From contig WFYS01000058.1 of assembly GCA_015490005.1 (NCBI GenBank), positions 1 to 64,000 on the forward strand: a stretch of DNA of 64,000 nt. The letters are read 5' to 3'. Shown here piece after piece: positions 1 to 64,000 of the stretch. The notes under the pieces are model-generated. The model was not told the origin of the DNA and ran no database searches. It saw only the letters and a program-made list of their open reading frames with translations. The DNA is from Desulfurellaceae bacterium (GTDB taxonomy: Bacteria; Campylobacterota_A; Desulfurellia; Desulfurellales; Hippeaceae). How positions within the stretch are numbered: position 1 is the first letter of the stretch; each line of letters opens with the position of its first letter. Made by a program: the position numbers and the translations under genes.

Positions 1-1952
1 AACCTTTAAATGATATTGATGAGTTTGACGATTATGTTATAGAAATTGAATTTACGCCAAATCGGGCGGATGCTTTGAGTATTTTGGGAATATCAAGGGA
101 TGTGAAGGCTTTATCGGGCAAGGAGATCAGATTGCCTGCGAGTGATTTCTCTGTGGTTGATAAAAAAATCGATGATTTTATTGGTGTTGAGATAAAGGAT
201 TATGAGAGCTGCCCGAGGTATTCGCTGCATTTGGCGGAGATTGAGGTTAAACCTGCACCGTTTTTTATGCGTATGAGGCTTTTGAAGAGCGGCATAAGGG
301 CGATAAATAATATCGTTGATATAACAAACTATGTTTTAATGGCTTTTGGCCAGCCGATGCACGCGTTTGATTTTAACAAGCTAAATGGCAATATCATAGT
401 TAGAAGGGCTAAAGAGAGCGAGAGCATCATTGCGTTGGACGGCAAGGAGTATAAGCTCGATGGTTCTATGCTTGTGATTGCAGATGAAAAATCGCCCGTT
501 GCCATTGCCGGTGTTATGGGTGGTGAGTTCTCAAGCGTTGATGAAAATACAAAGCTTGTGGCATTAGAGAGTGCTTTCTTTAATCCGGTTAGTGTTAGAT
601 TAACTGCAAGAAAGTTGAAACTTCATACGGAGTCTTCCCATAGATTTGAGCGCGGTGTTGACCCGAACTTGTGCGTTGAGGCTTCGAAATATGCTTTGAG
701 TTTACTGGAGAAATATGCATCGGCGAAGGTTTATCGGGGTTTTATAGATAAAAAACGTGATGCATTTGAAAAGAAAGAGGTTATAGTTAGCTTTGACGGT
801 ATAAACAGGCTTTTGGGTGCAAGTTATACATCAAATGAAATTGTGGATGTGCTTGTAGGTTTAAATATGGACGTTGAAAATATTGGTTCGGGCAAGATTA
901 AGCTTAAAGCACCTACTTATAGATTTGATATTGAAAATGAAGCGGATATTGCGGAGGAGGTTGCACGCATCAAGGGTTATGACACTATAGAGCCAACTTA
1001 TCCAACAGTTGAAACGCGTTTTAAAGTTAAAGATAAAGTAGAGCAGGTTTCTGAAGAGGTTGCAAAAACCATTGCCAATATTGGACTGTTTGAGACAAAT
1101 AATTATTCCTTTGTTGACGATAAAAGGCTCGTTTTGTTTGATAAAGACAAAGATAAATTTGTTTATTTAAAAAATCCTCTGATTGACGCACAAAATGTTA
1201 TGAGAACAAACCTTGCCGTAAGCTTAATGGATACGCTCGTTTTTAACATTGCAAAAGGTGCGAGAAGCGTTCCTATATTTGAGGTTGGAAGAGTGTTTTT
1301 TAAAGATGAAGATTTTGCAAAGGAATTTGTGAGATTAGGATTTCTTCTTTGGGGTTTAAGGGATTTTTCTTGGCATGAAAAGGGCAATTACTTTGATTTT
1401 TACGATATAAAGAGTGTTTCTGAAGCCGTAAGTGGCGTTTTGGGTGTAGAGTTTGATTATATGCCTACAAAAGAGCAGTTTTTGCATCCTAAAAGGGGTG
1501 CTGACCTATTATTGAACGATAAAAAAGTGGGGCATGTTGGTGAGCTACATCCAGACCTGTATAAAGAGTACGATTTGAAGTTTGAAAAGAGAAACAGGGT
1601 CTTAGTCGGTGAAATAGACATAACTGTTGCCGTAAATCTTTTAAAAGGAAAAGTGATGTATGAGCACCTGCCAAAGTTACCCACTGTTTGGAGAGATTTG
1701 GCTATAATTGTGGATAATGGCGTAAGGTGGATTGATATAGAAAAAGAGATTAAATGCATAGAGAGCGTTTATAAAGTAGTGCTTTTTGATGTGTACGATA
1801 AGCTAGAGGAAAGAGGTAAGGTTAGCTTGGCGTTTAGGATTGTTTTGAAACGAGACGATAGGACGTTTACAGAAGAAGAGATTAGTGAGATTTTGAATTT
1901 AATATATTATAGATTGAAAGATAAATTCAATGCGAGACTGAGGGGGGAATGA
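1..1952 (+). CDS. pheT: Phenylalanyl-tRNA synthetase beta subunit (5' partial)
   Basis: The open frame runs in from the left edge (first full codon at base 3), so the N-terminus lies outside the window. The first visible residues contain the TPNRAD motif, characteristic of the B1 region of PheRS beta, directly before the RDVKAL segment. The B3/B4 editing-type domain, the B5 DNA-binding-like domain, the catalytic-like core (VGELHP) and the C-terminal FDX-ACB anticodon-binding domain (about the last 93 residues, beginning near the LPKLPTVWRDLA segment) follow in the usual order. With PheS it charges tRNA-Phe in the cytoplasm. The stop codon overlaps the start region of ileS (ATGATG), indicating cotranscription and probable translational coupling. 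pheS is expected just upstream. Confidence 0.97.
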   Translation, partial: PLNDIDEFDDYVIEIEFTPNRADALSILGISRDVKALSGKEIRLPASDFSVVDKKIDDFIGVEIKDYESCPRYSLHLAEIEVKPAPFFMRMRLLKSGIRAINNIVDITNYVLMAFGQPMHAFDFNKLNGNIIVRRAKESESIIALDGKEYKLDGSMLVIADEKSPVAIAGVMGGEFSSVDENTKLVALESAFFNPVSVRLTARKLKLHTESSHRFERGVDPNLCVEASKYALSLLEKYASAKVYRGFIDKKRDAFEKKEVIVSFDGINRLLGASYTSNEIVDVLVGLNMDVENIGSGKIKLKAPTYRFDIENEADIAEEVARIKGYDTIEPTYPTVETRFKVKDKVEQVSEEVAKTIANIGLFETNNYSFVDDKRLVLFDKDKDKFVYLKNPLIDAQNVMRTNLAVSLMDTLVFNIAKGARSVPIFEVGRVFFKDEDFAKEFVRLGFLLWGLRDFSWHEKGNYFDFYDIKSVSEAVSGVLGVEFDYMPTKEQFLHPKRGADLLLNDKKVGHVGELHPDLYKEYDLKFEKRNRVLVGEIDITVAVNLLKGKVMYEHLPKLPTVWRDLAIIVDNGVRWIDIEKEIKCIESVYKVVLFDVYDKLEERGKVSLAFRIVLKRDDRTFTEEEISEILNLIYYRLKDKFNARLRGE

Positions 1953-4738
1953 TGAACTATAAAGATACACTACTTTTGCCTAAAACGGATTTTCCGATGA
2001 AGGCAAATCTTGTTCAAAAAGAGCCTTTAATGCTTAAAGAATGGGATGAAAAAGATATTTACCATAAAATAATTGAAAGTAGAGAGAATAGAGAACTTTT
2101 TGTTTTGCATGACGGACCGCCATATGCCAATGGCCATCTTCATATGGGACATGTTTTAAACAAAGTTCTAAAGGATATTGTTATAAAATCAAAAACAATG
2201 ATGGGGTATAAATGTCCCTATGTGCCAGGTTGGGATTGTCATGGTTTGCCTATTGAGCACAATATTGAAAAGGAAATGGGAAAGAAAAAGAAGGAAGCTA
2301 TACCCAAGTTCCGGTTCAGGCAGATGTGTAGGGATTATGCAAAAAAATATATTGCTATACAAAGGGATGAATTTAAGCGTTTAGGAATATTTGGTGAGTG
2401 GAAAAAGCCATATCTAACAATGGATTTTAAATATGAGGCTGAGACGTTGAGGGAACTTGGGAAGTTTGTTGAGAAAGGATTAGTTTATAAACAAAAAAAG
2501 CCTGTTTATTGGTGTTCTTCGTGCAAAACAGCCCTTGCTATGGCTGAGGTTGAATATCAGGATGACGAAAGTAACTCTATATACGTGAGATTTGATTTTA
2601 TAGATGAACTTGGGCTTGAGGATAGACAATTTTTGGGTAAGGCTGTTTCTGCTATTATCTGGACAACGACCCCGTGGACATTACCTGCAAACCTCGCAGT
2701 CGCCGTTCATCCCGATTTTGACTACGCATTTGTTCAGATTGCTCCAAGACATGTGTATTTGGTGGCTGAGAAGCTTATTGATGAATTGATGAAAAAGTTT
2801 GAGATTGAAAATTACGAGATAATTAAGGTTGTTAAGGGTAGGGAGCTTGAAGGCAAGGTTTTAGCGCATCCGTTCTATGACCGTGAGTCGAGAATTATTC
2901 TAGGGGAGCATGTAACGCTTGATGCTGGTACAGGTTTGGTTCATACAGCTCCTGGTCACGGTGAAGAGGACTATGTTGTTGGTATGAAGTACCATCTGCC
3001 GATTTATTCGCCTGTTGATGATGATGGCCGTTTTTTGCCAGAAATCGAGTATTTTGCTGGCATGCATGTATTTGAAGCCAACCCAAAAGTTATAGAGATG
3101 CTGAAGCAAAAAGAGATGCTCGTAAAAGAGGAAAAAATAGTTCATTCATATCCTCATTGTTGGAGATGCAAAAACCCTATAATCTTTAGGTCAACTGAGC
3201 AGTGGTTCATATCTGTCGATAAGGACAATTTGAGGCAGAAAGCTTTAAAAGAGATAGATGAGACAAAGTGGATTCCATCGTGGGGTAGAAATAGGATTTA
3301 TTCCATGATGGAGACGCGACCAGATTGGTGTATCTCAAGGCAGAGGGCTTGGGGCGTGCCTATTGCCTTATTTAAATGTAAGAAGTGTGGTCGTGTTCAA
3401 TTCAGTAAAGAGTTGATCGATAGGGTTGCTGATAAGATGGAGAGTGAAGGTGCTGATACGTGGTTTGAACATGAACCTGAATACTTCTTGCCAGATGGTT
3501 ATACGTGTGGGTGTGGGAGCACAGAGTTTGAGAAAGAGATGGATATACTAGATGTGTGGTTTGATTCTGGTGTTTCTCATGCCGTTGTTCTTAATAATTG
3601 GAAAGATTTGAGATGGCCAGCCGATATGTATTTGGAGGGCAGTGACCAGCACAGAGGTTGGTTTCATTCGTCTTTGCTTGAATCTATAGGAACGCGTGAT
3701 AAGGCACCTTACAAGTCCGTCTTGACGCACGGTTTTGTTGTGGACTCAAAAGGCAGGAAGATGAGCAAATCCCTTGGTAACGTCATACAGCCTGACAAGA
3801 TGATAAAGAAATACGGAGCCGAGTTGCTTAGACTTTGGGCTTCTGCAACGGACTATAAAGAGGATGTAAGACTTTCAGATGAGATAATGAAACGCCTTGT
3901 GGATAACTATAGAAAAGTAAGAAACACTATTAGATTTTTGTTGGGTAATCTGTATGATTTTAATGAATCTGAAGCTGTTCCTTATGAGGAGATGGAAGAA
4001 ATCGACAGATGGGTTTTGGCCGAAACTGAACTTTTGAAAGAGAAGTTGTTAAAAGCTTATGAAGATTATGATTTTCATGTAATTTATAGAAATATGACCA
4101 ACTACTGTATTTTGGTGCTTTCTTCGTTCTATTTGGATATTTTAAAGGACAGGCTCTACTGCGATGGTCAGAATTCTAAAAAGAGGAGGTCTGCTCAAAC
4201 GGCGTTGAATGAGATTTTGAAGGTTATAGTTTTTTATATGGCGCCAATTCTTTCTTTTACGGCTGAAGAGGCATATTCCTATATGAATGGCGAGAAAGAA
4301 AGCGTCCATATGGAAGAGTTTGTGCCGTTGAAAGAACAACATAAAGATTTAGATTTGATAAAGAAATGGAATGAGCTGAGAAAATTAAAATCAGTTACGG
4401 ATAAAGCGCTCGAGCTTGCGAGGTCTCAGAAGGCCATAGGTAATTCGCTTGAGGCTTGTGTTTATGTGGATATTCAAAATGATGATATGAAGAAGATTGT
4501 TCATGGATTTGATAAAAATGACCTTGCCGATATCTGCATAGTTTCACAATTTGAGTTTGGTAGGCTTGACGAAAGCTTGAGTAGGTATTATGATGAAGAA
4601 ACGAAGGTTGAGGTGTTTGTTATAAAGGCAAAGGGTGAAAAGTGCGATAGATGCTGGAAATATTCAGAGCGGGTAGGAAAAAACGATAAGGGAGAAAAGG
4701 TTTGTTCAAGATGCTACGGTGTTGTTAGTAAGGAATAG
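1952..4738 (+). CDS. ileS: Isoleucyl-tRNA synthetase
   Basis: Class I aminoacyl-tRNA synthetase of about 928 residues, the normal length for bacterial IleRS. The HIGH-type motif (HMGH, residues 64-67) follows the DGPPYANG signature, and KMSKS is near residue 603. The CP1 editing insertion lies between them (WTTTPWTLPAN signature), and a C-terminal zinc knuckle (CDRCWKYS ... CSRC) closes the protein. Two ATG codons occur in tandem at 1949 and 1952; I prefer 1952 because the G-rich Shine-Dalgarno sequence at 1941-1947 would almost touch the first. It overlaps the pheT stop codon by one base and leads into a compact downstream run of genes. It charges tRNA-Ile and edits misactivated valine. Confidence 0.98.
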   Translation: MNYKDTLLLPKTDFPMKANLVQKEPLMLKEWDEKDIYHKIIESRENRELFVLHDGPPYANGHLHMGHVLNKVLKDIVIKSKTMMGYKCPYVPGWDCHGLPIEHNIEKEMGKKKKEAIPKFRFRQMCRDYAKKYIAIQRDEFKRLGIFGEWKKPYLTMDFKYEAETLRELGKFVEKGLVYKQKKPVYWCSSCKTALAMAEVEYQDDESNSIYVRFDFIDELGLEDRQFLGKAVSAIIWTTTPWTLPANLAVAVHPDFDYAFVQIAPRHVYLVAEKLIDELMKKFEIENYEIIKVVKGRELEGKVLAHPFYDRESRIILGEHVTLDAGTGLVHTAPGHGEEDYVVGMKYHLPIYSPVDDDGRFLPEIEYFAGMHVFEANPKVIEMLKQKEMLVKEEKIVHSYPHCWRCKNPIIFRSTEQWFISVDKDNLRQKALKEIDETKWIPSWGRNRIYSMMETRPDWCISRQRAWGVPIALFKCKKCGRVQFSKELIDRVADKMESEGADTWFEHEPEYFLPDGYTCGCGSTEFEKEMDILDVWFDSGVSHAVVLNNWKDLRWPADMYLEGSDQHRGWFHSSLLESIGTRDKAPYKSVLTHGFVVDSKGRKMSKSLGNVIQPDKMIKKYGAELLRLWASATDYKEDVRLSDEIMKRLVDNYRKVRNTIRFLLGNLYDFNESEAVPYEEMEEIDRWVLAETELLKEKLLKAYEDYDFHVIYRNMTNYCILVLSSFYLDILKDRLYCDGQNSKKRRSAQTALNEILKVIVFYMAPILSFTAEEAYSYMNGEKESVHMEEFVPLKEQHKDLDLIKKWNELRKLKSVTDKALELARSQKAIGNSLEACVYVDIQNDDMKKIVHGFDKNDLADICIVSQFEFGRLDESLSRYYDEETKVEVFVIKAKGEKCDRCWKYSERVGKNDKGEKVCSRCYGVVSKE

Positions 4739-4741
4739 GAA

Positions 4742-5341
4742 ATGGATTTAAGTTTAGAGCAGGGCAAGTATCTTGTTAAATTGGCTAGGAAATCTATAGA
4801 GTATTATTTTAAGCATAATGAGTTGATGCCTAAGCCTGAAGGCTACCCTGAAATCTTAAACGAGAAGAGGGGCGTGTTTGTTACACTGAATAATTGTCCA
4901 GATGGCAGTTTGAGAGGATGTATAGGTTATCCTTTGGCCTACGAACCGCTTATAAATGGCGTTATATCCTCGGCCGTATCTGCTGCCTTTGGAGACCCAA
5001 GATTTAAGCCTTTGAGTACATTTGAATTTGACAATGTGGTTGTTGAGATTACAGTCTTGTCGCCAATGATTTCCCTTGATTCATCAAAGAACTATGCCGA
5101 ACAGATAAAGGTTGGAAGGGATGGTCTTTATGTTGTATGTGGTGCATACAGTGGGCTTTTGCTGCCCCAGGTACCTGTAGAGTGGGGATGGAATGAGGAA
5201 GAGTTTTTGGCTAATGTGTGCCAAAAGGCTGGTTTACCATACACATGTTATAAAGAAAAAGCTTGCGTATTTTATAGGTTTACAGGACAGATATTTGAGG
5301 AAGTTAAGCCGTACGGCGATATAGTTGAAAAGAAAATATAG
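4742..5341 (+). CDS. AMMECR1-domain protein (AmmeMemoRadiSam system protein A type)
   Basis: A 199-residue protein covered by one AMMECR1 domain; the diagnostic LRGCIGY motif is at about residues 58-64, preceded by the RGVFVTL strand. In many genomes this domain is one part of the AmmeMemoRadiSam set (AMMECR1, Memo-like and radical-SAM proteins), whose chemistry has not been settled. Here neither the Memo-like nor the radical-SAM partner is adjacent. It starts three bases after the ileS stop and runs into an unknown membrane protein, so it is probably part of the pheT-ileS transcription unit. The family assignment is firm; the function is unknown. Confidence 0.9.
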   Translation: MDLSLEQGKYLVKLARKSIEYYFKHNELMPKPEGYPEILNEKRGVFVTLNNCPDGSLRGCIGYPLAYEPLINGVISSAVSAAFGDPRFKPLSTFEFDNVVVEITVLSPMISLDSSKNYAEQIKVGRDGLYVVCGAYSGLLLPQVPVEWGWNEEEFLANVCQKAGLPYTCYKEKACVFYRFTGQIFEEVKPYGDIVEKKI

Positions 5342-5352
5342 GAGGTTTTGTA

Positions 5353-5910
5353 ATGGAGCAGATTCTTAGCATTTACAAGGAAAAACTTGATAAAGAGATA
5401 GCAGAAAAAAAAGGAGAGGTTAGGGGAACTGCAAGGTTTGATGAATTGGTAGACAAGATTAGAGAAGATTTGTCAAATATAGGCAGAAACCTGCTTGCTA
5501 TGTTTTATCAAGAGCTTGTTGGGTATGTTGAGCAGAATAATGCAAGTTTTATAGAAAATAACAAAGAGAAGTGGGATAGTATTTTAGAAAGGGCAAATTC
5601 TTTAAAAGAATATGGTTTATATGTTGCCCCCGTTGAGCTAATTAAAGAAGAAAACAATACACTGCCTTTAGCTATAGGTGTAGGGTCTTTTGTCGCTGCT
5701 AGCGTTATAACTAAGTTGCTAGTAAAAAAAGTTAAAATTTTACCGGCAATTTTAGTAGGGGCAATAGGTGGAGTAGGGTATAATTTAATGTTTGGTGAGG
5801 ATGAGGTAAAAAGAAGAGAAATGTTGCTTGAGTATGTAGATGACGCACAAGAGTGGATAAGAACGGCTCTTGAAAATATGTACAAGATTTTTCAGGATGC
5901 CATCTCTTAG
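5353..5910 (+). CDS. Unknown membrane-anchored protein
   Basis: A 185-residue protein I do not recognise. It has an amphipathic, charged, probably helical N-terminal half (residues 1-100, rich in E and K), a hydrophobic region of two probable membrane segments at roughly 105-122 and 128-147, and a charged helical tail. An AGGAGG-like ribosome-binding site precedes the ATG. The gene lies 11 bases after the AMMECR1 gene and its 3' end overlaps the lipoprotein gene, so it belongs to the same operon. No catalytic motif is visible. Composition resembles the neighbours, so there is no sign of transfer. Confidence 0.75.
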   Translation: MEQILSIYKEKLDKEIAEKKGEVRGTARFDELVDKIREDLSNIGRNLLAMFYQELVGYVEQNNASFIENNKEKWDSILERANSLKEYGLYVAPVELIKEENNTLPLAIGVGSFVAASVITKLLVKKVKILPAILVGAIGGVGYNLMFGEDEVKRREMLLEYVDDAQEWIRTALENMYKIFQDAIS

Positions 5911-6424
5911 AATACTATTTATTTTTGTTTTGGCTTTAATTCTAGGCGGATGTGAGAGTAGTAGTGTTAAATATCCATCTCCATCCGCCGTTTATTATTC
6001 AAAAAACAAGCCCATATCGAATAATCGCAAAATTGTTAAAAGGAAAGAGAGTAAAAACAGCAAAAAATCTCAAATTACGTTTTTAAATTGTCGCAATTTT
6101 GTAAAGAAAAGGCGAAGTCTTCTTTCTTTAGATGACAAGATTTGTCTAAGCTATTGTTACATAAAATCCAGTGAATTGAAAAGGGCAAAGGCTTTACTAT
6201 CAGACCTTGAAAAGGAACACTTGACAAGTAAAGAATATGCGCGCGTGTATGCGCTTTTGGGTGTCATCAGGGTGAAAAAACACATGAATGGCAAGGATTT
6301 TTTTGAACTGTCTTATGCATACGATTCGAGCAATAGATTGGGGCGGTATATGCTTTCTGCAAAGCACCCATCGTTAGGTTTTGCCCTACAGTTTGTTAAC
6401 AGGTGGTGCAAAAGTGGTAACTAA
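5897..6424 (+). CDS. Small lipoprotein of unknown function
   Basis: Starting at the ATG at 5897, the protein (175 residues) opens with a short signal sequence and a lipobox LILGGC, with the lipidated cysteine at residue 19. An earlier in-frame ATG at 5870 would put nine extra residues (MKICTRFFR) before the signal and is less likely. The mature part is basic and low complexity at first (SKNSKKS), then contains a helical segment resembling a single TPR-like hairpin (residues about 85-135), which is an inference from heptad-like spacing only. It overlaps the gene before by 14 bases and the one after by 11. It probably sits in the outer or inner membrane as a periplasm-facing lipoprotein. Confidence 0.7.
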   Translation: MPSLRILFIFVLALILGGCESSSVKYPSPSAVYYSKNKPISNNRKIVKRKESKNSKKSQITFLNCRNFVKKRRSLLSLDDKICLSYCYIKSSELKRAKALLSDLEKEHLTSKEYARVYALLGVIRVKKHMNGKDFFELSYAYDSSNRLGRYMLSAKHPSLGFALQFVNRWCKSGN

Positions 6425-6716
6425 AGATGAGGTTTTGAAAAAGCTTAAGGAGATAGAAGAACCGTGTATGCCTCTTGTTGATATTGTTGATATGGGTTTA
6501 ATCTATGATGTTAAAGTAGAAAATGGCAACGTTAATATCGTTATGACATTCACATCTAAGTTTTGCCCAGTGAGCTTCAAGTTAACTAATCTTGTGAAAA
6601 ACAAAATAGAAGAACTCGATGGAGTAAAATCTGTTGAGGTTGAGCTTACCTTTAATCCTCCATGGACGCCTAATAGGCTATCTGAAGAGAATAGAAAAAA
6701 GTTAGGTTTTGTCTAA
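6414..6716 (+). CDS. MIP18/DUF59 family iron-sulfur assembly factor
   Basis: About 100 residues, matching the MIP18/PaaD-like (DUF59) family: an N-terminal helix with LKEIEEP, the DIVDMGLIYDV segment, a central strand pair and the conserved FCPVS motif carrying the family cysteine. Members help mature or insert Fe-S clusters, as SufT or PaaD-like proteins do. I chose the GTG at 6414 because it is preceded at about five bases by AGGTGG and gives the usual family length; a longer reading from 6381 adds residues not expected in the family. It overlaps the lipoprotein gene and meets the minus-strand gate-protein gene tail to tail, overlapping by 15 bases. Confidence 0.85.
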   Translation: MVTKDEVLKKLKEIEEPCMPLVDIVDMGLIYDVKVENGNVNIVMTFTSKFCPVSFKLTNLVKNKIEELDGVKSVEVELTFNPPWTPNRLSEENRKKLGFV

Positions 6717-7148
6717 TTTACCTTTAAGGTACCTGTAAAACATGAATGTCACAATCGTTGCTATGACTAATCTCGTACCTAATATGTAAAAGCCGTTTCC
6801 TCCAATTGCCATAAAAACTAGGGTGTCTTCAATTACTGCATGACACATGGAAAGATAAACGGCAGTTAGTGTAATATCCATTTTTGTAAGCATATCTTTT
6901 TCGCTTTGAGCTAAAAGTATACCTGAACCATAAGTGATACCTAGGAAAATTCCTGTCAGCATTGATACACTTGCATGTTCAGAAAACCCTAATGGTTTAA
7001 GAACAAAATGTAGGGTGCGCAAAATTTTTTTAAACGTTTTGCTATTTTGCAGGAACTCGTACGCAACCATTAATGGTACTATTATGAAGATTAACTTTAA
7101 GGATAATTTTAAACTACCGATAGCGGCATGTTGAAGCAATTCAACCAT
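6702..7148 (-). CDS. Nucleoside-recognition (gate) domain membrane protein, second half
   Basis: A 148-residue hydrophobic protein with three or four membrane segments and the internal motif GITYGSGILL characteristic of the nucleoside-recognition/gate domain found in SpmA/SpmB, FeoB and nucleoside transporters. The sequence near SMCHAVIEDT matches the family's conserved H-x-x-x-E-D segment. It lies directly downstream of, and slightly overlaps, a related 147-residue gene, so the pair probably forms one two-part transporter-like complex. The substrate is unknown. It is the last gene of the mscS transcription unit. Confidence 0.8.
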   Translation of the reverse strand: MVELLQHAAIGSLKLSLKLIFIIVPLMVAYEFLQNSKTFKKILRTLHFVLKPLGFSEHASVSMLTGIFLGITYGSGILLAQSEKDMLTKMDITLTAVYLSMCHAVIEDTLVFMAIGGNGFYILGTRLVIATIVTFMFYRYLKGKLDKT

Positions 7149-7581
7149 AGACTAACCTAAAGTATTCAGCTAAAGCGAGTCCTGCCATTATTGAGACTGT
7201 TACTCTGAAAGCAATTGTAAAAAACGCATTTGTTCCTGTTTTATGCAAAATTGCTCCTTCTATAATTAAGTTGTGGGATATGCCTGTCATCAATCCGACT
7301 ATCGTGACCTGTTGCCATGTAGGGTTTAGAGGAGCAAGGGCTGCTATGGCAGCGTAGAGATTAACCAGATAACCACTTATGATTGCAATAGCCATTTTGC
7401 CCGTTAAGCCAAATGGCTTCATAAAAGGCGATAAATAATTGCCTATAATATTTGCAAATTGTGTGTGTCTAAGTAGGTCAATTACTATGTAAAACGGCAC
7501 TATTGTCTTTATGAGTTTTAAGGAAACAGAAAGGCCGTTTTTTAAGCCGTTTTTAAGGTTTGTTTTGAAGTCCATTTGCAT
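7141..7581 (-). CDS. Nucleoside-recognition (gate) domain membrane protein, first half
   Basis: About 147 residues with several membrane helices and the gate-domain motif region ISGYLVNLYAA; near the end, GISHNLIIEG corresponds to the SMCHAVIEDT segment of the downstream partner. The reading can be extended to 7617, but that would put the start deeper inside mscS; ATG 7581 gives the cleaner N-terminus MQMDFKTNLKNG. The gene overlaps the 3' end of mscS by about 29 bases. Together with the downstream paralogue it recalls the two-gene SpmA/SpmB arrangement, here in a non-sporulating context. Family assignment is good; function is unknown. Confidence 0.78.
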   Translation of the reverse strand: MQMDFKTNLKNGLKNGLSVSLKLIKTIVPFYIVIDLLRHTQFANIIGNYLSPFMKPFGLTGKMAIAIISGYLVNLYAAIAALAPLNPTWQQVTIVGLMTGISHNLIIEGAILHKTGTNAFFTIAFRVTVSIMAGLALAEYFRLVYG

Positions 7582-8659
7582 TTTTCTCAATATAAACTGA
7601 CATGGATGGAAATGCAAAGTCTATGCCTAAATCTTCCATGATTCCCATGATTCTAAAGTTTACATCTTCTCGTATTTTTAAATATTCCGACCATACAGAA
7701 GTATTTGTGAAACAATAAATAAAAATATTTAGAGAGCTATCCGCAAATTCTGTAAAATACACAAGCATGATGTTGTTTTTCGATATATTTGGGTGTTCTT
7801 TCAACATTGTTCTTATTTTCTCCACTGCTTCTTTTAACTTTTTCATCGGAGTGGAGTAGGTTACACCGATTTTGTAGGTTATGCGCCTTTCTACTCTGCG
7901 TGAGAAATTTTCAATAGCCGTGTTGGCGATAACTGAGTTTGGCATGGAGATTAGTGATTTTTCGAATGTTCTGATACGCGTGCTTCTAAATCCTATGTCC
8001 TCTACAATTCCTTCGATATCACTAATTTTGACCCAATCTCCAATTTTGAACGGTCTGTCCATGATTATTGTTAAACCACCAAACATGTTAGCCAATGTAT
8101 CTTTGGCGGCTAAAGCAACAGCCAAACCCCCAATGCCCAACCCTGTAATTATGGCACCGATATTGTATCCCCACTCCTGAACAATTAATATAAATCCTAC
8201 AACAACAACAGAGCTTTTTATGAACTTGTTAAAAAACGGAACGAAGCTTAAACCGATTTCCGAATTTTTCTTTTTAAAAAAGCTCTCCATGGCTTTTGAG
8301 AATATGTTTTCCGCTCTGTACAATGCCCAGCTTATGTCTATGATTACAACTGACACAAGAATTTTGAGGGCTACAATATTATAAGTTGAGCCTAAATTCA
8401 GCACTAAGAAAGCCACATAAAAGCAAAGAAAGGTAAAAAATGATTGTAAAGGGGGCTCAACTATTTCTATTAGTTCGTCATCAAATTTTGTCTTTGTTTT
8501 GCTGGCAAATTTTTTTAAAGTACCAATAAGAATTTTGGCCATAATTCTCTTTACAGAAAGGAGTATGAATAAGACAAGTATTGATATCAGCAAGTTTCTA
8601 ATCGTTATGTTTAAAAATGTTTCGTTTAAAAACTTTTGGACTGTTTTAAGTGTATCCAT
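7553..8659 (-). CDS. MscS-family mechanosensitive channel
   Basis: A 368-residue small-conductance mechanosensitive channel. Four hydrophobic segments in the first 170 residues precede the Gly/Ala-rich pore helix (GLGIGGLAVALAAKD, near residue 175), followed by the beta domain with PFKIGDWV and the cytoplasmic vestibule region. It releases solutes across the inner membrane under osmotic downshock. It is first of a three-gene minus-strand unit with two gate-domain proteins. A sigma-70 promoter lies immediately upstream and predicts a transcription start at or within a few bases of the ATG, so the messenger may be leaderless. Confidence 0.93.
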   Translation of the reverse strand: MDTLKTVQKFLNETFLNITIRNLLISILVLFILLSVKRIMAKILIGTLKKFASKTKTKFDDELIEIVEPPLQSFFTFLCFYVAFLVLNLGSTYNIVALKILVSVVIIDISWALYRAENIFSKAMESFFKKKNSEIGLSFVPFFNKFIKSSVVVVGFILIVQEWGYNIGAIITGLGIGGLAVALAAKDTLANMFGGLTIIMDRPFKIGDWVKISDIEGIVEDIGFRSTRIRTFEKSLISMPNSVIANTAIENFSRRVERRITYKIGVTYSTPMKKLKEAVEKIRTMLKEHPNISKNNIMLVYFTEFADSSLNIFIYCFTNTSVWSEYLKIREDVNFRIMGIMEDLGIDFAFPSMSVYIEKNANGLQNKP

Positions 8660-8666
8660 CCATGAT

Positions 8667-8695
8667 ATTTAAAGGTATAAAATTTTGTTTGTCAA
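8667..8695 (-). promoter_or_regulatory. Sigma-70 promoter for mscS
   Basis: On the minus strand TTGACA (8690-8695) is followed after 17 bases by TTAAAT (8667-8672). The -35 matches consensus fully and the -10 moderately. It sits between the end of flgL and the start of mscS; the predicted start of transcription is about base 8660, next to the mscS ATG. Confidence 0.55.
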
Positions 8696-8698
8696 GTA

Positions 8699-11398
8699 TT
8701 AGGATAGGTAATCAAACAGGTTTTGAGATGTTAATTTAGAGCCTACGGCTAATGTTGCCTGCATGACTATTTGATTTCTTTTGAATTCTGTAAAAACATC
8801 AGCGATATTTGCGTCTTCTAATTCTGAAATTGTTTTTGAATTTGATAATTTTATGTAATTCACTCTGCTTTTTGCAAGCTGGAATCTGTTTGTTCGCGCT
8901 CCAATTATAGATCTTGACGCCAAGACTTGATTTAGTGCTTTTTCTACTTTACCTAGTGATTGTTCCACTGTATTGGACAATTTTACAGAGAAGCTATCTC
9001 CTTGCTCTAGTATTGCTGGTGTGTCGCTAATATTTGGTGGTATAAGGCTTAGTTTTACTCCGGGTATGCCATTTACAGTTCCATTAAAGTTACTTTCATC
9101 TGCATCCCTTGTTTGTATTACTATATCTTTTAAGCCATTGATTAGATTCTCTGCAAGGTCATTTGGGTTTGATGACGAAGTATTTTTCATGTTGTATATG
9201 GTTGTTCCTTCTATCTGGTCTATTGAGCTAACCTTTGAAAAATCTATTTGTTTGTCAGGGTTTTTAGGTGCAACTGTTTTTATATCATAATAGTAGCTAC
9301 TAGAACCCGTCCTTCCTATTTTTAGACCAACTACAGCTACAACTTTTCCTTCTTTATTTGTTACTTCAAACATTCCCGCGGTTTTAGTTTGCCCAACACC
9401 TAAACTGTCGGCCACCGTTTCTATTTGATTTTTACTGATTGAGGTAAAGTGTGAACTGTTGGTGTTGTTGACCTTAGCAACTTTTATCGTCCATGTTTCA
9501 TCTTTGTCTCCTAAATATTGGCCGCTAAGTTTTGCTGAGAATGTGGAAATATCCTGCCACGGCGATGGTTTTCCTATTTGATTTAATGAGTGTGGATTTT
9601 TTAAAGCATAACTTGCGTCCCTTAATGTTCGAAACGTATCTATCCCTTGACCCAGCTGTGCAACATTAAAAACACCGAATATGCTGGGTTTTACATCCCC
9701 GTTTTGTGTTTTTATATTAAAGCTTAAATTAAACTTGCTTGTAGATGGCCGTTTGTCAGCGAAATAGATATGGCCATTTTTTACATAAGCATCAATGTCC
9801 TTGAAACCTCCGCTGCCTCCATGGCTTTTTTCAACAAAAGAGCCAAATATAGGAACTTTAGAATTTTCCGTAAATGCTTGGATTGATAATTTGCTAGAGC
9901 CGGAATCGTTATCTTCTATAACAATTTTTCCATGCTGCACTGATGTTGTAACGTCGAAATGTGACGATATAGAAGACGCTATACTTGAGAGCGTAGTATT
10001 GCTACTTAAAGATATACTAAAAGACACTTGGTCTCCACTGTGATTAAATCCTTTAATTGTAAGTGTAGAGCCTATGGCAGCTTGAATATTTGGGTCGTTT
10101 ATTTTAGAAAGTGTTGTAGATGCTGTTACGGGTTGTCCTTCTAATGTTGCAAATGTTTTGTTTGTGTTAAGTATTTCCACAGAATCTAAACTCTTTATAT
10201 AGCTTGTTAGGTTCTCTATATTTGTTGTACTTGTTACTTCAAATTCACCTTCTACAACATTACCGTTATGGTCTGTGCCTTTTATGTCAATTTTATCTCC
10301 AACATCGAGTTTGTATCCTGTCTCTGCTGAGGCTTTCTTTATTGCGTCCGCCAATGCCGGATCTAGGTCTATATCAACAAGTTTTGAGGATTCTGTAACT
10401 GGATCTTGCGTTGTATCGTCTATTATATGATTGTCGTTTTCCAATGTTTGATTAGAGGGTTTAAATATCTGTTTTGCTGTCAAGTTTATGGGGCTTGTAA
10501 GTTTATCTGAGTATTCCACGTTTTTTTGTCCATCGTCTCCCATGTAAACATCTTGCCCACCTGATTTGTAAAAGACCGAAACATTTGCTTCTATATTTGA
10601 CAAGTTAACGTTGGGTGAAGTTAGGTTGATTTTAATTTTTAACCCTCTTCCTGTATCTATCCATCCATTGTTAAGTATTCTTTCCTTAACTCTTGGGTCG
10701 TTTAAGTTTATATAATCGCCTAACTCGTTTCCTCCAGTATCAGATTCGTCAGACGAATCCAAGTCTATAGGGACAACGTTGTTTGAATCAGAGCAGTCTC
10801 CTTTGCATATTTGTAGCTCGCCATTTTTTATTTTTACTTGATAATTACCAGACTCTAAGCCGTTGATATCGGCAAAACTTTCTCCTGCTGCTATTTCTAT
10901 GCTCTCTATATTATTGTCTTTTGTTACACTAATTGTGCTTGCCTCATTTTGAACATTTTGTATAGGTTTCGTGTCTGTTTTTGAGCCAGAGAACAGGTAT
11001 TTTCCTTGAAAAACAGTATTTGCTGAGTCTACTAGCTCTTCTTTTATCGCATCTAAATTTTCGGCAATTGCAGTTCTGCTTGCAATGTCATTGTTGAGTG
11101 TGTTTGCTCCGTCGACAAGCAATGTTCCTGCTTTGTGCAACAAGTTATCAGCGTTTGAAAGAGATGTGTCTTCAGCATCAAGAAAAGCATTAGATGAATT
11201 TATGTTTGTTATGTATTGGTCAAATCGCGAATTGATATCTTTTAGGGATAAAACTTTAGATAATGCAATTGGGTCACTGTCTAAATTGAGCAAACGTTTT
11301 CCGCTAGACATTTCCTCGTTGTTTTTATAAACTTTTTGGTTAATTTTGTTTATATTGAATAGAAAATTGTTGAATAAAATATTGTCTGTAATTCTCAT
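8699..11398 (-). CDS. flgL: Flagellar hook-filament junction protein FlgL (very long)
   Basis: The N-terminal 160 residues (beginning MRITDN, with MSSGKRL and a D-P-I-ALS segment) and the C-terminal 85 residues (SRVNYIKLSNSKTISELEDA) match the flagellin-like helical D0/D1 domains of FlgL. Between them lies an insertion of more than 600 residues rich in S, T, N and G, which should form surface-exposed beta domains. At 899 residues it is nearly three times the enterobacterial FlgL, although long FlgL proteins are known in Campylobacterota. It connects filament to hook outside the cell and is last in the flgM-flgN-flgK-flgL unit, four bases after flgK. Confidence 0.95.
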   Translation of the reverse strand: MRITDNILFNNFLFNINKINQKVYKNNEEMSSGKRLLNLDSDPIALSKVLSLKDINSRFDQYITNINSSNAFLDAEDTSLSNADNLLHKAGTLLVDGANTLNNDIASRTAIAENLDAIKEELVDSANTVFQGKYLFSGSKTDTKPIQNVQNEASTISVTKDNNIESIEIAAGESFADINGLESGNYQVKIKNGELQICKGDCSDSNNVVPIDLDSSDESDTGGNELGDYINLNDPRVKERILNNGWIDTGRGLKIKINLTSPNVNLSNIEANVSVFYKSGGQDVYMGDDGQKNVEYSDKLTSPINLTAKQIFKPSNQTLENDNHIIDDTTQDPVTESSKLVDIDLDPALADAIKKASAETGYKLDVGDKIDIKGTDHNGNVVEGEFEVTSTTNIENLTSYIKSLDSVEILNTNKTFATLEGQPVTASTTLSKINDPNIQAAIGSTLTIKGFNHSGDQVSFSISLSSNTTLSSIASSISSHFDVTTSVQHGKIVIEDNDSGSSKLSIQAFTENSKVPIFGSFVEKSHGGSGGFKDIDAYVKNGHIYFADKRPSTSKFNLSFNIKTQNGDVKPSIFGVFNVAQLGQGIDTFRTLRDASYALKNPHSLNQIGKPSPWQDISTFSAKLSGQYLGDKDETWTIKVAKVNNTNSSHFTSISKNQIETVADSLGVGQTKTAGMFEVTNKEGKVVAVVGLKIGRTGSSSYYYDIKTVAPKNPDKQIDFSKVSSIDQIEGTTIYNMKNTSSSNPNDLAENLINGLKDIVIQTRDADESNFNGTVNGIPGVKLSLIPPNISDTPAILEQGDSFSVKLSNTVEQSLGKVEKALNQVLASRSIIGARTNRFQLAKSRVNYIKLSNSKTISELEDANIADVFTEFKRNQIVMQATLAVGSKLTSQNLFDYLS

Positions 11399-11402
11399 GT
11401 TT

Positions 11403-13142
11403 CTACACCATATTTATAAGAGTTTCGGTTAATTGGTCTACGACTGAAATATACTTTGCATCTGCTTGGTATGCCCTTTGAAATTTTATTAGATTTGCCG
11501 CCTCTTCATCTAAAGATACTCCTTCAATAGATTGTTGCGTGGTTTTTAGTTGATGATAAACTGCCTGTTTTGCATTGTATATTTCGTTATATCTCTGCTT
11601 CGTTGAGCCGATTGACCCTAAAAAAGCATTGTAGTATTCGTCAATCGTTTGCGTGTTGTTTACCATGACTTTATCGAGTTGTACCTGGGCGATAGCTTCA
11701 GCGTTTGAGTTATCACCAGGGTTTAAAGATTTGCCAGCTGCTATTTTACTTGGGTCGTCCTGCAGCACTTGATTTACACTTATATCACTTGCACCGTGTC
11801 CTGTGAAAAATGTGTTTATACCTACGGCTGATAAAAAGTTAGATGAATCGTATGTAAACGCGAATTTGTAACCATCTTCTGCTGTTATTTGTACATTGCC
11901 TGCAGGTGATACACTCATTTGTGCATAGCCTTGCAATATTTTGTTGAATTTACCAATAATGGAATTCGTATCGCTGTCATTTTCTTTTATCAGGTGATCG
12001 TCTGCATTTATCGGAACTGTAAATGTGCCAACGTTGTTTCCGTTTTGGTCTATAACTTTGACTTTAAATGAGCCTGTTTTCACTGCCATATCTAGACCAC
12101 TTGCCTGCGGTATGCTTAAGGCTGCTGTTGGATTAGCATTATATATACCTTCAACTTGTGCATAAGGTGTTAAACCTGAGCCTGCTGAATGTAATTTGTT
12201 GATTTCTTGAATTAGCTTTGTTGCTATATTGTTTATATTATCTTGATATTGGGGTATAACCTTATCCCTCATATAAAGAGTTGAGCCTAAAGTTCCACTT
12301 GTGATTTTTTGTGTTATATCTGTTTTACTGCCAGCTGCATCGACGAAATATATTTTGTTGTATTTTGCTCCCTCTAATTTTGCCGCCTCAAGTTGATTGT
12401 AATCTTTTCCTGATACAAGAGGCATGCCGCCTATGAGTATTGTCATCTCAGGTTTTGTGCTTTTATTGTAAGAACCTTCTAGGATTGTGACATTTGCCAG
12501 ACCCGTTAGCTTTTCTAAAAGTTGGCTTCTCTCATCTCGTAATGTGTTGGCGTGGTCTTTGTCACCTAACTCTGCTTTTGCTATTTCATAGTTGAGCTGC
12601 GCAATTCTCTTGGCGTATGAGTTTATTTGTGTAACAATGTAGCCTGTTTGATCATCTGCACCATTCCTAATTTGTTGGAGAGATGAATTTGCATCTTTTA
12701 TAGCCTTTGATAGGGTTAATCCCTTTTCTATGACCTGTTGCCTTGCTGTTTCCAAGTCTGGGTTTAGGCTTAAAGCATGCCATGCGTTAAAAAACTGCTC
12801 CATAGCACCCTTTAAGCCCACACCGTTTTCTTCGTTAAATACACTTTGTATCTCGTCCATTGTGTCGTTGAGCTTGTTGTAGTAGCTCATTTCTTCATTT
12901 GCTGTTCTTACCCTTTTGTCTATCAGGTTGTTTCTGGTGCTTATTACTTGGCTCACCTTTGCGCCAGTGCCGAACACACCTGCATATGATGTCATAGGCA
13001 TTGAAGGCAGTATATCTACCCTTTCTTTTGAGTACCCAGGCGTATTAACATTTGCAACATTATTACCTGTTACGTCTATAGCGGTTTTTGAGACGTATAA
13101 TCCACTGACGCCTAAGTTTAGTGCATCGAAAATAGTTGGCAT
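11403..13142 (-). CDS. flgK: Flagellar hook-associated protein 1 FlgK
   Basis: A 579-residue protein with the canonical start LNLGVSGL and the rod/hook-family signature GNNVANVNTPGYS at about residues 26-38, and the conserved C-terminal helix EEAANLIKFQRAYQADAKY. The central region is variable. It forms the first junction ring between hook and filament. It follows flgN with no spacing and precedes flgL by four bases, the usual late-class order. Transcription most likely comes from the sigma-28 promoter upstream of flgM. Confidence 0.97.
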   Translation of the reverse strand: MPTIFDALNLGVSGLYVSKTAIDVTGNNVANVNTPGYSKERVDILPSMPMTSYAGVFGTGAKVSQVISTRNNLIDKRVRTANEEMSYYNKLNDTMDEIQSVFNEENGVGLKGAMEQFFNAWHALSLNPDLETARQQVIEKGLTLSKAIKDANSSLQQIRNGADDQTGYIVTQINSYAKRIAQLNYEIAKAELGDKDHANTLRDERSQLLEKLTGLANVTILEGSYNKSTKPEMTILIGGMPLVSGKDYNQLEAAKLEGAKYNKIYFVDAAGSKTDITQKITSGTLGSTLYMRDKVIPQYQDNINNIATKLIQEINKLHSAGSGLTPYAQVEGIYNANPTAALSIPQASGLDMAVKTGSFKVKVIDQNGNNVGTFTVPINADDHLIKENDSDTNSIIGKFNKILQGYAQMSVSPAGNVQITAEDGYKFAFTYDSSNFLSAVGINTFFTGHGASDISVNQVLQDDPSKIAAGKSLNPGDNSNAEAIAQVQLDKVMVNNTQTIDEYYNAFLGSIGSTKQRYNEIYNAKQAVYHQLKTTQQSIEGVSLDEEAANLIKFQRAYQADAKYISVVDQLTETLINMV

Positions 13143-13610
13143 TTATACCCTCACACTCATAATCTGAGTTCCTATATTTGTTTTTGCATCTTTGTCGTAA
13201 TTTGCACTTGAGAAGAAACTGGCATAGATATTTAAAAGCCCCGTAAAAAATTCTACATGCTCTTGTGCTATCATTTTATTCACGTCGCTTTTTATCCTAA
13301 AATTATCAATTGTAGATTTTAATTTTCCATTTAAAACTCTAATATCATCCACATAATCCTTTTCGCTGGCAAAAAATAGGAACTCGTTTATGGTATCAGC
13401 CCCGTTTCTTGTAAGAATGTCTTTAAGCTGTTCTTCTGACTTTTTTATCTTGTTCGCTAATACCTGTTTTTGTTTAATAACATCCATTAATTTGTCACTG
13501 TCAACTTTTATCAAATGCTCTCTTTCTTTATCCATCAGTTCAGTGGCGTTTTGGTAGATGGTGATAAGACCGCTTAACACATTTTTTATTAAAGCTAAAT
13601 CGTTATTCAC
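13143..13610 (-). CDS. flgN: FlgN-like export chaperone
   Basis: A 155-residue, mostly helical, charged protein without membrane segments, positioned between flgM and flgK as flgN is in many flagellar operons. It has the long coiled-coil-like pattern and the MDKEREHLIKVD segment typical of the FlgN family, which chaperones FlgK and FlgL to the export gate. Its start overlaps the end of flgM by eight bases. Sequence similarity within the family is low, so the assignment rests partly on context. Confidence 0.82.
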   Translation of the reverse strand: MNNDLALIKNVLSGLITIYQNATELMDKEREHLIKVDSDKLMDVIKQKQVLANKIKKSEEQLKDILTRNGADTINEFLFFASEKDYVDDIRVLNGKLKSTIDNFRIKSDVNKMIAQEHVEFFTGLLNIYASFFSSANYDKDAKTNIGTQIMSVRV

Positions 13611-13905
13611 CTTTCCACTCCTTTAGTATTGACTTTGCAATTTCACTGATTGGCGGTTTGTACGTTCCATTTTCTATTTGAGTCTTTACCCTTGCTAATT
13701 TATCTGCTTTTGTGTCTTCGTTACCCAAAAGTTCAGACAACAACTTAGCCTGTGGTGATATTTCTACTTTATCGACTTCGCTTTTGCTTACTTGTTGTGT
13801 GTTTTCTGTATTATTTTCCTTAATGTTGACTTGCTTGGTTTTGTCGGCTTTTGATTGTTTTATGTATTTTTCCAATGCCCCGTCAATATATGTTCCTATC
13901 TTCAT
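13603..13905 (-). CDS. flgM: Anti-sigma-28 factor FlgM
   Basis: A 100-residue protein with a disordered polar N-terminal half and the conserved C-terminal FlgM region: VEISPQAKLLSELL, then KVEDK-like spacing to a helix ending NGTYKPPISEIAKSIL. FlgM binds sigma-28 (FliA) until the hook is finished, then is exported. A strong GGAGG ribosome-binding site precedes the ATG. The promoter directly upstream is itself a near-perfect sigma-28 site, so FlgM is under autogenous feedback control, as in other flagellar systems. Confidence 0.92.
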   Translation of the reverse strand: MKIGTYIDGALEKYIKQSKADKTKQVNIKENNTENTQQVSKSEVDKVEISPQAKLLSELLGNEDTKADKLARVKTQIENGTYKPPISEIAKSILKEWKGE

Positions 13906-13932
13906 GTTACACCTCCATCGTTTCTTACATTT

Positions 13933-13959
13933 AAATCGGCATATTCTCCCGAAACTTTA
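13933..13959 (-). promoter_or_regulatory. Sigma-28 (FliA) promoter for flgM-flgN-flgK-flgL
   Basis: The minus strand reads TAAAGTTT, 11 bases, GCCGATTT. This matches the enterobacterial sigma-28 consensus TAAAGTTT-N11-GCCGATAA at 14 of 16 positions with exact spacing. The -35 element overlaps the flgJ stop codon. The ATG of flgM follows about 27 bases downstream of the -10. Confidence 0.88.
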
Positions 13960-14733
13960 GTAATTTTCGTTGGCATAAGCAAGAACTTTCTTTACATAGT
14001 TTTGGGTTTCCTTAAATGGAGGTATGCCGTTAAATTTTTTAACATTTCCGGGGCCTGCATTGTATGCGGCAAGAGCTTTTTTGTAATCTTTGAATTCCTT
14101 GAGAAGTTTTGCTATGTATTTAGCTCCACCCATAATGTTTTGTTTTATATCAAAGATGTTCTTAACGCCCAATTCAAGAGCTGTTTGTGGCATAAGCTGC
14201 ATTAGACCAACAGCTCCAGCTTTGGAAACGGCTTGTGGATTGAATGATGATTCTGTTTTTATGATGCCGTACAATAGTTTTTTGGGCACGTGAAATCTCT
14301 TTGATGCTTCGTCTACAGCTTTCTGTATAATTCTCATCCTTTCGTTATCTTTAGAAAGTGGTTTAAATTTCGATGGAAGGTTGAATTTGCGTTCAACGTG
14401 TAACTTTATAGGCTTTTTATTTAAGTTTTTTGGAATGGATGCTTTATATGTTGTGTATTCTTTTAGCGAGTCAAAAAGTGTTTTTCCTATGGAAAACGGT
14501 GAATCTTCTGCTATCTTCTGGCTTAAGGCATTAATATAGAAAAACTTGTAAATAGAGTTTTCAGCATTGTTTTTAATTATTGAATCGTTGGGAATAGTTT
14601 TTTCCATTTCATTCAGAAGTTGAGATACAAACATGGCTTCAAATTCGGTGCAAGCTTTTTTTAAACGATTTGTGTTGTTGATATTGGTTATTTTATTTTT
14701 TATAGGAATGTAGTTTAGCTTGTTCAACATCAT
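13957..14733 (-). CDS. flgJ: FlgJ-type rod-binding domain fused to a lytic transglycosylase (SLT)
   Basis: 258 residues. Residues about 20-95 match the rod-binding (FlgJ N-terminal) domain, with KACTEFEAMFVSQLLNEM. Residues about 130-255 are a soluble lytic transglycosylase domain: catalytic glutamate in ESSFNP, then GLMQLMP and AYNAGPGNV. In enterobacteria the second domain of FlgJ is a glucosaminidase-type hydrolase instead. The protein would cap the growing rod and open the peptidoglycan for it. No signal peptide is visible, consistent with export by the flagellar apparatus. It starts just after flgI, in the order flgH-flgI-flgJ. Confidence 0.93.
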   Translation of the reverse strand: MMLNKLNYIPIKNKITNINNTNRLKKACTEFEAMFVSQLLNEMEKTIPNDSIIKNNAENSIYKFFYINALSQKIAEDSPFSIGKTLFDSLKEYTTYKASIPKNLNKKPIKLHVERKFNLPSKFKPLSKDNERMRIIQKAVDEASKRFHVPKKLLYGIIKTESSFNPQAVSKAGAVGLMQLMPQTALELGVKNIFDIKQNIMGGAKYIAKLLKEFKDYKKALAAYNAGPGNVKKFNGIPPFKETQNYVKKVLAYANENY

Positions 14734-14734
14734 T

Positions 14735-15838
14735 TTACATCATCTCCAAATTTGCGTTTAAAGCTCCGGCTTTTTTTAATGCTTGGAAAATTGCCATCAT
14801 ATCTCTTGGTGTTGCGCCGGCTTTGTTTAAAGCTTGAACCAGTTGTGATACAGTTGCCCCTTTAGGAAACATTAAGAATTTGCCTTTACCTTCTTCTACA
14901 GAGATTTTCTTGTTCGTAATAGTTTTTGTCTTGCCACCAGCTAATGGATTTGGCTGTGATACGGTTTTTGTACTTGTTATTGTAATAGTTAGATTGCCGT
15001 GGGATATACTTACAGGTTCTACTGTCACATTGCCACCCACAACTACTGTTCCTGTTCTTTCGTTAAGAACTACCCTAGGCACAGAAACTTGATTTACGGA
15101 CAGTTGGTCTATCTGGGATATAAGTTCAACTACGTCACCTTTGTATAATGGAGGGACTATTACTTTTACACTTCCACCATCGGCAGGAAAGGCCATTTGT
15201 CTTCTGTAGAATTTGTTTATTGTCTCGGCGATGCGTGTTGCCATTGTAAAGCTTGGCTGTTTTAGTGCCAAAACAAAACTGCTTTTTGAATTTATATCTA
15301 CGTTTACTTGATTTTCTACGATAGCTCCGTTTGGAATTCTTCCTACGGTTGGGTGATTTTTTCTTACCTTTGATCCTCCAGCTCCAGCATTAAATCCACC
15401 AATTGATATGGGGCCTTGAGCAACAGCATACACTTTGCCATTAGGGGCATAAAGCGGTGTCATAATAAGCGTTCCTCCTTGTAGGCTTTTTGCGTCCCCA
15501 ATAGAGGATACTGTAACATCTATTTTGTCTCCCTGCTTGGCAAATGGTGGAAGTGTGGCGGTCACCATAACAGCAGCAATGTTTTTGACCTGCAAACTCT
15601 GAATATCAGATTGAGATAGTGTTACTCCAAAGCGTTTTAAAGCGTTGACTATGGAATGAATTGTAAAGTATGCACTTGTTCCATCACCAGTTCCAGCAAG
15701 GCCAACCACAAGGCCGTATCCCACAAGTTGATTATATCTTACTCCAACAACATTAGTTAGGTCTCTTATTTTTACTTGAAATGCATAGCTATTTGTGGCT
15801 ATTAAAAGTGTAATTATGATTAACAAAATCCTTTTCAT
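14735..15838 (-). CDS. flgI: Flagellar P-ring protein FlgI
   Basis: 367 residues with a cleavable Sec signal peptide (hydrophobic stretch at residues 4-18, cleavage after SYA) and the hallmark sequences VRYNQLVGYGLVVGLAGTGDGT, QGGTLIMTPL and GGFNAGAGG (written here in pieces). FlgI polymerises in the peptidoglycan layer as the P ring around the rod. It lies between flgH and flgJ, 13 bases after flgH. Length and architecture are standard. Confidence 0.98.
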   Translation of the reverse strand: MKRILLIIITLLIATNSYAFQVKIRDLTNVVGVRYNQLVGYGLVVGLAGTGDGTSAYFTIHSIVNALKRFGVTLSQSDIQSLQVKNIAAVMVTATLPPFAKQGDKIDVTVSSIGDAKSLQGGTLIMTPLYAPNGKVYAVAQGPISIGGFNAGAGGSKVRKNHPTVGRIPNGAIVENQVNVDINSKSSFVLALKQPSFTMATRIAETINKFYRRQMAFPADGGSVKVIVPPLYKGDVVELISQIDQLSVNQVSVPRVVLNERTGTVVVGGNVTVEPVSISHGNLTITITSTKTVSQPNPLAGGKTKTITNKKISVEEGKGKFLMFPKGATVSQLVQALNKAGATPRDMMAIFQALKKAGALNANLEMM

Positions 15839-15851
15839 GTTTACTATCCTC

Positions 15852-16559
15852 CTAGAATGGCTTTATTAAGTTCCACAGTTTTGCTAGCCATCCCTCGTTT
15901 CTAGTTGAACTCACAATGCCTTTGCCGTTGAAAAATATTTTGGCATCCGCTATGTACGATGAGTCAATCGTGTCGTTATTTGATATTTGGTCAGCATCTA
16001 TAATGCCTGTTATTATCAATGTATTTTCTTCTCCGTTTGTAAATACCTGTTTTTCTCCTCTAATGAATAATCTGTGATTTGGCAATACCTTAACAACCCT
16101 TGCAGTTATTGTTGCTATAAGCTTGTTGTTAACTTGGTTTTCTCCGCTACCTTGATATTGATTGCTGGAAGTTGTGCCCATAATACCGTTTTTACTTGCA
16201 TCCTTCCCGCCCAATGTTTTAAATCTATTTAAGATTCTATTTTGGAATCCAAGTAAGGTGCTCAAACCGGCTGACATATTTGAACTTGTTTGGGCTTTGA
16301 GGTTGGATGAATACTGGCTGGTTGCTTGCTCTTGAACCACTATTGTTACTATATCCCCTATATGTCTTGCCTTATCATCTGCAAATAGATTTTCCGATGT
16401 TTGTGTCCACAATGAACCTTCATAATGAGTGGGCTGTTTTGCCTCTGAAGGTTGTTCTTTTACGTATTCCGGCATCTCAGCGTATTTTCTCGCAATATTG
16501 GTTGTTGTGCATCCAGTTAAAAGTAACATTGCTAAAGCAAATGAAACAAACTTTTTCAC
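15852..16559 (-). CDS. flgH: Flagellar L-ring lipoprotein FlgH
   Basis: 235 residues with a lipoprotein signal (lipobox LLLTGC, cysteine at residue 17) and the conserved FlgH features ADDKARHIGDIVTI, the QYQGSGEN segment and the C-terminal GIIDADQISNNDTI. It forms the L ring in the outer membrane. The start GTG/ATG choice is fixed by the lipobox and by the GGAGG motif just upstream. It is first in the flgH-flgI-flgJ unit and is directly preceded by a sigma-54-like promoter. Confidence 0.97.
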   Translation of the reverse strand: MKKFVSFALAMLLLTGCTTTNIARKYAEMPEYVKEQPSEAKQPTHYEGSLWTQTSENLFADDKARHIGDIVTIVVQEQATSQYSSNLKAQTSSNMSAGLSTLLGFQNRILNRFKTLGGKDASKNGIMGTTSSNQYQGSGENQVNNKLIATITARVVKVLPNHRLFIRGEKQVFTNGEENTLIITGIIDADQISNNDTIDSSYIADAKIFFNGKGIVSSTRNEGWLAKLWNLIKPF

Positions 16560-16594
16560 CGCTTTACCTCCATTTTTACTCTCGATTTTTATAT

Positions 16595-16610
16595 AGCAAA
16601 AAATATTCCG
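16595..16610 (-). promoter_or_regulatory. Sigma-54 (RpoN) promoter for flgH-flgI-flgJ
   Basis: The minus strand reads CGGAAT-ATTTT-TTGCT, giving the invariant GG and GC dinucleotides separated by exactly ten bases as required for sigma-54 -24/-12 elements. It lies between the end of cca and the start of flgH, about 36 bases before the flgH start. The sequence is nearly identical to the site upstream of fliK. Confidence 0.72.
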
Positions 16611-16612
16611 GT

Positions 16613-18007
16613 TTATATCAAACGTGAGGCGATTTTTAAAGCTTCTTCCTTTGTTTTTAGAACGCCTATGAGCTGTAGTTTTTTTATCTGGTTCAAGATT
16701 TCCTTTATCTTGCGTCTATCTATGTTTGGGTATTTGTTGATTATGTCATGTCCATCTATTAGTGTTTTTCCTTTCAACTTTTGCTCTATGGTATAGTAAA
16801 ATTGCACCATTTCTTTTAAAAATGTTGAATACACTTCTTTTTTTAGAGCACTGATTTTTCCTTTAGCAAGTGTATCTGCTAATGCAAAGAGCAACAAGTC
16901 CATGCCGTGCTCTCCGTAGCGTATGAAAAAGTCAATCTTTGTTAAATCGTCTAGCTCGCCCATACTCCAAATTTTATATAAATTTGATGGCTTTATGTGG
17001 TTTTCTATGAAAAATTTTGTTAGTTTTGATATCTTTTTCCCAAATGGGTATAGTTTTGCGTATTTTTCAAAGATTTCAGAACTTTTTGTTTCGTGTTTTG
17101 GAAACCCAACAATGCCGTCTACAACTATTTTTGCATATGGCTTACCAGAATCGTGAAATAAAGCTGCAAGTTTAAGAGCTGGCATTAGAGTGTCTCTTTC
17201 TGCCGCAAAGTGCACTAAATACTTTTTATACGTTTTCCCCAATATTTTTTTTATCCTTTCTATAGCCCATTCTATGTAATTGTAAACACTTAGGGAGTGT
17301 GTTTTTACATCGTATAAATGTTTAGAACTTTGAAGACATCCATTTGTTAGGGACAAATCATCAAACAAGGTATCAATGAGACCAACTTTGTCCATGAGTA
17401 GCAGGTATACAAAGGTTTCGTTAAAGTTGAAGAACAGCTTTAATTCCTCGGTTATACGTTCCCTTGATACATTTTTTATGAGATATATTTTGTCCGAGAA
17501 TAGCTTTAATGTCTTTGGCTCTATATCAAAACGGAATAGTGCAGCTAATCTAAACCCTCTTAAAATTCTTAGTGGATCATCGTTTATTGAATTTTCTGTG
17601 TTCGCTTTAATAATCTTTTTCTCAATATCATATATGCCTCCCAGAGGGTCAATTAATTTATTCTTTTCTAAATCGTATGCAATGGAATTAATCGTAAAAT
17701 CCCTTTTTAATAAATCTTTCTCTAGAATTGAGCCTCTTGGCTCAGAAATATCGATAGTCTTGAGGCTACAGAAAATCCTGTAAGTTGTTATTTTTTTTGT
17801 GTATTTTATTGCTTTGCATATTAGTTGTGAACCTATTGCGTGGGCAAATTTTTCTAAATTTCCGAAGACCACAAAATCGTAGTCATTTGTTTGTTTGTTT
17901 AAAAGAGCATCCCTTGTAGCTCCACCTACAAGATATGCTTTAACGCCACATCTTTTTGATATTTTTCTAATTTGCTCTAGGTATGGGTCTTTTTTAATAA
18001 TATCCAT
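16613..18007 (-). CDS. cca: CCA-adding/poly(A) polymerase-family tRNA nucleotidyltransferase with HD domain
   Basis: 464 residues. The class II nucleotidyltransferase head shows GGATRDALL followed by the catalytic D-x-D (residues 42-44). The conserved segments DFTINSIAYD, DPLRILRGFRLA and RERI follow, then an HD phosphohydrolase-like domain (LFHDSGKP, near residue 288). It builds or repairs the tRNA 3' CCA end. In some lineages the job is split between CC- and A-adding enzymes, which cannot be told apart here; no second paralogue is in the window. It follows the slipin gene by about 30 bases on the same strand. Confidence 0.9.
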   Translation of the reverse strand: MDIIKKDPYLEQIRKISKRCGVKAYLVGGATRDALLNKQTNDYDFVVFGNLEKFAHAIGSQLICKAIKYTKKITTYRIFCSLKTIDISEPRGSILEKDLLKRDFTINSIAYDLEKNKLIDPLGGIYDIEKKIIKANTENSINDDPLRILRGFRLAALFRFDIEPKTLKLFSDKIYLIKNVSRERITEELKLFFNFNETFVYLLLMDKVGLIDTLFDDLSLTNGCLQSSKHLYDVKTHSLSVYNYIEWAIERIKKILGKTYKKYLVHFAAERDTLMPALKLAALFHDSGKPYAKIVVDGIVGFPKHETKSSEIFEKYAKLYPFGKKISKLTKFFIENHIKPSNLYKIWSMGELDDLTKIDFFIRYGEHGMDLLLFALADTLAKGKISALKKEVYSTFLKEMVQFYYTIEQKLKGKTLIDGHDIINKYPNIDRRKIKEILNQIKKLQLIGVLKTKEEALKIASRLI

Positions 18008-18039
18008 AGCCCAATTATGTGAATTTTTAAAATCTAAAT

Positions 18040-18783
18040 TTAGCTATTTTCTTTGCTTCCTATGCTCCGCAAAATTTCTAACGGTATAGGAAGAATAGTT
18101 GTCGTGTTATTTTTTGATGCTATTTCATTAAGTGTTTGCAAGTATCTGAGCTGTATTGCCTGTGGGTATTGCGAGATTATCTCTGCCGCCTCTCTAAGTT
18201 TTTGTGCAGCTTGATATTCCCCTTCTGCTGATATAATTTTTGCTCTCCTGTCTCTTTCTGCTTCTGCTTGGCGAGCCATTGCACGTTGCATATCTTGTGG
18301 CAAATCTATCTGTTTTAGTTCTACAAGTGTAACCTTTACTCCCCAACTGTCTGAATGTTTGTCCAAAATTTCTTGAATTTCAGTATTTATTTTTTCCCTT
18401 TCTGATAATAATTTATCAAGCTCAGCTTGGCCACATATGCTTCTTAGTGTGGTTTGGGCCAACTGTTCTATGGCATAGTAATAGTTGTTCACCTGCACAA
18501 CACTTTTTACTGGGTCAACAACCTTAAAGTATACGACAGCACTAATTTTTATTGTTACATTATCTTTTGTTATAACGTCTTGGGGTTGGATTTCCACCGT
18601 TATTAGTCTCAAATTGACTTTTATCATGCTGTCAATAACCGGCCACAAGAAAAATATTCCAGGTCCTTTTGCTCCAACAACTCTACCAATTCTAAATATC
18701 ACAGCTCTTTCGTACTCTTTTACAACTCTAACTGATATGAGTAAAATGGCAATAAGGATAACAAAAATTATAAACATAAACAT
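18040..18783 (-). CDS. Slipin/stomatin-like SPFH-domain membrane protein
   Basis: 247 residues: one N-terminal membrane segment (residues 1-17), an SPFH domain with [12 protein letters not shown], the [10 protein letters not shown] segment and a C-terminal coiled coil with [16 protein letters not shown], the stomatin signature. Prokaryotic slipins form membrane-bound ring oligomers and are usually paired with NfeD proteins, as here, where the NfeD gene ends one base before. Probable role: membrane microdomain organisation or protease regulation. The exact function is not known. Confidence 0.92.
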
Positions 18784-18784
18784 G

Positions 18785-19228
18785 CTACACCCCTTTCTTT
18801 ACTTTTAGTTTTAACGATTCCTGATTGATTATTATAACCGTTTCATCCTTTTCTATTCTTTCATCTGACACGGCTGTCCACATTTCTCCGTCGACCTCAA
18901 CTATGCCTGGGCAATCCTTGTCTATTGTTTTTATGCATTTTGCCTTTTTACCTATTAAGCTTTTTTCACCTATAATAGGTATTTTTTTATGAGCCTTCCA
19001 AGCCAGTATTATTATTGCAACGCTTAAAGTAAACAGGACAATGAATGTCGGTATCGTTATGCCGAGAAAGATTTTTGGCACTGGAACATGCCAAATGGAT
19101 ATGAGAATCATAGCTGTGAGAAATGTGATGATACCGCTAAAAGCTAAGATGCCACCCGAGCTTATGATTATTTCTATCATCGTCAGAATAATCGAGAAGA
19201 TGATTAAAAATTCTATAAACGCACACAT
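18785..19228 (-). CDS. Short NfeD-family protein (slipin partner)
   Basis: 147 residues with three hydrophobic segments (about 5-22, 24-45 and 55-78) followed by a C-terminal OB-fold domain ([16 protein letters not shown] to the end), the arrangement of short NfeD proteins lacking the serine protease domain. The coupling with the slipin gene matches the recurring NfeD-slipin operon. It probably binds the slipin at the membrane. It is the first gene of a minus-strand unit continuing through slipin and cca. Confidence 0.87.
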
Positions 19229-19308
19229 ACAATATAACTCTATCCTATAAACGATAAAAATTCAATTTTTTATTTGACTTGTGTATTTGTTTTTGAAAAA
19301 TAGAAGTT

Positions 19309-19503
19309 ATGGTTAGTGTGGTTGTAGACAAAAGGGATTGCTATAAATTTGAAACCCCTATAAGTGTTGGGAAGATATTAAAAAAATTGGGGTTTTTGCC
19401 TTCAGAGGTGTTGGTTATTATGAAAGATAGGTTGTTAACAAGAGACGTCGTTATAAGGGGTGAGCAAGAAATAGAAATTAGGATGGTATATTCTAAAGGA
19501 TGA
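19309..19503 (+). CDS. ThiS/MoaD/TtuB-like small sulfur carrier
   Basis: 64 residues with the beta-grasp pattern of ThiS/MoaD/TtuB proteins: a strand, the TPISVGKILKKLGF helix, VLVIMKDRLLT and a last strand. The tail reads VYSKG and therefore ends in a single glycine instead of the usual GG. It overlaps the next gene, a TtuA-like thiolase, in an ATGA junction, the arrangement expected for a dedicated sulfur donor and its enzyme. Predicted role: to carry thiocarboxylate sulfur for thiolation of tRNA position 54. The family is reasonably certain from fold pattern plus context. Confidence 0.75.
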   Translation: MVSVVVDKRDCYKFETPISVGKILKKLGFLPSEVLVIMKDRLLTRDVVIRGEQEIEIRMVYSKG

Positions 19504-20384
19504 AATGCATAAGGTGTAAAAAAGAGGCAGAAGTTGAACTTAAAAGCCATAATGCGGCATTTTGTAGAGATTGTTTTTTGCATTTTTTTGAGAATCAGGT
19601 TGAGAAAGCCATAAAAAAACACAGTATGTTTTCAAAAGCTGATAAGGTATTAGTTGCCGTTAGTGGTGGTAAAGATAGTCTAACGTTGTGGAGTGTGCTT
19701 TTGGATTTAGGCTATAATGCGGATGGGCTATTCATTAATCTTGGTATAAACAACTTTAGTGAGATTGCAAGAAGTAAAGTTGAAAAATTTGCACAAATTA
19801 GAAAAGTTAAGTTAATAACTGTAGATTTAGTTGATGAAGGAATTTCTATACCTGACGTTAAGAATAAAACAAGGCGTCCAGTATGTTCTCTGTGTGGCCA
19901 GATAAAGAGATATTATTTCAACATGATGGGTTTGACAGAAGGGTACAGTGTGCTTGCTACAGGGCATAACTTAGACGACGAGGTTAGTAGGCTTTTTTCA
20001 AATGTTTTGCATTGGAAAATGGAGTATTTAAAAGACCAAAGCCCGGTTTTGCCAAGTGAAAACGGTTTGCTTAAAAAAGTGAAACCTTTATACAGAGTTA
20101 CTGAGTTTGATACATCTGCTTACGCATTTTTTAAAGATTTGGATTTTGTCGACATTGCATGTCCTTTTAGCAAGGGAGCAACCTTTACTGTTTACAAGAA
20201 GCACCTAAATCAGATAGAGTTTTCCTTTCCCGGAACAAAGATAGATTTTTATCAGGGATTTTTAAAGAAATTACGACCTATAATGACTAATGATGAAAAT
20301 AGTAGAAAGAATACCTGTAAAATATGTGGCTACCCAACATTTTCAGACATTTGTGGTGTTTGCAGACTAAAGGGCTATCGTTGA
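19500..20384 (+). CDS. ttuA: TtuA-type tRNA 2-thiolation enzyme
   Basis: 294 residues of the TtcA/TtuA PP-loop family. N-terminal zinc ribbon CIRC...CRDC, ATP-binding PP-loop SGGKDS (residues 55-60), the cluster cysteines in PVCSLCGQ and in DIACPFSKG, and a C-terminal zinc ribbon CKIC...CGVC. This TtuA arrangement (two zinc fingers and three cysteines for an Fe-S cluster) distinguishes it from TtcA. The enzyme makes 2-thioribothymidine at position 54, a tRNA stabilising modification associated with growth at high temperature. It overlaps the upstream sulfur-carrier gene and precedes priA by seven bases. Confidence 0.87.
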   Translation: MKCIRCKKEAEVELKSHNAAFCRDCFLHFFENQVEKAIKKHSMFSKADKVLVAVSGGKDSLTLWSVLLDLGYNADGLFINLGINNFSEIARSKVEKFAQIRKVKLITVDLVDEGISIPDVKNKTRRPVCSLCGQIKRYYFNMMGLTEGYSVLATGHNLDDEVSRLFSNVLHWKMEYLKDQSPVLPSENGLLKKVKPLYRVTEFDTSAYAFFKDLDFVDIACPFSKGATFTVYKKHLNQIEFSFPGTKIDFYQGFLKKLRPIMTNDENSRKNTCKICGYPTFSDICGVCRLKGYR

Positions 20385-20391
20385 TAAGTTA

Positions 20392-22311
20392 ATGTTCTAT
20401 TACAAAGTTCTGTTTCCTTTGGCCATAGATTATGGGTTTGTATATCAATCAGAGATAGACGTAAAAGTCGGCTGTCGTGTTTTGGTTGACTTTAAGGGCA
20501 GTGAAAGGGTTGGTGTTATTTGGTCTAAAACCCAAAAACCTGCATATACGACTAAGCCGATTTTAAGGGTTTTGGATGAAGATTCAATAGTAAGTGATGA
20601 ACTTATAGGGTGTTTAAAGTTTTTTTCTTTTTATTATATGGCAAAAATTGGTCTATTTTTAAAAAGTGCCCTGCCAAGGAAGATATTTGAAATAAAGGAT
20701 GAAATAGATTTATCCGAGGCTAAAGCTAACCTTGAGGTTTTCCCTAAGAAATTTTTTAAGCTTACGGAAGAACAAAGAAAGGCGATAGATGATGTGGATT
20801 TATCTAGGTTTGGCGTTTATCTATTGTTTGGTGTAACTGGAAGTGGTAAAACCGAGGTTTATTTAAAGTTGATTGAAGAAACAGTAAAGTTGAAAAAAAA
20901 AGCTGTTGTGTTGGTTCCTGAAATCGCTTTAACGCCTCAATATATAAGTGTTTTCTCAAATAGATTTTCTAAAGAGTCTATATCGATTATGCATTCCAGA
21001 TTGACTAAAAAAGAGAAGTTTGAGAACTGGCTTAAGTTTAAACGCAGTGAAACTTCTATTTTAATTGGAACAAGGTCGGCTGTATTTGCGAGTTTCGAAG
21101 AAGTTGGGTTGATTGTTATAGATGAAGAAAATGATGAGTCTTACAAGCAGGAAAATCAACCGGCCTACAATGCAAAAGATATAGCAATATATAGAGCTAA
21201 GAAGAAAAATATACCAGTTATTTTAAGCTCTGCTACCCCAACCATTGAATCACTTTATAAAGCCAAAAAAGGCAAGTTTAAAATGATAAAGTTAACAAAA
21301 CGTGTGGGCGGTATTGAACTTCCTGAAATTAAATTTGTGAAAGTTGAGAGTGATGAGCTTTTATCTAAAGAGAGTACTGAATCTATAAAAAGTTCACTTG
21401 ACAGGTCGGAGACTGTTGCTGTGTTAGTAAACAGAAGGGGATATTCAAGGTACTTGGTTTGCGAGAAATGTGGTTATGTCTTTAAGTGTCCAAACTGTTC
21501 TGTTTCACTAGTGTATCATAAAGAAAGTAACTCTTTGAAATGTCATTGGTGTGATTCTGTGTTTGAGGTTCCTAAAGTGTGTCCTAAGTGCGGTTCTCTT
21601 GACCTGAAAGAAAAGGGTGTTGGCTCCCAGAAATTTGAAGAGGAGGTTAGGGGAATTTTTAAAGATGCTAAAGTGCAGAGATTTGATAGGGATGTAACGT
21701 TAAAGAAAGACTCTTTTAAAAAAATTATAAACGATTTGCATAATGGTGATATAGATATTTTGGTTGGCACCCAAATGCTGTCTAAAGGTCACGATGTTTC
21801 TAGAATAGGACTTGTTGTAATAACTGATTTTGAATCACTATTTTCAATTCCAGATTTTAGGGCTTTTGAGAAGGGACTTTCATTAATTATTCAGACAGCG
21901 GGACGTAGTGGAAGAAAGTCTAAAGGTTCTGTTATTGTTCAATCATTGACACCAGAGACTCATCTGTCTGAGTTTATCGTTAACCATGATTATTGCGGTT
22001 TCTATGAAGAGGAAATAGTGTCTAGGAAGATATTTAATTATCCTCCATTTTGCAGGCTCATTAGGATTGTTTCTTCCTCAACCAAGTCAGAAAAATCCCT
22101 AAAGCTAATTGAAGATGTATATGGGGTTTTGAAAGATGAATTTGTTGTTGTGGGACCCTCGAAATGTCCAATTTTTAAGCTAAGGAATAAATTTAGATAC
22201 CATTTGATTATAAAAACTACTGCTATTTTAAAAACAATAGATTTTCTAAACAAAAAAATAGGGATGAGAAACGGCATATATTTTGATGTTGACCCCATTA
22301 ACTTTTTTTAA
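20392..22311 (+). CDS. priA: Primosomal replication restart helicase PriA
   Basis: 639 residues: N-terminal 3'-end binding domain, helicase core with Walker A GVTGSGKT (near residue 148), motif II reading DEEN where many PriA proteins have DEEH, four paired cysteines of the zinc-binding insertion (CEKC, CPNC, CHWC, CPKC) and the C-terminal helicase lobe with GTQMLSKGHD. It reloads the replisome at stalled forks. It is about 90 residues shorter than the E. coli protein, mostly in the N-terminal part. The 3' end carries the rpsU promoter. Confidence 0.95.
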   Translation: MFYYKVLFPLAIDYGFVYQSEIDVKVGCRVLVDFKGSERVGVIWSKTQKPAYTTKPILRVLDEDSIVSDELIGCLKFFSFYYMAKIGLFLKSALPRKIFEIKDEIDLSEAKANLEVFPKKFFKLTEEQRKAIDDVDLSRFGVYLLFGVTGSGKTEVYLKLIEETVKLKKKAVVLVPEIALTPQYISVFSNRFSKESISIMHSRLTKKEKFENWLKFKRSETSILIGTRSAVFASFEEVGLIVIDEENDESYKQENQPAYNAKDIAIYRAKKKNIPVILSSATPTIESLYKAKKGKFKMIKLTKRVGGIELPEIKFVKVESDELLSKESTESIKSSLDRSETVAVLVNRRGYSRYLVCEKCGYVFKCPNCSVSLVYHKESNSLKCHWCDSVFEVPKVCPKCGSLDLKEKGVGSQKFEEEVRGIFKDAKVQRFDRDVTLKKDSFKKIINDLHNGDIDILVGTQMLSKGHDVSRIGLVVITDFESLFSIPDFRAFEKGLSLIIQTAGRSGRKSKGSVIVQSLTPETHLSEFIVNHDYCGFYEEEIVSRKIFNYPPFCRLIRIVSSSTKSEKSLKLIEDVYGVLKDEFVVVGPSKCPIFKLRNKFRYHLIIKTTAILKTIDFLNKKIGMRNGIYFDVDPINFF

Positions 22312-22317
22312 TATAAT
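22289..22317 (+). promoter_or_regulatory. Sigma-70 promoter for rpsU
   Basis: TTGACC (22289-22294), 17 bases, TATAAT (22312-22317): a full -10 consensus and five of six for the -35. It lies inside the last codons of priA and predicts a start near 22324, about 30 bases before the rpsU start codon. Confidence 0.75.
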
Positions 22318-22353
22318 CCTGCGGTATTGAAAAAAGAAAGCGGGGTGATTTGG

Positions 22354-22557
22354 TTGCCAGGCGTTGTTGTTAGGGAAAATGAGAGCTTTGAGGAAGCTTT
22401 AAAGAGGTTCAAGAAGCAGTGTGAAAAGGCCGGTATACTCTCTGAGATTAAAAAAAGGGAGAGGTACGAAAAGCCCAGCGAGAAAAGAAAAAAAAAGGCT
22501 TTAGCAGCGAGAAAGAAGTTGCTTAAGCGCCTAAAAATGATGAAGAGGAGGAGGTAG
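22354..22557 (+). CDS. rpsU: Ribosomal protein S21
   Basis: 67 residues, strongly basic, with the S21 signature [21 protein letters not shown] and an Arg/Lys-rich tail. The start is the TTG at 22354: it gives the family N-terminus directly before PGV, and a GGGGTGA ribosome-binding site sits five bases upstream. A longer reading from 22327 would add nine unlikely residues. S21 is a small-subunit protein involved in initiation. It has its own promoter and its own terminator, and so appears to be a one-gene transcript. Confidence 0.93.
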
Positions 22558-22576
22558 TTCGCCTCCTCATTTTTTG
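22548..22576 (+). terminator. Intrinsic terminator after rpsU
   Basis: GAGGAGG (22548-22554) pairs with CCTCCTC (22562-22568) around a seven-base loop, followed by ATTTTTTG. The rising arm includes the last two rpsU codons, and the loop begins with the stop codon. Confidence 0.85.
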
Positions 22577-22582
22577 TTTTGA

Positions 22583-24175
22583 ATGAACCATTATCTCTTC
22601 AAATATGCAGCAGAAAGAAGTAAAGCTCTTTTTCTAGTTAAACGTATTAGTTCTGTATGTTTACATTCATCAACTCTTATAAGTTTAGCTTTTAAGAATT
22701 GTAGCTATTATCTGTTTTTCGATTTATCAACTCAAAATAGTTTTCTAATGCCTTTTAGAAAAAATATAGAAAAGAAAGATAGGAACGATTTACCATTTTT
22801 CTCGTTTTTAAAGAAGAATCTGGTTGGTTTAAGGTTAGCTGATATTGTACAAAATGGTTCTGAGCGTGTAGCTACTCTTTTCCTTGAGGACAAAAGGGGT
22901 TCCATAGTTAATAAATTTAAGTTAGTACTTGAGATAATGGATAGAAATACGAATGCAATATTTGTGGATGCTAACGATATTGTTATTCAGGCGTTCAAAT
23001 ATATTGAATCGCCTTTTAGGCCTATTTTGCCAAGAAGAAAATACGTTCCAGTTAATAACAATATGCCAGACCTTTTGAAAGAAGATACTAACCTTCTTAT
23101 TAAAAAATTTAAATATGATGAAGATATATTAGGTTTTTCATCCGTTTTGAGGAGACTTGTGAGTAATGAGAGTGATTTTTTAAAGTTGGTTCGAACAATA
23201 AGGGATACGTTTGAGAAAAAAATATTTGAACTGCACCTATATGCTAAAAATAACGTTTTGCCCTTTTACTTTAATAAAGCTATTAGAAGGATTGATGAAG
23301 ATTTTTTATTTGAGCAACTGATTGAGAAACCAAAAACAATGGAATTGGAGAATAGAAAAAGAAATATTTTGAAGATTCTAAAGAGGAGATTGAACTCTCT
23401 GAGACGTAGAATGTTTAAAATTGAAGATGAACTTAAGGCTGCCAGAGATTTTGACAAATATAGAGTGTATGCTGAAAATTTAATGTCCAATCCTAAACTT
23501 GATGTGTCTTATTTAAATAGTGTTGAGTTGGTGGATGTGTATACGCAAAAGCCAATATTAATAGATTTAAACCCAAAATTTAGCCTATTTGAGAATGCGC
23601 AACAGTATTTTAAAAAATACAAAAAAGCAAAAAAAAGTGTAGAACTTGTGAGAAAAAGGATAGAAGAAACAAAAAATGAAATAAATTTTGTTGAGCAGTT
23701 AATGTTTGATGTGGAGAGTTCCGTTAATGATGAAGATTTAGACTATATAATTAATATTCTTATGGCGGAGAGAATTATAAAATCTATTCAAAAAGAAAGG
23801 CGTTTAAAAAGCTATACACCTTATGAAAAGATAAGAATTGGAGAATATGACGCATATTTAGGTAAAAATGCACGGGGGAATGATATAGTGACTTTGAAAC
23901 TTTCTTCTAAAGGTGATGTTTGGTTTCACGCCAAAAACAGACCTTCTTCTCATTTGATATTGAAATTACCTTCTAAGTTGAAAACGTTGGATTATAGTGT
24001 TATTATCAAGGCTGCAGAGGTTGTTGCGCAAAGAAGTAAAGCAAATTGTGAAGAGAAGGTTGACGTGGATTACGCTTTTGTGAAGGATGTAAAAAAGCCA
24101 AAGGGTTTAAAACCTGGCATGGTTTTATATAAAAACTTTAAAACAGTAACTGTGAAAAAAAATGAATGTAGTTGA
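22583..24175 (+). CDS. rqcH: RqcH/NFACT family ribosome quality control protein
   Basis: 530 residues. The N-terminal NFACT-N-type region is followed by a long charged coiled coil (about residues 255-405) and the NFACT-R (DUF814) domain with GKNARGNDIVTLKLSSKGD and WFHAKNRPSSH. These proteins bind split 50S subunits and recruit tRNA-Ala to tag stalled peptides with alanine; the older name is fibronectin-binding protein A-like. Length is near the family norm. The ribosome-binding site before ATG 22583 is weak, so the exact start is less certain. It overlaps cvpA by 14 bases. Confidence 0.88.
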   Translation: MNHYLFKYAAERSKALFLVKRISSVCLHSSTLISLAFKNCSYYLFFDLSTQNSFLMPFRKNIEKKDRNDLPFFSFLKKNLVGLRLADIVQNGSERVATLFLEDKRGSIVNKFKLVLEIMDRNTNAIFVDANDIVIQAFKYIESPFRPILPRRKYVPVNNNMPDLLKEDTNLLIKKFKYDEDILGFSSVLRRLVSNESDFLKLVRTIRDTFEKKIFELHLYAKNNVLPFYFNKAIRRIDEDFLFEQLIEKPKTMELENRKRNILKILKRRLNSLRRRMFKIEDELKAARDFDKYRVYAENLMSNPKLDVSYLNSVELVDVYTQKPILIDLNPKFSLFENAQQYFKKYKKAKKSVELVRKRIEETKNEINFVEQLMFDVESSVNDEDLDYIINILMAERIIKSIQKERRLKSYTPYEKIRIGEYDAYLGKNARGNDIVTLKLSSKGDVWFHAKNRPSSHLILKLPSKLKTLDYSVIIKAAEVVAQRSKANCEEKVDVDYAFVKDVKKPKGLKPGMVLYKNFKTVTVKKNECS

Positions 24176-24713
24176 TATTGTTTTGGGCATTTTCATATCT
24201 GTTTTGGCAATACGTGGTTTAATTAGAGGATTAATAAAAGAGATTTTTGGATTTGCCGCTTTGGTTGGTGGTGTTATTTTGTCCGATATGCTTGGTAAAC
24301 AGTTCGGTAATGTTATTTATAATCACATTACAGTTTCTACTCCTGTAGCCTATGTGTCGGCATTTTTTATTGTGTTTATTATTGTTTATCTAGGATTTCT
24401 TTTGGTAGGGTATGTGTTATCAAATCTTATTAAAGCTATCCAGCTTGGGTGGTTGGATAGGATATTTGGACTTGCATTTGGTGCTCTAAAAGCATTTTTA
24501 ATGATTGCTGTTCTTGTGTTTGTTATCAGAAACTTCCCTTTTTTGAGTTATTTAAATAGAAATTTAGAAGAAAGTTCTTTTATATATTCAACAACAGAAA
24601 AAATCATGAATCAATCTGACATTCAGAAACTTATTGAAAAAGTAAAAAATGTAAAAAACAACAGGACAAAGAAATTAACAATAAAAGTTGGAGGTTATAA
24701 TGCGCAAGGGTAG
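24162..24713 (+). CDS. CvpA family membrane protein
   Basis: 183 residues with four predicted membrane helices in the first 130 residues, the LAIRGLIRGLIKEIFGFAAL segment of the CvpA/colicin V production family near residues 16-35, and a basic, non-membrane tail (VKNVKNNRTKK). The role of CvpA proteins in envelope homeostasis is only partly understood. It overlaps rqcH upstream and the M23 peptidase downstream, so the three are translated from one messenger. Confidence 0.85.
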   Translation: MNVVDIVLGIFISVLAIRGLIRGLIKEIFGFAALVGGVILSDMLGKQFGNVIYNHITVSTPVAYVSAFFIVFIIVYLGFLLVGYVLSNLIKAIQLGWLDRIFGLAFGALKAFLMIAVLVFVIRNFPFLSYLNRNLEESSFIYSTTEKIMNQSDIQKLIEKVKNVKNNRTKKLTIKVGGYNAQG

Positions 24714-26070
24714 GGTCTTTTTTACTTTGTTACTCATAGCTGTTTTTGCTTATTGCATATATAGTTATACACCACTTATCAGGGGTAATGGTATAAACAT
24801 AACTGTTGATAGTCCGAAGGAGTACTTTTCTGCTAATAAACCAATAATAGTGCATGTTTTTGATAGGTATTCAGGTATTAAAAGCATAACCGTTAAGTTG
24901 ATATCCATGAATACGGAAATTGAGCTTTACAAGAAAACGTTTGCAGACCAGTTTATAAAGAAGTTTAATATTAACTTTAAAGCTAATAAAATCGTTCCAC
25001 AAGGTAAAGCTACATTTGTGGTAGAGGTTAAAGATTATTCAAAAAACAACTATTTTAATGGTTTTGCTAAACAAAAGAGCTTTCCAGTAGTTGTAGATAC
25101 AACTCCTCCAAAGATTATCTTGCTAAGCGGTGTTGGAAGGGTTGCAATTGGAGGTACATCCCTAGCTGTCTTTTATGCCAAAGATAAAAACCTACAAGAT
25201 GTTTATTTGGGTGTATCTCATGACGGTGTAGTTAATAAATTCAAAGCTTTTAATGCAGAAGGCTTATTTGGTAATAAACATGTTTACATAAGTTTCTTTA
25301 CATATCCAATGTCAAAGCTTAAAAACTACTCCACGAATGTTTATGCTTTGGATAAAGCTGGTAATTTAACCGTTGTTCATGTGCCTATTTATTACTCTTC
25401 TTGGAAAATTAAGAAAAGTAGAATAAATATAACAGATGCGTTTATAAGGAATAAGGTGCTTGCCATAATGCAGAAGGAAAACATCCCTCAGAAGGAAACA
25501 TTGCTTGCAGATTTCCTGTATGTTAACAGGGTTGAGCGTGCAAAGGATACGCAAAAGATTATGCAAATATGCTCCCATTCAGTTAATAAGATATTATGGA
25601 AAGGTAGGTTTTTGCAATTGAGGAATTCAAAGGTTACAGCTACTTTCAACGATGAGAGATCGTACTATTACAAGGGCAAGCTTGTAGATATCAAGTACCA
25701 CAAGGGTTATGATTTAGCAAGTGTTCAAAACGCTAGAGTTGGGGCGTCTAATAATGGAATTGTAGCTTTTGAAGGTTATTTAGGTGTTTATGGAAATGCT
25801 ATGATTATAGATCATGGATTTGGTGTGTTTAGTTTATATGGCCATTTGCAGAGTTTTTTAGTGAAAAAGGGCGAGTTTGTGAGAAAGGGGCAAGTGATTG
25901 CAATAACAGATACGACCGGATTGGCGGGTGGAGATCACTTGCATTTTGATATTATTGTTGACGGACATTACGTTAATCCTATCGAATGGTGGGATCCACA
26001 CTGGATAAAAACGCATATTTTAGAAGTGCTTAACGAATCGAGAACAAGATTATCGCTTATAAACCAATAA
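24700..26070 (+). CDS. Membrane-anchored M23 family metallopeptidase
   Basis: About 456 residues. An N-terminal membrane anchor (residues 4-22) precedes an extracytoplasmic region with an Ig-like domain (residues 35-130), then a C-terminal LytM/M23 domain with the zinc ligands in HKGYD and HLHFD and the intervening YGHL motif. All catalytic positions are present, so it should be an active peptidoglycan endopeptidase in the periplasm. The ATG at 24700 is preceded by GGAGG; an upstream reading from 24688 is less likely. Its position after cvpA suggests a cell-envelope operon. Confidence 0.9.
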   Translation: MRKGRVFFTLLLIAVFAYCIYSYTPLIRGNGINITVDSPKEYFSANKPIIVHVFDRYSGIKSITVKLISMNTEIELYKKTFADQFIKKFNINFKANKIVPQGKATFVVEVKDYSKNNYFNGFAKQKSFPVVVDTTPPKIILLSGVGRVAIGGTSLAVFYAKDKNLQDVYLGVSHDGVVNKFKAFNAEGLFGNKHVYISFFTYPMSKLKNYSTNVYALDKAGNLTVVHVPIYYSSWKIKKSRINITDAFIRNKVLAIMQKENIPQKETLLADFLYVNRVERAKDTQKIMQICSHSVNKILWKGRFLQLRNSKVTATFNDERSYYYKGKLVDIKYHKGYDLASVQNARVGASNNGIVAFEGYLGVYGNAMIIDHGFGVFSLYGHLQSFLVKKGEFVRKGQVIAITDTTGLAGGDHLHFDIIVDGHYVNPIEWWDPHWIKTHILEVLNESRTRLSLINQ

Positions 26071-27405
26071 GTGAAAATTTTCCCTAATATAGACCCTACC
26101 AAAGATTCTATTTTAAAGAGTATAGTTTTTTTATCCATTCCCATGATGATAGAGATGTTGTCTCAAAACTTGTTTAATTTGGTTGACGTCTATTTTGTTT
26201 CAAGAATCTCATATTTTGCAATGGGAGCTTTAGTAAGCTCAAGTATTATCCTTATGGTTGTTTATTCGGTTTTTATAGGAATAGCTACAGCTGCTGGCAT
26301 ATACGTGGCGTCTAGTTTGGGAGCTAAAAAACCATCTCAGGCCAAATTTTACTACGCTAACGCATTTTCAATGGTTCTGGTTCTATCTGGTGTTTTTACT
26401 CTAGTATTGTATATTTTGCTTGGTTTTATACTAAAATTTATAAATCTTGAAGGGTTGACGCGTGTTTTTGCGTATCAATACTTAAGTGTTTCTGTATTGG
26501 GCTTAATTTTCAATTTTTTGTTTTCTTTGAATAATTCAGTTTTGAGGTCTAATGCTTTGCCGTCTCTTGTTGTGAAAGTTATGGTGTTAACAAATGCGTT
26601 AAATGCCATTCTAGACCCATTTTTTATATTTTGTTTGGATTTGGGAATAAAAGGAGCCGCTATTTCAACTATTGTTTCCTTAACTGTAGGCGTAGGTTTC
26701 CAAGTAATGTTTTTAGGGAGAAACGGCTATTATTTCAAGTTTGTTTTTAGAAAAAAAATTATATCCAAACTATTTGGCAAAGGTGTTTTTGCGAGTCTCC
26801 ATTTGTTTTTTAGGATTATAAGCATGCTTGTCTTGATAAAATTGGTAGGCAGTTTCTCTCAAATTGCTCTGTCGGCTTATTCTTTGGTTATTAGAGTTTA
26901 TCAAGTGCTCCTGTTTTTGGTTTTTGGGCTCGCAAATGCGTCTTTTGTTATAGTGGGGCAAAATTACGGAGCTAAATTAATTAGTAGAATCAAGAGGAGT
27001 GTTTTTTTGGTTTTACTTATTGGTTTAGTTTTTGTTGGTGCTTTGGATGTGTTCATTTATTTCCTTAAAAACCCTATTTTGAACGTTTTTGTTGATAATA
27101 TTGGTGTTAGAAAGATAGCTTTTAATATAATATTTTACTATTTCGTTAGCTATCCATTTGTTATCCTAGCTACGATTTCTGCGCGTTCGTCTATGGCTTT
27201 AAACGATACAAAAAGGCCTAGCATGATTAATTTGTTTAATTTATGGTTTTTTATGTTGCCAATGGCCTATATTTTATCTAAACATTATGGCCTAAATGGC
27301 GTATGGTTTTCTATTGCTGTATCTAATTTTACGTCTTTTTTTGCTAACATTGTGCTTTTAATATTAAATCTGGAGAGGGTAAAAAATGAGATTGTACCTG
27401 TCTAA
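26071..27405 (+). CDS. MATE family efflux transporter
   Basis: 444 residues with about 12 membrane segments and the MATE start pattern SIPMMIEMLSQNLFNLVDVYFV. The second half repeats the pattern (from about residue 225). It exports drugs or metabolites using an ion gradient; the substrate is unknown. The start is a GTG immediately after the M23 stop codon, and it overlaps the next gene by 20 bases. Confidence 0.9.
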   Translation: MKIFPNIDPTKDSILKSIVFLSIPMMIEMLSQNLFNLVDVYFVSRISYFAMGALVSSSIILMVVYSVFIGIATAAGIYVASSLGAKKPSQAKFYYANAFSMVLVLSGVFTLVLYILLGFILKFINLEGLTRVFAYQYLSVSVLGLIFNFLFSLNNSVLRSNALPSLVVKVMVLTNALNAILDPFFIFCLDLGIKGAAISTIVSLTVGVGFQVMFLGRNGYYFKFVFRKKIISKLFGKGVFASLHLFFRIISMLVLIKLVGSFSQIALSAYSLVIRVYQVLLFLVFGLANASFVIVGQNYGAKLISRIKRSVFLVLLIGLVFVGALDVFIYFLKNPILNVFVDNIGVRKIAFNIIFYYFVSYPFVILATISARSSMALNDTKRPSMINLFNLWFFMLPMAYILSKHYGLNGVWFSIAVSNFTSFFANIVLLILNLERVKNEIVPV

Positions 27406-28543
27406 TTATGTTTTTACAGGCGATGAATTATTAAAGGATACGGCGGTCTTAATGAAGGGCGATGTTGTGTTGGATGTAGGTAGGTTTAAACAGATGCGAA
27501 AGTCTTACCCTGAAGCTAAAAATGTAGAGTTTTTTGGGAGTGTTCTGTTTCCCGGGTTTGTGAATGCTCATACGCATCTCGAATTAGGCTATTTAAAAGG
27601 TAAACTGCCTAAAAAAAGGGGGTTTGTCGAGTGGCTCAAGGCTATGATGTATTTGAAAAAAGATGAAGTGGATAGTGGAATAATTATTAATAGTATTGAA
27701 AATGGCATTGAAGAACTTAAAAAAAGTGGCGTTTTTGTTGTGGGAGATATATCAAATACGCTTCTAAGTGTAGATATTTTAAAAAAGAAAATGCCAGAGT
27801 CAGTGGTTTTTTATGAAAATTATTCTTTAAAAGAAGAAAAAGCGTGCGAGATTGAAGATAAGCTTGATAGTTTAAAAATAGATAACGAAATGGTTTCTTT
27901 AACACCACACTCAATATACTCTTCTCATCCATGCTTAATGGAATATCTGTGTAGCAAGTCCTTTTTGACTTCAATTCATTTCCTTGAAAGTCGTGGAGAG
28001 TTAGATTTTTTTCACCGAAGAGGGGAACTATTTGATTTTTTGAATGGTTTGGATTTGATTGATGATAATTTAGATTTTAAAAATCATTGGGATTTTTTGG
28101 AGAAATGTGGTTGTAAAAGGAAAGGAACTGTATTTGTCCATTGCGTTTATGGTAAAAAAAGCGATTTTGAAAAGATAAGGGAATTAGACGGGACAGTGTG
28201 TTTGTGTTTGAAGAGTAATGATTACATTACAGGTGAATTTCCAAGTCTTTATTCTATTTATGAAAGCGGTGTGAATGTTGCAATTGGGACAGATAGTTTG
28301 TCTAGTAATGATGATTTAAATTTCTTGAATGAATTAAGGTTTATAAAGAATAAATTTCCTTTTTTGGACGCCAATACTATTTTTAGGTGGGCTACTATTG
28401 GAGGAGCAAAAGCTCTAAAATTGAAATGGGGGTTTTTTAAAGGATACAAGGCTCATCCGGTATTTGTATCTTTTTCTTCTAACCCACTTGAAGATATATT
28501 AAAAGAAAAGGGGGAAAAGCCCCCAAAAGTTATTATCTCTTAA
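27386..28543 (+). CDS. Amidohydrolase, possible aminofutalosine deaminase
   Basis: 385 residues of the TatD/chlorohydrolase-type amidohydrolase superfamily. N-terminal beta domain, then FVNAHTHLELGY with the metal-binding H-T-H at residues 62-64; further metal ligands fit THSIYSSHP, HFLESRGE and GTDSLSSN. It resembles the Campylobacterota enzymes thought to deaminate aminofutalosine in menaquinone synthesis (compare Helicobacter HP0267). The substrate is inferred from resemblance; other purine or melamine-type deaminases are possible. The end of the gene overlaps flgE on the other strand by 11 bases and contains that gene's terminator. Confidence 0.78.
   Translation: MRLYLSNYVFTGDELLKDTAVLMKGDVVLDVGRFKQMRKSYPEAKNVEFFGSVLFPGFVNAHTHLELGYLKGKLPKKRGFVEWLKAMMYLKKDEVDSGIIINSIENGIEELKKSGVFVVGDISNTLLSVDILKKKMPESVVFYENYSLKEEKACEIEDKLDSLKIDNEMVSLTPHSIYSSHPCLMEYLCSKSFLTSIHFLESRGELDFFHRRGELFDFLNGLDLIDDNLDFKNHWDFLEKCGCKRKGTVFVHCVYGKKSDFEKIRELDGTVCLCLKSNDYITGEFPSLYSIYESGVNVAIGTDSLSSNDDLNFLNELRFIKNKFPFLDANTIFRWATIGGAKALKLKWGFFKGYKAHPVFVSFSSNPLEDILKEKGEKPPKVIIS
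28500..28524 (-). terminator. Intrinsic terminator of the flgE transcript
   Basis: On the minus strand GGGGG-CTTTT-CCCCC is followed by TTTTCTTTTAA, starting about nine bases after the flgE stop codon. It lies inside the last coding codons of the plus-strand amidohydrolase gene. Confidence 0.78.
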
Positions 28544-30704
28544 GATTCAACAGTTCTTGAATCATTTGATCAGATGTGGTGATACTTCTTGAGTTTGCCT
28601 GGAATGCTCTTTCATAGATTATCATGTTCGTAAATTCTTCTGCCAAATCCACATTGCTCATCTCCAAGTGGCTTGGTGCAAATGTTCCTCTGCCACCTGT
28701 TCCTGCAGTTCCTATAATTGGTGCACCAGAGTTTGAGGTTTCAGAGTACATTGAGCTGCCCTCTTTCATTAATCCCTCGTTGTTTGCAAATTTAGATAAA
28801 GATATTTGGGCCAACGGATAGCTCTTTCCATTTGAAAAAATACCTACAATTACTCCATCTTGATTTATCATGATTCTCTGCAAACTACCGCCAGGATAAC
28901 CGTCTTGTGTCTCAGCTGTCGTTTGTGATGGAAGTGAAAATTGGGTCAAACCGTCAAATGTGTTTATATCGCCGAAATCTAAATTTATTACTTGCTGTGT
29001 TGTTCCATTTTTCCAATCTACAGTTATAGCCAATGGACTTGACAGGTATACTAGCCTACCAGTTTGGTCAAATTGTATTTCCCCGCTGTCGTTTGATACA
29101 CTTCCAGGAGAAGGGACTGTTGCTTTCCAGTCCCAGGTTGTGTGCTTAGTTATTGGATCGTAGGCTGCTTTTCTGAATGTAAATGTTACCGTATGTTTGT
29201 TGCCTAAAGAGTCGTATACGTCTATTGATGTTACATGAACTGCTGCTTCAAATGGTTGAGATGAAACTTGAGCACCTGAGTTTACAAGGCCAGATAAGGT
29301 ACCCATTATTGTTGCAAATTTCAGGTTATTTGAGTATACTGCACCTATAACTTTATTATTGGTGTTGTAGTTGTGTATTACTATTTCGCCAGAATTTGGA
29401 TCTATGGTTACCCAATCTTTGTTTTGGGTGGTGGATGTAGCCCATGCTCCTGATGACCCTGCATTGCCTCCATTAACTATGTCGTTTTGAATTTCAGCCC
29501 TCAAATCTTCTATTGTGTGAAAGTCGTTGTTTCCTACGCCAGTATCAGATTGCACATACCTATAGGTATTGTAATTTGCTCCCCCATCATAACTCATGGC
29601 CAATACATCTCCAGCTTTACCTAAAAAGGCTAAGGTTGTTCTTGAGTCTCCAGCATTTATTGTTGCGCTACGCCCTTCACCAGATTGTAGGTTTATTAGG
29701 GCATGTTTTAAATAGCTATTTAAATCGCCTACGGTTGCTATATTCGCTATTGTGATACTCTTTGACGCTGCTACATCCTTAAATTTGATTTCTCCATCTG
29801 GTGTCACTGATAGGCTTGCGATATGAGATCCAAAAGCGTGGCTTACCGCTTTCGTTATAGCGCTTGCCAAACTACCTAATGTGTTAAATTCACTCTTACT
29901 AACTGTTATTGTACTTGTTGTCCCATTGTAGGTTATATCCATAGAAATTGTAGCGTTACTTGCTAGTTGTATCTGATGACCGTTTATGTCGTAAATTTTA
30001 CTAAATGATGTATCATGTGCAGCAAATTTTGCAGTCTCCTTCCCTAAATTAATTGCATCTCCATTTACATCGAACAAAACAGCCATATCATCAGGGGTGG
30101 CTGGATTTCCGCTTTCATCGACAGAACCATGTGCAGGCGCCATTTCTTCTATATGATCACCGCCATTCAAGTTTGCTTTTAATGTGATATTTTTTGTTAT
30201 GCCCGCAGGAACAGTTTTATCCTGTGGAACTACGATGTTTTCTATACTTGCTGCTGTGTTTATCTTGTGTGTTTCATCGTTTGCCATCCATCCTTGAACT
30301 ATGAAACCTTCAGGATTGACTAGGTTTCCTGCTGCATCAAATGAAAAATCGCCAGCCCTTGTATATCTATAAGTTTTTCCGCCATCATCGCTTACCACGA
30401 AGAATCCGTCTCCTTGAATTGCTAAATCGGTTGTTTTGCTTGTAGCCTGCAAACTTCCTTGTGAAAATATATTGTCTACAACGGCTACAGTGTCCCCCAA
30501 ACCAACTTGTGTTGCATTTTTACCTCCAATGTTACCTTCTGGCCCTGTAGCTGCACTCATGGTTTGAGACAACACATCTACGAATGTTATTCTACCTTTT
30601 TTAAACCCTATAGTATTAACATTTGCCACGTTATTTCCCACAACATCCATTGCTTCTTGTTCTGATTTTAAACCAGACACTCCACTCCATAGAGATCTTA
30701 ACAT
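28533..30704 (-). CDS. flgE: Flagellar hook protein FlgE
   Basis: 723 residues with the N-terminal rod/hook motif VVGNNVANVNTIGFKK (about residues 22-37), LQATSKTTDLAIQGDGFF, and the C-terminal DLAEEFTNMIIYERAFQANSRSI followed by the final helix. A long, low-complexity, S/T/N-rich middle makes it nearly twice the enterobacterial hook protein, as in Campylobacter and relatives. It builds the extracellular hook. It is last in the fliK-flgD-hook-hook unit, 16 bases after the related gene. Confidence 0.93.
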   Translation of the reverse strand: MLRSLWSGVSGLKSEQEAMDVVGNNVANVNTIGFKKGRITFVDVLSQTMSAATGPEGNIGGKNATQVGLGDTVAVVDNIFSQGSLQATSKTTDLAIQGDGFFVVSDDGGKTYRYTRAGDFSFDAAGNLVNPEGFIVQGWMANDETHKINTAASIENIVVPQDKTVPAGITKNITLKANLNGGDHIEEMAPAHGSVDESGNPATPDDMAVLFDVNGDAINLGKETAKFAAHDTSFSKIYDINGHQIQLASNATISMDITYNGTTSTITVSKSEFNTLGSLASAITKAVSHAFGSHIASLSVTPDGEIKFKDVAASKSITIANIATVGDLNSYLKHALINLQSGEGRSATINAGDSRTTLAFLGKAGDVLAMSYDGGANYNTYRYVQSDTGVGNNDFHTIEDLRAEIQNDIVNGGNAGSSGAWATSTTQNKDWVTIDPNSGEIVIHNYNTNNKVIGAVYSNNLKFATIMGTLSGLVNSGAQVSSQPFEAAVHVTSIDVYDSLGNKHTVTFTFRKAAYDPITKHTTWDWKATVPSPGSVSNDSGEIQFDQTGRLVYLSSPLAITVDWKNGTTQQVINLDFGDINTFDGLTQFSLPSQTTAETQDGYPGGSLQRIMINQDGVIVGIFSNGKSYPLAQISLSKFANNEGLMKEGSSMYSETSNSGAPIIGTAGTGGRGTFAPSHLEMSNVDLAEEFTNMIIYERAFQANSRSITTSDQMIQELLNLKR

Positions 30705-30720
30705 AGCTATCTACCTCCTA

Positions 30721-32487
30721 TTATCTTTTTAATCCAATAGCTGTCATAAGCATTTGATTTGCGGTGGTTACGCCTTTTGAGGATGCCTCAAAACCTCTTT
30801 GATATACAATTAGATTGACAAATTCATCGCCTAAATTTACGTTGCTTGATTCTAAATGCTTTGATAGTATTATTCCTCTACCATTTTCACTTGCTGTACC
30901 TATGAATCCATTAGAAGATAGAACCTCTGGCTTATCCGCATTTGGCGTTATTTTAAAAGCTGTTTTTCCTACCCTTTCCAGTCCTTGAGGGTTCATGAAT
31001 TTTGATACAGCGATCTGTGCAATTGAATAGTTTTTGCCATTCGAATATGCTCCCCAAAAAGTTCCTGTTCTATCCACGTATAGTTTTTGCAGCAATCCAG
31101 GGGGAGCCCCATCTTGTGTTTGGTCACTTGTATCTGAACCTAACGCAAACTGTGTCAAGCCTGTGAACTGATTACCATCATATTTTCCATCATCTGTATT
31201 CCAAAGATTTATCAACAATTGAACTGCTGGAGCTCCATTGTTTAAACTTATATCTACTGTTGGTGATTGTGTTTTAGGATCTAATCCTCCGTTATTATCG
31301 AATTTAATTATGCCTGTGTTATTTTTTATTGTTCCGTCACCGTCTGGCAGTGTTATATTATATGACCATTTGTTTTGGTTTATACGGGTGAAATCTATGT
31401 CAATTTTATGTTTTTGTCCGGTTGAGTCGTAAAAAAATGAATGAACAATATGCGTTGCGGTTTCCATTTGCTGAGTTGAAGCTGTCTGTCCTGGTTTGAT
31501 TATTTGATTTAAATTTTCGAAAACTGTTGTTAGTTTTTGATTTTCCTGAGGAGTAGGGAAAGTTGGGTCTTCTGTTGTTGGCCTTACTCTTATGTTTAGA
31601 TTAGTGTTTCCTGTGTTTTTCAATTCGAGCTGACCATTTTCGAATGTGGCACTGGCGTTTATCTTATCTTTTTGCAAATCATTGGATATATCTTGAATTA
31701 AATCATCAATTGTTGTGAATTTTTTTGCGCCTTGTGATACTTTTCCGTTATTATCGTATTCGTAGGTATGCCACGTTTGGCCCCCATCAAAGCTAATTTG
31801 GAAATTATCGCCATCTTTTACATCCAATAGTTTTCCGTCATTGTTAAAGATAGAACTGAAGTCCACTTGCATATTAGGATCGCTGTTTGTTTTTAACGGT
31901 GCGAACTCTTTTACCTCTGATGATGAATTTAAATTGGCTTTAAACCTTATATATGTTGATGCTACAGCAGCCACATTTTCGTAATTTGAAAAATTTATAG
32001 GTTGAACTTGTCCTGTTGGTGCACCTGTGGTTGGGTCTTTAGGTATAAAATACCCTGTTCCTTGTTGTGAAGGTTGGGCTAGCCAACCAACAACCTTGAA
32101 TCCATCTGGATTTACCAAATTTCCATTCGCATCTATTGAAAAATCCCCAGCTCTTGTGAATAAAAATCCAGTTTCATTCTCTTTTGGATTTAATAAAGTA
32201 AAAAATCCTTTTCCTTCGATAGCTAGGTCTGTGTCGTTGTCAGATTGTACCAAAGTTCCTTCAGTCATTATTGTGTCTGTTGATTGGAGCCTTGAACCTA
32301 AGCCTATTTGCATTGGGTCTTGTCCAGCCAAGCCTATTTTTTGTGATTGGTAGAGAAGGGAACTAAACACAGGCCTTGTTTTTTTAAAACCTATTGTGTT
32401 TACGTTAGCAATATTATTTGAAATAGAATCTACGCCTAGTTGCTGGTCAAATAAGGCATTGCTCGACGTATATAAAGCCCTTATCAT
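30721..32487 (-). CDS. Second FlgE-like hook/hook-basal body protein
   Basis: 588 residues with the same hook-family termini as the downstream gene: SISNNIANVNTIGFKKTRP, DTDLAIEGKGFF and the C-terminal EFVNLIVYQRGFEASSKGV. The middle is unrelated in detail and shorter. Campylobacterota often carry two hook-type genes (FlgE and FlgE2), and I read this as the second; a FlgF/FlgG role is less likely given the length. It follows flgD by two bases, and the pair of hook genes sits between flgD and the terminator. Confidence 0.85.
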   Translation of the reverse strand: MIRALYTSSNALFDQQLGVDSISNNIANVNTIGFKKTRPVFSSLLYQSQKIGLAGQDPMQIGLGSRLQSTDTIMTEGTLVQSDNDTDLAIEGKGFFTLLNPKENETGFLFTRAGDFSIDANGNLVNPDGFKVVGWLAQPSQQGTGYFIPKDPTTGAPTGQVQPINFSNYENVAAVASTYIRFKANLNSSSEVKEFAPLKTNSDPNMQVDFSSIFNNDGKLLDVKDGDNFQISFDGGQTWHTYEYDNNGKVSQGAKKFTTIDDLIQDISNDLQKDKINASATFENGQLELKNTGNTNLNIRVRPTTEDPTFPTPQENQKLTTVFENLNQIIKPGQTASTQQMETATHIVHSFFYDSTGQKHKIDIDFTRINQNKWSYNITLPDGDGTIKNNTGIIKFDNNGGLDPKTQSPTVDISLNNGAPAVQLLINLWNTDDGKYDGNQFTGLTQFALGSDTSDQTQDGAPPGLLQKLYVDRTGTFWGAYSNGKNYSIAQIAVSKFMNPQGLERVGKTAFKITPNADKPEVLSSNGFIGTASENGRGIILSKHLESSNVNLGDEFVNLIVYQRGFEASSKGVTTANQMLMTAIGLKR

Positions 32488-32489
32488 AC

Positions 32490-33164
32490 CTAACCTCCCG
32501 AAGACACTATCTGAACTTGTGACAGCGGTATTTGTTTACCGGAATCTGTAACAAGCATAGTTTGGTTGCCATCAAAATTCACAGCTATTACCTTTCCAGC
32601 ACTTTTTGATAGAGTTATTTGGGTGCCGTCGTCATATTTGGCTGTTATTCTAACCTCGTATGTTCCAGATGCCACGCTATTGCCTTTGTTATCTTTGCCG
32701 TTCCATGTGTATGAGTGGGCACCTTTTGAGAGTTTTCCCAAATCCACATCGGCAATATCTTCTCCTTTGGAATTTGAAATATGAACAGTTATATCGGCCT
32801 CTTTGCTAAGGGTAAAACTAACACTATCTATTTTGTTTTTATCTACCCTAATTGCGTTTTGACCTGTAGAGATGTATTTACCTAAATAACTTGCTGCGTA
32901 CTCTCTAGGGTTTGTTGTAAGGTTGCTATTTAGTTTTGATGCAGATTTGCTTATATTCATCAACTGTTCCAATTGTGAAAACATGGTGTTTTCCTGTATA
33001 AACTGGTCGTTGTTTAATGGGTGTAGAGGGTCTTGATATTTAAGTTGGGCAACTAAAAGTTTTAAAAAACCATCTTTAGTTAAGACAGATTTTGGGTTCT
33101 GGACTTTATCTGATTTCATGCTTTCTGCTATGTTTGCGTCATTTGCTATATTTGCTATGTCCAT
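32490..33164 (-). CDS. flgD: Hook assembly (capping) protein FlgD
   Basis: 224 residues. The conserved N-terminal stretch FLKLLVAQLKYQDPLHP (about residues 33-49) and NTMFSQLEQLMN identify FlgD; the C-terminal part has the Ig-like FlgD domain (HSYTWNGKDNKGNSVASGTY). It caps the growing hook and is discarded. It sits between fliK and the hook genes as usual. Confidence 0.96.
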   Translation of the reverse strand: MDIANIANDANIAESMKSDKVQNPKSVLTKDGFLKLLVAQLKYQDPLHPLNNDQFIQENTMFSQLEQLMNISKSASKLNSNLTTNPREYAASYLGKYISTGQNAIRVDKNKIDSVSFTLSKEADITVHISNSKGEDIADVDLGKLSKGAHSYTWNGKDNKGNSVASGTYEVRITAKYDDGTQITLSKSAGKVIAVNFDGNQTMLVTDSGKQIPLSQVQIVSSGG

Positions 33165-33185
33165 TCTAAGCCTCCTTTTTAAGTT

Positions 33186-35156
33186 TTAAGCATTTATATC
33201 TATTCCTGAAACATGCCTACTTTGAGTTATTATTCGTGATTCCTTTTGTGCTGTTTCTCCATCAAAATTGTTATAATTGAAACCTGAGCTTGTTTGGTTG
33301 CCGTTTGTTTGCCCCTGCTGTTGGAAATTACCTGAGCCATTTGAAAACTGGTTCATAAAATTCTCGTTGAAGGAGTTGTGCACATCTATGTTTTGAACTT
33401 TTATGCCGTTCGTTACTAAATACTCTTTTAAGGAATCTATATGGTTAACGATAGTTTTGTAAGTGTTTTTGTCATGCACGGCTATTGATGCGGTTAAATT
33501 TTTTTGAACGTCTAAGCTGACTTTTAGGTGTAGGTTTCCAAGATTTGGTGGATTGAGTTTTAGTGTAATGCTTTTTGTCACAGGAGGTTTTAGGTTTGAA
33601 ATTTTATCTATCTCTTTAATTACTTTGTCTAGTGGTGGATGAAGGTTTGTTTGATTTGTTTGAACTTGCTGGATTTGATTGGTACTGTTTGTTTGTGTAT
33701 TTGTGGTGTATATATGTGTGTTGTTTGGTTGTTGTACGTTGTTTTCATGGTTAATTGCTTTATCCTTAATTTCGTTTGTAAAAGTAATCTTTTGTCTACT
33801 TTTTAACTTTTTACCGAGTTCAATATTTTCTTTGCTATGTAGAGTTAAGTTTTGTTGGTGATTATCTTGACTATTGATATCTTTTTTTTGCACCTTTTGC
33901 ATTAAGTCTTTTTCTGTGTTTACTGTATGTTGTTTTTTGGTATCTACTTTTAAAATTTTCTTATCTTTTTTGTTTTTTACATTCACAGAACTTGTTTTCT
34001 TAATTTTTTCAGGTCTTATTTCTATATTTTTCCTGGATTCTGAGTTTTGAATTGTGTTTACCTGATTGTTGCTATTATCTAATTTTGTTGTGTTGTTTAA
34101 TGCGGTTTTTGTGTCCTTATTATTGCTGTCTCTCAATATTTCTACATTGTTTCTACCGTTTGGTTTCTCTAAATCTTTTGTGTCTGTATTTTTTATTTTT
34201 GTATTCTCTGTTTTTTTCTCATTAACTTTTTGTGTTGTGTGATTTTCTACAATTAAACTTTTACTTTTAGGCAATTTTTCTTTATTTAAAATTAAGCTGT
34301 GCTTTTGGTTATGTTTTTTTTCTGTTTGTGCATATAACTTTGTATCTTTAGCAGCATGTTTTGTTTTAATGTTTTTATTCTCTTTTTTACCATCTTTTAT
34401 TGAGTTTGTTCCAACGATATGGTTTGTTTTAGTCCCTTTTTTGATACCCGATGTTTTCTTTTGCTTTGCCTCTACTATTGATATAAATTCTTGCTTTACT
34501 TTATTGTTTTTATGTTCTTTTAAGTTTTCTATATCCTTGCTTAATTTAATAAGTTTTGCATGTTTGTCTTTTTCACTATTATCCGTTTTCTCTTTGTTGG
34601 TAGCCGGTGCGTCTTTTAAAGACATAACATTCTTGCTATCTTTTTCTTTTATATCTGTAACGTTAGCAGATATTTTTGTCTTTATATTGTTGTTGATTTT
34701 CCTTTTAAGCTTTATGTTTTTATTTTTTGTCTCTACCGATAATACCTCTATTTTTTTGCCATCATTCTTTTTGTTCACTTTTCCTTTTGTGGTAATGTGT
34801 TTTATGTCTATAAAAGCTAATTGTTGATTTTCCACGTTTGCCTTAGTTTTCTTTTTTTTATCCCCAACCTTTGTTTTTTTGTTTTCTTTGTTATTTGCCA
34901 GTTGATTGTTTTCTTTAATTTTTTTATCATTCGCCTTGGAAATTTTCGTTTTCGTTTTTGTTTTTGTTAAACTTTTATCCTTCTCTTTGGCATTAGTTTT
35001 TTCTATTGCTTTATTAGTTTTATTAGTATTGTTATTGCTAATTTTATTTGTTTCCCTTGTTAGTACGTCCTTAAATGATGTCTTGTTTTCTAAAATTTTT
35101 GCCCTTGATACTTCCTGCTTTGGTGCTATACTTTTTATCAGTTCTACTTTAATCAT
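33186..35156 (-). CDS. fliK: Flagellar hook-length control protein FliK
   Basis: 656 residues. Residues 1-540 are low-complexity and highly polar (K, N, T, E), with no fixed domain visible, as expected for the ruler part of FliK. The C-terminal domain (about residues 540-625) is the conserved Flg_hook domain: KSITLKLNPPNLGNL, a repeated LHLKVSLD strand and VQNIDVHNS. It measures hook length and switches export specificity. It is the first gene of its operon, directly behind a sigma-54 promoter; the extreme lysine content gives misleading hydrophobic frames on the other strand. Confidence 0.9.
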   Translation of the reverse strand: MIKVELIKSIAPKQEVSRAKILENKTSFKDVLTRETNKISNNNTNKTNKAIEKTNAKEKDKSLTKTKTKTKISKANDKKIKENNQLANNKENKKTKVGDKKKKTKANVENQQLAFIDIKHITTKGKVNKKNDGKKIEVLSVETKNKNIKLKRKINNNIKTKISANVTDIKEKDSKNVMSLKDAPATNKEKTDNSEKDKHAKLIKLSKDIENLKEHKNNKVKQEFISIVEAKQKKTSGIKKGTKTNHIVGTNSIKDGKKENKNIKTKHAAKDTKLYAQTEKKHNQKHSLILNKEKLPKSKSLIVENHTTQKVNEKKTENTKIKNTDTKDLEKPNGRNNVEILRDSNNKDTKTALNNTTKLDNSNNQVNTIQNSESRKNIEIRPEKIKKTSSVNVKNKKDKKILKVDTKKQHTVNTEKDLMQKVQKKDINSQDNHQQNLTLHSKENIELGKKLKSRQKITFTNEIKDKAINHENNVQQPNNTHIYTTNTQTNSTNQIQQVQTNQTNLHPPLDKVIKEIDKISNLKPPVTKSITLKLNPPNLGNLHLKVSLDVQKNLTASIAVHDKNTYKTIVNHIDSLKEYLVTNGIKVQNIDVHNSFNENFMNQFSNGSGNFQQQGQTNGNQTSSGFNYNNFDGETAQKESRIITQSRHVSGIDINA

Positions 35157-35190
35157 TTTTCACCTCGCACTTTTGTGCTAAAGAGTAAGT

Positions 35191-35206
35191 AGCAAAAAAT
35201 GTTCCA
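35191..35206 (-). promoter_or_regulatory. Sigma-54 (RpoN) promoter for fliK-flgD-flgE
   Basis: The minus strand reads TGGAAC-ATTTT-TTGCT, with GG and GC exactly ten bases apart, as in the -24/-12 consensus TGGCAC-N5-TTGCA. It lies 35 bases upstream of fliK, in the gap shared with the divergent NAD(P)HX repair gene, whose ribosome-binding site overlaps it. Confidence 0.78.
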
Positions 35207-35217
35207 GGAGGTTAGAT

Positions 35218-36750
35218 ATGAAACTATCAACGGCGGCCCAGATGAGGGAGATGGACAGGAAGGCTATACAGACGGGCATACCGGATATTGTTTTGATGGA
35301 AAACGCATCTATTAAATCGTTTTACAAGATAATCGAAAACTACGGTGATGTTGAGGGCTCTTTGGTTGTAAGCTTTGTCGGTGCGGGCAACAACGGTGGT
35401 GATGCTTTGGCTATCTCAAGACATCTTTACAACAACGGCGCCAATGTATTTGTTTACATGTTGGTAGATGAATCCAAACTCAACCCTTCACCTAAAACCA
35501 ACTTTGAGATCATAAAAAACATGGGTATACAGCATAAATTTGTGTTTAGCGAAGATGATTTTAACGAAGATCTGATTAAGGAGTGCGATATCATTATCGA
35601 TGGCATATTTGGAACGGGCTTGTCTCGCCACGTTGAGGGAAGATTTAAGAGGGCCATTGAGTTGATAAACAAAAGCGATGCGTTTGTCGTTAGTGTGGAT
35701 ATTCCATCGGGTATTAGAGCAGACACGGGCGAGGTTATGGGTATGGCCGTTGAAGCGGATCTGACGCCGACGTTTGCTTTGGCAAAGCCGGGTCATTTCT
35801 TGTATCCGGGTAGATCCTACGCTGGGGATGTGGCGGTTGTTGATATATCAACGCCAAAATACGTAATCGATGAGTTTGACTCTGATTTTATTGCTTTGGA
35901 CGATGGTGAGATAGAACTTTTCTTTAGGGATGAGACTGCGCATAAGGGTAATTTTGGACATTTAGCCATAATCGGTGGTTCGTTGGGTAAGTCCGGTGCA
36001 GTAATTATGGCATCAAAAGCCGCCCTAAGATGTGGTGTAGGCCTTGTGAGCGCCGTGATCCCGGATTCCATCAATACGGCCTTTGAATCGAGCGTTCTTG
36101 AGGCTATGAGCTACCCCTTTCAATCCATCAATGGTCATTTTTCCAAAGGTTCCATAGAAGAGGTTGTTGATTTTGTATCAAATAAGGATGCCCTTTGCCT
36201 GGGTATGGGTCTGGGTATTTTTGATGATGCAAAGGAGCTTGTTAAAGGACTTCTAACCGTTAACAAACCCATGATAATCGATGCGGATGGACTGAACTGC
36301 CTTGCTTTTTTTAAGGACGAATTAAAAGGAAGGAAAGCTCCAACCGTTTTAACGCCGCATCCGAAGGAATTTGCACGACTGCTTGGTATGGATACAAAGG
36401 ATGTAGTTAAAAATAGATTGGAGCTTGTGAGACAGTTCGCTAAAGATTTCAATGTTATACTCGTGTTAAAGATGGCGGATACGCTAATTGCAACACCAAA
36501 CGGTAAAATTTACATAAATACTACGGGCAATGTGGGTTTGGCTACAGGTGGCAGTGGCGATGTGTTAAGCGGTATGATTGGTGCATTTTTATCTCAAGGT
36601 TATGACCCTGTTCAGGCTGCTATAAACGGCGTTTACCTGCACGGTCTCGCAGCGGACATAGCTATAGAAAACGGCCTTACCTACGAGAGCCTGCAGCCCA
36701 TTGACGTTATTGGCCATATAAACGAGGCCATAAGGCACATTTTAGAGTAA
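35218..36750 (+). CDS. nnr: Bifunctional NAD(P)HX epimerase / ADP-dependent dehydratase
   Basis: 510 residues with both repair domains. The N-terminal YjeF_N epimerase domain (residues 1-215) has GAGNNGGDALAISRHL and DGIFGTGLSR. The C-terminal YjeF_C kinase-like dehydratase (residues 230-510) has HKGNFGHLAIIGG, the DADGLN motif, LTPHPKEFARL and the TGGSGDVLSGM catalytic motif. It repairs hydrated NADH and NADPH, which form faster at high temperature. An AGGAGG site precedes the ATG. It is divergent from fliK and convergent with the diguanylate cyclase gene. Confidence 0.97.
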   Translation: MKLSTAAQMREMDRKAIQTGIPDIVLMENASIKSFYKIIENYGDVEGSLVVSFVGAGNNGGDALAISRHLYNNGANVFVYMLVDESKLNPSPKTNFEIIKNMGIQHKFVFSEDDFNEDLIKECDIIIDGIFGTGLSRHVEGRFKRAIELINKSDAFVVSVDIPSGIRADTGEVMGMAVEADLTPTFALAKPGHFLYPGRSYAGDVAVVDISTPKYVIDEFDSDFIALDDGEIELFFRDETAHKGNFGHLAIIGGSLGKSGAVIMASKAALRCGVGLVSAVIPDSINTAFESSVLEAMSYPFQSINGHFSKGSIEEVVDFVSNKDALCLGMGLGIFDDAKELVKGLLTVNKPMIIDADGLNCLAFFKDELKGRKAPTVLTPHPKEFARLLGMDTKDVVKNRLELVRQFAKDFNVILVLKMADTLIATPNGKIYINTTGNVGLATGGSGDVLSGMIGAFLSQGYDPVQAAINGVYLHGLAADIAIENGLTYESLQPIDVIGHINEAIRHILE

Positions 36751-36754
36751 TAGG

Positions 36755-38053
36755 TTATTTAGTTTGACAGGACAGGAATTTCCCATCTTTGTAAGCTACG
36801 CTTCTGTTCCTGCCTGTCTCTTTTGCTTTGTATAGTGCCGTATCGGCCTTTTTTATGAGCGTATTTATGTCGTCATTACTGTCCAGTTCAGATATACCCA
36901 ACGATACCGTTACCTCTATTTTTCTACCTCCAATCTCTATGCCGTTTTTTTCTATTGTCTCTCTTATTTTTTCTGATGCTACACAGGCATTTTTTAAATC
37001 TGTGTGAGGCATAACAATACAGAACTCCTCACCACCAAACCTTCCAACAACATCAGCTTTTCTAATGCCAGATTTGATTATGTTGGCAGTATTTTTTAAC
37101 ACCTCATCGCCCGTTTGGTGTCCGTATGTGTCGTTAACATTCTTAAACTTATCCAGGTCCAAAATTATGAATGACAAGCTCTCATTGTTTCTGTTTGCCA
37201 TTGCTGCCAAATGTTCTAAAAATCTAAACAGCGTTCTTCTATTGTAGAGACGCGTTAAAAAATCTAGTTCAGATTCTTCTTTGAGTTTTTTCATCAACTT
37301 GCTTCTATTAATATTTGCCTTTACACGAGCATGAAACTCGACCATGTTGTAAGGTTTTGTCAAAAAGTCATCAATGCCTGCTTCAAATGCCTCTTTCATT
37401 ATTTCAACAGCCTCAGCTCCTGACGCAGAAGTTATTCCTATTATTGGCATAGTTGAGAATCTTTCATCTTTTTTCAATACCTTTGCAACATCAATTCCGC
37501 TTGCTTTGGGTAGATGTATATCCATTAAAATTACATCAATATCTGCACCGCTGACCAATTTTTTAACGGCTTCCTCTCCGGAGTAAGCGCTTATTGGCCA
37601 AATATTCTTTTCTTTTAATTGATGGCAGATTGTTTTGTTCTGGGCAATGGAATCCTCAACAACAAGTGCTTTACCCTCTCTAAATCCCTCACTTTTAAAG
37701 AATATTTTTATATATTTCTGTAATTCACCAGTTTTAAATGGTTTTTTTAGGTAGTCAAAAGCTCCCAGATCGAACGCTTCATTTTTAAAAAAATCTTTAT
37801 CTGTTGCGGTTAGCATTATAACTGGTAAATCGTGTAGCTTAAGTTCTCCTTTAATCTTTTTTATCAATTCCCAGCCGCTCATTTTTGGCATTTCACCATC
37901 TATTATGGCAAAGTCAAAATTAGGGTCTTCTTTTAAATGCTCGTAAGCCTCTAATCCGTCCTCAAATAAAACAACATCAAACGAGCTTTCCAACTCCCTT
38001 TTAATCATTTTTCTAACAAATTCGCTATCATCACAGGCCAATATTCTTTGCAT
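36755..38053 (-). CDS. Diguanylate cyclase with two receiver domains (PleD-like)
   Basis: 432 residues. Two receiver domains come first: one from residue 1 with the acidic pair at 8-9, phosphorylation site in FAIIDGEMP and lysine in LKKPF; one from about 128 with VVEDS, LMDIHLP and TKPYN. A GGDEF domain follows from about 265, with an intact active site GGEEF (340-344). An RxxD inhibition site (RKAD) sits at the PleD spacing just before it. It therefore should make c-di-GMP under phosphorylation control, with product feedback. The gene is last of the deacetylase-GT-hemB unit. Confidence 0.95.
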   Translation of the reverse strand: MQRILACDDSEFVRKMIKRELESSFDVVLFEDGLEAYEHLKEDPNFDFAIIDGEMPKMSGWELIKKIKGELKLHDLPVIMLTATDKDFFKNEAFDLGAFDYLKKPFKTGELQKYIKIFFKSEGFREGKALVVEDSIAQNKTICHQLKEKNIWPISAYSGEEAVKKLVSGADIDVILMDIHLPKASGIDVAKVLKKDERFSTMPIIGITSASGAEAVEIMKEAFEAGIDDFLTKPYNMVEFHARVKANINRSKLMKKLKEESELDFLTRLYNRRTLFRFLEHLAAMANRNNESLSFIILDLDKFKNVNDTYGHQTGDEVLKNTANIIKSGIRKADVVGRFGGEEFCIVMPHTDLKNACVASEKIRETIEKNGIEIGGRKIEVTVSLGISELDSNDDINTLIKKADTALYKAKETGRNRSVAYKDGKFLSCQTK

Positions 38054-38054
38054 A

Positions 38055-39038
38055 TCAACCTCCTACTATAATTTTTGTTATATCTTTGGCAAAATATGTG
38101 ATTATTATATCTGCTCCTGCCCTCTTTATAGCCGTCAATATCTCAAACATGATTGCCTTCTCATCGATCCAGCCCATCTGGCCTGCTGCCTTTACTATAG
38201 AATACTCACCGCTCACATTATAAGCAGCAAGTGGTATATAAGGAAACCTATCTTTTGCCATTCTAATTACATCCAAATAAGCTAGTGCCGGTTTGACCAT
38301 TAAAAAGTCGGCACCTTCTTCTATATCAAGCATCATCTCCTTAATAGCCTCATTTGAGTTTCTAAAATCCATCTGGTATGACTTTCTGTCGCCAAATGCG
38401 GGTGCCGATTCTGCTGCATCCCTAAAAGGTCCATAAAAGTTCGATGAGTATTTTGCAGAATACGACATAATAGCCACATTTTCAAAACCGTTATCGTCCA
38501 AAGATTCCCTGATTGCTTTGACCATGCCGTCCATCATGCCGCTTGGTGCTATGATGTCTGCGCCCATCTTGGCATAGACATAGGCCTCTTTCTTTAAAAG
38601 CTCAAGCGTTTTATCGTTCAACACATTGCCGTTTTTATTCAAAACGCCGCAATGACCATGTGATGTATATTCACACAGGCAGGCATCAGCTATGACGATT
38701 AGGTCGGGCAGTTTGGATTTTATCTCATGTATTGCCCTTGTAATGATACTGTCTTCTGAGTAAGCCTCACTGCCCATTTCGTCCTTTTTCTCTGGAATGC
38801 CGAATAAAATTATGGACTTTATGCCCAAATCGAAGGCCTCTTTTGCCTCTTGAATTGCATGTTCGAGGGACAATTGATATATGCCCGGCATGGATTTAAT
38901 GGGATTTCTAACGTTTTCACCCTCTATTACAAATATTGGATACACAAAATCATCTATGGATAATGTGGTTTCTGCTACCATATCCCTTATTACCTGATTT
39001 CTCCTTAACCTTCTTGGCCTGACAGTTGGAAAGTTCAT
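38055..39038 (-). CDS. hemB: Delta-aminolevulinic acid dehydratase (porphobilinogen synthase)
   Basis: 327 residues, normal length. Zinc-site cysteines at 120, 122 and 130 ([12 protein letters not shown]) and the two Schiff-base lysines at about 196 (YSAKYS) and 249 (MVKPA) are all present. It makes porphobilinogen in tetrapyrrole synthesis. The start overlaps the glycosyltransferase stop codon in an ATGA junction, and the diguanylate cyclase gene starts one base after its stop. Confidence 0.98.
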
Positions 39039-40102
39039 CGCTTTACCTCCACCAATTGTTCATACAATTCTACATATTTTTCAACCATTTTATCAACGGA
39101 AAAATTTTCTTTGACCAATTTATATGCATTTTCTGTGATCTTTTTTCTTAAATTTTCATCCTCAAGCACGGTTTCAATAGCCTTTGCCAGATCTTTAGGT
39201 CTATTCCTTTCAACCAAAAGCCCCGTTTCCTTATCAAATACAACCTCACTCAAGCCACCCGCATTTGTTGATACAACAGGAACTTTTAGCAGCATGGCAT
39301 TCAAAACCGCACCGCTTAAGCCCTCATAGTCGGATGGCAATACGAACAGATCAAACGCCTTTATGTAGTTCTCTATGTCCTTTTTAAAGCCCATGAACCT
39401 AAATCTGTCTTCTAAACCCTTCCTTCTTACCGAATTTTCGAGCTTTCCCCTTAAACGCCCTTCACCAACAACCAGGAATACAACATCCTTACGCTTTTTT
39501 ATGATGATTTCGGCTGCACTTATTAGATTTGGTATGTTTTTCTGTTCTGTCAACGCTGTTGCCGTTCCTATGATTGTCGAGTGTTTGAACTGCTCTTTGA
39601 TAGCTTTTACCTTTTCTAAATCAACGTTTCTTTCTAAAAGCGGATTTGTTGCAGAGTGTATAACCTCAAAATCATTGATGCCTATTGTGTGGTTTAAGAC
39701 CTCGCAAACGTATCGTGCAACACAGGCTATTTTATCCGTGTTTCTGTATTTGAATTTTGTGATCGGGTCGTTTTTGGGTTTGTAGTCAACCCTGCGCGTA
39801 TAGACCAAAGGCTTTTTGTTGAATGCCTTTGATAAAGCACAAATTGTGTGGGCATGTGAGGCATGGGCATGAATGATATCAAAATCCTTGTTTATCCTTG
39901 CAATTTCAAAGATGTTTTTTAGCCTATTTTTGTCAAGCTTTATTGTTTCTATACCGTTTTCTAAACACCTTGAATAAAGTTCATCCTCGATACATGCAAC
40001 GGCTGTTTTAATACCCCTGTTTTTTAATCCAACGGCAAGCCACAGCAGTTGCTGCTCACCGCCCCTAAAGCCCCTTTGTGTGTCAACATGGAGTATTCTC
40101 AT
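39035..40102 (-). CDS. Family 4 glycosyltransferase
   Basis: 355 residues of the GT-B fold. The N-terminal domain begins [17 protein letters not shown], with a glycine loop near the start; the C-terminal domain has [19 protein letters not shown]-type sequence (E-x7-E motif of family 4, here [13 protein letters not shown]). It probably transfers a sugar to a cell-surface glycan or lipid; donor and acceptor cannot be told. It overlaps the deacetylase before it and hemB after it by four bases each. The pairing with a polysaccharide deacetylase suggests envelope glycan synthesis. Confidence 0.9.
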
Positions 40103-41214
40103 ATTTTTCTATAAACCGCCCCATAGGCTCTTGACAGGAGCTTCTTTGAATAAAGCCTTACGCGGGACTTAAACCAGTCCAAATCCTTTTTCCATACACC
40201 GAAGCGCTTGATCTCAAAGGGCGAGTCTCCAGGTGAATTTGAGCCGTGTTTTGTTGTGAACATGTATTTAAAACCCACCTCTTTGGCTATTTCTAATGAT
40301 AGTGGGGTGTATGCACCCCAGGGCCATGAGAATGCCTCACAGATCTTTCTTACCTCGTATCCAACCTCGCCTTTTGCTACCTCAATCTCAGTTCTCATTC
40401 TTTTATTTTGTTCCTCATCCGACTCAAATTCGCCGATTTTTTCTGTGCCTTTCTCTTTTTTGTACTCCTCAACGATGTTTTCTAACTCCTTTCGCCAATT
40501 AGGTTTTTTAAAAAATTCAGCGTATCCATTTTGTATCACGTAATCTGCAAGCCTATCCCTTAAGTCTTGGTAAGCTATGAATTCCCTTGCAGCAAGTTCC
40601 GGTTTACGCTCAAAATCCGGCGTACCGAACCGCTCATCGCCTTTAACCATCTGCCATGCAGAGAGCTTGTCCTTTGGCCTGTTGAAATCTACAATTTTGT
40701 CCGATGCATATATTTTCCTGTGTGTCTTACTGTGCGGCTCAACATCTATAATGCCGCTTCGCTCCATTGTTCTAACCTCTTCCCAGCATAACCTTCTTAC
40801 GGTCTTGATCCTGCATCCAAACTCCATTGAATATGTGGATGAGCAGTTTGGCAGTCTCTCTTTGGGTATTTTTCCGTTCCAATAGTCCTCTAAGTTCAAT
40901 CCTGTAAACTCATCCTCTTCAACCGTCCATGTAACAAGAAACAGAATAGCATTAAAGCCATATTTTTTAAGCAGCGGGTAGGCATAAACCCACGTGTCCA
41001 AATAGCCATCGTCAAAGGTTATAACAACGGCTTTGTCCTTCCATGTTTTCTTTCCTGTCCCCAAGTATTCACCAAGCTGTTCCTTTGTTATTGATTCGTA
41101 GCCCTCAGACTTTAAAAACTTCAAGTGTTCTTCGAATAACTCTGGTGGTATGGAAAGTACGTCATTGTCGTAGTTTATGTGATGGTAAAGCAAAACTGGG
41201 ACGCTCGTTTGCAT
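40099..41214 (-). CDS. Polysaccharide deacetylase (carbohydrate esterase 4 family)
   Basis: 371 residues. The NodB-type core shows VPVLLYHHI, the catalytic VITFDDGY and the metal-site H-x-x-x-H (HSKTH) further on, then the SWPWGAYT segment. A charged insertion of about 115 residues (roughly 175-290) separates the HSKTH motif from the last strands, unusual compared with compact members. No signal peptide is visible, so the site of action is uncertain. It is the first gene of a four-gene unit with a sigma-70 promoter upstream. Confidence 0.85.
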   Translation of the reverse strand: MQTSVPVLLYHHINYDNDVLSIPPELFEEHLKFLKSEGYESITKEQLGEYLGTGKKTWKDKAVVITFDDGYLDTWVYAYPLLKKYGFNAILFLVTWTVEEDEFTGLNLEDYWNGKIPKERLPNCSSTYSMEFGCRIKTVRRLCWEEVRTMERSGIIDVEPHSKTHRKIYASDKIVDFNRPKDKLSAWQMVKGDERFGTPDFERKPELAAREFIAYQDLRDRLADYVIQNGYAEFFKKPNWRKELENIVEEYKKEKGTEKIGEFESDEEQNKRMRTEIEVAKGEVGYEVRKICEAFSWPWGAYTPLSLEIAKEVGFKYMFTTKHGSNSPGDSPFEIKRFGVWKKDLDWFKSRVRLYSKKLLSRAYGAVYRKI

Positions 41215-41243
41215 TTCTTAGACCTCCTATGTTTTTCAACTCA

Positions 41244-41272
41244 ATTTTAATTCAAAATTCTGGAGTTTGCAA
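41244..41272 (-). promoter_or_regulatory. Sigma-70 promoter for the deacetylase-GT-hemB operon
   Basis: On the minus strand TTGCAA (41267-41272), 17 bases, TAAAAT (41244-41249). Both elements match consensus at four or five of six positions, and an AGGAGG site follows before the ATG at 41214. Confidence 0.55.
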
Positions 41273-41313
41273 AAGTTCTTGCTTTGATTTGCCTAATTTG
41301 TTAGAAGATACCC

Positions 41314-42018
41314 ATGTATTGGTTGGACCGTAAAAATAAACAGATTGCTGAGATGTTCTCAAACATCTCTCCGACCTACGATTTTTTAAACCACTTTTTA
41401 AGCTTCAATATAGACAAAATATGGAGAAAAAGGTCGGTTTCCCTGCTTGAGGGCAGCACCTTTTTAGATGTTGCGACAGGCACGGGAGATGTGCTTTTAG
41501 AAGTTGATAGAAGGTTTAATAGCCCTAGATTGGTAGGCGTTGATTTGAGCTTGAATATGCTAAAGATTGCAAAAAGAAAGGTTAAAAATGCCCAATTTGT
41601 GTGTGCACCGGCAGAACGATTGCCGTTCGAAGATGGTGTGTTCGATAGCATTGTAATATCATTTGGTTTAAGAAATGTTGTAGATAAGGTTTCTGCTCTG
41701 TTTGAATTTAAAAGAGTTTTAAAAAGTGGTGGCAAGCTTGTTGTGCTTGAGTTTAATAGGCCAGTGAACAGGTTTTTTGGTAGACTTTACGAATTTTACT
41801 CTTTTACGTTTATGCCATTTGTTGGTAAATTAATCTCCAAAGATAAAGCTGCATATACGTATCTGCCCAAATCTATCAGGAGATTTCCAGATGTAGAATT
41901 TATAAAATCTATGATGGAGTCTGTTGGGTTTGTTGATGTTTATTACCAGCCTCTGACTTTTGGTGTATCTTTCATACATTGTGGCGTTAAGCCTAAAAAG
42001 AAGGTTTTTTATGGATAA
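41314..42018 (+). CDS. ubiE: Ubiquinone/menaquinone methyltransferase UbiE/MenG
   Basis: 234 residues. SAM-binding motif I reads FLDVATGTGDVLLEV, then the UbiE signatures YDFLNHFLSFNIDKIWR (N-terminal) and SFGLRNVVDK (central). It methylates the last demethylated quinone. In an anaerobe using menaquinone it would act as MenG; the aminofutalosine-deaminase-like gene at 27386-28543 fits this. Adjacent genes downstream are unrelated small proteins, and the end overlaps the next reading frame by eight bases. Confidence 0.93.
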   Translation: MYWLDRKNKQIAEMFSNISPTYDFLNHFLSFNIDKIWRKRSVSLLEGSTFLDVATGTGDVLLEVDRRFNSPRLVGVDLSLNMLKIAKRKVKNAQFVCAPAERLPFEDGVFDSIVISFGLRNVVDKVSALFEFKRVLKSGGKLVVLEFNRPVNRFFGRLYEFYSFTFMPFVGKLISKDKAAYTYLPKSIRRFPDVEFIKSMMESVGFVDVYYQPLTFGVSFIHCGVKPKKKVFYG

Positions 42019-42232
42019 ATTTAATGTTTTTTGCAAAGTTGAAATATGTTTTAGCGGAGATAAGGATTCAAAAGAGGCTTTTGTATATGAACTAGAAAAA
42101 TTAGGCGGTAAGTGGGATATTGTAATTAACGAAGAAAAAAGCGGATGTTGGGATATTATCGTTTATAATAGGTTTTTTGAAGATGAAGACACTCAGGATT
42201 TGGTGAAGGATGACGGAGTACTCATTCGGTGA
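42011..42232 (+). CDS. Small acidic protein of unknown function, possible antitoxin
   Basis: Starting at the ATG at 42011 this gives 73 residues, acidic (many D and E) and with two Trp (WDIVI, WDIIVY) in similar strands. It overlaps the end of ubiE by eight bases and the following PemK-like gene by 23. The position directly before a PemK/MazF-type gene makes an antitoxin role possible, but I recognise no known antitoxin fold and no DNA-binding motif. It may instead be an unrelated small protein. The start is supported only by a modest AGAAGG site. Confidence 0.55.
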   Translation: MDKFNVFCKVEICFSGDKDSKEAFVYELEKLGGKWDIVINEEKSGCWDIIVYNRFFEDEDTQDLVKDDGVLIR

Positions 42233-42548
42233 TATTGTTATAATTGGTTTTCCATTCACAAATATGAATAATGCGGTGTTGAGACCGGCGGTTATTTTGG
42301 CTGACGTTGGTGATGAGGATATAATTGTTAGCAAGATTACGTCCCAAAGAAGGGATGTAGATACAGACCTTTATATAAATAATTGGCAAGATAAGGGGCT
42401 TTTGAGAAAAAGCTATGTTAGGTTGTCTAAAATTGCCACGTTGAACAGAAAAGATATAAGGAAAAAAATTAGTAGCTTGGATGAAAATGACAAAATGAAG
42501 GCCAAAAAAATATTAAAGAAACTGTTTGATTTGCAAGAGGGAGAATAA
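42210..42548 (+). CDS. PemK/MazF-like endoribonuclease-fold protein
   Basis: 112 residues. The opening GDIVIIGFPFTN and the RPAVILADVGD segment correspond to the first strands of the PemK/MazF SH3-like barrel; KSYVRLSKIATLNRKDI matches the later conserved strand with its R and T positions. MazF proteins cleave mRNA and are held by small antitoxins. The gene is one base upstream of the prfB start and overlaps a small unknown gene upstream. Family membership is likely, toxicity is untested, and a housekeeping derivative is possible. Confidence 0.78.
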   Translation: MTEYSFGDIVIIGFPFTNMNNAVLRPAVILADVGDEDIIVSKITSQRRDVDTDLYINNWQDKGLLRKSYVRLSKIATLNRKDIRKKISSLDENDKMKAKKILKKLFDLQEGE

Positions 42549-42549
42549 A

Positions 42550-43645
42550 ATGAAGGATGAAATTCTTGTTTTAAAAGATAAGGTTTTAAAAATAAAGGAG
42601 TATCTTTGACCCTTCTAAAAAAGAAAAAAGGCTCGAAGAAATACAGGAAAAATTAGAGGATAGCTCTGCTTGGGGCGATTTTAAATTACTACAATCCTTA
42701 AAAAAAGAGCAGAATACGATAGAAGAGCAACTTAAGATGCTCAAATATTTGGAAAATGAGGTTAACACACTTGAAGAGATGCTTGATTTCTTGGAAGAAG
42801 ATGAATCGTTAAAGCCTGAGTTTGAAGAAAACATTAAGCAATTGGAACAAGATGTAGAAAAGGCGGAAATTGAAACGTTTTTGGGCGACAAACATGACTC
42901 TTCGAATGCAATTATTACTATACATTCTGGAGCCGGAGGAACAGAAGCTTGTGATTGGGTTTCAATGCTTTTTAGAATGTACTCTATGTGGTGTGATAAA
43001 AATGGTTACAAAATAGAAATAATGGATATCCAGCCTGGAGATGAGGCTGGATATAAAAGCGTTACATTCTTGGTCAATGGAGAAAGGGCTTATGGATATT
43101 TAAAATCAGAAAACGGTGTTCATAGGCTTGTAAGGATTTCACCTTTTGATGCCAATAAACGTAGGCATACGAGCTTTGCATCTGTGTCGGTGCTGCCGGA
43201 AATTAAGGATGATGACGTTGAGGTTGAGATTGACCCTTCAGAGATTAGAGTTGATACATATAGAGCATCCGGTGCTGGTGGTCAACATGTAAACAAAACA
43301 GATTCTGCTGTTAGAATCACACATATTCCTACAGGTATAGTTGTTACATGCCAAAATGAACGGAGCCAACATAAAAATAAAGCCTACGCTATGAAGATAT
43401 TGAAGTCAAAACTTTATCAGCTGGAGCAAGAGAAAAAGAAAAAGGAAATAGAACAGTTAGAGGGCGAAAAAAAGAAGATAGAGTGGGGAAGCCAAATCCG
43501 TTCCTATGTGCTTCATCCTTATAAAATGGTAAAAGACCACAGAACAGGAATGGAGAAAAAAGATATGGCAGCTTTAGCTGTGCTGGATGGAGAGTTAAAT
43601 GATTTTATTAAAGAATCTTTAAAAATAATTAGGGAGGAGAATTAA
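42550..43645 (+). CDS. prfB: Peptide chain release factor 2 with programmed +1 frameshift
   Basis: The gene begins at ATG 42550 and reads 19 codons to an in-frame TGA at 42607. The site is the classical RF2 autoregulatory frameshift: an AAGGAG Shine-Dalgarno-like sequence, then TAT CTT TGA C. Slipping +1 at CTT continues in the frame GAC CCT TCT, giving about 364 residues, the usual RF2 length. The SPF anticodon-like tripeptide (ISPFDAN) and the GGQ motif (GAGGQHVNK) follow. RF2 reads UGA and UAA, so low RF2 favours frameshifting and raises RF2. It follows a PemK-like gene by one base and precedes lysS. Confidence 0.96.
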
Positions 43646-43648
43646 TAA

Positions 43649-45145
43649 ATGGTTCAAGAAGCTGAGAATAAACTAATTCAGAGAAGAATAGAAAAATTGG
43701 AAGAGTTGAAAAAGAGTGGGGTAGACCCTTATTTCAATGGTTTTAATCCGGATTCTTTTGCCCAAGATTTACATAATCAATACGATGAAGAGGCAAAGGA
43801 GAAATTAGAAGAGAGAAACATACCTGTCAAAGTGGCAGGGAGAATTATGGCCTACAGAAGTTTCGGCAAAGCCGGGTTTATGAAATTAAAAGATTTTACA
43901 GGATATATGCAAGTTTATGCTGAAAAGAATAGCTTATCAGAAGAAGAGTTTAGACTTTATAAGAAGCTAGATATTGGAGATATTATAGGTGTAGAGGGTG
44001 TATTATTCAAAACAAAAACAGGTGAACTTACGATTAAAGCTAAAAAAATAACTATGTTAACAAAATCTTTGAGACCTCTGCCTGAAAAGTGGCATGGTTT
44101 AAAGGATAAAGAGCTGCGCTATAGACAGAGGTATCTTGATTTAATCGTTAATGATGAAACTAAAGAAACCATGCTAAAACGTGCTCTTATTATAAATTCT
44201 ATAAGGAAATTCATGATAAAAAATAGATTCATAGAGGTTGAAACACCTATGTTGCATAAGCTTGTAACTGGAGCTGCAGCGAGGCCTTTTAAAACATATT
44301 TAAACGCTTTGGATATGGAGTTATACTTAAGGATTGCACCTGAACTTTATCTGAAAAGACTTGTGGTTGGCGGTCTTGAGAGAGTGTTTGAAATAAATAG
44401 AAATTTTAGAAATGAAGGTATGGACTTAAAGCACAACCCGGAATTTACGATGATGGAGTTTTATGTTGCATACAAAGATTACACGTTTTTAATGGATTTT
44501 ACGGAAGAGCTGGTTAGTTTCGTGCTGCAAAAGTTGGATATAAAAGACAAAATAATTAAATTTGATGGTAAAGATATAGATTTCTCAAGACCCTGGAAAA
44601 GAATTGATTTTTACGATGGATTGAGAGAGGTTGGTAAGGTTGATGATGATATATTAAACGACAAATCTAAAGCTTTGAAGTATGCGTTGGAGCTTGAAAA
44701 GAAGGTTAATGAAAATATGCCACATGAAAAGATACTTGCTGAAATCTTCGATGCTTTGGTAGAGCCCAATCTGATAAATCCGACATTTGTTGTTGGATAT
44801 CCAGTTGCTATATCTCCACTTGCCAAAAGAAACAGAGAAAATCCTGATATAACAGATAGATTTGAGCTTTTTATATCTGGAATGGAGATTGCAAATGCAT
44901 TTTCTGAGCTGAACGACCCATTTGACCAGAAAGGAAGATTTTTAAAGCAACTTGAGGAGAGGAAAAAGGGAGACGAAGAAGCGTCCATGTTTGATGAGGA
45001 TTATATTAGGGCGCTTGAATATGGTCTACCTCCAACAGCTGGTGAAGGCATAGGAATAGATAGGCTTGTTATGCTTCTTACAGGGAATACATCTATAAGG
45101 GATGTCATACTGTTTCCGCTTATGAGGGACAAAGAAGAGGAGTGA
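43649..45145 (+). CDS. lysS: Lysyl-tRNA synthetase, class II
   Basis: 498 residues. N-terminal OB-fold anticodon-binding domain (VAGRIMAYRSFGKAGF), then class II motif 1 (RFIEVETPML), motif 2 (FRNEGMDLKHNPEFT) and motif 3 (PPTAGEGIGIDRLVML). It is the standard bacterial class II LysRS. It starts three bases after prfB, a common gene order in bacteria, and its stop codon region contains a possible start for the following gene. Confidence 0.98.
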   Translation: MVQEAENKLIQRRIEKLEELKKSGVDPYFNGFNPDSFAQDLHNQYDEEAKEKLEERNIPVKVAGRIMAYRSFGKAGFMKLKDFTGYMQVYAEKNSLSEEEFRLYKKLDIGDIIGVEGVLFKTKTGELTIKAKKITMLTKSLRPLPEKWHGLKDKELRYRQRYLDLIVNDETKETMLKRALIINSIRKFMIKNRFIEVETPMLHKLVTGAAARPFKTYLNALDMELYLRIAPELYLKRLVVGGLERVFEINRNFRNEGMDLKHNPEFTMMEFYVAYKDYTFLMDFTEELVSFVLQKLDIKDKIIKFDGKDIDFSRPWKRIDFYDGLREVGKVDDDILNDKSKALKYALELEKKVNENMPHEKILAEIFDALVEPNLINPTFVVGYPVAISPLAKRNRENPDITDRFELFISGMEIANAFSELNDPFDQKGRFLKQLEERKKGDEEASMFDEDYIRALEYGLPPTAGEGIGIDRLVMLLTGNTSIRDVILFPLMRDKEEE

Positions 45146-45162
45146 TAAAAAAAGGGGGAGTT

Positions 45163-45528
45163 GTGATTGAATTGTTTAATGAAAATGGGCATATGAATGT
45201 AATGTTTAACGATTTAGGTGAAGGCTTAATGGTTCAGTCAAACCAACATATGATTGTTCACAATGATGAGGCCATGATTCTTGATCCTGGAGGACATAAG
45301 ATTTACACAAAACTCTTCTCAAGTATCTCAAGCATAATCAAGAAAAAGAATTTAAAATATATATTTTTCTCCCATCAGGATCCGGACATAATAGCTTCAG
45401 CCAACGCATGGCTTATGATTTCGGAGGCTGAAGCCTATTTGTCTGAACTTTGGATAAGGTTTATACCCCATTTTGGTGTTGATAAGTATGTTATCTCAAG
45501 GATTCACTGTATTCCAGATGAGGGGTGA
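45163..45528 (+). CDS. ODP-type metallo-beta-lactamase-fold protein, N-terminal half (split)
   Basis: About 121 residues from GTG 45163 (ribosome-binding GGGGGAG just before), ending at a TGA at 45526. It contains the first half of an MBL-fold di-iron protein of the flavodiiron/ODP kind: an N-terminal beta domain (VMFNDLGEGL), VHNDEAMILDPGG and the metal motif SHQDPD. The second half, in the next frame, supplies the other ligands. Expected full-length product is about 250 residues, a diiron oxygen- or NO-binding or reducing domain. The split is one missing base at the junction, so this is either a broken gene, a recoded gene or a sequence error. Confidence 0.72.
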   Translation: MIELFNENGHMNVMFNDLGEGLMVQSNQHMIVHNDEAMILDPGGHKIYTKLFSSISSIIKKKNLKYIFFSHQDPDIIASANAWLMISEAEAYLSELWIRFIPHFGVDKYVISRIHCIPDEG

Positions 45529-45914
45529 ATATACAACTTGGCGAGGTAGAGCTAAAGATTATACCTGCCCACTTTCTTCACTCCGCAGGTAATTTTCAGG
45601 TGTACGATCCTGTATCTAAGATACTGTATACTGGTGATTTAGGTGCATCTCTCGAGATGGATTATTTCATAGTTGAAGACTTCGATAACCACATCCAATA
45701 TATGGAACCGTTTCATAAACGGTATATACCGTGCGGAAGGGTGTTAAAACTCTGGGCTGACATGGTTAAGGAACTTGATATAAACATGATTGTTCCGCAA
45801 CATGGAGCCATATTTAATACACCAGAATTATCGAGGAGATTTATTGAATGGATAGAAAGTATATCTTGCGGTATTGATATTATGGAGGATATCTACAGGA
45901 TTCCTAGAGTTTAG
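45525..45914 (+). CDS. ODP-type metallo-beta-lactamase-fold protein, C-terminal half (split)
   Basis: 129 residues in the frame shifted by one base from the preceding half. It begins NIQLGEVELKIIPAHFLHS, where the FLHSAGN histidine and the YTGDLGA aspartate are metal ligands, and ends with the QHGAIF histidine near residue 105. These correspond to the second part of the flavodiiron MBL core. Alone it lacks the SHQDPD ligands and is unlikely to bind metal. The frame continues exactly across the junction if one G is added to the run at 45522-45525. It converges with trkH. Confidence 0.72.
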   Translation: MNIQLGEVELKIIPAHFLHSAGNFQVYDPVSKILYTGDLGASLEMDYFIVEDFDNHIQYMEPFHKRYIPCGRVLKLWADMVKELDINMIVPQHGAIFNTPELSRRFIEWIESISCGIDIMEDIYRIPRV

Positions 45915-45921
45915 GAATAGC

Positions 45922-47358
45922 TTACTTCTTCCAGAATGCCGGGGAAAATAGAACAAAAACGGTATATATCTCCAATCTACCCGTTAACATTGCGAAGCTC
46001 AATATCCATTTTACGGGTGCTGGTAGCCAAGCGTAATTGCTAACAGGTCCAACCTTTCCAAAACCCGGGCCTATATTCCCGAGTGTAGCCGCCGAAGCCC
46101 CAAGGGAAGTCATTATGTCTGTACCAAATAATGATATAATTAAGGCTACAATCAAAAATGTTGTCATATATAAAAAGAAAAATCCAGAAATGGAAAAGAT
46201 TGTGTTTTTTCTCAAAGGCTGTTTGTTTATTGTAACAGTGAAAACCCCCTTTGGATGGATGTTGTATTTTAACTCGTTAATTGCTTGCTTAAAAAGTGTG
46301 TAAATTCTAATAACTTTTATACTTCCTCCTGTTGAGCCTGCGCATCCACCGATGAACATAAGGATAAATAGCACAGTTTTCGCAAGACCATTCCATTTTG
46401 AATAATCTGCTGTAACAAACCCTGTTGTTGTTATTATTGAGACCACTTGGAATGCACTGTAGCGCAAAGATTTAAAGAAAGTTGAATAAATACTCAGGTT
46501 ATCCAATGTTACAATGAGTACAGCAAATATGACTATTAAAGTGTAGGCCTTAAGTTCCTCATCTTTGATTTCGCTCAATTTACCGCTGAGGAGTCTAAAA
46601 TGTATGGTGAAATTAGCTCCGGCAATAAACATAAATATAGTTATTACCCAATCTATATAAGCAGAGTGAAAATATGCCACAGAACTGTTTTTGGGTGAAA
46701 AACCTCCTGTTGCCATTGTTCCAAACATGTGGGTTAATGCGTCAAATAGATTCATTCCTCCGAGTATTAGTAATATCGTTTCTGCGACGCTTAATACTAT
46801 ATATGCAAGCCATAGATATTTTGCTGTTTCTGTTATGCGTGGAGATATTTTTTCCATACTTGGACCTGGAGCTTCGGCCTTTAGTAATTTTATGCCACCA
46901 ATCCCTAAAATTGGTAGTATGGCAACTGTTAGTACAATTATTCCCATGCCTCCAAGCCAATGGGTTAGCGAGCGCCAAAACAAAAGTGATTTGGGAAGTG
47001 ATTCAATGTTTGTTAGAATTGAAGCACCTGTAGTTGTAAATCCAGACATTGTTTCGAAAAACGCATTGGTAAGGCTTAAGTGCGCTATTTTTATGTATGG
47101 TAGCCCGCCAAACAGCGAAACTATTACCCAACTTAAGCTAACGAGTAAAAAGCCATCTTTTCTATTAAGGTTTTTTGGTGCATCTTTTGTTATCATTAAA
47201 CCTAGTAGACCTGTAAATATACCTATAGCTACTATTTCTAAGAAATCCAACACTGTTTTTTCGTGAAAATATAAGGCAAAAAGGATTGATGTAGACATAA
47301 AAACGCTTGTTATTATTGTTAATATGGATATAAATCTTACAATTAATTTAATGTTCAT
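45922..47358 (-). CDS. trkH: TrkH-type potassium uptake channel subunit
   Basis: 478 residues with multiple membrane segments and four pore-loop repeats (for example FFETMSGFTTTGAS, THMFGTMATGGFS, ITTTGFVTAD and SAATLGNIGPG), typical of TrkH. It conducts K+ across the inner membrane and works with cytosolic TrkA, whose gene lies directly upstream with no spacing. It is the last gene of the fbp-trkA-trkH unit. Confidence 0.96.
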   Translation of the reverse strand: MNIKLIVRFISILTIITSVFMSTSILFALYFHEKTVLDFLEIVAIGIFTGLLGLMITKDAPKNLNRKDGFLLVSLSWVIVSLFGGLPYIKIAHLSLTNAFFETMSGFTTTGASILTNIESLPKSLLFWRSLTHWLGGMGIIVLTVAILPILGIGGIKLLKAEAPGPSMEKISPRITETAKYLWLAYIVLSVAETILLILGGMNLFDALTHMFGTMATGGFSPKNSSVAYFHSAYIDWVITIFMFIAGANFTIHFRLLSGKLSEIKDEELKAYTLIVIFAVLIVTLDNLSIYSTFFKSLRYSAFQVVSIITTTGFVTADYSKWNGLAKTVLFILMFIGGCAGSTGGSIKVIRIYTLFKQAINELKYNIHPKGVFTVTINKQPLRKNTIFSISGFFFLYMTTFLIVALIISLFGTDIMTSLGASAATLGNIGPGFGKVGPVSNYAWLPAPVKWILSFAMLTGRLEIYTVFVLFSPAFWKK

Positions 47359-48690
47359 CTATATAATTTTTTCAACAGTCGATATATGCTCTTTTTTTGT
47401 AAATATAACAACTCTGTCGTTCTCTTTTATTACAAAATTGCCATCAGGTATGAGATTTTCGTTGCTTCTTTCAATTGCCACTATGAGACAGCCCTGAGGG
47501 AGATGTAAATCTTTTATTGTTTTGTTTACAATCTTTGAGCTTTCTGATACTAAAACCTCTAATGCCTCTGCGTCACCACTAAATATTGAATAAACACCCA
47601 AGATCTTACCTTTTCTAAGGAATCTTAAAATGCTGTTTACAGTGGTCAATTTTGTGCTAACGACAGCATCTATATCGAATTTATTGGCCATCATTATGTA
47701 GTTGATTTTGTCAAGCAGTGCTATTGCCCTTTTTGTACCCATATTTTTTGCATAGAGTGCGCTTATAAGGTTAATTTCTTCATTATCTGTAGCTGTTATG
47801 ACCACATCAAACTCTTTTATTCCTTCTTCATCAAATAGCTCCGCATCGTTCGCTTCTCCGTTAATTACAGTAACTTTTTTCAATCTATCTGACACTTTTT
47901 TGCAACGTTCGTAGTCGCTGTCTATTATTTTTATGTTTCTTCTATTTCCCATTAACCCAGCTGCCGTCATAATTCCTATATCGCCTGCTCCAAATATCGC
48001 TATATTTTTAATATTGATACTTGATTTTCCTATGTATTCTACTATTTCGTTTATAGTGCTTTGTTTTGCCGTTATATATATGTAATCGCCTTCTTTTACT
48101 ACTGTTGCTCCTGAAGGTATGATGAATTCACCGCTTTCTCTTTTAATTCCAGATATTACAAAGTGTTTGTTTAGAGAGTGTCTTATTTCATGAATGCTAT
48201 TGTTTACAAAAGGAGATTTTGCGTCTATATAGAAGCCTCTCATTTGAATGTCTATGCCAAATACAACAACATCACTTGATGCTCCAAAATTTACCGTGTT
48301 TATTATAGATTTTGCAGCTTCAACCTCTGGATTTATCACATAGTCTATGCCTATTTTTTTTAAAGTAAAGTATCTTGTATATTTAACATTTCTAAGTCTG
48401 ACAATCTTTTTTGGTATGCTAAAATTTTGGGCTACGATAAGGCAACTAATCATGTTGACTTCGTCGGAGTTCGTTACGGCTATAAACATATACGCCTTAT
48501 CGCAACCTGCCTCTTTCAATGTGTTTAAATCAGTCGCTTCCCCATGAACTACAAGGCAATCCAAATTTTCATAGGCAAAATTGGCCTTGTCTGCATCTTT
48601 TTCTATTATGGAAATATTCTTTCTTTCCTCACTTAATTGTTTGGCTAAGTGATATCCAACGCCACCTGCACCCGCTATAATAATGTTCAT
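47359..48690 (-). CDS. trkA: Trk system potassium uptake regulator TrkA
   Basis: 443 residues organised as two copies of an RCK unit: each has a Rossmann TrkA-N domain (first IIIAGAGGVGYHLAKQL near residue 3; second IAIFGAGDIGIMTA near residue 230) followed by a TrkA-C domain. It binds NAD(H) or nucleotides and gates TrkH. Its start codon overlaps the fbp stop by one base. Both domains appear complete. Confidence 0.97.
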   Translation of the reverse strand: MNIIIAGAGGVGYHLAKQLSEERKNISIIEKDADKANFAYENLDCLVVHGEATDLNTLKEAGCDKAYMFIAVTNSDEVNMISCLIVAQNFSIPKKIVRLRNVKYTRYFTLKKIGIDYVINPEVEAAKSIINTVNFGASSDVVVFGIDIQMRGFYIDAKSPFVNNSIHEIRHSLNKHFVISGIKRESGEFIIPSGATVVKEGDYIYITAKQSTINEIVEYIGKSSINIKNIAIFGAGDIGIMTAAGLMGNRRNIKIIDSDYERCKKVSDRLKKVTVINGEANDAELFDEEGIKEFDVVITATDNEEINLISALYAKNMGTKRAIALLDKINYIMMANKFDIDAVVSTKLTTVNSILRFLRKGKILGVYSIFSGDAEALEVLVSESSKIVNKTIKDLHLPQGCLIVAIERSNENLIPDGNFVIKENDRVVIFTKKEHISTVEKII

Positions 48691-49679
48691 TAGCCGTATT
48701 TTTCCCTAAATTCTAAATATTTTTCTACTTCATATTTTGAGCCAATTATAAGTGGAATTCTTTGATGCAGTCCTTCTGGTTGTATGTCCAAAATCCTTTC
48801 TTTACCGTCTGTTGCCATACCTCCAGCGTTTTCTATTATAAATGCCATAGGATTTGCTTCATACAACAATCTCAGTTTGCCGTTTTTATTTTTCGAATCC
48901 TCTGGGTATAAGAATACGCCACCTTTCAGTAAGTTTCTGTGAAAATCAGCAACAAGAGTGCCAATCCATCTTAGAGTGTATTGTCTGTCTGGATGTTGTT
49001 TCATGAAATTTACATATTCTTGTATGCCTTTTGGCCACCTATGATAGTTTGATTCGTTTATGCTGTAGATTTTTCCATATTCGGGTATTTTTATGTTTGG
49101 ATGGGACAATAGAAATTCACCAACGCTTGGGTCTAAGGTGAAACCATTTACACCGTGGCCTGTGGAATAGACAAACATCGTGCTAGAACCGTAAATAACA
49201 TAGCCAGCACATACGAGTTTATTTCCCTGTTGTAACAAACTCTTTTTACAATCAGTGTCATCTAACCTTCTATAGATGCCAAAAATCGTTCCTACACTAA
49301 CATTTACGTCTATATTGCTTGAGCCATCCAAAGGGTCAAATACTACAGTATATTTACCTTCAAGACTTTTGTTGCTTACGGGGAGCATATCCTCCATTTC
49401 CTCCGATGCCATCGCACAAACTTTACCTGTTGGATCTAGGGCGTTTACTATCTTTTCATTTGCGTATAAATCTAATTTTTGTTGTGTTTCTCCGTGAACA
49501 TTTATGCCATCCGTGCTTCCTATTATGTTTACAAGTCCAGCTTTATTCACCTCTCTTGATACAATCTTTGCCGCAAATGCAATTTGTTCTAAGATTAAAG
49601 TAAAATCACCAACTGCACCTGGATATTTCCTTTGTTCTTCTAAGATAAATCTGCTTAAGCTAACAGTTTCTCCCTGCAT
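48690..49679 (-). CDS. fbp: Fructose-1,6-bisphosphatase class I
   Basis: 329 residues with class I FBPase motifs: the metal-binding FDPLDGSSNID, ASEEMED in the active-site loop region, and the C-terminal LLYEANPMAFIIENAGG with the AMP/allosteric-type residues of the bacterial enzyme. It serves gluconeogenesis, consistent with an autotrophic or organic-acid-using lifestyle (inference). It is the first gene of the unit with trkA and trkH. A GGGGGG ribosome-binding site and a good sigma-70 promoter lie upstream. Confidence 0.97.
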   Translation of the reverse strand: MQGETVSLSRFILEEQRKYPGAVGDFTLILEQIAFAAKIVSREVNKAGLVNIIGSTDGINVHGETQQKLDLYANEKIVNALDPTGKVCAMASEEMEDMLPVSNKSLEGKYTVVFDPLDGSSNIDVNVSVGTIFGIYRRLDDTDCKKSLLQQGNKLVCAGYVIYGSSTMFVYSTGHGVNGFTLDPSVGEFLLSHPNIKIPEYGKIYSINESNYHRWPKGIQEYVNFMKQHPDRQYTLRWIGTLVADFHRNLLKGGVFLYPEDSKNKNGKLRLLYEANPMAFIIENAGGMATDGKERILDIQPEGLHQRIPLIIGSKYEVEKYLEFREKYG

Positions 49680-49706
49680 TCTTTACCCCCCTTCAATTTT
49701 TTTATA

Positions 49707-49735
49707 AATATAACATCAATATTTTGTTTAATCAA
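49707..49735 (-). promoter_or_regulatory. Sigma-70 promoter for fbp-trkA-trkH
   Basis: On the minus strand TTGATT (49730-49735), 17 bases, TATATT (49707-49712), each five or four of six. Predicted start about 49700, 20 bases before the fbp ATG. It lies downstream of the structured element at 49744-49871, so that element is probably not the fbp leader. Confidence 0.6.
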
Positions 49736-49743
49736 AATAAAAT

Positions 49744-49871
49744 GAGTGTGGGCCCATCTCTAATGAAGCGGATTGCTAAAGAGCGGGCATGGAAAGGGGC
49801 TAAAAAGAGGATAAACGAAGGCTTGTTGTCTGGCCTCATCGGCCATCCGGAAGGACCACCCCCACACTCGA
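49744..49871 (-). ncRNA. Unassigned GC-rich structured element, probable small RNA
   Basis: About 126 nt closed by a perfect 9-bp stem, GAGTGTGGG (minus 49869-49861) with CCCACACTC (minus 49752-49744). Inside, two arms can pair: GGAT...ATCC around GGCC-GATGA-GGCC, and CCAT...ATGG around CTCT...AGAG. I estimate just over 50% GC in an otherwise AT-rich region. On the minus strand TTGACT (49900-49905), 16 bases, TAAACT (49878-49883) would start transcription just before the stem, and the 3' end runs into ATTTTATTTTG. It does not match 6S, SRP, tmRNA, RNase P or any riboswitch I know. Strand and boundaries are inferred from these signals; an overlapping plus-strand frame is probably spurious. Confidence 0.45.
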
Positions 49872-49877
49872 TGTGGA

Positions 49878-49905
49878 AGTTTAATAAAAAGAACTCGAAA
49901 GTCAA
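49878..49905 (-). promoter_or_regulatory. Possible sigma-70 promoter for the unassigned small RNA
   Basis: On the minus strand TTGACT (49900-49905), 16 bases, TAAACT (49878-49883); four or five of six matches each. The same bases can form a small weak hairpin, so this is tentative. Confidence 0.35.
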
Positions 49906-50093
49906 GTGTTTTTTAAACAGAAAAAGAGATTTTTGTATGTTTTGATAGAAACTTTGTTTGTACAACCTATTAAAGTAAAAGAAATTTTATTAAATTTTCA
50001 CCTTACACCGTTATTTCATTATCATGAACTAAAGTGAACGATTATGGTTTTTGCAGAGTTGAAAAAATAATTGGCTTTTGATAGGTTTTTAAT
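49906..50093. other. AT-rich intergenic remainder before the permease gene
   Basis: About 190 AT-rich bases of the 414-base gap between fbp and the plus-strand permease gene. I find no convincing gene or RNA here. Low-grade promoter-like sequences occur (TTGCAG and TTGAAA near 50050-50066) but none has both elements at good spacing. Confidence 0.4.
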
Positions 50094-50879
50094 GTGAAGC
50101 GGGATACGTTTTTTTATTTAAGTGTTGCCTTTATAGCTTTGGTTTTAATAAGTGCAATTTTTGCTTCGTACATAGCGCCTTATAGCCCATATGAAATTGA
50201 CCCAAACGCAATCTTAAAGCCTCCTAGTTGGCATCACTTGTTTGGTACGGACAGGATAGGAAGGGACGTGTTTTCTAGGGTCATTTATGCAAGTAGAATA
50301 TCGATTTCTGTATCGTTAATTGCAGTGGGCATTTCAACCACTGTAGGTGTTGTTTATGGAGCGATAAGCGGATATTTAGGCGGTTGGGTTGATACGATAA
50401 TGATGAGGTTTGTGGACATTATGCTCACTTTTCCTGTATTTTTTTTGATTCTGACTGTTGTTGTGGTTTTAGGACCAAGCATCTTTAACGTTATGATTGT
50501 TATTGGACTCACTGGTTGGATGGGTATTGCCCGCATTGTCAGGGCCGAAGCGTTAAAAATAAAAGAGTTTGGATATATAAAGGCGGCCATGCTTCTTAAA
50601 AAAAGCACATTTTATATACTGTTTAAGCATATTATTCCTAATGCTATTTCCCCTGTTATAGTGTATGCTACGTTAGGCATAGGTTCTGCTATACTGGCTG
50701 AATCTGGTTTAAGCTTTTTAGGATTAGGTGTTCAGCCTCCGACGGCCAGTTGGGGTAGTATACTGTCAGAAGGAAAGGATGTTATTCAAGTGGCTTGGTG
50801 GATGACCCTGTTTCCAGGGATTGTCATATTTTTAACAGTTATAAGTTTTACTATTATAGGTGAAAAGTTTAAGCATTAA
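50094..50879 (+). CDS. DppC/OppC-type ABC transporter permease (orphan)
   Basis: 261 residues. An N-terminal membrane segment, then the conserved periplasmic loop with HHLFGTDRIGRDVFSRVIYA, further membrane segments and the EAA-type cytoplasmic loop (GWMGIARIVRAEALKIKE). This is the second permease of peptide or nickel importers, but no DppB, substrate-binding or ATPase gene is next to it; a DppF-like ATPase occurs at 61179-62033. The C-terminus stops at IIGEKFKH, slightly shorter than usual. The start is a GTG, and the stop overlaps the rodA start (TAATG). Confidence 0.85.
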   Translation: MKRDTFFYLSVAFIALVLISAIFASYIAPYSPYEIDPNAILKPPSWHHLFGTDRIGRDVFSRVIYASRISISVSLIAVGISTTVGVVYGAISGYLGGWVDTIMMRFVDIMLTFPVFFLILTVVVVLGPSIFNVMIVIGLTGWMGIARIVRAEALKIKEFGYIKAAMLLKKSTFYILFKHIIPNAISPVIVYATLGIGSAILAESGLSFLGLGVQPPTASWGSILSEGKDVIQVAWWMTLFPGIVIFLTVISFTIIGEKFKH

Positions 50880-51964
50880 TGTTTGAGATAAATCCAAAAA
50901 AGATAAGATATTTTGATTTTTTTCTTTTTATACCTGTTGCTATTATTACTTGCTTAGGTATATTGACTATATCGACTACAAATAATGGAAAAGTTTTTGC
51001 CATAAGGCAAACGATTTGGGTTGCGGTGGGTATTATGTCTATGATTTTGGCTTATAATATAAATACAAAACATATAAAAAGGAACGCTTGGTTTTTTTAT
51101 ATATTTTCAGTGCTATTGTTAATCTTGGTTTTTCTAAACGGTGTATTTAGTCACGGTGCTAAACGTTGGGTTTCAATATATTTTTTCCACATACAACCTT
51201 CTGAATTTGTTAAGTTAGCTGTTATTGTAGTTCTTTCTGCGTATTTTGACGAAAATCCAAAGGTTGAACCTTATGGTTTTAAGGATTTGTTGGTACCACT
51301 TTTTATTGTAATTTTTCCTATAGCTTTGGTCGTTAAGCAACCTGATTTAGGTACAGCAATAGTTATTGCTGTTATTGCTATGAGTATAGTTCTTGCAGCG
51401 GGTATAAAGAAAAGTTTGTTATACAAGTTTATACTTCTGTTCTTGGTATTTCTTCCGTTTGCCTGGTCTAATCTTAAACCTTATCAAAAAGATAGGATAA
51501 TGGGATTTTTAGATCCATACAAAGCGCCTACAACATATGGATATAATACTATTCAGTCAGAAATAGCAATAGGTTCAGGAGGGTTGTTCGGCAAGGGAAT
51601 ACATCATGCAACTCAAACACAGCTGAGCTTTTTACCTGAAAGCCACACAGATTTTATCTTTTCTGTATTTTCTGAACAATGGGGATTTATAGGTTGCGTG
51701 GTTCTAATCATTTTATATATGCTTTTATTGTACAGGGCAATATCAATAGCTTATAATTCTGAGGATGATTTTGATAAAATGGTGTGTATTGGGATAATAG
51801 CCTACTTTTGGATATCTTTGGTGTTTAATATGGGAATGGCTATGGGTCTTTTGCCTGTTGTGGGTATACCACTTGTGTTTTTTAGTTATGGTGGTAGCTC
51901 CATTGTTACCTCTTTTTTTGCCTTGGGCATTCTTTTATCTGTAAAGTTTAAAAATAGGGCATGA
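50879..51964 (+). CDS. rodA: Rod-shape peptidoglycan glycosyltransferase RodA
   Basis: 361 residues of the SEDS family with about ten membrane segments. Conserved segments include FSHGAKRWVSI, IQPSEFVKLAVIV, VVKQPDLGTA, LPESHTDFIFSV and the C-terminal GMAMGLLPVVGIPLVFFSYGG (written in part). RodA polymerises glycan strands for rod elongation. It is closer to RodA than to FtsW in length and termini. It overlaps the permease stop by one base and is followed by a 126-base gap before purB. Confidence 0.95.
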   Translation: MFEINPKKIRYFDFFLFIPVAIITCLGILTISTTNNGKVFAIRQTIWVAVGIMSMILAYNINTKHIKRNAWFFYIFSVLLLILVFLNGVFSHGAKRWVSIYFFHIQPSEFVKLAVIVVLSAYFDENPKVEPYGFKDLLVPLFIVIFPIALVVKQPDLGTAIVIAVIAMSIVLAAGIKKSLLYKFILLFLVFLPFAWSNLKPYQKDRIMGFLDPYKAPTTYGYNTIQSEIAIGSGGLFGKGIHHATQTQLSFLPESHTDFIFSVFSEQWGFIGCVVLIILYMLLLYRAISIAYNSEDDFDKMVCIGIIAYFWISLVFNMGMAMGLLPVVGIPLVFFSYGGSSIVTSFFALGILLSVKFKNRA

Positions 51965-52090
51965 GCACTCTTTAATGGATTTTTAAGTTGGAAAGTAGCT
52001 ATAAGGTTCTTATGGAATTATGTAATAACCAACAATCGAACCAAATACACAATTTTAAGATTTTAATAAGTACTGTTTAGGAGTGGTGGG

Positions 52091-53386
52091 ATGATAAAAA
52101 GGTATACAAGAAAAGAGATGGGTGACTTGTGGACGGAAGAGGCCAAGTTTGCAAGATGGTTGGAAGTTGAGATCGCGATTTGCGAGGGTTGGGAAATTAT
52201 TGGAGAAATACCAAAAGGTACGGCTGATAAGATTAGAAAAAAGGCTAAATTTAGTATAGAAAGAATTGAAGAGATAGAAAGAACCACTCGCCATGATGTA
52301 GTAGCGTTTCTTGAAAACGTCAAAGAGAATTTGGGGGAAGAGGGAGATTATCTACATTTTGGTGTTACGAGTTCGGATACTATTGATACAGCCATGGCTT
52401 TGGCATTGAAGAGGTCAGCAGATATATTGATAAACGATATAAAAGAAATTTTAGTTACGTTAAAAACCAGGGCTTTTGAGTTTAAGGATACATTAATGAT
52501 TGGAAGATCTCACGGAATACACGGTGAACCTATAAGCTTTGGTTTTGTTCTGGCTTTGTGGTACGAAGAGATGAGGAGGAATTTAAAACGCCTGAAAGAT
52601 GCTAAGGAGGCTGTTTCTTATGGAAAGATTTCTGGCTCTATGGGTACTTTTGCCAATGTGCCGATTGATGTTGAGGAGTATGCGTGTAATGTGTTGGGTT
52701 TAAAACCTGCTCCTGTGTCAAGTCAAATAATACAGAGGGATAGATATGCCCAGTATATGACAACCCTGGCAATAGTGGCTTCAACAATCGAAAAAATCGC
52801 GACACAGATAAGACATTATCAAAGAACAGAGGTTAGGGAAGCCGAAGAGTTTTTCCATAAAGGTCAAAAAGGTTCATCGTCTATGCCACATAAAAGAAAT
52901 CCTGTTTTAAGCGAAAATCTATGTGGTTTGGCTAGATTGGTTAGGTCAAACTCTATTGTGGCATTGGAAAACGTTGCCTTGTGGCACGAAAGAGATATTA
53001 GTCATTCCTCGAACGAGAGAATAATTTTACCCGATTCCAGTATTGCCTTAGATTTTATGCTCTATAGATTGAATAATGTGTTGAAAAACTTAGTTGTATA
53101 TAAAGACAATATGATTAAGAATTTAAATTTAACGCACGGTGTTGTATACTCTCAAAGGGTTATGTTAAAGCTTGTTGAAAAAGGTGCTGACAAGATAGAA
53201 GCTTATGAGGCTGTTCAGAGGAATGCTATGAAATCATGGGAGAGCGGTTTAGATTTTATGAGCCTAATAAACGAAGATGTTTTTATTAAAAAATATTTAA
53301 CGTACGATGAGATAAAAGAATTATTTAATCCACGCTACTATATAAGAAGAGTAGATGATATATTTAACAGAGTTTTTGACGATTAA
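52091..53386 (+). CDS. purB: Adenylosuccinate lyase
   Basis: 431 residues of the fumarase/aspartase superfamily. The signature SSMPHKRNPVLSEN is at about residues 262-275, with the conserved TSSDTIDTA and RSHGIHGEP segments before it. It acts twice in purine synthesis. A GGAGTGG site precedes the ATG. Its last codons overlap the promoter of the following chemotaxis operon. Confidence 0.97.
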   Translation: MIKRYTRKEMGDLWTEEAKFARWLEVEIAICEGWEIIGEIPKGTADKIRKKAKFSIERIEEIERTTRHDVVAFLENVKENLGEEGDYLHFGVTSSDTIDTAMALALKRSADILINDIKEILVTLKTRAFEFKDTLMIGRSHGIHGEPISFGFVLALWYEEMRRNLKRLKDAKEAVSYGKISGSMGTFANVPIDVEEYACNVLGLKPAPVSSQIIQRDRYAQYMTTLAIVASTIEKIATQIRHYQRTEVREAEEFFHKGQKGSSSMPHKRNPVLSENLCGLARLVRSNSIVALENVALWHERDISHSSNERIILPDSSIALDFMLYRLNNVLKNLVVYKDNMIKNLNLTHGVVYSQRVMLKLVEKGADKIEAYEAVQRNAMKSWESGLDFMSLINEDVFIKKYLTYDEIKELFNPRYYIRRVDDIFNRVFDD

Positions 53387-53404
53387 ATTAGTTTTTGTTA
53401 AAAT
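53376..53404 (+). promoter_or_regulatory. Sigma-70 promoter for the histidine kinase-chemotaxis operon
   Basis: TTGACG (53376-53381), 17 bases, TAAAAT (53399-53404): five of six matches in each element. It straddles the end of purB and predicts a start near 53411, with the kinase ATG at 53433 after an AAGGGGAG ribosome-binding site. Confidence 0.75.
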
Positions 53405-53432
53405 TTATTAGTTTTTAGTGTAAGGGGAGTCC

Positions 53433-54461
53433 ATGTGGGATTTCTTGGATAATCTTAATGATGCTATAGTTGTGTTTGGCAAAGATAAACGTGTTAAGCA
53501 TATAAATAAAATGGCGGTGAGTCTGTTTGGTATAGGTGTTAACAGCGATATACGTGAAATTTTGAAAGAAGATGACAAAGAGGTTTTTTTGGATAACGTT
53601 TTAAAGCTGTCTGATAAAGGTGAAACCTATAGTAATTTTATGCGCTTTTTAGATAAAGATAGAGATTTACTGTTTAGTTGGCTTAAGGTATTTAAATGGA
53701 GCGATGATTACGTTTTTGAAATATTTGACCTCACACCTGTAGAAAATAGAGCTGAGGGAATAACTGATTCTAGCTACATAAAAATTTTAAAATATATGTC
53801 CGTTGGTATTTCTCATTCTATTAGAAATCCTATAATGTCAGCTGGTGGCATGCTTGGAAGGGTCAAATCCAAAATAAAGGATATTGGAAGTGAAGATTCT
53901 GAAAAACTTATAAAATACATAGAAATAGTTGAAAAAAGCCTTTATAGAATTATTAGTATAATTGCTAACATCGAGGTCGTTAGCAATTCTTTGCCTGTGA
54001 AATTGGAAAGGGTTAATGTTGGGGATGTTGTTGAGTCTGTGGTTAGTAGGTATAAAAATAGTGCGAAATTTTCAATTTTAAAAAAAGACGCTTATGTTTA
54101 TGCCGATAGGATGCATGTAGGCTTTGTTGTTGAGGAGATTATAAAAAATGCCCTTGATGCGATAGAAGGTCAAGATAACGCAAAAATTGACATTCGTATC
54201 TCAGAAGAAGGAAGGTACGTTATTATTGATATTGTTGACAACGGCAGGGGAATCGATAAGGAAACGCTGTCTTTGGCTACTATACCTTTTTACTCCACGA
54301 AACCAAGCAATATGGGTGTAGGTTTATCTCTCGCTAAGTTTATTATTGAAGGTTATCATGGTAAGATTTCTATAGAATCAAGAAAAGGGGAGGGCAGTAA
54401 AGTTACTATAGCTATACCAAGCGAAAAGAGGAATAAAATGAGGACAGAGTACCTTGTTTAA
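53433..54461 (+). CDS. Cytoplasmic PAS-domain sensor histidine kinase
   Basis: 342 residues without membrane segments. A PAS-like domain covers residues 1-105. The HisKA dimerisation region has the phosphoacceptor in GISHSIRNPIMSAGG, followed by a HATPase_c domain with the N box (EEIIKNALDAIEG), G1 (DNGRGID) and G2 (MGVGLSLAKFII). The residue after the histidine is S, not the usual E/D, a variation seen in other PAS kinases. The gene heads a chemotaxis operon and its end overlaps the next gene. No partner response regulator is adjacent; a role in the flagellar cascade is only a guess. Confidence 0.9.
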   Translation: MWDFLDNLNDAIVVFGKDKRVKHINKMAVSLFGIGVNSDIREILKEDDKEVFLDNVLKLSDKGETYSNFMRFLDKDRDLLFSWLKVFKWSDDYVFEIFDLTPVENRAEGITDSSYIKILKYMSVGISHSIRNPIMSAGGMLGRVKSKIKDIGSEDSEKLIKYIEIVEKSLYRIISIIANIEVVSNSLPVKLERVNVGDVVESVVSRYKNSAKFSILKKDAYVYADRMHVGFVVEEIIKNALDAIEGQDNAKIDIRISEEGRYVIIDIVDNGRGIDKETLSLATIPFYSTKPSNMGVGLSLAKFIIEGYHGKISIESRKGEGSKVTIAIPSEKRNKMRTEYLV

Positions 54462-55638
54462 TAAGCTTGCTTCTAAGATAATTGTATATACGACATCTTT
54501 AGTTCTGTTGGTGCTTATTATATTTAGTGTAAGTTCTATCATTACTGTTATGACATTAAAAAAGTATAGTTTGGATAAGGTGGAGTCTGTTTTTAAAAGA
54601 AACTCATATGATAATCTGAAAAAAGAGGTTGTGTCTTATGCAAGAATCTTAAAAGGCGATATGGAGGCAAAAAAAAGAGCATCTTTTATGTTTGGTGAAG
54701 TTGCAGAAAGGCTTATAAACTCAAAGGGAAAAATGGATTCTCAAGACATTGAGAATCTATATGGTGAGATTAACAATGTTTTAGACTTAAGGGATATATC
54801 TTTGTTTGATGGTAATGGAAAACTTTTAGAAGAATATCCTTCGTTTGAAGATGTATCAAACCTTTCTGTTTTTATTAAAAAGTTGATAAAAGGAACAAAT
54901 TTTCACAAAATTAACTATTTTAATTTTCATCTCAATAAGGATGACTCTGTATCTTTTTCTTTTGTTTATGTTGCAAGAATAAAGCATAATGTTCCTCTGC
55001 TTATAGCCTTTGACTACAATCCATATGATTTTTATTCGTTAGCTAAAACGGCACAATTTAGCCCATATTCACAAAAGTATCTTTGGATTATCAACAAAAT
55101 GGGTTACCTGATATACGATCCACCCACCAAGGAGCATACTTTACTTACGCTCCTCAATAAAGTGGATTTAAAAAACCCCAAAAACGGAAAAGCTCTTGCA
55201 AATATCGTTAAAAATTATATTTTAAAGGGTAAGACCGGCGTAGCGAGGTACACCTTTAGGGGGGTTGATAAATTTGTTGGATATACATATGTAAAGGAGT
55301 TTGGTTGGGGGTTAGGTTTGACTTTGCCAGTGGACACTTTTTATAAACCTATAAATGAGCTAAATAAAGATATAAATTCTAAAACCACTTTTACACTTGC
55401 ACTCTTTGGTCTTTTTAGTTCTATTGTGGTTTTAATGGCTATAACAGCTTCCTTGTTTATTGCTAAAAGAGTAGTTGAGCCTATAAATAATACGATTGAT
55501 GTTATAGAAAGTATACTGGATGGCGATTATGCAGTTAAAGTTCCTGAGAGTGGAATGGTTGAAATAGATAAACTGGCAGAAGTTATCAGCAGACTAGTGA
55601 ACTATTTTGAAAAAAGTAAAAATGACAAGGAGGGTTAG
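54454..55638 (+). CDS. Cache-domain membrane sensor ending at HAMP
   Basis: 394 residues. A membrane helix at about 11-32, an extracytoplasmic region of about 280 residues resembling a Cache domain (LSFLWIINKMGYLIYDP region and GYTYVKEFGWGLGLTLP near its end), a second membrane helix at about 312-334, and a HAMP domain (residues 335-388). The protein then stops after a few residues. Typical chemoreceptors and kinases continue with a signalling domain after HAMP; none is present. It lies directly before cheA and probably modulates signalling by contact with another protein. Confidence 0.82.
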   Translation: MFNKLASKIIVYTTSLVLLVLIIFSVSSIITVMTLKKYSLDKVESVFKRNSYDNLKKEVVSYARILKGDMEAKKRASFMFGEVAERLINSKGKMDSQDIENLYGEINNVLDLRDISLFDGNGKLLEEYPSFEDVSNLSVFIKKLIKGTNFHKINYFNFHLNKDDSVSFSFVYVARIKHNVPLLIAFDYNPYDFYSLAKTAQFSPYSQKYLWIINKMGYLIYDPPTKEHTLLTLLNKVDLKNPKNGKALANIVKNYILKGKTGVARYTFRGVDKFVGYTYVKEFGWGLGLTLPVDTFYKPINELNKDINSKTTFTLALFGLFSSIVVLMAITASLFIAKRVVEPINNTIDVIESILDGDYAVKVPESGMVEIDKLAEVISRLVNYFEKSKNDKEG

Positions 55639-55640
55639 TT

Positions 55641-58013
55641 ATGGCTGAAAATATGGATGATATGCAAGAAATTGTGCAAGATTTTTTGGTTGAAGCAGAT
55701 GAGTTGTTAGAAGAATTAGATGAAGATCTAGTTAGACTTGAGAATGAAAGTGAAGATGAAGAACTCCTGAATAAGATTTTTAGGGCTTTTCATACAATAA
55801 AGGGTTCAGCTAGCTTTTTGGGGTTTGAGAAACTTACAGAATTGACTCACAAACTTGAGGATGTCCTTAACAAATTGAGAAAATTTGAACTTAAGCTTAA
55901 CAGCGATATGATGGATGCTATTTTGGGTGGTGTAGATAAAGCCAAAGAGATTATTGGCTTAATTAAAGATGGGGGAGATCCTGAGTCTGTAGATATTGAG
56001 GAAAATGTAAAGCAATTGGTGAGCTTTTTAGATGAAAATTATAAGCCAGAAGAGAAATCTGAAGATAAAGCAGAAGGCGTAATGACGGAAGAAGAGCTAG
56101 TTGAGCTGCAAGAGCAAGAGGTTATGGAGGAGGAAGCTGAATCCGAGGCAGAGGCAGGTGAATCTGAGGAAGAAAAGCCTAAGTCTAAAGACGAGATTGA
56201 GGAAGAAATAGAAAGACTCCTTAAGCAGAGAATGGAAGAAGATAAAGAAAAAAGGCTTAAAAGAAAAGAAAAGATACTATCTGAAATGCAGAAAAAACAG
56301 GCTACTGAGAGTTCAGAGAAAAAAGATGATGAAACGAAGGCAAAGAACGTTCCTGAGAAAAAAAAGAAACCTGTTATGGCTAAAAAATCTAAGCCTATTG
56401 TCGAACAAACTATAAGGGTTGATGTTCAAAGGCTGGATGACTTGATGAATTTGGTAGGTGAGCTGGTTTTAGGTAAGAATAGGCTTGTTAGTGTTGCGCA
56501 AAAAGCTGATGAAAAATTTAGTGGTGATGAAGTTGTAGAAGAATTAGGCGAGGTTGCAAACCAAATTACACTTGTTACTACAGACTTGCAAATGGGTGTA
56601 ATGAAAACAAGAATGGTTCAAATTGGCAAGGTTTTTAATAAATTTCCACGTGTTGTTAGGGATATCTCCAGAGAGCTTAATAAAGAGGTTGAGCTGATTA
56701 TAGAAGGTGCAGAAACGGAGCTTGATAAGAGTGTTGTAGAAGAAATTAACGATCCATTGGTTCATATTGTAAGAAACGCCATAGATCATGGAATAGAAGC
56801 CCCGGAAGACAGGGTTAAACTTGGAAAGCCTTCTAAAGGTAAAATAGTGCTTTCTGCTTACCATGAGGGAAACTATATTGTCATAGAAGCGGCCGATGAT
56901 GGTAAAGGAATGGACCCTGAAAAGCTTAAGGAAAAAGCATTAGAAAAAGGTTTGATAACAGAGACCGAAGCTAGGCAGATGAGCAAGGAAGAGGCCTTTG
57001 CTTTGATTTTTAAACCTGGATTTTCAACAGCCGAGAAAGTGACGAACATCTCTGGTCGTGGCGTTGGCATGGATGTTGTTAAAACGAACGTTGAAAAACT
57101 AAATGGAATTATTGAAATTAAATCTGAAATTGGCAAAGGAACCAAAGTAATTTTAAAGATTCCTCTAACACTTGCAATTATACAGGCACTACTTGTTAAG
57201 GTTACTAAAGAATACTTTGCAATACCTCTTGTAAGTGTTGTTGAGACAGTAAGAATTACAAAAGATGATATTGATAAGGTTGAGAATAAAGACGTTTTAA
57301 GATTGAGGGAGAATATCATACCTTTGGTTTATTTAGGTGATACCTTAGGTGTTGGAAAAAACAGGAAAACTTTGGATGAGAAAGAGATTTATGTGGTTGT
57401 AGTTGCAATCGCTGAAAAGAAAATCGGGTTAATAGTTGATGAATTAATAGGTAGAGAAGAAATCGTTATAAAATCTTTGGGTAACTATCTGACTAATATT
57501 AAGGGTATATCTGGTGCAACTATTATGGGCGATGGTTCTGTTACGTTGATACTTGATGTAGCAAATGTGATTAATGAGGCATCTATAATATCCGCCAACA
57601 TTGAAGACCATTTAATTGGAGGGTATAAAAAAGAGCAACCGGTAGCTCTTGTGGCAAGTAGGGAACTTAAGGCAAAAAATGACCTTGTAAGCGCCCTTGA
57701 AGAAAAAGGGTATAAGGTTGTATATGCGCATACAGATAAAGAGGCATTGGATCTCGCATCCGAGCATATAGCAGATATAGTATTTATAGACCTTTCTATT
57801 TACATAAATGATGGATATAATCTTGCTAAGTCCTTACGCAGTATGCCTGCGTATAAAGTTACGCCGTTCGTTGCTGTTTCTACAGATGGGACTTATGATA
57901 ACGAAAAACTTAAAGAATCAAGGTTTGGCAAATTGCTCTTTGCTCCTCTTGAGAAAGATGAAGTGTATGCAGCTATAGAGGAAGTAATGAGTAGAAATAT
58001 TTTGGTTGCTTAA
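55641..58013 (+). CDS. cheA: Chemotaxis kinase CheA with C-terminal receiver-like domain
   Basis: 790 residues. Hpt domain with the phosphoacceptor His at residue 51 (AFHTIKGSA), a long acidic and lysine-rich linker (about 130-250) without a clear P2 domain, the dimerisation domain, the ATPase domain (HIVRNAIDHGIE, DDGKGMD, ISGRGVGMDVV) and a CheW-like P5 domain. The last 120 residues form a receiver-like fold whose acidic pair and conserved lysine are missing (see findings). It phosphorylates CheY and CheV. The gene starts the tight cheA-W-V-X-Z-Y run. Confidence 0.95.
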   Translation: MAENMDDMQEIVQDFLVEADELLEELDEDLVRLENESEDEELLNKIFRAFHTIKGSASFLGFEKLTELTHKLEDVLNKLRKFELKLNSDMMDAILGGVDKAKEIIGLIKDGGDPESVDIEENVKQLVSFLDENYKPEEKSEDKAEGVMTEEELVELQEQEVMEEEAESEAEAGESEEEKPKSKDEIEEEIERLLKQRMEEDKEKRLKRKEKILSEMQKKQATESSEKKDDETKAKNVPEKKKKPVMAKKSKPIVEQTIRVDVQRLDDLMNLVGELVLGKNRLVSVAQKADEKFSGDEVVEELGEVANQITLVTTDLQMGVMKTRMVQIGKVFNKFPRVVRDISRELNKEVELIIEGAETELDKSVVEEINDPLVHIVRNAIDHGIEAPEDRVKLGKPSKGKIVLSAYHEGNYIVIEAADDGKGMDPEKLKEKALEKGLITETEARQMSKEEAFALIFKPGFSTAEKVTNISGRGVGMDVVKTNVEKLNGIIEIKSEIGKGTKVILKIPLTLAIIQALLVKVTKEYFAIPLVSVVETVRITKDDIDKVENKDVLRLRENIIPLVYLGDTLGVGKNRKTLDEKEIYVVVVAIAEKKIGLIVDELIGREEIVIKSLGNYLTNIKGISGATIMGDGSVTLILDVANVINEASIISANIEDHLIGGYKKEQPVALVASRELKAKNDLVSALEEKGYKVVYAHTDKEALDLASEHIADIVFIDLSIYINDGYNLAKSLRSMPAYKVTPFVAVSTDGTYDNEKLKESRFGKLLFAPLEKDEVYAAIEEVMSRNILVA

Positions 58014-58034
58014 AAGTTTTATGAGGAGGCTTTT

Positions 58035-58619
58035 ATGAATGGAAAAGATGTAGACCTTTTTGATAAGAGTTTGGCTTTAAATGCCGATATGGAAGAAGAG
58101 TTGGCTAGGAAGAACAGAAAAACCGATACTATAATAATGAAAGATGAGTATGATCAAGTTGTGGGGTTTGTGTTAAATAATGAGCTTTATGGTATAGACA
58201 TACTAGATGTTGAAGAAATCATAAAGCCTGTTGATTATACGTATGTTCCTAATACTAAGCCGTTTGTCATGGGAGTTATAAATTTAAGGGGCAAGGTTAT
58301 ACCGGTTGTAGATTTAAGGGTTAGATTTGGATTTGTGCCTAATCCTATTAATGCTGATAGTAGGGTAATTATAGTTGCACACAATGAATATAATGTTGGT
58401 TTTTTAGTAGATAAAATTGAGAAAGTTTACTATATAGAGAAGAAGAGCATAGAACCTACGCCTCCTAATATACCTCAAAATATAGAAAAATACGTTAAAG
58501 GTGTTGGTAAAATGCCAAAAAAGATTATAACATTACTCAACATTGAGGAGATGTTGAAAGAGGGCGGTAGTTTAACTCCTAAAACCGGAAGTGCTATGGA
58601 GGTTGTAAACAATGGCTGA
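58035..58619 (+). CDS. cheW: Chemotaxis coupling protein CheW
   Basis: 194 residues. The CheW domain (about residues 40-175) has VGFVLNNELYGIDILDVEEI (in part), VMGVINLRGKVIPVVDLR and the terminal TLLNIEEML segment. It links CheA to receptors at the polar array. It follows cheA by about 20 bases with a GAGGAGG site, and its end overlaps the cheV start. Confidence 0.97.
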   Translation: MNGKDVDLFDKSLALNADMEEELARKNRKTDTIIMKDEYDQVVGFVLNNELYGIDILDVEEIIKPVDYTYVPNTKPFVMGVINLRGKVIPVVDLRVRFGFVPNPINADSRVIIVAHNEYNVGFLVDKIEKVYYIEKKSIEPTPPNIPQNIEKYVKGVGKMPKKIITLLNIEEMLKEGGSLTPKTGSAMEVVNNG

Positions 58620-59571
58620 GAAAAATGCTGAGGATAGAATTGATATACTTCAAGTTGGCACGAACCAAATGGAGCTTGTTGACTTTAGGATGTTTGAGTT
58701 GAAAGAGGATAGCAGAGTTTACGAAGGTATTTATGGCATAAATATTGCAAAAGTTAAAGAGATAATAAAGTATCCAAACCTAATAAAAATTCCATCCAAG
58801 GATTCGTTGATAGAAGGTATTTACAATTTAAGAGGTGAAGTAATCCCTATAGTCAGCTTAGCTAAATGGTTAGGCATAAATGAACCTGAGGATGTAAAGA
58901 CCAAAAAAGTTATAATTACAATTTTTAACGATATTACAGTGGGATTTATTGTACATGATGCGAAAAGAATTAGGAGAATATCCTGGAGATTTGTTAGACC
59001 GCCAAGCGAGGTGCTAAGGCATCAGTACGGTAATAAAATTGTTGGCACAATAAACTTAGATGAAGAACATGTAATGATTATACTTGATTTTGAAAGTATC
59101 TGCGAAGAGCTTGGAATATTCTCAGAAGATGATGTAAAACGCATAAAGGACGTTGCTATACAGGGCGTTAAGGATAAGCAAAAGAAGGCTAAGATTCTTA
59201 TAGCAGATGATTCGGCTACAGCAAGGAAAATTATAAAAACAGCCGTAGAACCTCTTGCTGAGAGAATTATAGAAACTAAGGATGGTCAAGAAGCGTGGGA
59301 CCTTTTAAATAAACTTTACAATGACACTAATGGAAATATAAAGGATGCTATAGATATAATAATAACTGATGTTGAAATGCCTAATATGGATGGCTATAGA
59401 TTTGCAAAACTGGTAAAGGGGGATGAAAGGTTTAAAGATATACCTGTTGTAATGAATACCTCTCTTTCTGGAAGTGCTAACTTGCAAAAAGCGAAAGACG
59501 TAGGCGTTGATGATTTTTGTACGAAATTTATTGCTGAGGAATTCACAAAGACTGTGCTAAAACATGTTTAG
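58612..59571 (+). CDS. cheV: Chemotaxis protein CheV (CheW plus receiver domain)
   Basis: 319 residues: an N-terminal CheW-like domain (residues 1-170, with YGINIAKVKEI and IYNLRGEVIPI) and a C-terminal receiver domain (residues 195-319) with an intact ILIADDS acidic pair, the phosphorylation site in ITDVEMPNMDGY and lysine in CTKF. CheV modulates coupling by phosphorylation in an adaptation-like way. The gene overlaps cheW and is followed by cheX. Confidence 0.95.
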   Translation: MAEKNAEDRIDILQVGTNQMELVDFRMFELKEDSRVYEGIYGINIAKVKEIIKYPNLIKIPSKDSLIEGIYNLRGEVIPIVSLAKWLGINEPEDVKTKKVIITIFNDITVGFIVHDAKRIRRISWRFVRPPSEVLRHQYGNKIVGTINLDEEHVMIILDFESICEELGIFSEDDVKRIKDVAIQGVKDKQKKAKILIADDSATARKIIKTAVEPLAERIIETKDGQEAWDLLNKLYNDTNGNIKDAIDIIITDVEMPNMDGYRFAKLVKGDERFKDIPVVMNTSLSGSANLQKAKDVGVDDFCTKFIAEEFTKTVLKHV

Positions 59572-59588
59572 GAAAGGAGCACTGAGTC

Positions 59589-60077
59589 ATGTCTGCTAAG
59601 CTGAGTGTAGAATGGGTTAACCCGTTTATAGGAGCTACTGAGGAGATTTTGAGTACAGTAGCTATGATAGAGCCAAAGAGAGGAAAATTAATGCTAAAAA
59701 GGGATAATACAGTTGAATACGATGTTAGTGGAATCATAGGAATCACAGGTGAGGCAGTAGGTTCTATTGCGTTGTCTTTTCCTAAAAAGACTGCAATAGA
59801 TGTTGTAAGTAACTTTACTGGCGAAGAAGTATTGGGTATTGACGCCGACACGGCAGATGCAATTGGTGAACTAACCAATATGATAGCTGGCCGTGCTAAA
59901 AAGCTGTTTTCAGAAAAAGGTATAAAGCTAAAGATATCGGTGCCAAACGTGGTAATAGGCAAAAATCATACTATATCTTCGCCAAAAGGAACCCCAACTA
60001 TTGTCATACCTTTTGAGTCACAAAACGGCAATTTTGCAATACAAGTATCCTTAGTTCCAAATAAATCGGAGGATTGA
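59589..60077 (+). CDS. cheX: CheY-P phosphatase CheX
   Basis: 162 residues of the CheC/CheX family. The catalytic E-x-x-N motif is present at residues 94-97 (GELTNMIAG), within the family pattern AIGELTN. A single such site is the CheX-type arrangement. It dephosphorylates CheY-P. It sits between cheV and cheZ in the same operon, with an AAAGGAGCA site upstream. Confidence 0.93.
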   Translation: MSAKLSVEWVNPFIGATEEILSTVAMIEPKRGKLMLKRDNTVEYDVSGIIGITGEAVGSIALSFPKKTAIDVVSNFTGEEVLGIDADTADAIGELTNMIAGRAKKLFSEKGIKLKISVPNVVIGKNHTISSPKGTPTIVIPFESQNGNFAIQVSLVPNKSED

Positions 60078-60078
60078 T

Positions 60079-60807
60079 ATGGCGCCAGATCAAAGCGAAA
60101 TAGATGCACTGTTAGCTGAACTTAATAAGAAAGATAGCAGTGAGTTAGACTCGATAATTGAGAACTACGAAGAGAAAGATGAAAACGAAATAGAAGATAA
60201 AGCAATGGAATACAAAGGTGATAAAAATGACTTTTCATCAGAGGGAGATGTAGAGTCTGAGAGGCTTAGAGGGGAAAGATTACCTCTGAAGGAACATAGG
60301 GTTATAGATAGACTTGATGAGATAAATAAGGAAAGTGAAGAAAAGGTCAATAGGCTGTTTGAAAAATTAGAGAATATTTCTGCAGAAGTTGATGAGGTTG
60401 AGAATTTGATTGAGAATATAAAACCTTTTGTGAATAAGCATAAGGAGTTTATGGATTTTTTTGTTGAGCACTTTCCTAAAACATCCATAAAGAAGAATTA
60501 TGAGTACTTTAAAAACATTGTCAATATCTTGAATGAAATAGAGGGAAAAGTGAACTCTATTAGGGATGATACGTTCGATGCTATGGATATATTGCAGTTT
60601 CAGGATATAACAAGGCAAAAGATTGAGCGGGTTATTAGTGTAATCAAGGCTTTGCATGATTATTTAAACAGCTGGTTTGCGTCTGATTATGAAAGTGTTC
60701 CAAGGGCAAGAGTTGCTCACACCATTGTTGATGAGGGAGAAAAAGAAGAAATTGATGAAGAGGTTGAAAAAATAATAAAGCAAATGCAGAGGGGTGAGAT
60801 AAAATGA
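60079..60807 (+). CDS. cheZ: CheZ-family CheY-P phosphatase
   Basis: 242 residues. After an acidic, low-complexity N-terminal region (residues 1-85) comes a long helical hairpin typical of CheZ, with the catalytic signature FQDITRQKIERVI (D then Q four residues on, as in E. coli CheZ). The C-terminus carries an acidic helix suitable for CheY binding. Outside enterobacteria such genes are often missed because only this segment is conserved. It overlaps the cheY start. Confidence 0.9.
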   Translation: MAPDQSEIDALLAELNKKDSSELDSIIENYEEKDENEIEDKAMEYKGDKNDFSSEGDVESERLRGERLPLKEHRVIDRLDEINKESEEKVNRLFEKLENISAEVDEVENLIENIKPFVNKHKEFMDFFVEHFPKTSIKKNYEYFKNIVNILNEIEGKVNSIRDDTFDAMDILQFQDITRQKIERVISVIKALHDYLNSWFASDYESVPRARVAHTIVDEGEKEEIDEEVEKIIKQMQRGEIK

Positions 60808-61178
60808 GGATTATAACTGTTGATGATTCATCCACTATGAGAAGAATCATAAAAAATACATTAAAAAGAATTGGCTATGGAGACGAGATTTTAGAAGCAG
60901 AAAATGGAAAAGAAGCTTTGGATGTTTTATCAAACAACGAAGTAGATTTGATTATAACAGATTGGAATATGCCTGTTATGGACGGACTTACATTTGTGAA
61001 AAAGGTTAGGTCTGATAGTAAATTTGATGATGTACCTATAATTATGGTTACTACAGAAGCAGCTAAAGAGGATATTATTACGGCACTTAAAGCCGGAGTT
61101 AATAACTATGTTGTCAAGCCTTTCACACCCCAGGTTCTAAAGGAGAAGATAGAAGCGGTAATGGGTTTGAAAGATTAG
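60804..61178 (+). CDS. cheY: Chemotaxis response regulator CheY
   Basis: 124 residues, single receiver domain: acidic pair at residues 7-8 (TVDDSS), phosphorylation aspartate at 53 (ITDWNMP), switch Thr in MVTTEA and Lys in VVKPF. Phosphorylated CheY binds the flagellar switch. It overlaps cheZ by four bases and its stop codon is directly followed by the GTG of an ABC ATPase gene. Confidence 0.98.
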   Translation: MRIITVDDSSTMRRIIKNTLKRIGYGDEILEAENGKEALDVLSNNEVDLIITDWNMPVMDGLTFVKKVRSDSKFDDVPIIMVTTEAAKEDIITALKAGVNNYVVKPFTPQVLKEKIEAVMGLKD

Positions 61179-62033
61179 GTGATTGAGCTTAAATGCGTAT
61201 ATAAAAAATATAAAAGGGGTTTGTTTTTTTCTAAATCTTACGTAGATGTTTTGGAGGGTGTAAGTCTTTATGCAAAAAAAGGTGAGCATCTAGGGATTAT
61301 CGGAGAGTCGGGCGCAGGGAAATCAACGTTGTCTAGAGTTTTATCATTACTTGAGCTGCCCGATAAGGGAAAAGTTTATATAAATGGCGAAGAAATAACC
61401 AGGAAGAATATAAGTAAAAAAAGAGGCATAGTAGGGATGGTTTTTCAAGATCCTTCAACGTCCTTAGATCCTAAGATGACTATACTTTCCACGCTCAGAG
61501 AAGCTAGCGCGAATAAAGATGAGATTGATAAGGTTCTTTGCGAAGTAGGTTTAAGAAAAGAGTTGCTTAATAAACGTCCTTACGAGTTAAGTGGGGGAGA
61601 GCAGCAACGGGTGGCGATTGCAAGGGTTTTACTCGCCAATTCGGAGTATTTCATTTTTGATGAATTTACAAGTGCTTTGGATGTTTCTACACAAGCTAAA
61701 ATAATTAATCTGCTTTGCAATATCAATAAAAACAGGGATTACGGATTTATTTTTGTGTCTCACGATGTTAAATTAATAGGTTTTTTATCAGATAGGGTTT
61801 ATGTTCTGTATAAAGGAAGGGTAGTGGAAGAAACAAAGGATTTGTCGGACGTTAAACATCCTTACACAAAAGTGCTATTGAAGGGCGAAATAGATGGTTC
61901 AGATAGTTTTGTAGATGCTGGGTGCAGTTTTTACGGTTTTTGCCCTTATAGGATGGAAAAATGTATGAAGGAAAAACCAGAATTGAAAAAGATTGGTGAA
62001 TATGAAAAAGTGAGATGTTTTTTATATGATTGA
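61179..62033 (+). CDS. Dipeptide/oligopeptide ABC transporter ATPase (DppF-like)
   Basis: 284 residues with Walker A GESGAGKS (residues 42-49), the ABC signature LSGGEQQR and Walker B reading FDEFTSALD (usual P replaced by F). The C-terminal oligopeptide ATPase extension with cysteines (CSFYGFCPYR...) marks the Opp/Dpp/Nik group. It starts with GTG immediately after the cheY stop, an odd place for a transporter ATPase. The related permease is at 50094-50879; other components are not in the window. Confidence 0.88.
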   Translation: MIELKCVYKKYKRGLFFSKSYVDVLEGVSLYAKKGEHLGIIGESGAGKSTLSRVLSLLELPDKGKVYINGEEITRKNISKKRGIVGMVFQDPSTSLDPKMTILSTLREASANKDEIDKVLCEVGLRKELLNKRPYELSGGEQQRVAIARVLLANSEYFIFDEFTSALDVSTQAKIINLLCNINKNRDYGFIFVSHDVKLIGFLSDRVYVLYKGRVVEETKDLSDVKHPYTKVLLKGEIDGSDSFVDAGCSFYGFCPYRMEKCMKEKPELKKIGEYEKVRCFLYD

Positions 62034-63054
62034 TATACTTTCACTTACTTTAGGAGAACTTGAAGGCATACTTTTATCTAAAGGATACGAAAAGTATAGA
62101 GCAAGGCAGATATTTGCTTTTTTATATAAACAGAAGGTTGATGATTTTAGTTTAATAACGGTTTTGAAAAAAGATGCAAGGGAACAACTATCGAGAGAGT
62201 TCTTTATTTATCCACTTAAAGTTAAATCCATATCTATTGGAAATGATGGAGCTAAAAAGTATCTATTTGAGCTTTTGGACGGTTCTTTAATTGAAAGTGT
62301 GCTTATACCTATGGATAACGGAAAATTTACAATATGTGTTTCTACCCAAGTTGGTTGCATGATGGGGTGTAAATTTTGTGCCACAGGAAGGATGGGCTTT
62401 AAACGTAACCTCACTGCATCCGAGATAGTAGGGCAGGTTAGGTATATTTTAAAGGATAATAGCCTAAGAATTGCGAATGTTGTATATATGGGCATGGGTG
62501 AGCCGTTGGATAATTACAATAATGTAATTAAATCTATGTTAATAATGATGGAAGAAGCTGGATTGGATATATCTAAAAGGCGAATGACACTTTCAACATG
62601 TGGAATCACACCTACTTTGGAACGATTGAAAAAAGATTTGCCATATATAAATTTGGCCTTATCTTTGCACAGTGCTGTTCCAGAAAAAAGAAGTATAATT
62701 ATGCCAATTAATAAAAAATACCCTTTAGAAGATATTCTCAACGTTTTAAAGGATTTCCCTGTACCTAGAAGAAAAAGGATTACGTTTGAGTATGTTATGA
62801 TAAAAGGGTTGAATGATACAAGAGAGGATATAAAAGCTTTGGCTAGAATTATGTCTAATTTGAAAAGTAAATTAAATCTTATACCGTTGAATAAACATGA
62901 TTTGATAGGCACTAAATTTGAACCAACCCCTGTGAGCGATATAGAAAAATTTGCTCAACAATTGAGGGATAAAGGCATATTTGTCACAATTAGGAAATCC
63001 AAAGGGTCTGATATTAGCGCTGCTTGTGGTATGTTGGCAACGAAAGCTTCATAA
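62026..63054 (+). CDS. rlmN: Dual-specificity 23S rRNA/tRNA adenine C2-methyltransferase RlmN
   Basis: 342 residues, radical-SAM enzyme. The cluster motif CMMGCKFC (cysteines at 111, 115 and 118) and the catalytic C-terminal cysteine (about residue 334 in SAACGM) are both present, as is RMTLSTCGI. It methylates A2503 of 23S rRNA and A37 of some tRNAs. It overlaps the ATPase by eight bases and meets ruvC tail to tail with a six-base overlap. Confidence 0.97.
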   Translation: MIDILSLTLGELEGILLSKGYEKYRARQIFAFLYKQKVDDFSLITVLKKDAREQLSREFFIYPLKVKSISIGNDGAKKYLFELLDGSLIESVLIPMDNGKFTICVSTQVGCMMGCKFCATGRMGFKRNLTASEIVGQVRYILKDNSLRIANVVYMGMGEPLDNYNNVIKSMLIMMEEAGLDISKRRMTLSTCGITPTLERLKKDLPYINLALSLHSAVPEKRSIIMPINKKYPLEDILNVLKDFPVPRRKRITFEYVMIKGLNDTREDIKALARIMSNLKSKLNLIPLNKHDLIGTKFEPTPVSDIEKFAQQLRDKGIFVTIRKSKGSDISAACGMLATKAS

Positions 63055-63513
63055 ACCGCGCGCGTATAGATGTGTTAGAGCAACTGCCAAAGAGTCCGAT
63101 ACATCGAACGGTTGGCCATTTAAATCTAATTTTAATGTTTTTTCTACAACAAACTTAACCTGATTTTTGTCTGCAGCACCATAACCGCAAATTGATTGTT
63201 TAATCTGTCGAGGTGTATATTGTTCCACTTCAATTCCGTACTGTTTTACGGCTATTATTGCAGCAGCTTTTATTTCACTCAAAAGCATTGCTGATTGTAT
63301 ATTTACTGAATAAAATGGTGTTTCTATGGCAACTTCTGTAGGGTTGTGCTGTTCTAAAATTTCTTTAATAAAATTGTAAACAGCAAATACTTTCTCTTCT
63401 TGTTTCAACTTTTTTTTGAGTTTTATAAAGTCGTAATAAGCCTTTTTAGTGGACGGATTAATTAACCCGCACGCTGTGATTGTGCTTCCTGGATCTATTC
63501 CTAATATAAGCAT
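63049..63513 (-). CDS. ruvC: Crossover junction endodeoxyribonuclease RuvC
   Basis: 154 residues. Acidic active-site residues are in place: D7 (GIDPGS), E64 (AIETPF) and the C-terminal D137/D140 (DVSDSLAVALTH). It resolves Holliday junctions. The reading from ATG 63513 fits the family start MLILGIDPGS. The start lies inside the end of the NlpC/P60 gene, giving a 56-base same-strand overlap, and the gene converges with rlmN. Confidence 0.96.
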   Translation of the reverse strand: MLILGIDPGSTITACGLINPSTKKAYYDFIKLKKKLKQEEKVFAVYNFIKEILEQHNPTEVAIETPFYSVNIQSAMLLSEIKAAAIIAVKQYGIEVEQYTPRQIKQSICGYGAADKNQVKFVVEKTLKLDLNGQPFDVSDSLAVALTHLYARGL

Positions 63514-64000
63514 AATTTACGTTATTTATTCTTAGGATTCTTTTTGCACCTATAAAACGTTTCCAATAATACTTTGTAAAGTGGGATATTTTTACACCGC
63601 TTTTTCTACCGGCTGCATGAATAAATCTTCCTCTTCCAATATATATTGCCACGTGGGTAGCCTTTGCATAGTCCAATGTGTGAAAGAAAAGCAAATCCCC
63701 GGGCTGAAGCCTGCTTGAAGGTATAAAAACACCTGCTTCTCTATATTGTCCCTCAGCGGTACGTGGTAGGAAAACTTTAAATTTTTCGTAGATTTTTTGA
63801 ACAAAAGCTGAGCAATCTATTCCATGTTTTAAACTATCTCCACCAAACTTATAGGGGGCTCCAACAAACCTTTCAGCGTATCTTATTAAAGCATGCCTCT
63901 CTTCATTAAGGATTGAGTATTTGAGTTTTAACCTTTGTGCTTCTTTTATGTTTTTGCTTGGCACAAATAGCACTTGTCCTACATGAATGTTATTTCCGGA
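63458..64000 (-). CDS. LysM plus NlpC/P60 cell-wall endopeptidase (partial at right edge)
   Basis: The minus-strand frame is open to the window edge; the visible part begins with NNIHVGQVLFVPS, the end of a LysM peptidoglycan-binding repeat, and continues into an NlpC/P60 domain with catalytic Cys in GIDCSAFVQKIY, His in KATHVAIYIGRGRFIHAAG and a third polar residue beyond. It should cut peptide stems in peptidoglycan. The N-terminal signal and any other LysM copies lie outside the window. The end overlaps ruvC by 56 bases, adding a basic C-terminal tail (RNRSRKHNHS) not part of the core domain. Confidence 0.88.
   Translation of the reverse strand, partial: SGNNIHVGQVLFVPSKNIKEAQRLKLKYSILNEERHALIRYAERFVGAPYKFGGDSLKHGIDCSAFVQKIYEKFKVFLPRTAEGQYREAGVFIPSSRLQPGDLLFFHTLDYAKATHVAIYIGRGRFIHAAGRKSGVKISHFTKYYWKRFIGAKRILRINNVNYAYIRNRSRKHNHSVRVN

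Follow-up and report, generated by a model that had tools for sequence, protein, structure and literature searches.

A probable stand-alone small RNA gene upstream of fbp in the Hippeaceae

Results

Locus and boundaries of the element

We identified an element of ~127 nt upstream of fbp which is very probably a stand-alone small-RNA gene of the Hippeaceae. Its boundaries, strand, conservation, closing stem (P1), internal hairpin (P3) and the separate promoter of fbp were established by sequence comparison. The gene was located at 49744–49870 on the minus strand of the window (the whole 64,000-nt stretch of DNA that was analyzed, from a 1.62 Mb draft genome), with the putative RNA 5′ end at ~49870, and was conserved in 12 Hippeaceae genomes. 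In the NCBI taxonomy, Hippea is placed in the Hippeaceae, Desulfurellales, Campylobacterota. The earlier note on this DNA had described about 126 GC-rich bases within a perfect 9-bp repeat. As observed, the 127-nt block had a GC content of 55%, compared to 36% in the window and 19% and 25% in the two flanks, and was bounded by a perfect 9-bp inverted repeat of GAGTGTGGG (49869–49861, minus strand) with CCCACACTC (49752–49744). A GC-containing 9-bp repeat at the same spacing appeared in 0.15% of gap shuffles, confirming the description.

The downstream neighbor, fbp (48690–49679, minus strand), encodes a fructose-1,6-bisphosphatase with the Pfam FBPase and FBPase_C domains; it was the constant neighbor and lies outside the RNA. 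The gap between fbp and the ABC permease gene spans 49680–50093 (414 nt). The same note had called this gap the longest in the window, which was correct if chance ORFs are ignored, but not if ORFs of at least 60 aa are counted as genes, when the longest gap was 191 nt and lay elsewhere. At 45142–45914 of the window, two overlapping ORFs in different frames looked by eye like halves of one metallo-beta-lactamase/flavodiiron-like protein, perhaps owing to a frameshift or sequencing error.

Promoters and 3′ end

A promoter-like sequence was found at 49878–49905 on the minus strand, consisting of a −35 TTGACT (49905–49900), a 16-nt spacer and a −10 TAAACT (49883–49878). The suggestion that this sequence is placed to start at the closing stem was borne out by the relatives. 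In 12/12 genomes, TTGAC[AT] and TAAACT were separated by a 16-nt spacer whose last bases were TTTTTA[CT], and TAAACT stood 6–7 nt before CGAGTG. A predicted promoter of its own at fixed spacing, which is a feature of a free-standing small RNA, was therefore kept in all of them. When up to two mismatches were allowed, the pattern occurred at 2–3 sites per genome, and the reversed control at 0–1. Among these sites were promoters directly before tRNA-Leu genes in two of the related genomes (G007 and G008). tRNA-Leu (cag) stood directly before a metK-like gene and behind a promoter much like that of the RNA (L116, 1400–1488; L122, 1543–1630). The sites also included the promoter of a metF-like gene in G004 and G007 (L117 and L124), which shared the GTTTTTATTAAACT end with the promoter of the RNA.

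At the opposite end, the T-rich tract ATTTTATTTT (49734–49743, minus strand), a probable terminator tail, directly followed P1. T runs were within 1–3 nt of P1 in 12/12 copies, in agreement with the U-rich tail proposed for this end. A standard short-loop terminator was not found at the RNA 3′ end in the window copy; the 3′ end is not of the standard type because the loop enclosed by the stem exceeds 100 nt.

A second promoter, TTGATT-N17-TATATT with TG before the −10, was located between the RNA and fbp (49707–49735, minus strand). All 12 genomes had such a promoter in this place (TTGAT[AT] or similar, N17, TANNNT, with a preceding TG), of which 10 matched strictly and 2 loosely, compared to at most 0.1% (strict) and 1.7% (loose) of shuffles. 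Across the 12 genomes, this promoter was 8–49 nt from the RNA end, and its −10 was 21–35 nt from the ATG of fbp. Because a separate fbp promoter follows in every genome, the RNA is unlikely to be a leader that fbp requires. This predicted promoter is the main evidence for the RNA as a unit of its own, and supports the earlier view that a free RNA is more likely than a leader. A cis role on fbp is less likely given the second promoter, although the constant linkage to fbp, against four different neighbors on the other side, could leave room for one.

Conservation in relatives

Full copies of the RNA were found in 12 genomes (the window genome, G001, G003, G004, G005, G007, G008, G010, G011, G013, G014 and G015) from three genera of the Hippeaceae, with one good copy per genome, and a partial copy cut by the contig end was found in G002. 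In every full copy, the RNA was just upstream of fbp and on the fbp strand, and the gene on its other side varied among a divergent ABC permease, a ferritin-like, a 2-oxoacid oxidoreductase beta-like and a histidine-kinase-like gene. Within the genus, a DNA search of the relatives showed the block in the corresponding position in other genomes. Sister-genus copies, for which the plain DNA search had given fragments only, were recovered from the regions upstream of fbp.

A covariance model, R1, was built from the RNA copies and matched them at E ~1e-20 or better, down to ~1e-28, although these values are flattered because the same sequences built the model. In a search of 25 genomes that covered the class and the phylum, R1 gave nothing else below E 0.01, and weaker matches (E above 0.01) were taken as noise. 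No copy was found in three genomes from the order's other family. In G006 and G012, the place of the RNA was not assembled since fbp is at a contig end. G009 contained fbp, and the RNA was not detectable there by R1 and the search upstream of fbp. Comparison of loci L054 and L051 showed the order trpB-like, ferritin-like, RNA and fbp in genus g3; in G009, the trpB-like gene adjoins fbp, with the ferritin and the RNA both missing from the spot. A pattern scan of the sequence collection recovered two Hippea-lineage records (Hippea sp. and a Desulfurellales MAG) and two unrelated loci, which we read as chance.

Structure and strand

Next, the conserved parts of the RNA were compared. The closing stem P1 consisted of the 5′ strand GAGUGUGGG (49861–49869, minus strand), invariant in the 12 sequences, and the 3′ strand CCCACACUC (49744–49752, minus strand), which pairs with it. 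Its cells were 99% paired over the 12 sequences, with a U-A to U-G exchange in three (G011, G014 and G015). Inside P1, the motif CCUNCC (here CCUUCC, 49849–49854, minus strand) was present in 12/12 copies, N being U, G or A but never C. It was followed by the hairpin P3, UGGCC-GAUGA-GGCCA in the window copy (49831–49845, minus strand). A hairpin of 4–6 pairs was at this place in all 12 copies, with both sides changing between lineages (GGCC/GGCC, GAACCC/GGGUUC, GCAGG/CCUGC, GCGGC/GCCGC and AGCAGC/GCUGCU). The check for covariance among relatives, which the earlier note had proposed, thus revealed compensatory base changes in one internal hairpin. Per-sequence shuffling of P3 gave P = 0 to 0.08 over the 12 sequences. 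In the model-fitted alignment, which leans toward structure and consists of related sequences, four pairs had double changes, and the covariation score was above all shuffles and slid controls. P1 and P3 therefore supplied the conserved structure that is a further feature of a free-standing small RNA.

RNAalifold with default scoring on a plain MAFFT alignment recovered P1 only, since MAFFT misaligns the variable hairpin, and the minimum-energy fold of the window copy did not contain P3. Folding was modestly better than that of shuffled sequences (z of −2.9 for the window copy and −1.5 to −3.7 over the 12 homologues). The proposed three-way junction with two internal arms was only partly upheld. 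The closing stem and one hairpin, P3, were comparatively supported, but the junction was not established, the minimum-energy arms being only partly conserved. Beyond P3, the interior showed no further structure common to all 12 copies, and local 3′ arms differed by lineage. The minus strand was favored because the G-U exchanges in P1 and P3 (the latter in G003 and G011) would be A-C on the plus strand, and because GNRA-type loops (GUAA, GCAA, GGAA and GAAA) fit the minus strand.

A pyrimidine-rich stretch, mostly without conserved pairing, occupied 49766–49823 (minus strand) and ended in YCCRC (UCCGC, ~49772–49768). The pyrimidine content was 57–70% in the interior and 66–78% in the 3′ half in 12/12 copies. 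By inspection of the alignment, YCCRC was present in 10/12 copies and CCCUC in the other two.

Comparison with known RNA families, proteins and partner proteins

The element had been described as fitting no recognized RNA class. Consistently, Rfam 15 gave no relevant family match for the window copy at gathering and permissive thresholds, nor for eight homologous loci at the permissive threshold, and no tRNA or tmRNA was found in the window. The element resembles 6S RNA as a stand-alone bacterial RNA with paired ends, and the bacterial small SRP RNA as a short stable RNA gene. Both were rejected: 6S RNA (RF00013) was unmatched at the locus and found elsewhere in 19/19 genomes searched (over the cut-off in 18), and bacterial SRP RNA (RF00169) was unmatched at the locus and found elsewhere in 12/12 genomes searched. 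A search of the literature on noncoding or small RNAs of Hippea and Desulfurella/Desulfurellales found nothing relevant.

A conserved protein on either strand was ruled out by the free variation in length among copies (122 to 135 nt) and by the lack of a conserved frame. Conserved coding would have spoken against an RNA, and no reading frame was conserved among the relatives. Profile searches of the 12 genomes did not find Hfq (PF17209), with the controls positive, or TROVE/Ro (PF05731), with one control positive as expected. An Hfq-dependent trans-acting small RNA was rejected on this ground, as was a Y RNA/Ro RNP, for which Rfam gave no Y RNA match either. Bacterial Y RNA, which associates with the Ro protein, has a stem that joins its two ends and encloses a pyrimidine-rich loop, and the Hippeaceae RNA is alike in this. 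RepG of Helicobacter pylori is a C/U-rich small RNA that acts without Hfq. The Hippeaceae RNA similarly has a pyrimidine-rich exposed segment in genomes where Hfq was not found; however, its Shine-Dalgarno complementarity was not above that of shuffles.

Discussion

The best explanation overall, to which we give about an even chance, is an Hfq-independent trans-acting small RNA. We infer that the element is transcribed, that its transcription ends at P1 and that the RNA acts in trans. Minus-strand transcription would start at ~49870 from the TTGAC/TAAACT promoter and most likely end in the T-rich tract behind P1, giving an RNA of ~130 nt with its ends zipped together. fbp would have a transcript of its own, begun at the promoter that directly follows the RNA. 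The closed ends, CCUNCC and P3 may stabilize the RNA and present the long pyrimidine-rich segment, and this exposed C/U-rich segment may pair in trans, without Hfq, with purine-rich stretches of particular mRNAs. Trans action is the default role for small-RNA genes of this kind. We propose base pairing with mRNAs more tentatively. The best anti-Shine-Dalgarno complementarity was no better than that of shuffles in 11/12 sequences at P 0.05, and the mean pairing of the RNA to the 56 translation starts in the window equaled that of shuffles, so that nothing beyond composition speaks for pairing.

The same result would suit an RNA that acts by binding a protein, which we consider rather unlikely overall. 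Such an RNA would serve as a scaffold, or as a decoy, for a protein that binds pyrimidine- or C-rich RNA (such as Rho, or a KH-domain or cold-shock-type protein), which would recognize CCUNCC and P3. The conserved features are a short motif, a hairpin free to vary in sequence and a bias toward pyrimidines, not a fixed seed, and CCUNCC keeps its frame while N varies, all of which agrees with protein binding. Against it, Hfq and TROVE were not found in the 12 genomes. The fbp linkage in every genome could alternatively reflect a cis role. If the RNA is an fbp leader, transcripts begun at the upstream promoter would, depending on a signal, either stop or run on at P1 and the T-rich tract, and YCCRC would compete with the 3′ strand of P1 for pairing to the 5′ GUGGG. 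The codirectional linkage in 12/12 genomes while the other neighbor changes, the T-rich tract directly after P1, and the potential of YCCRC to pair with GUGGG in 10/12 copies (by inspection) fit this proposal. Nevertheless, in 12/12 genomes the separate fbp promoter holds a steady distance from fbp but not from the RNA, no RNA was detected in G009, which has fbp, and linkage is expected without function because there is so little room between the two. We therefore regard a leader as distinctly improbable.

A combination of both is very unlikely, namely a free RNA terminated by its own long-range closing stem, with folding deciding between RNA release and read-through into fbp; in this same combination, the internal YCCRC copy of the P1 3′ strand would compete for the RNA 5′ end. 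Least probable is that there is no minus-strand RNA, and that the locus instead encodes a small protein or a plus-strand RNA, or is chance sequence. In the window copy, one frame of the plus strand has no stop across the element, and plus-strand folding z-scores were similar in several copies. Against this, in most relatives the frame is cut short by a stop or has no start, lengths vary freely, the wobble exchanges become mismatches on the plus strand, and only a minus-strand RNA would have the promoter and the T-rich tract in the right places.

The stand-alone small-RNA gene would add a family-specific RNA, unlisted in Rfam, to a deep-branching thermophile lineage in which Hfq was not detected and RNA regulation is little known. 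Its boundaries, its strand and the parts that are conserved are now known precisely enough that expression and deletion could be tested directly.
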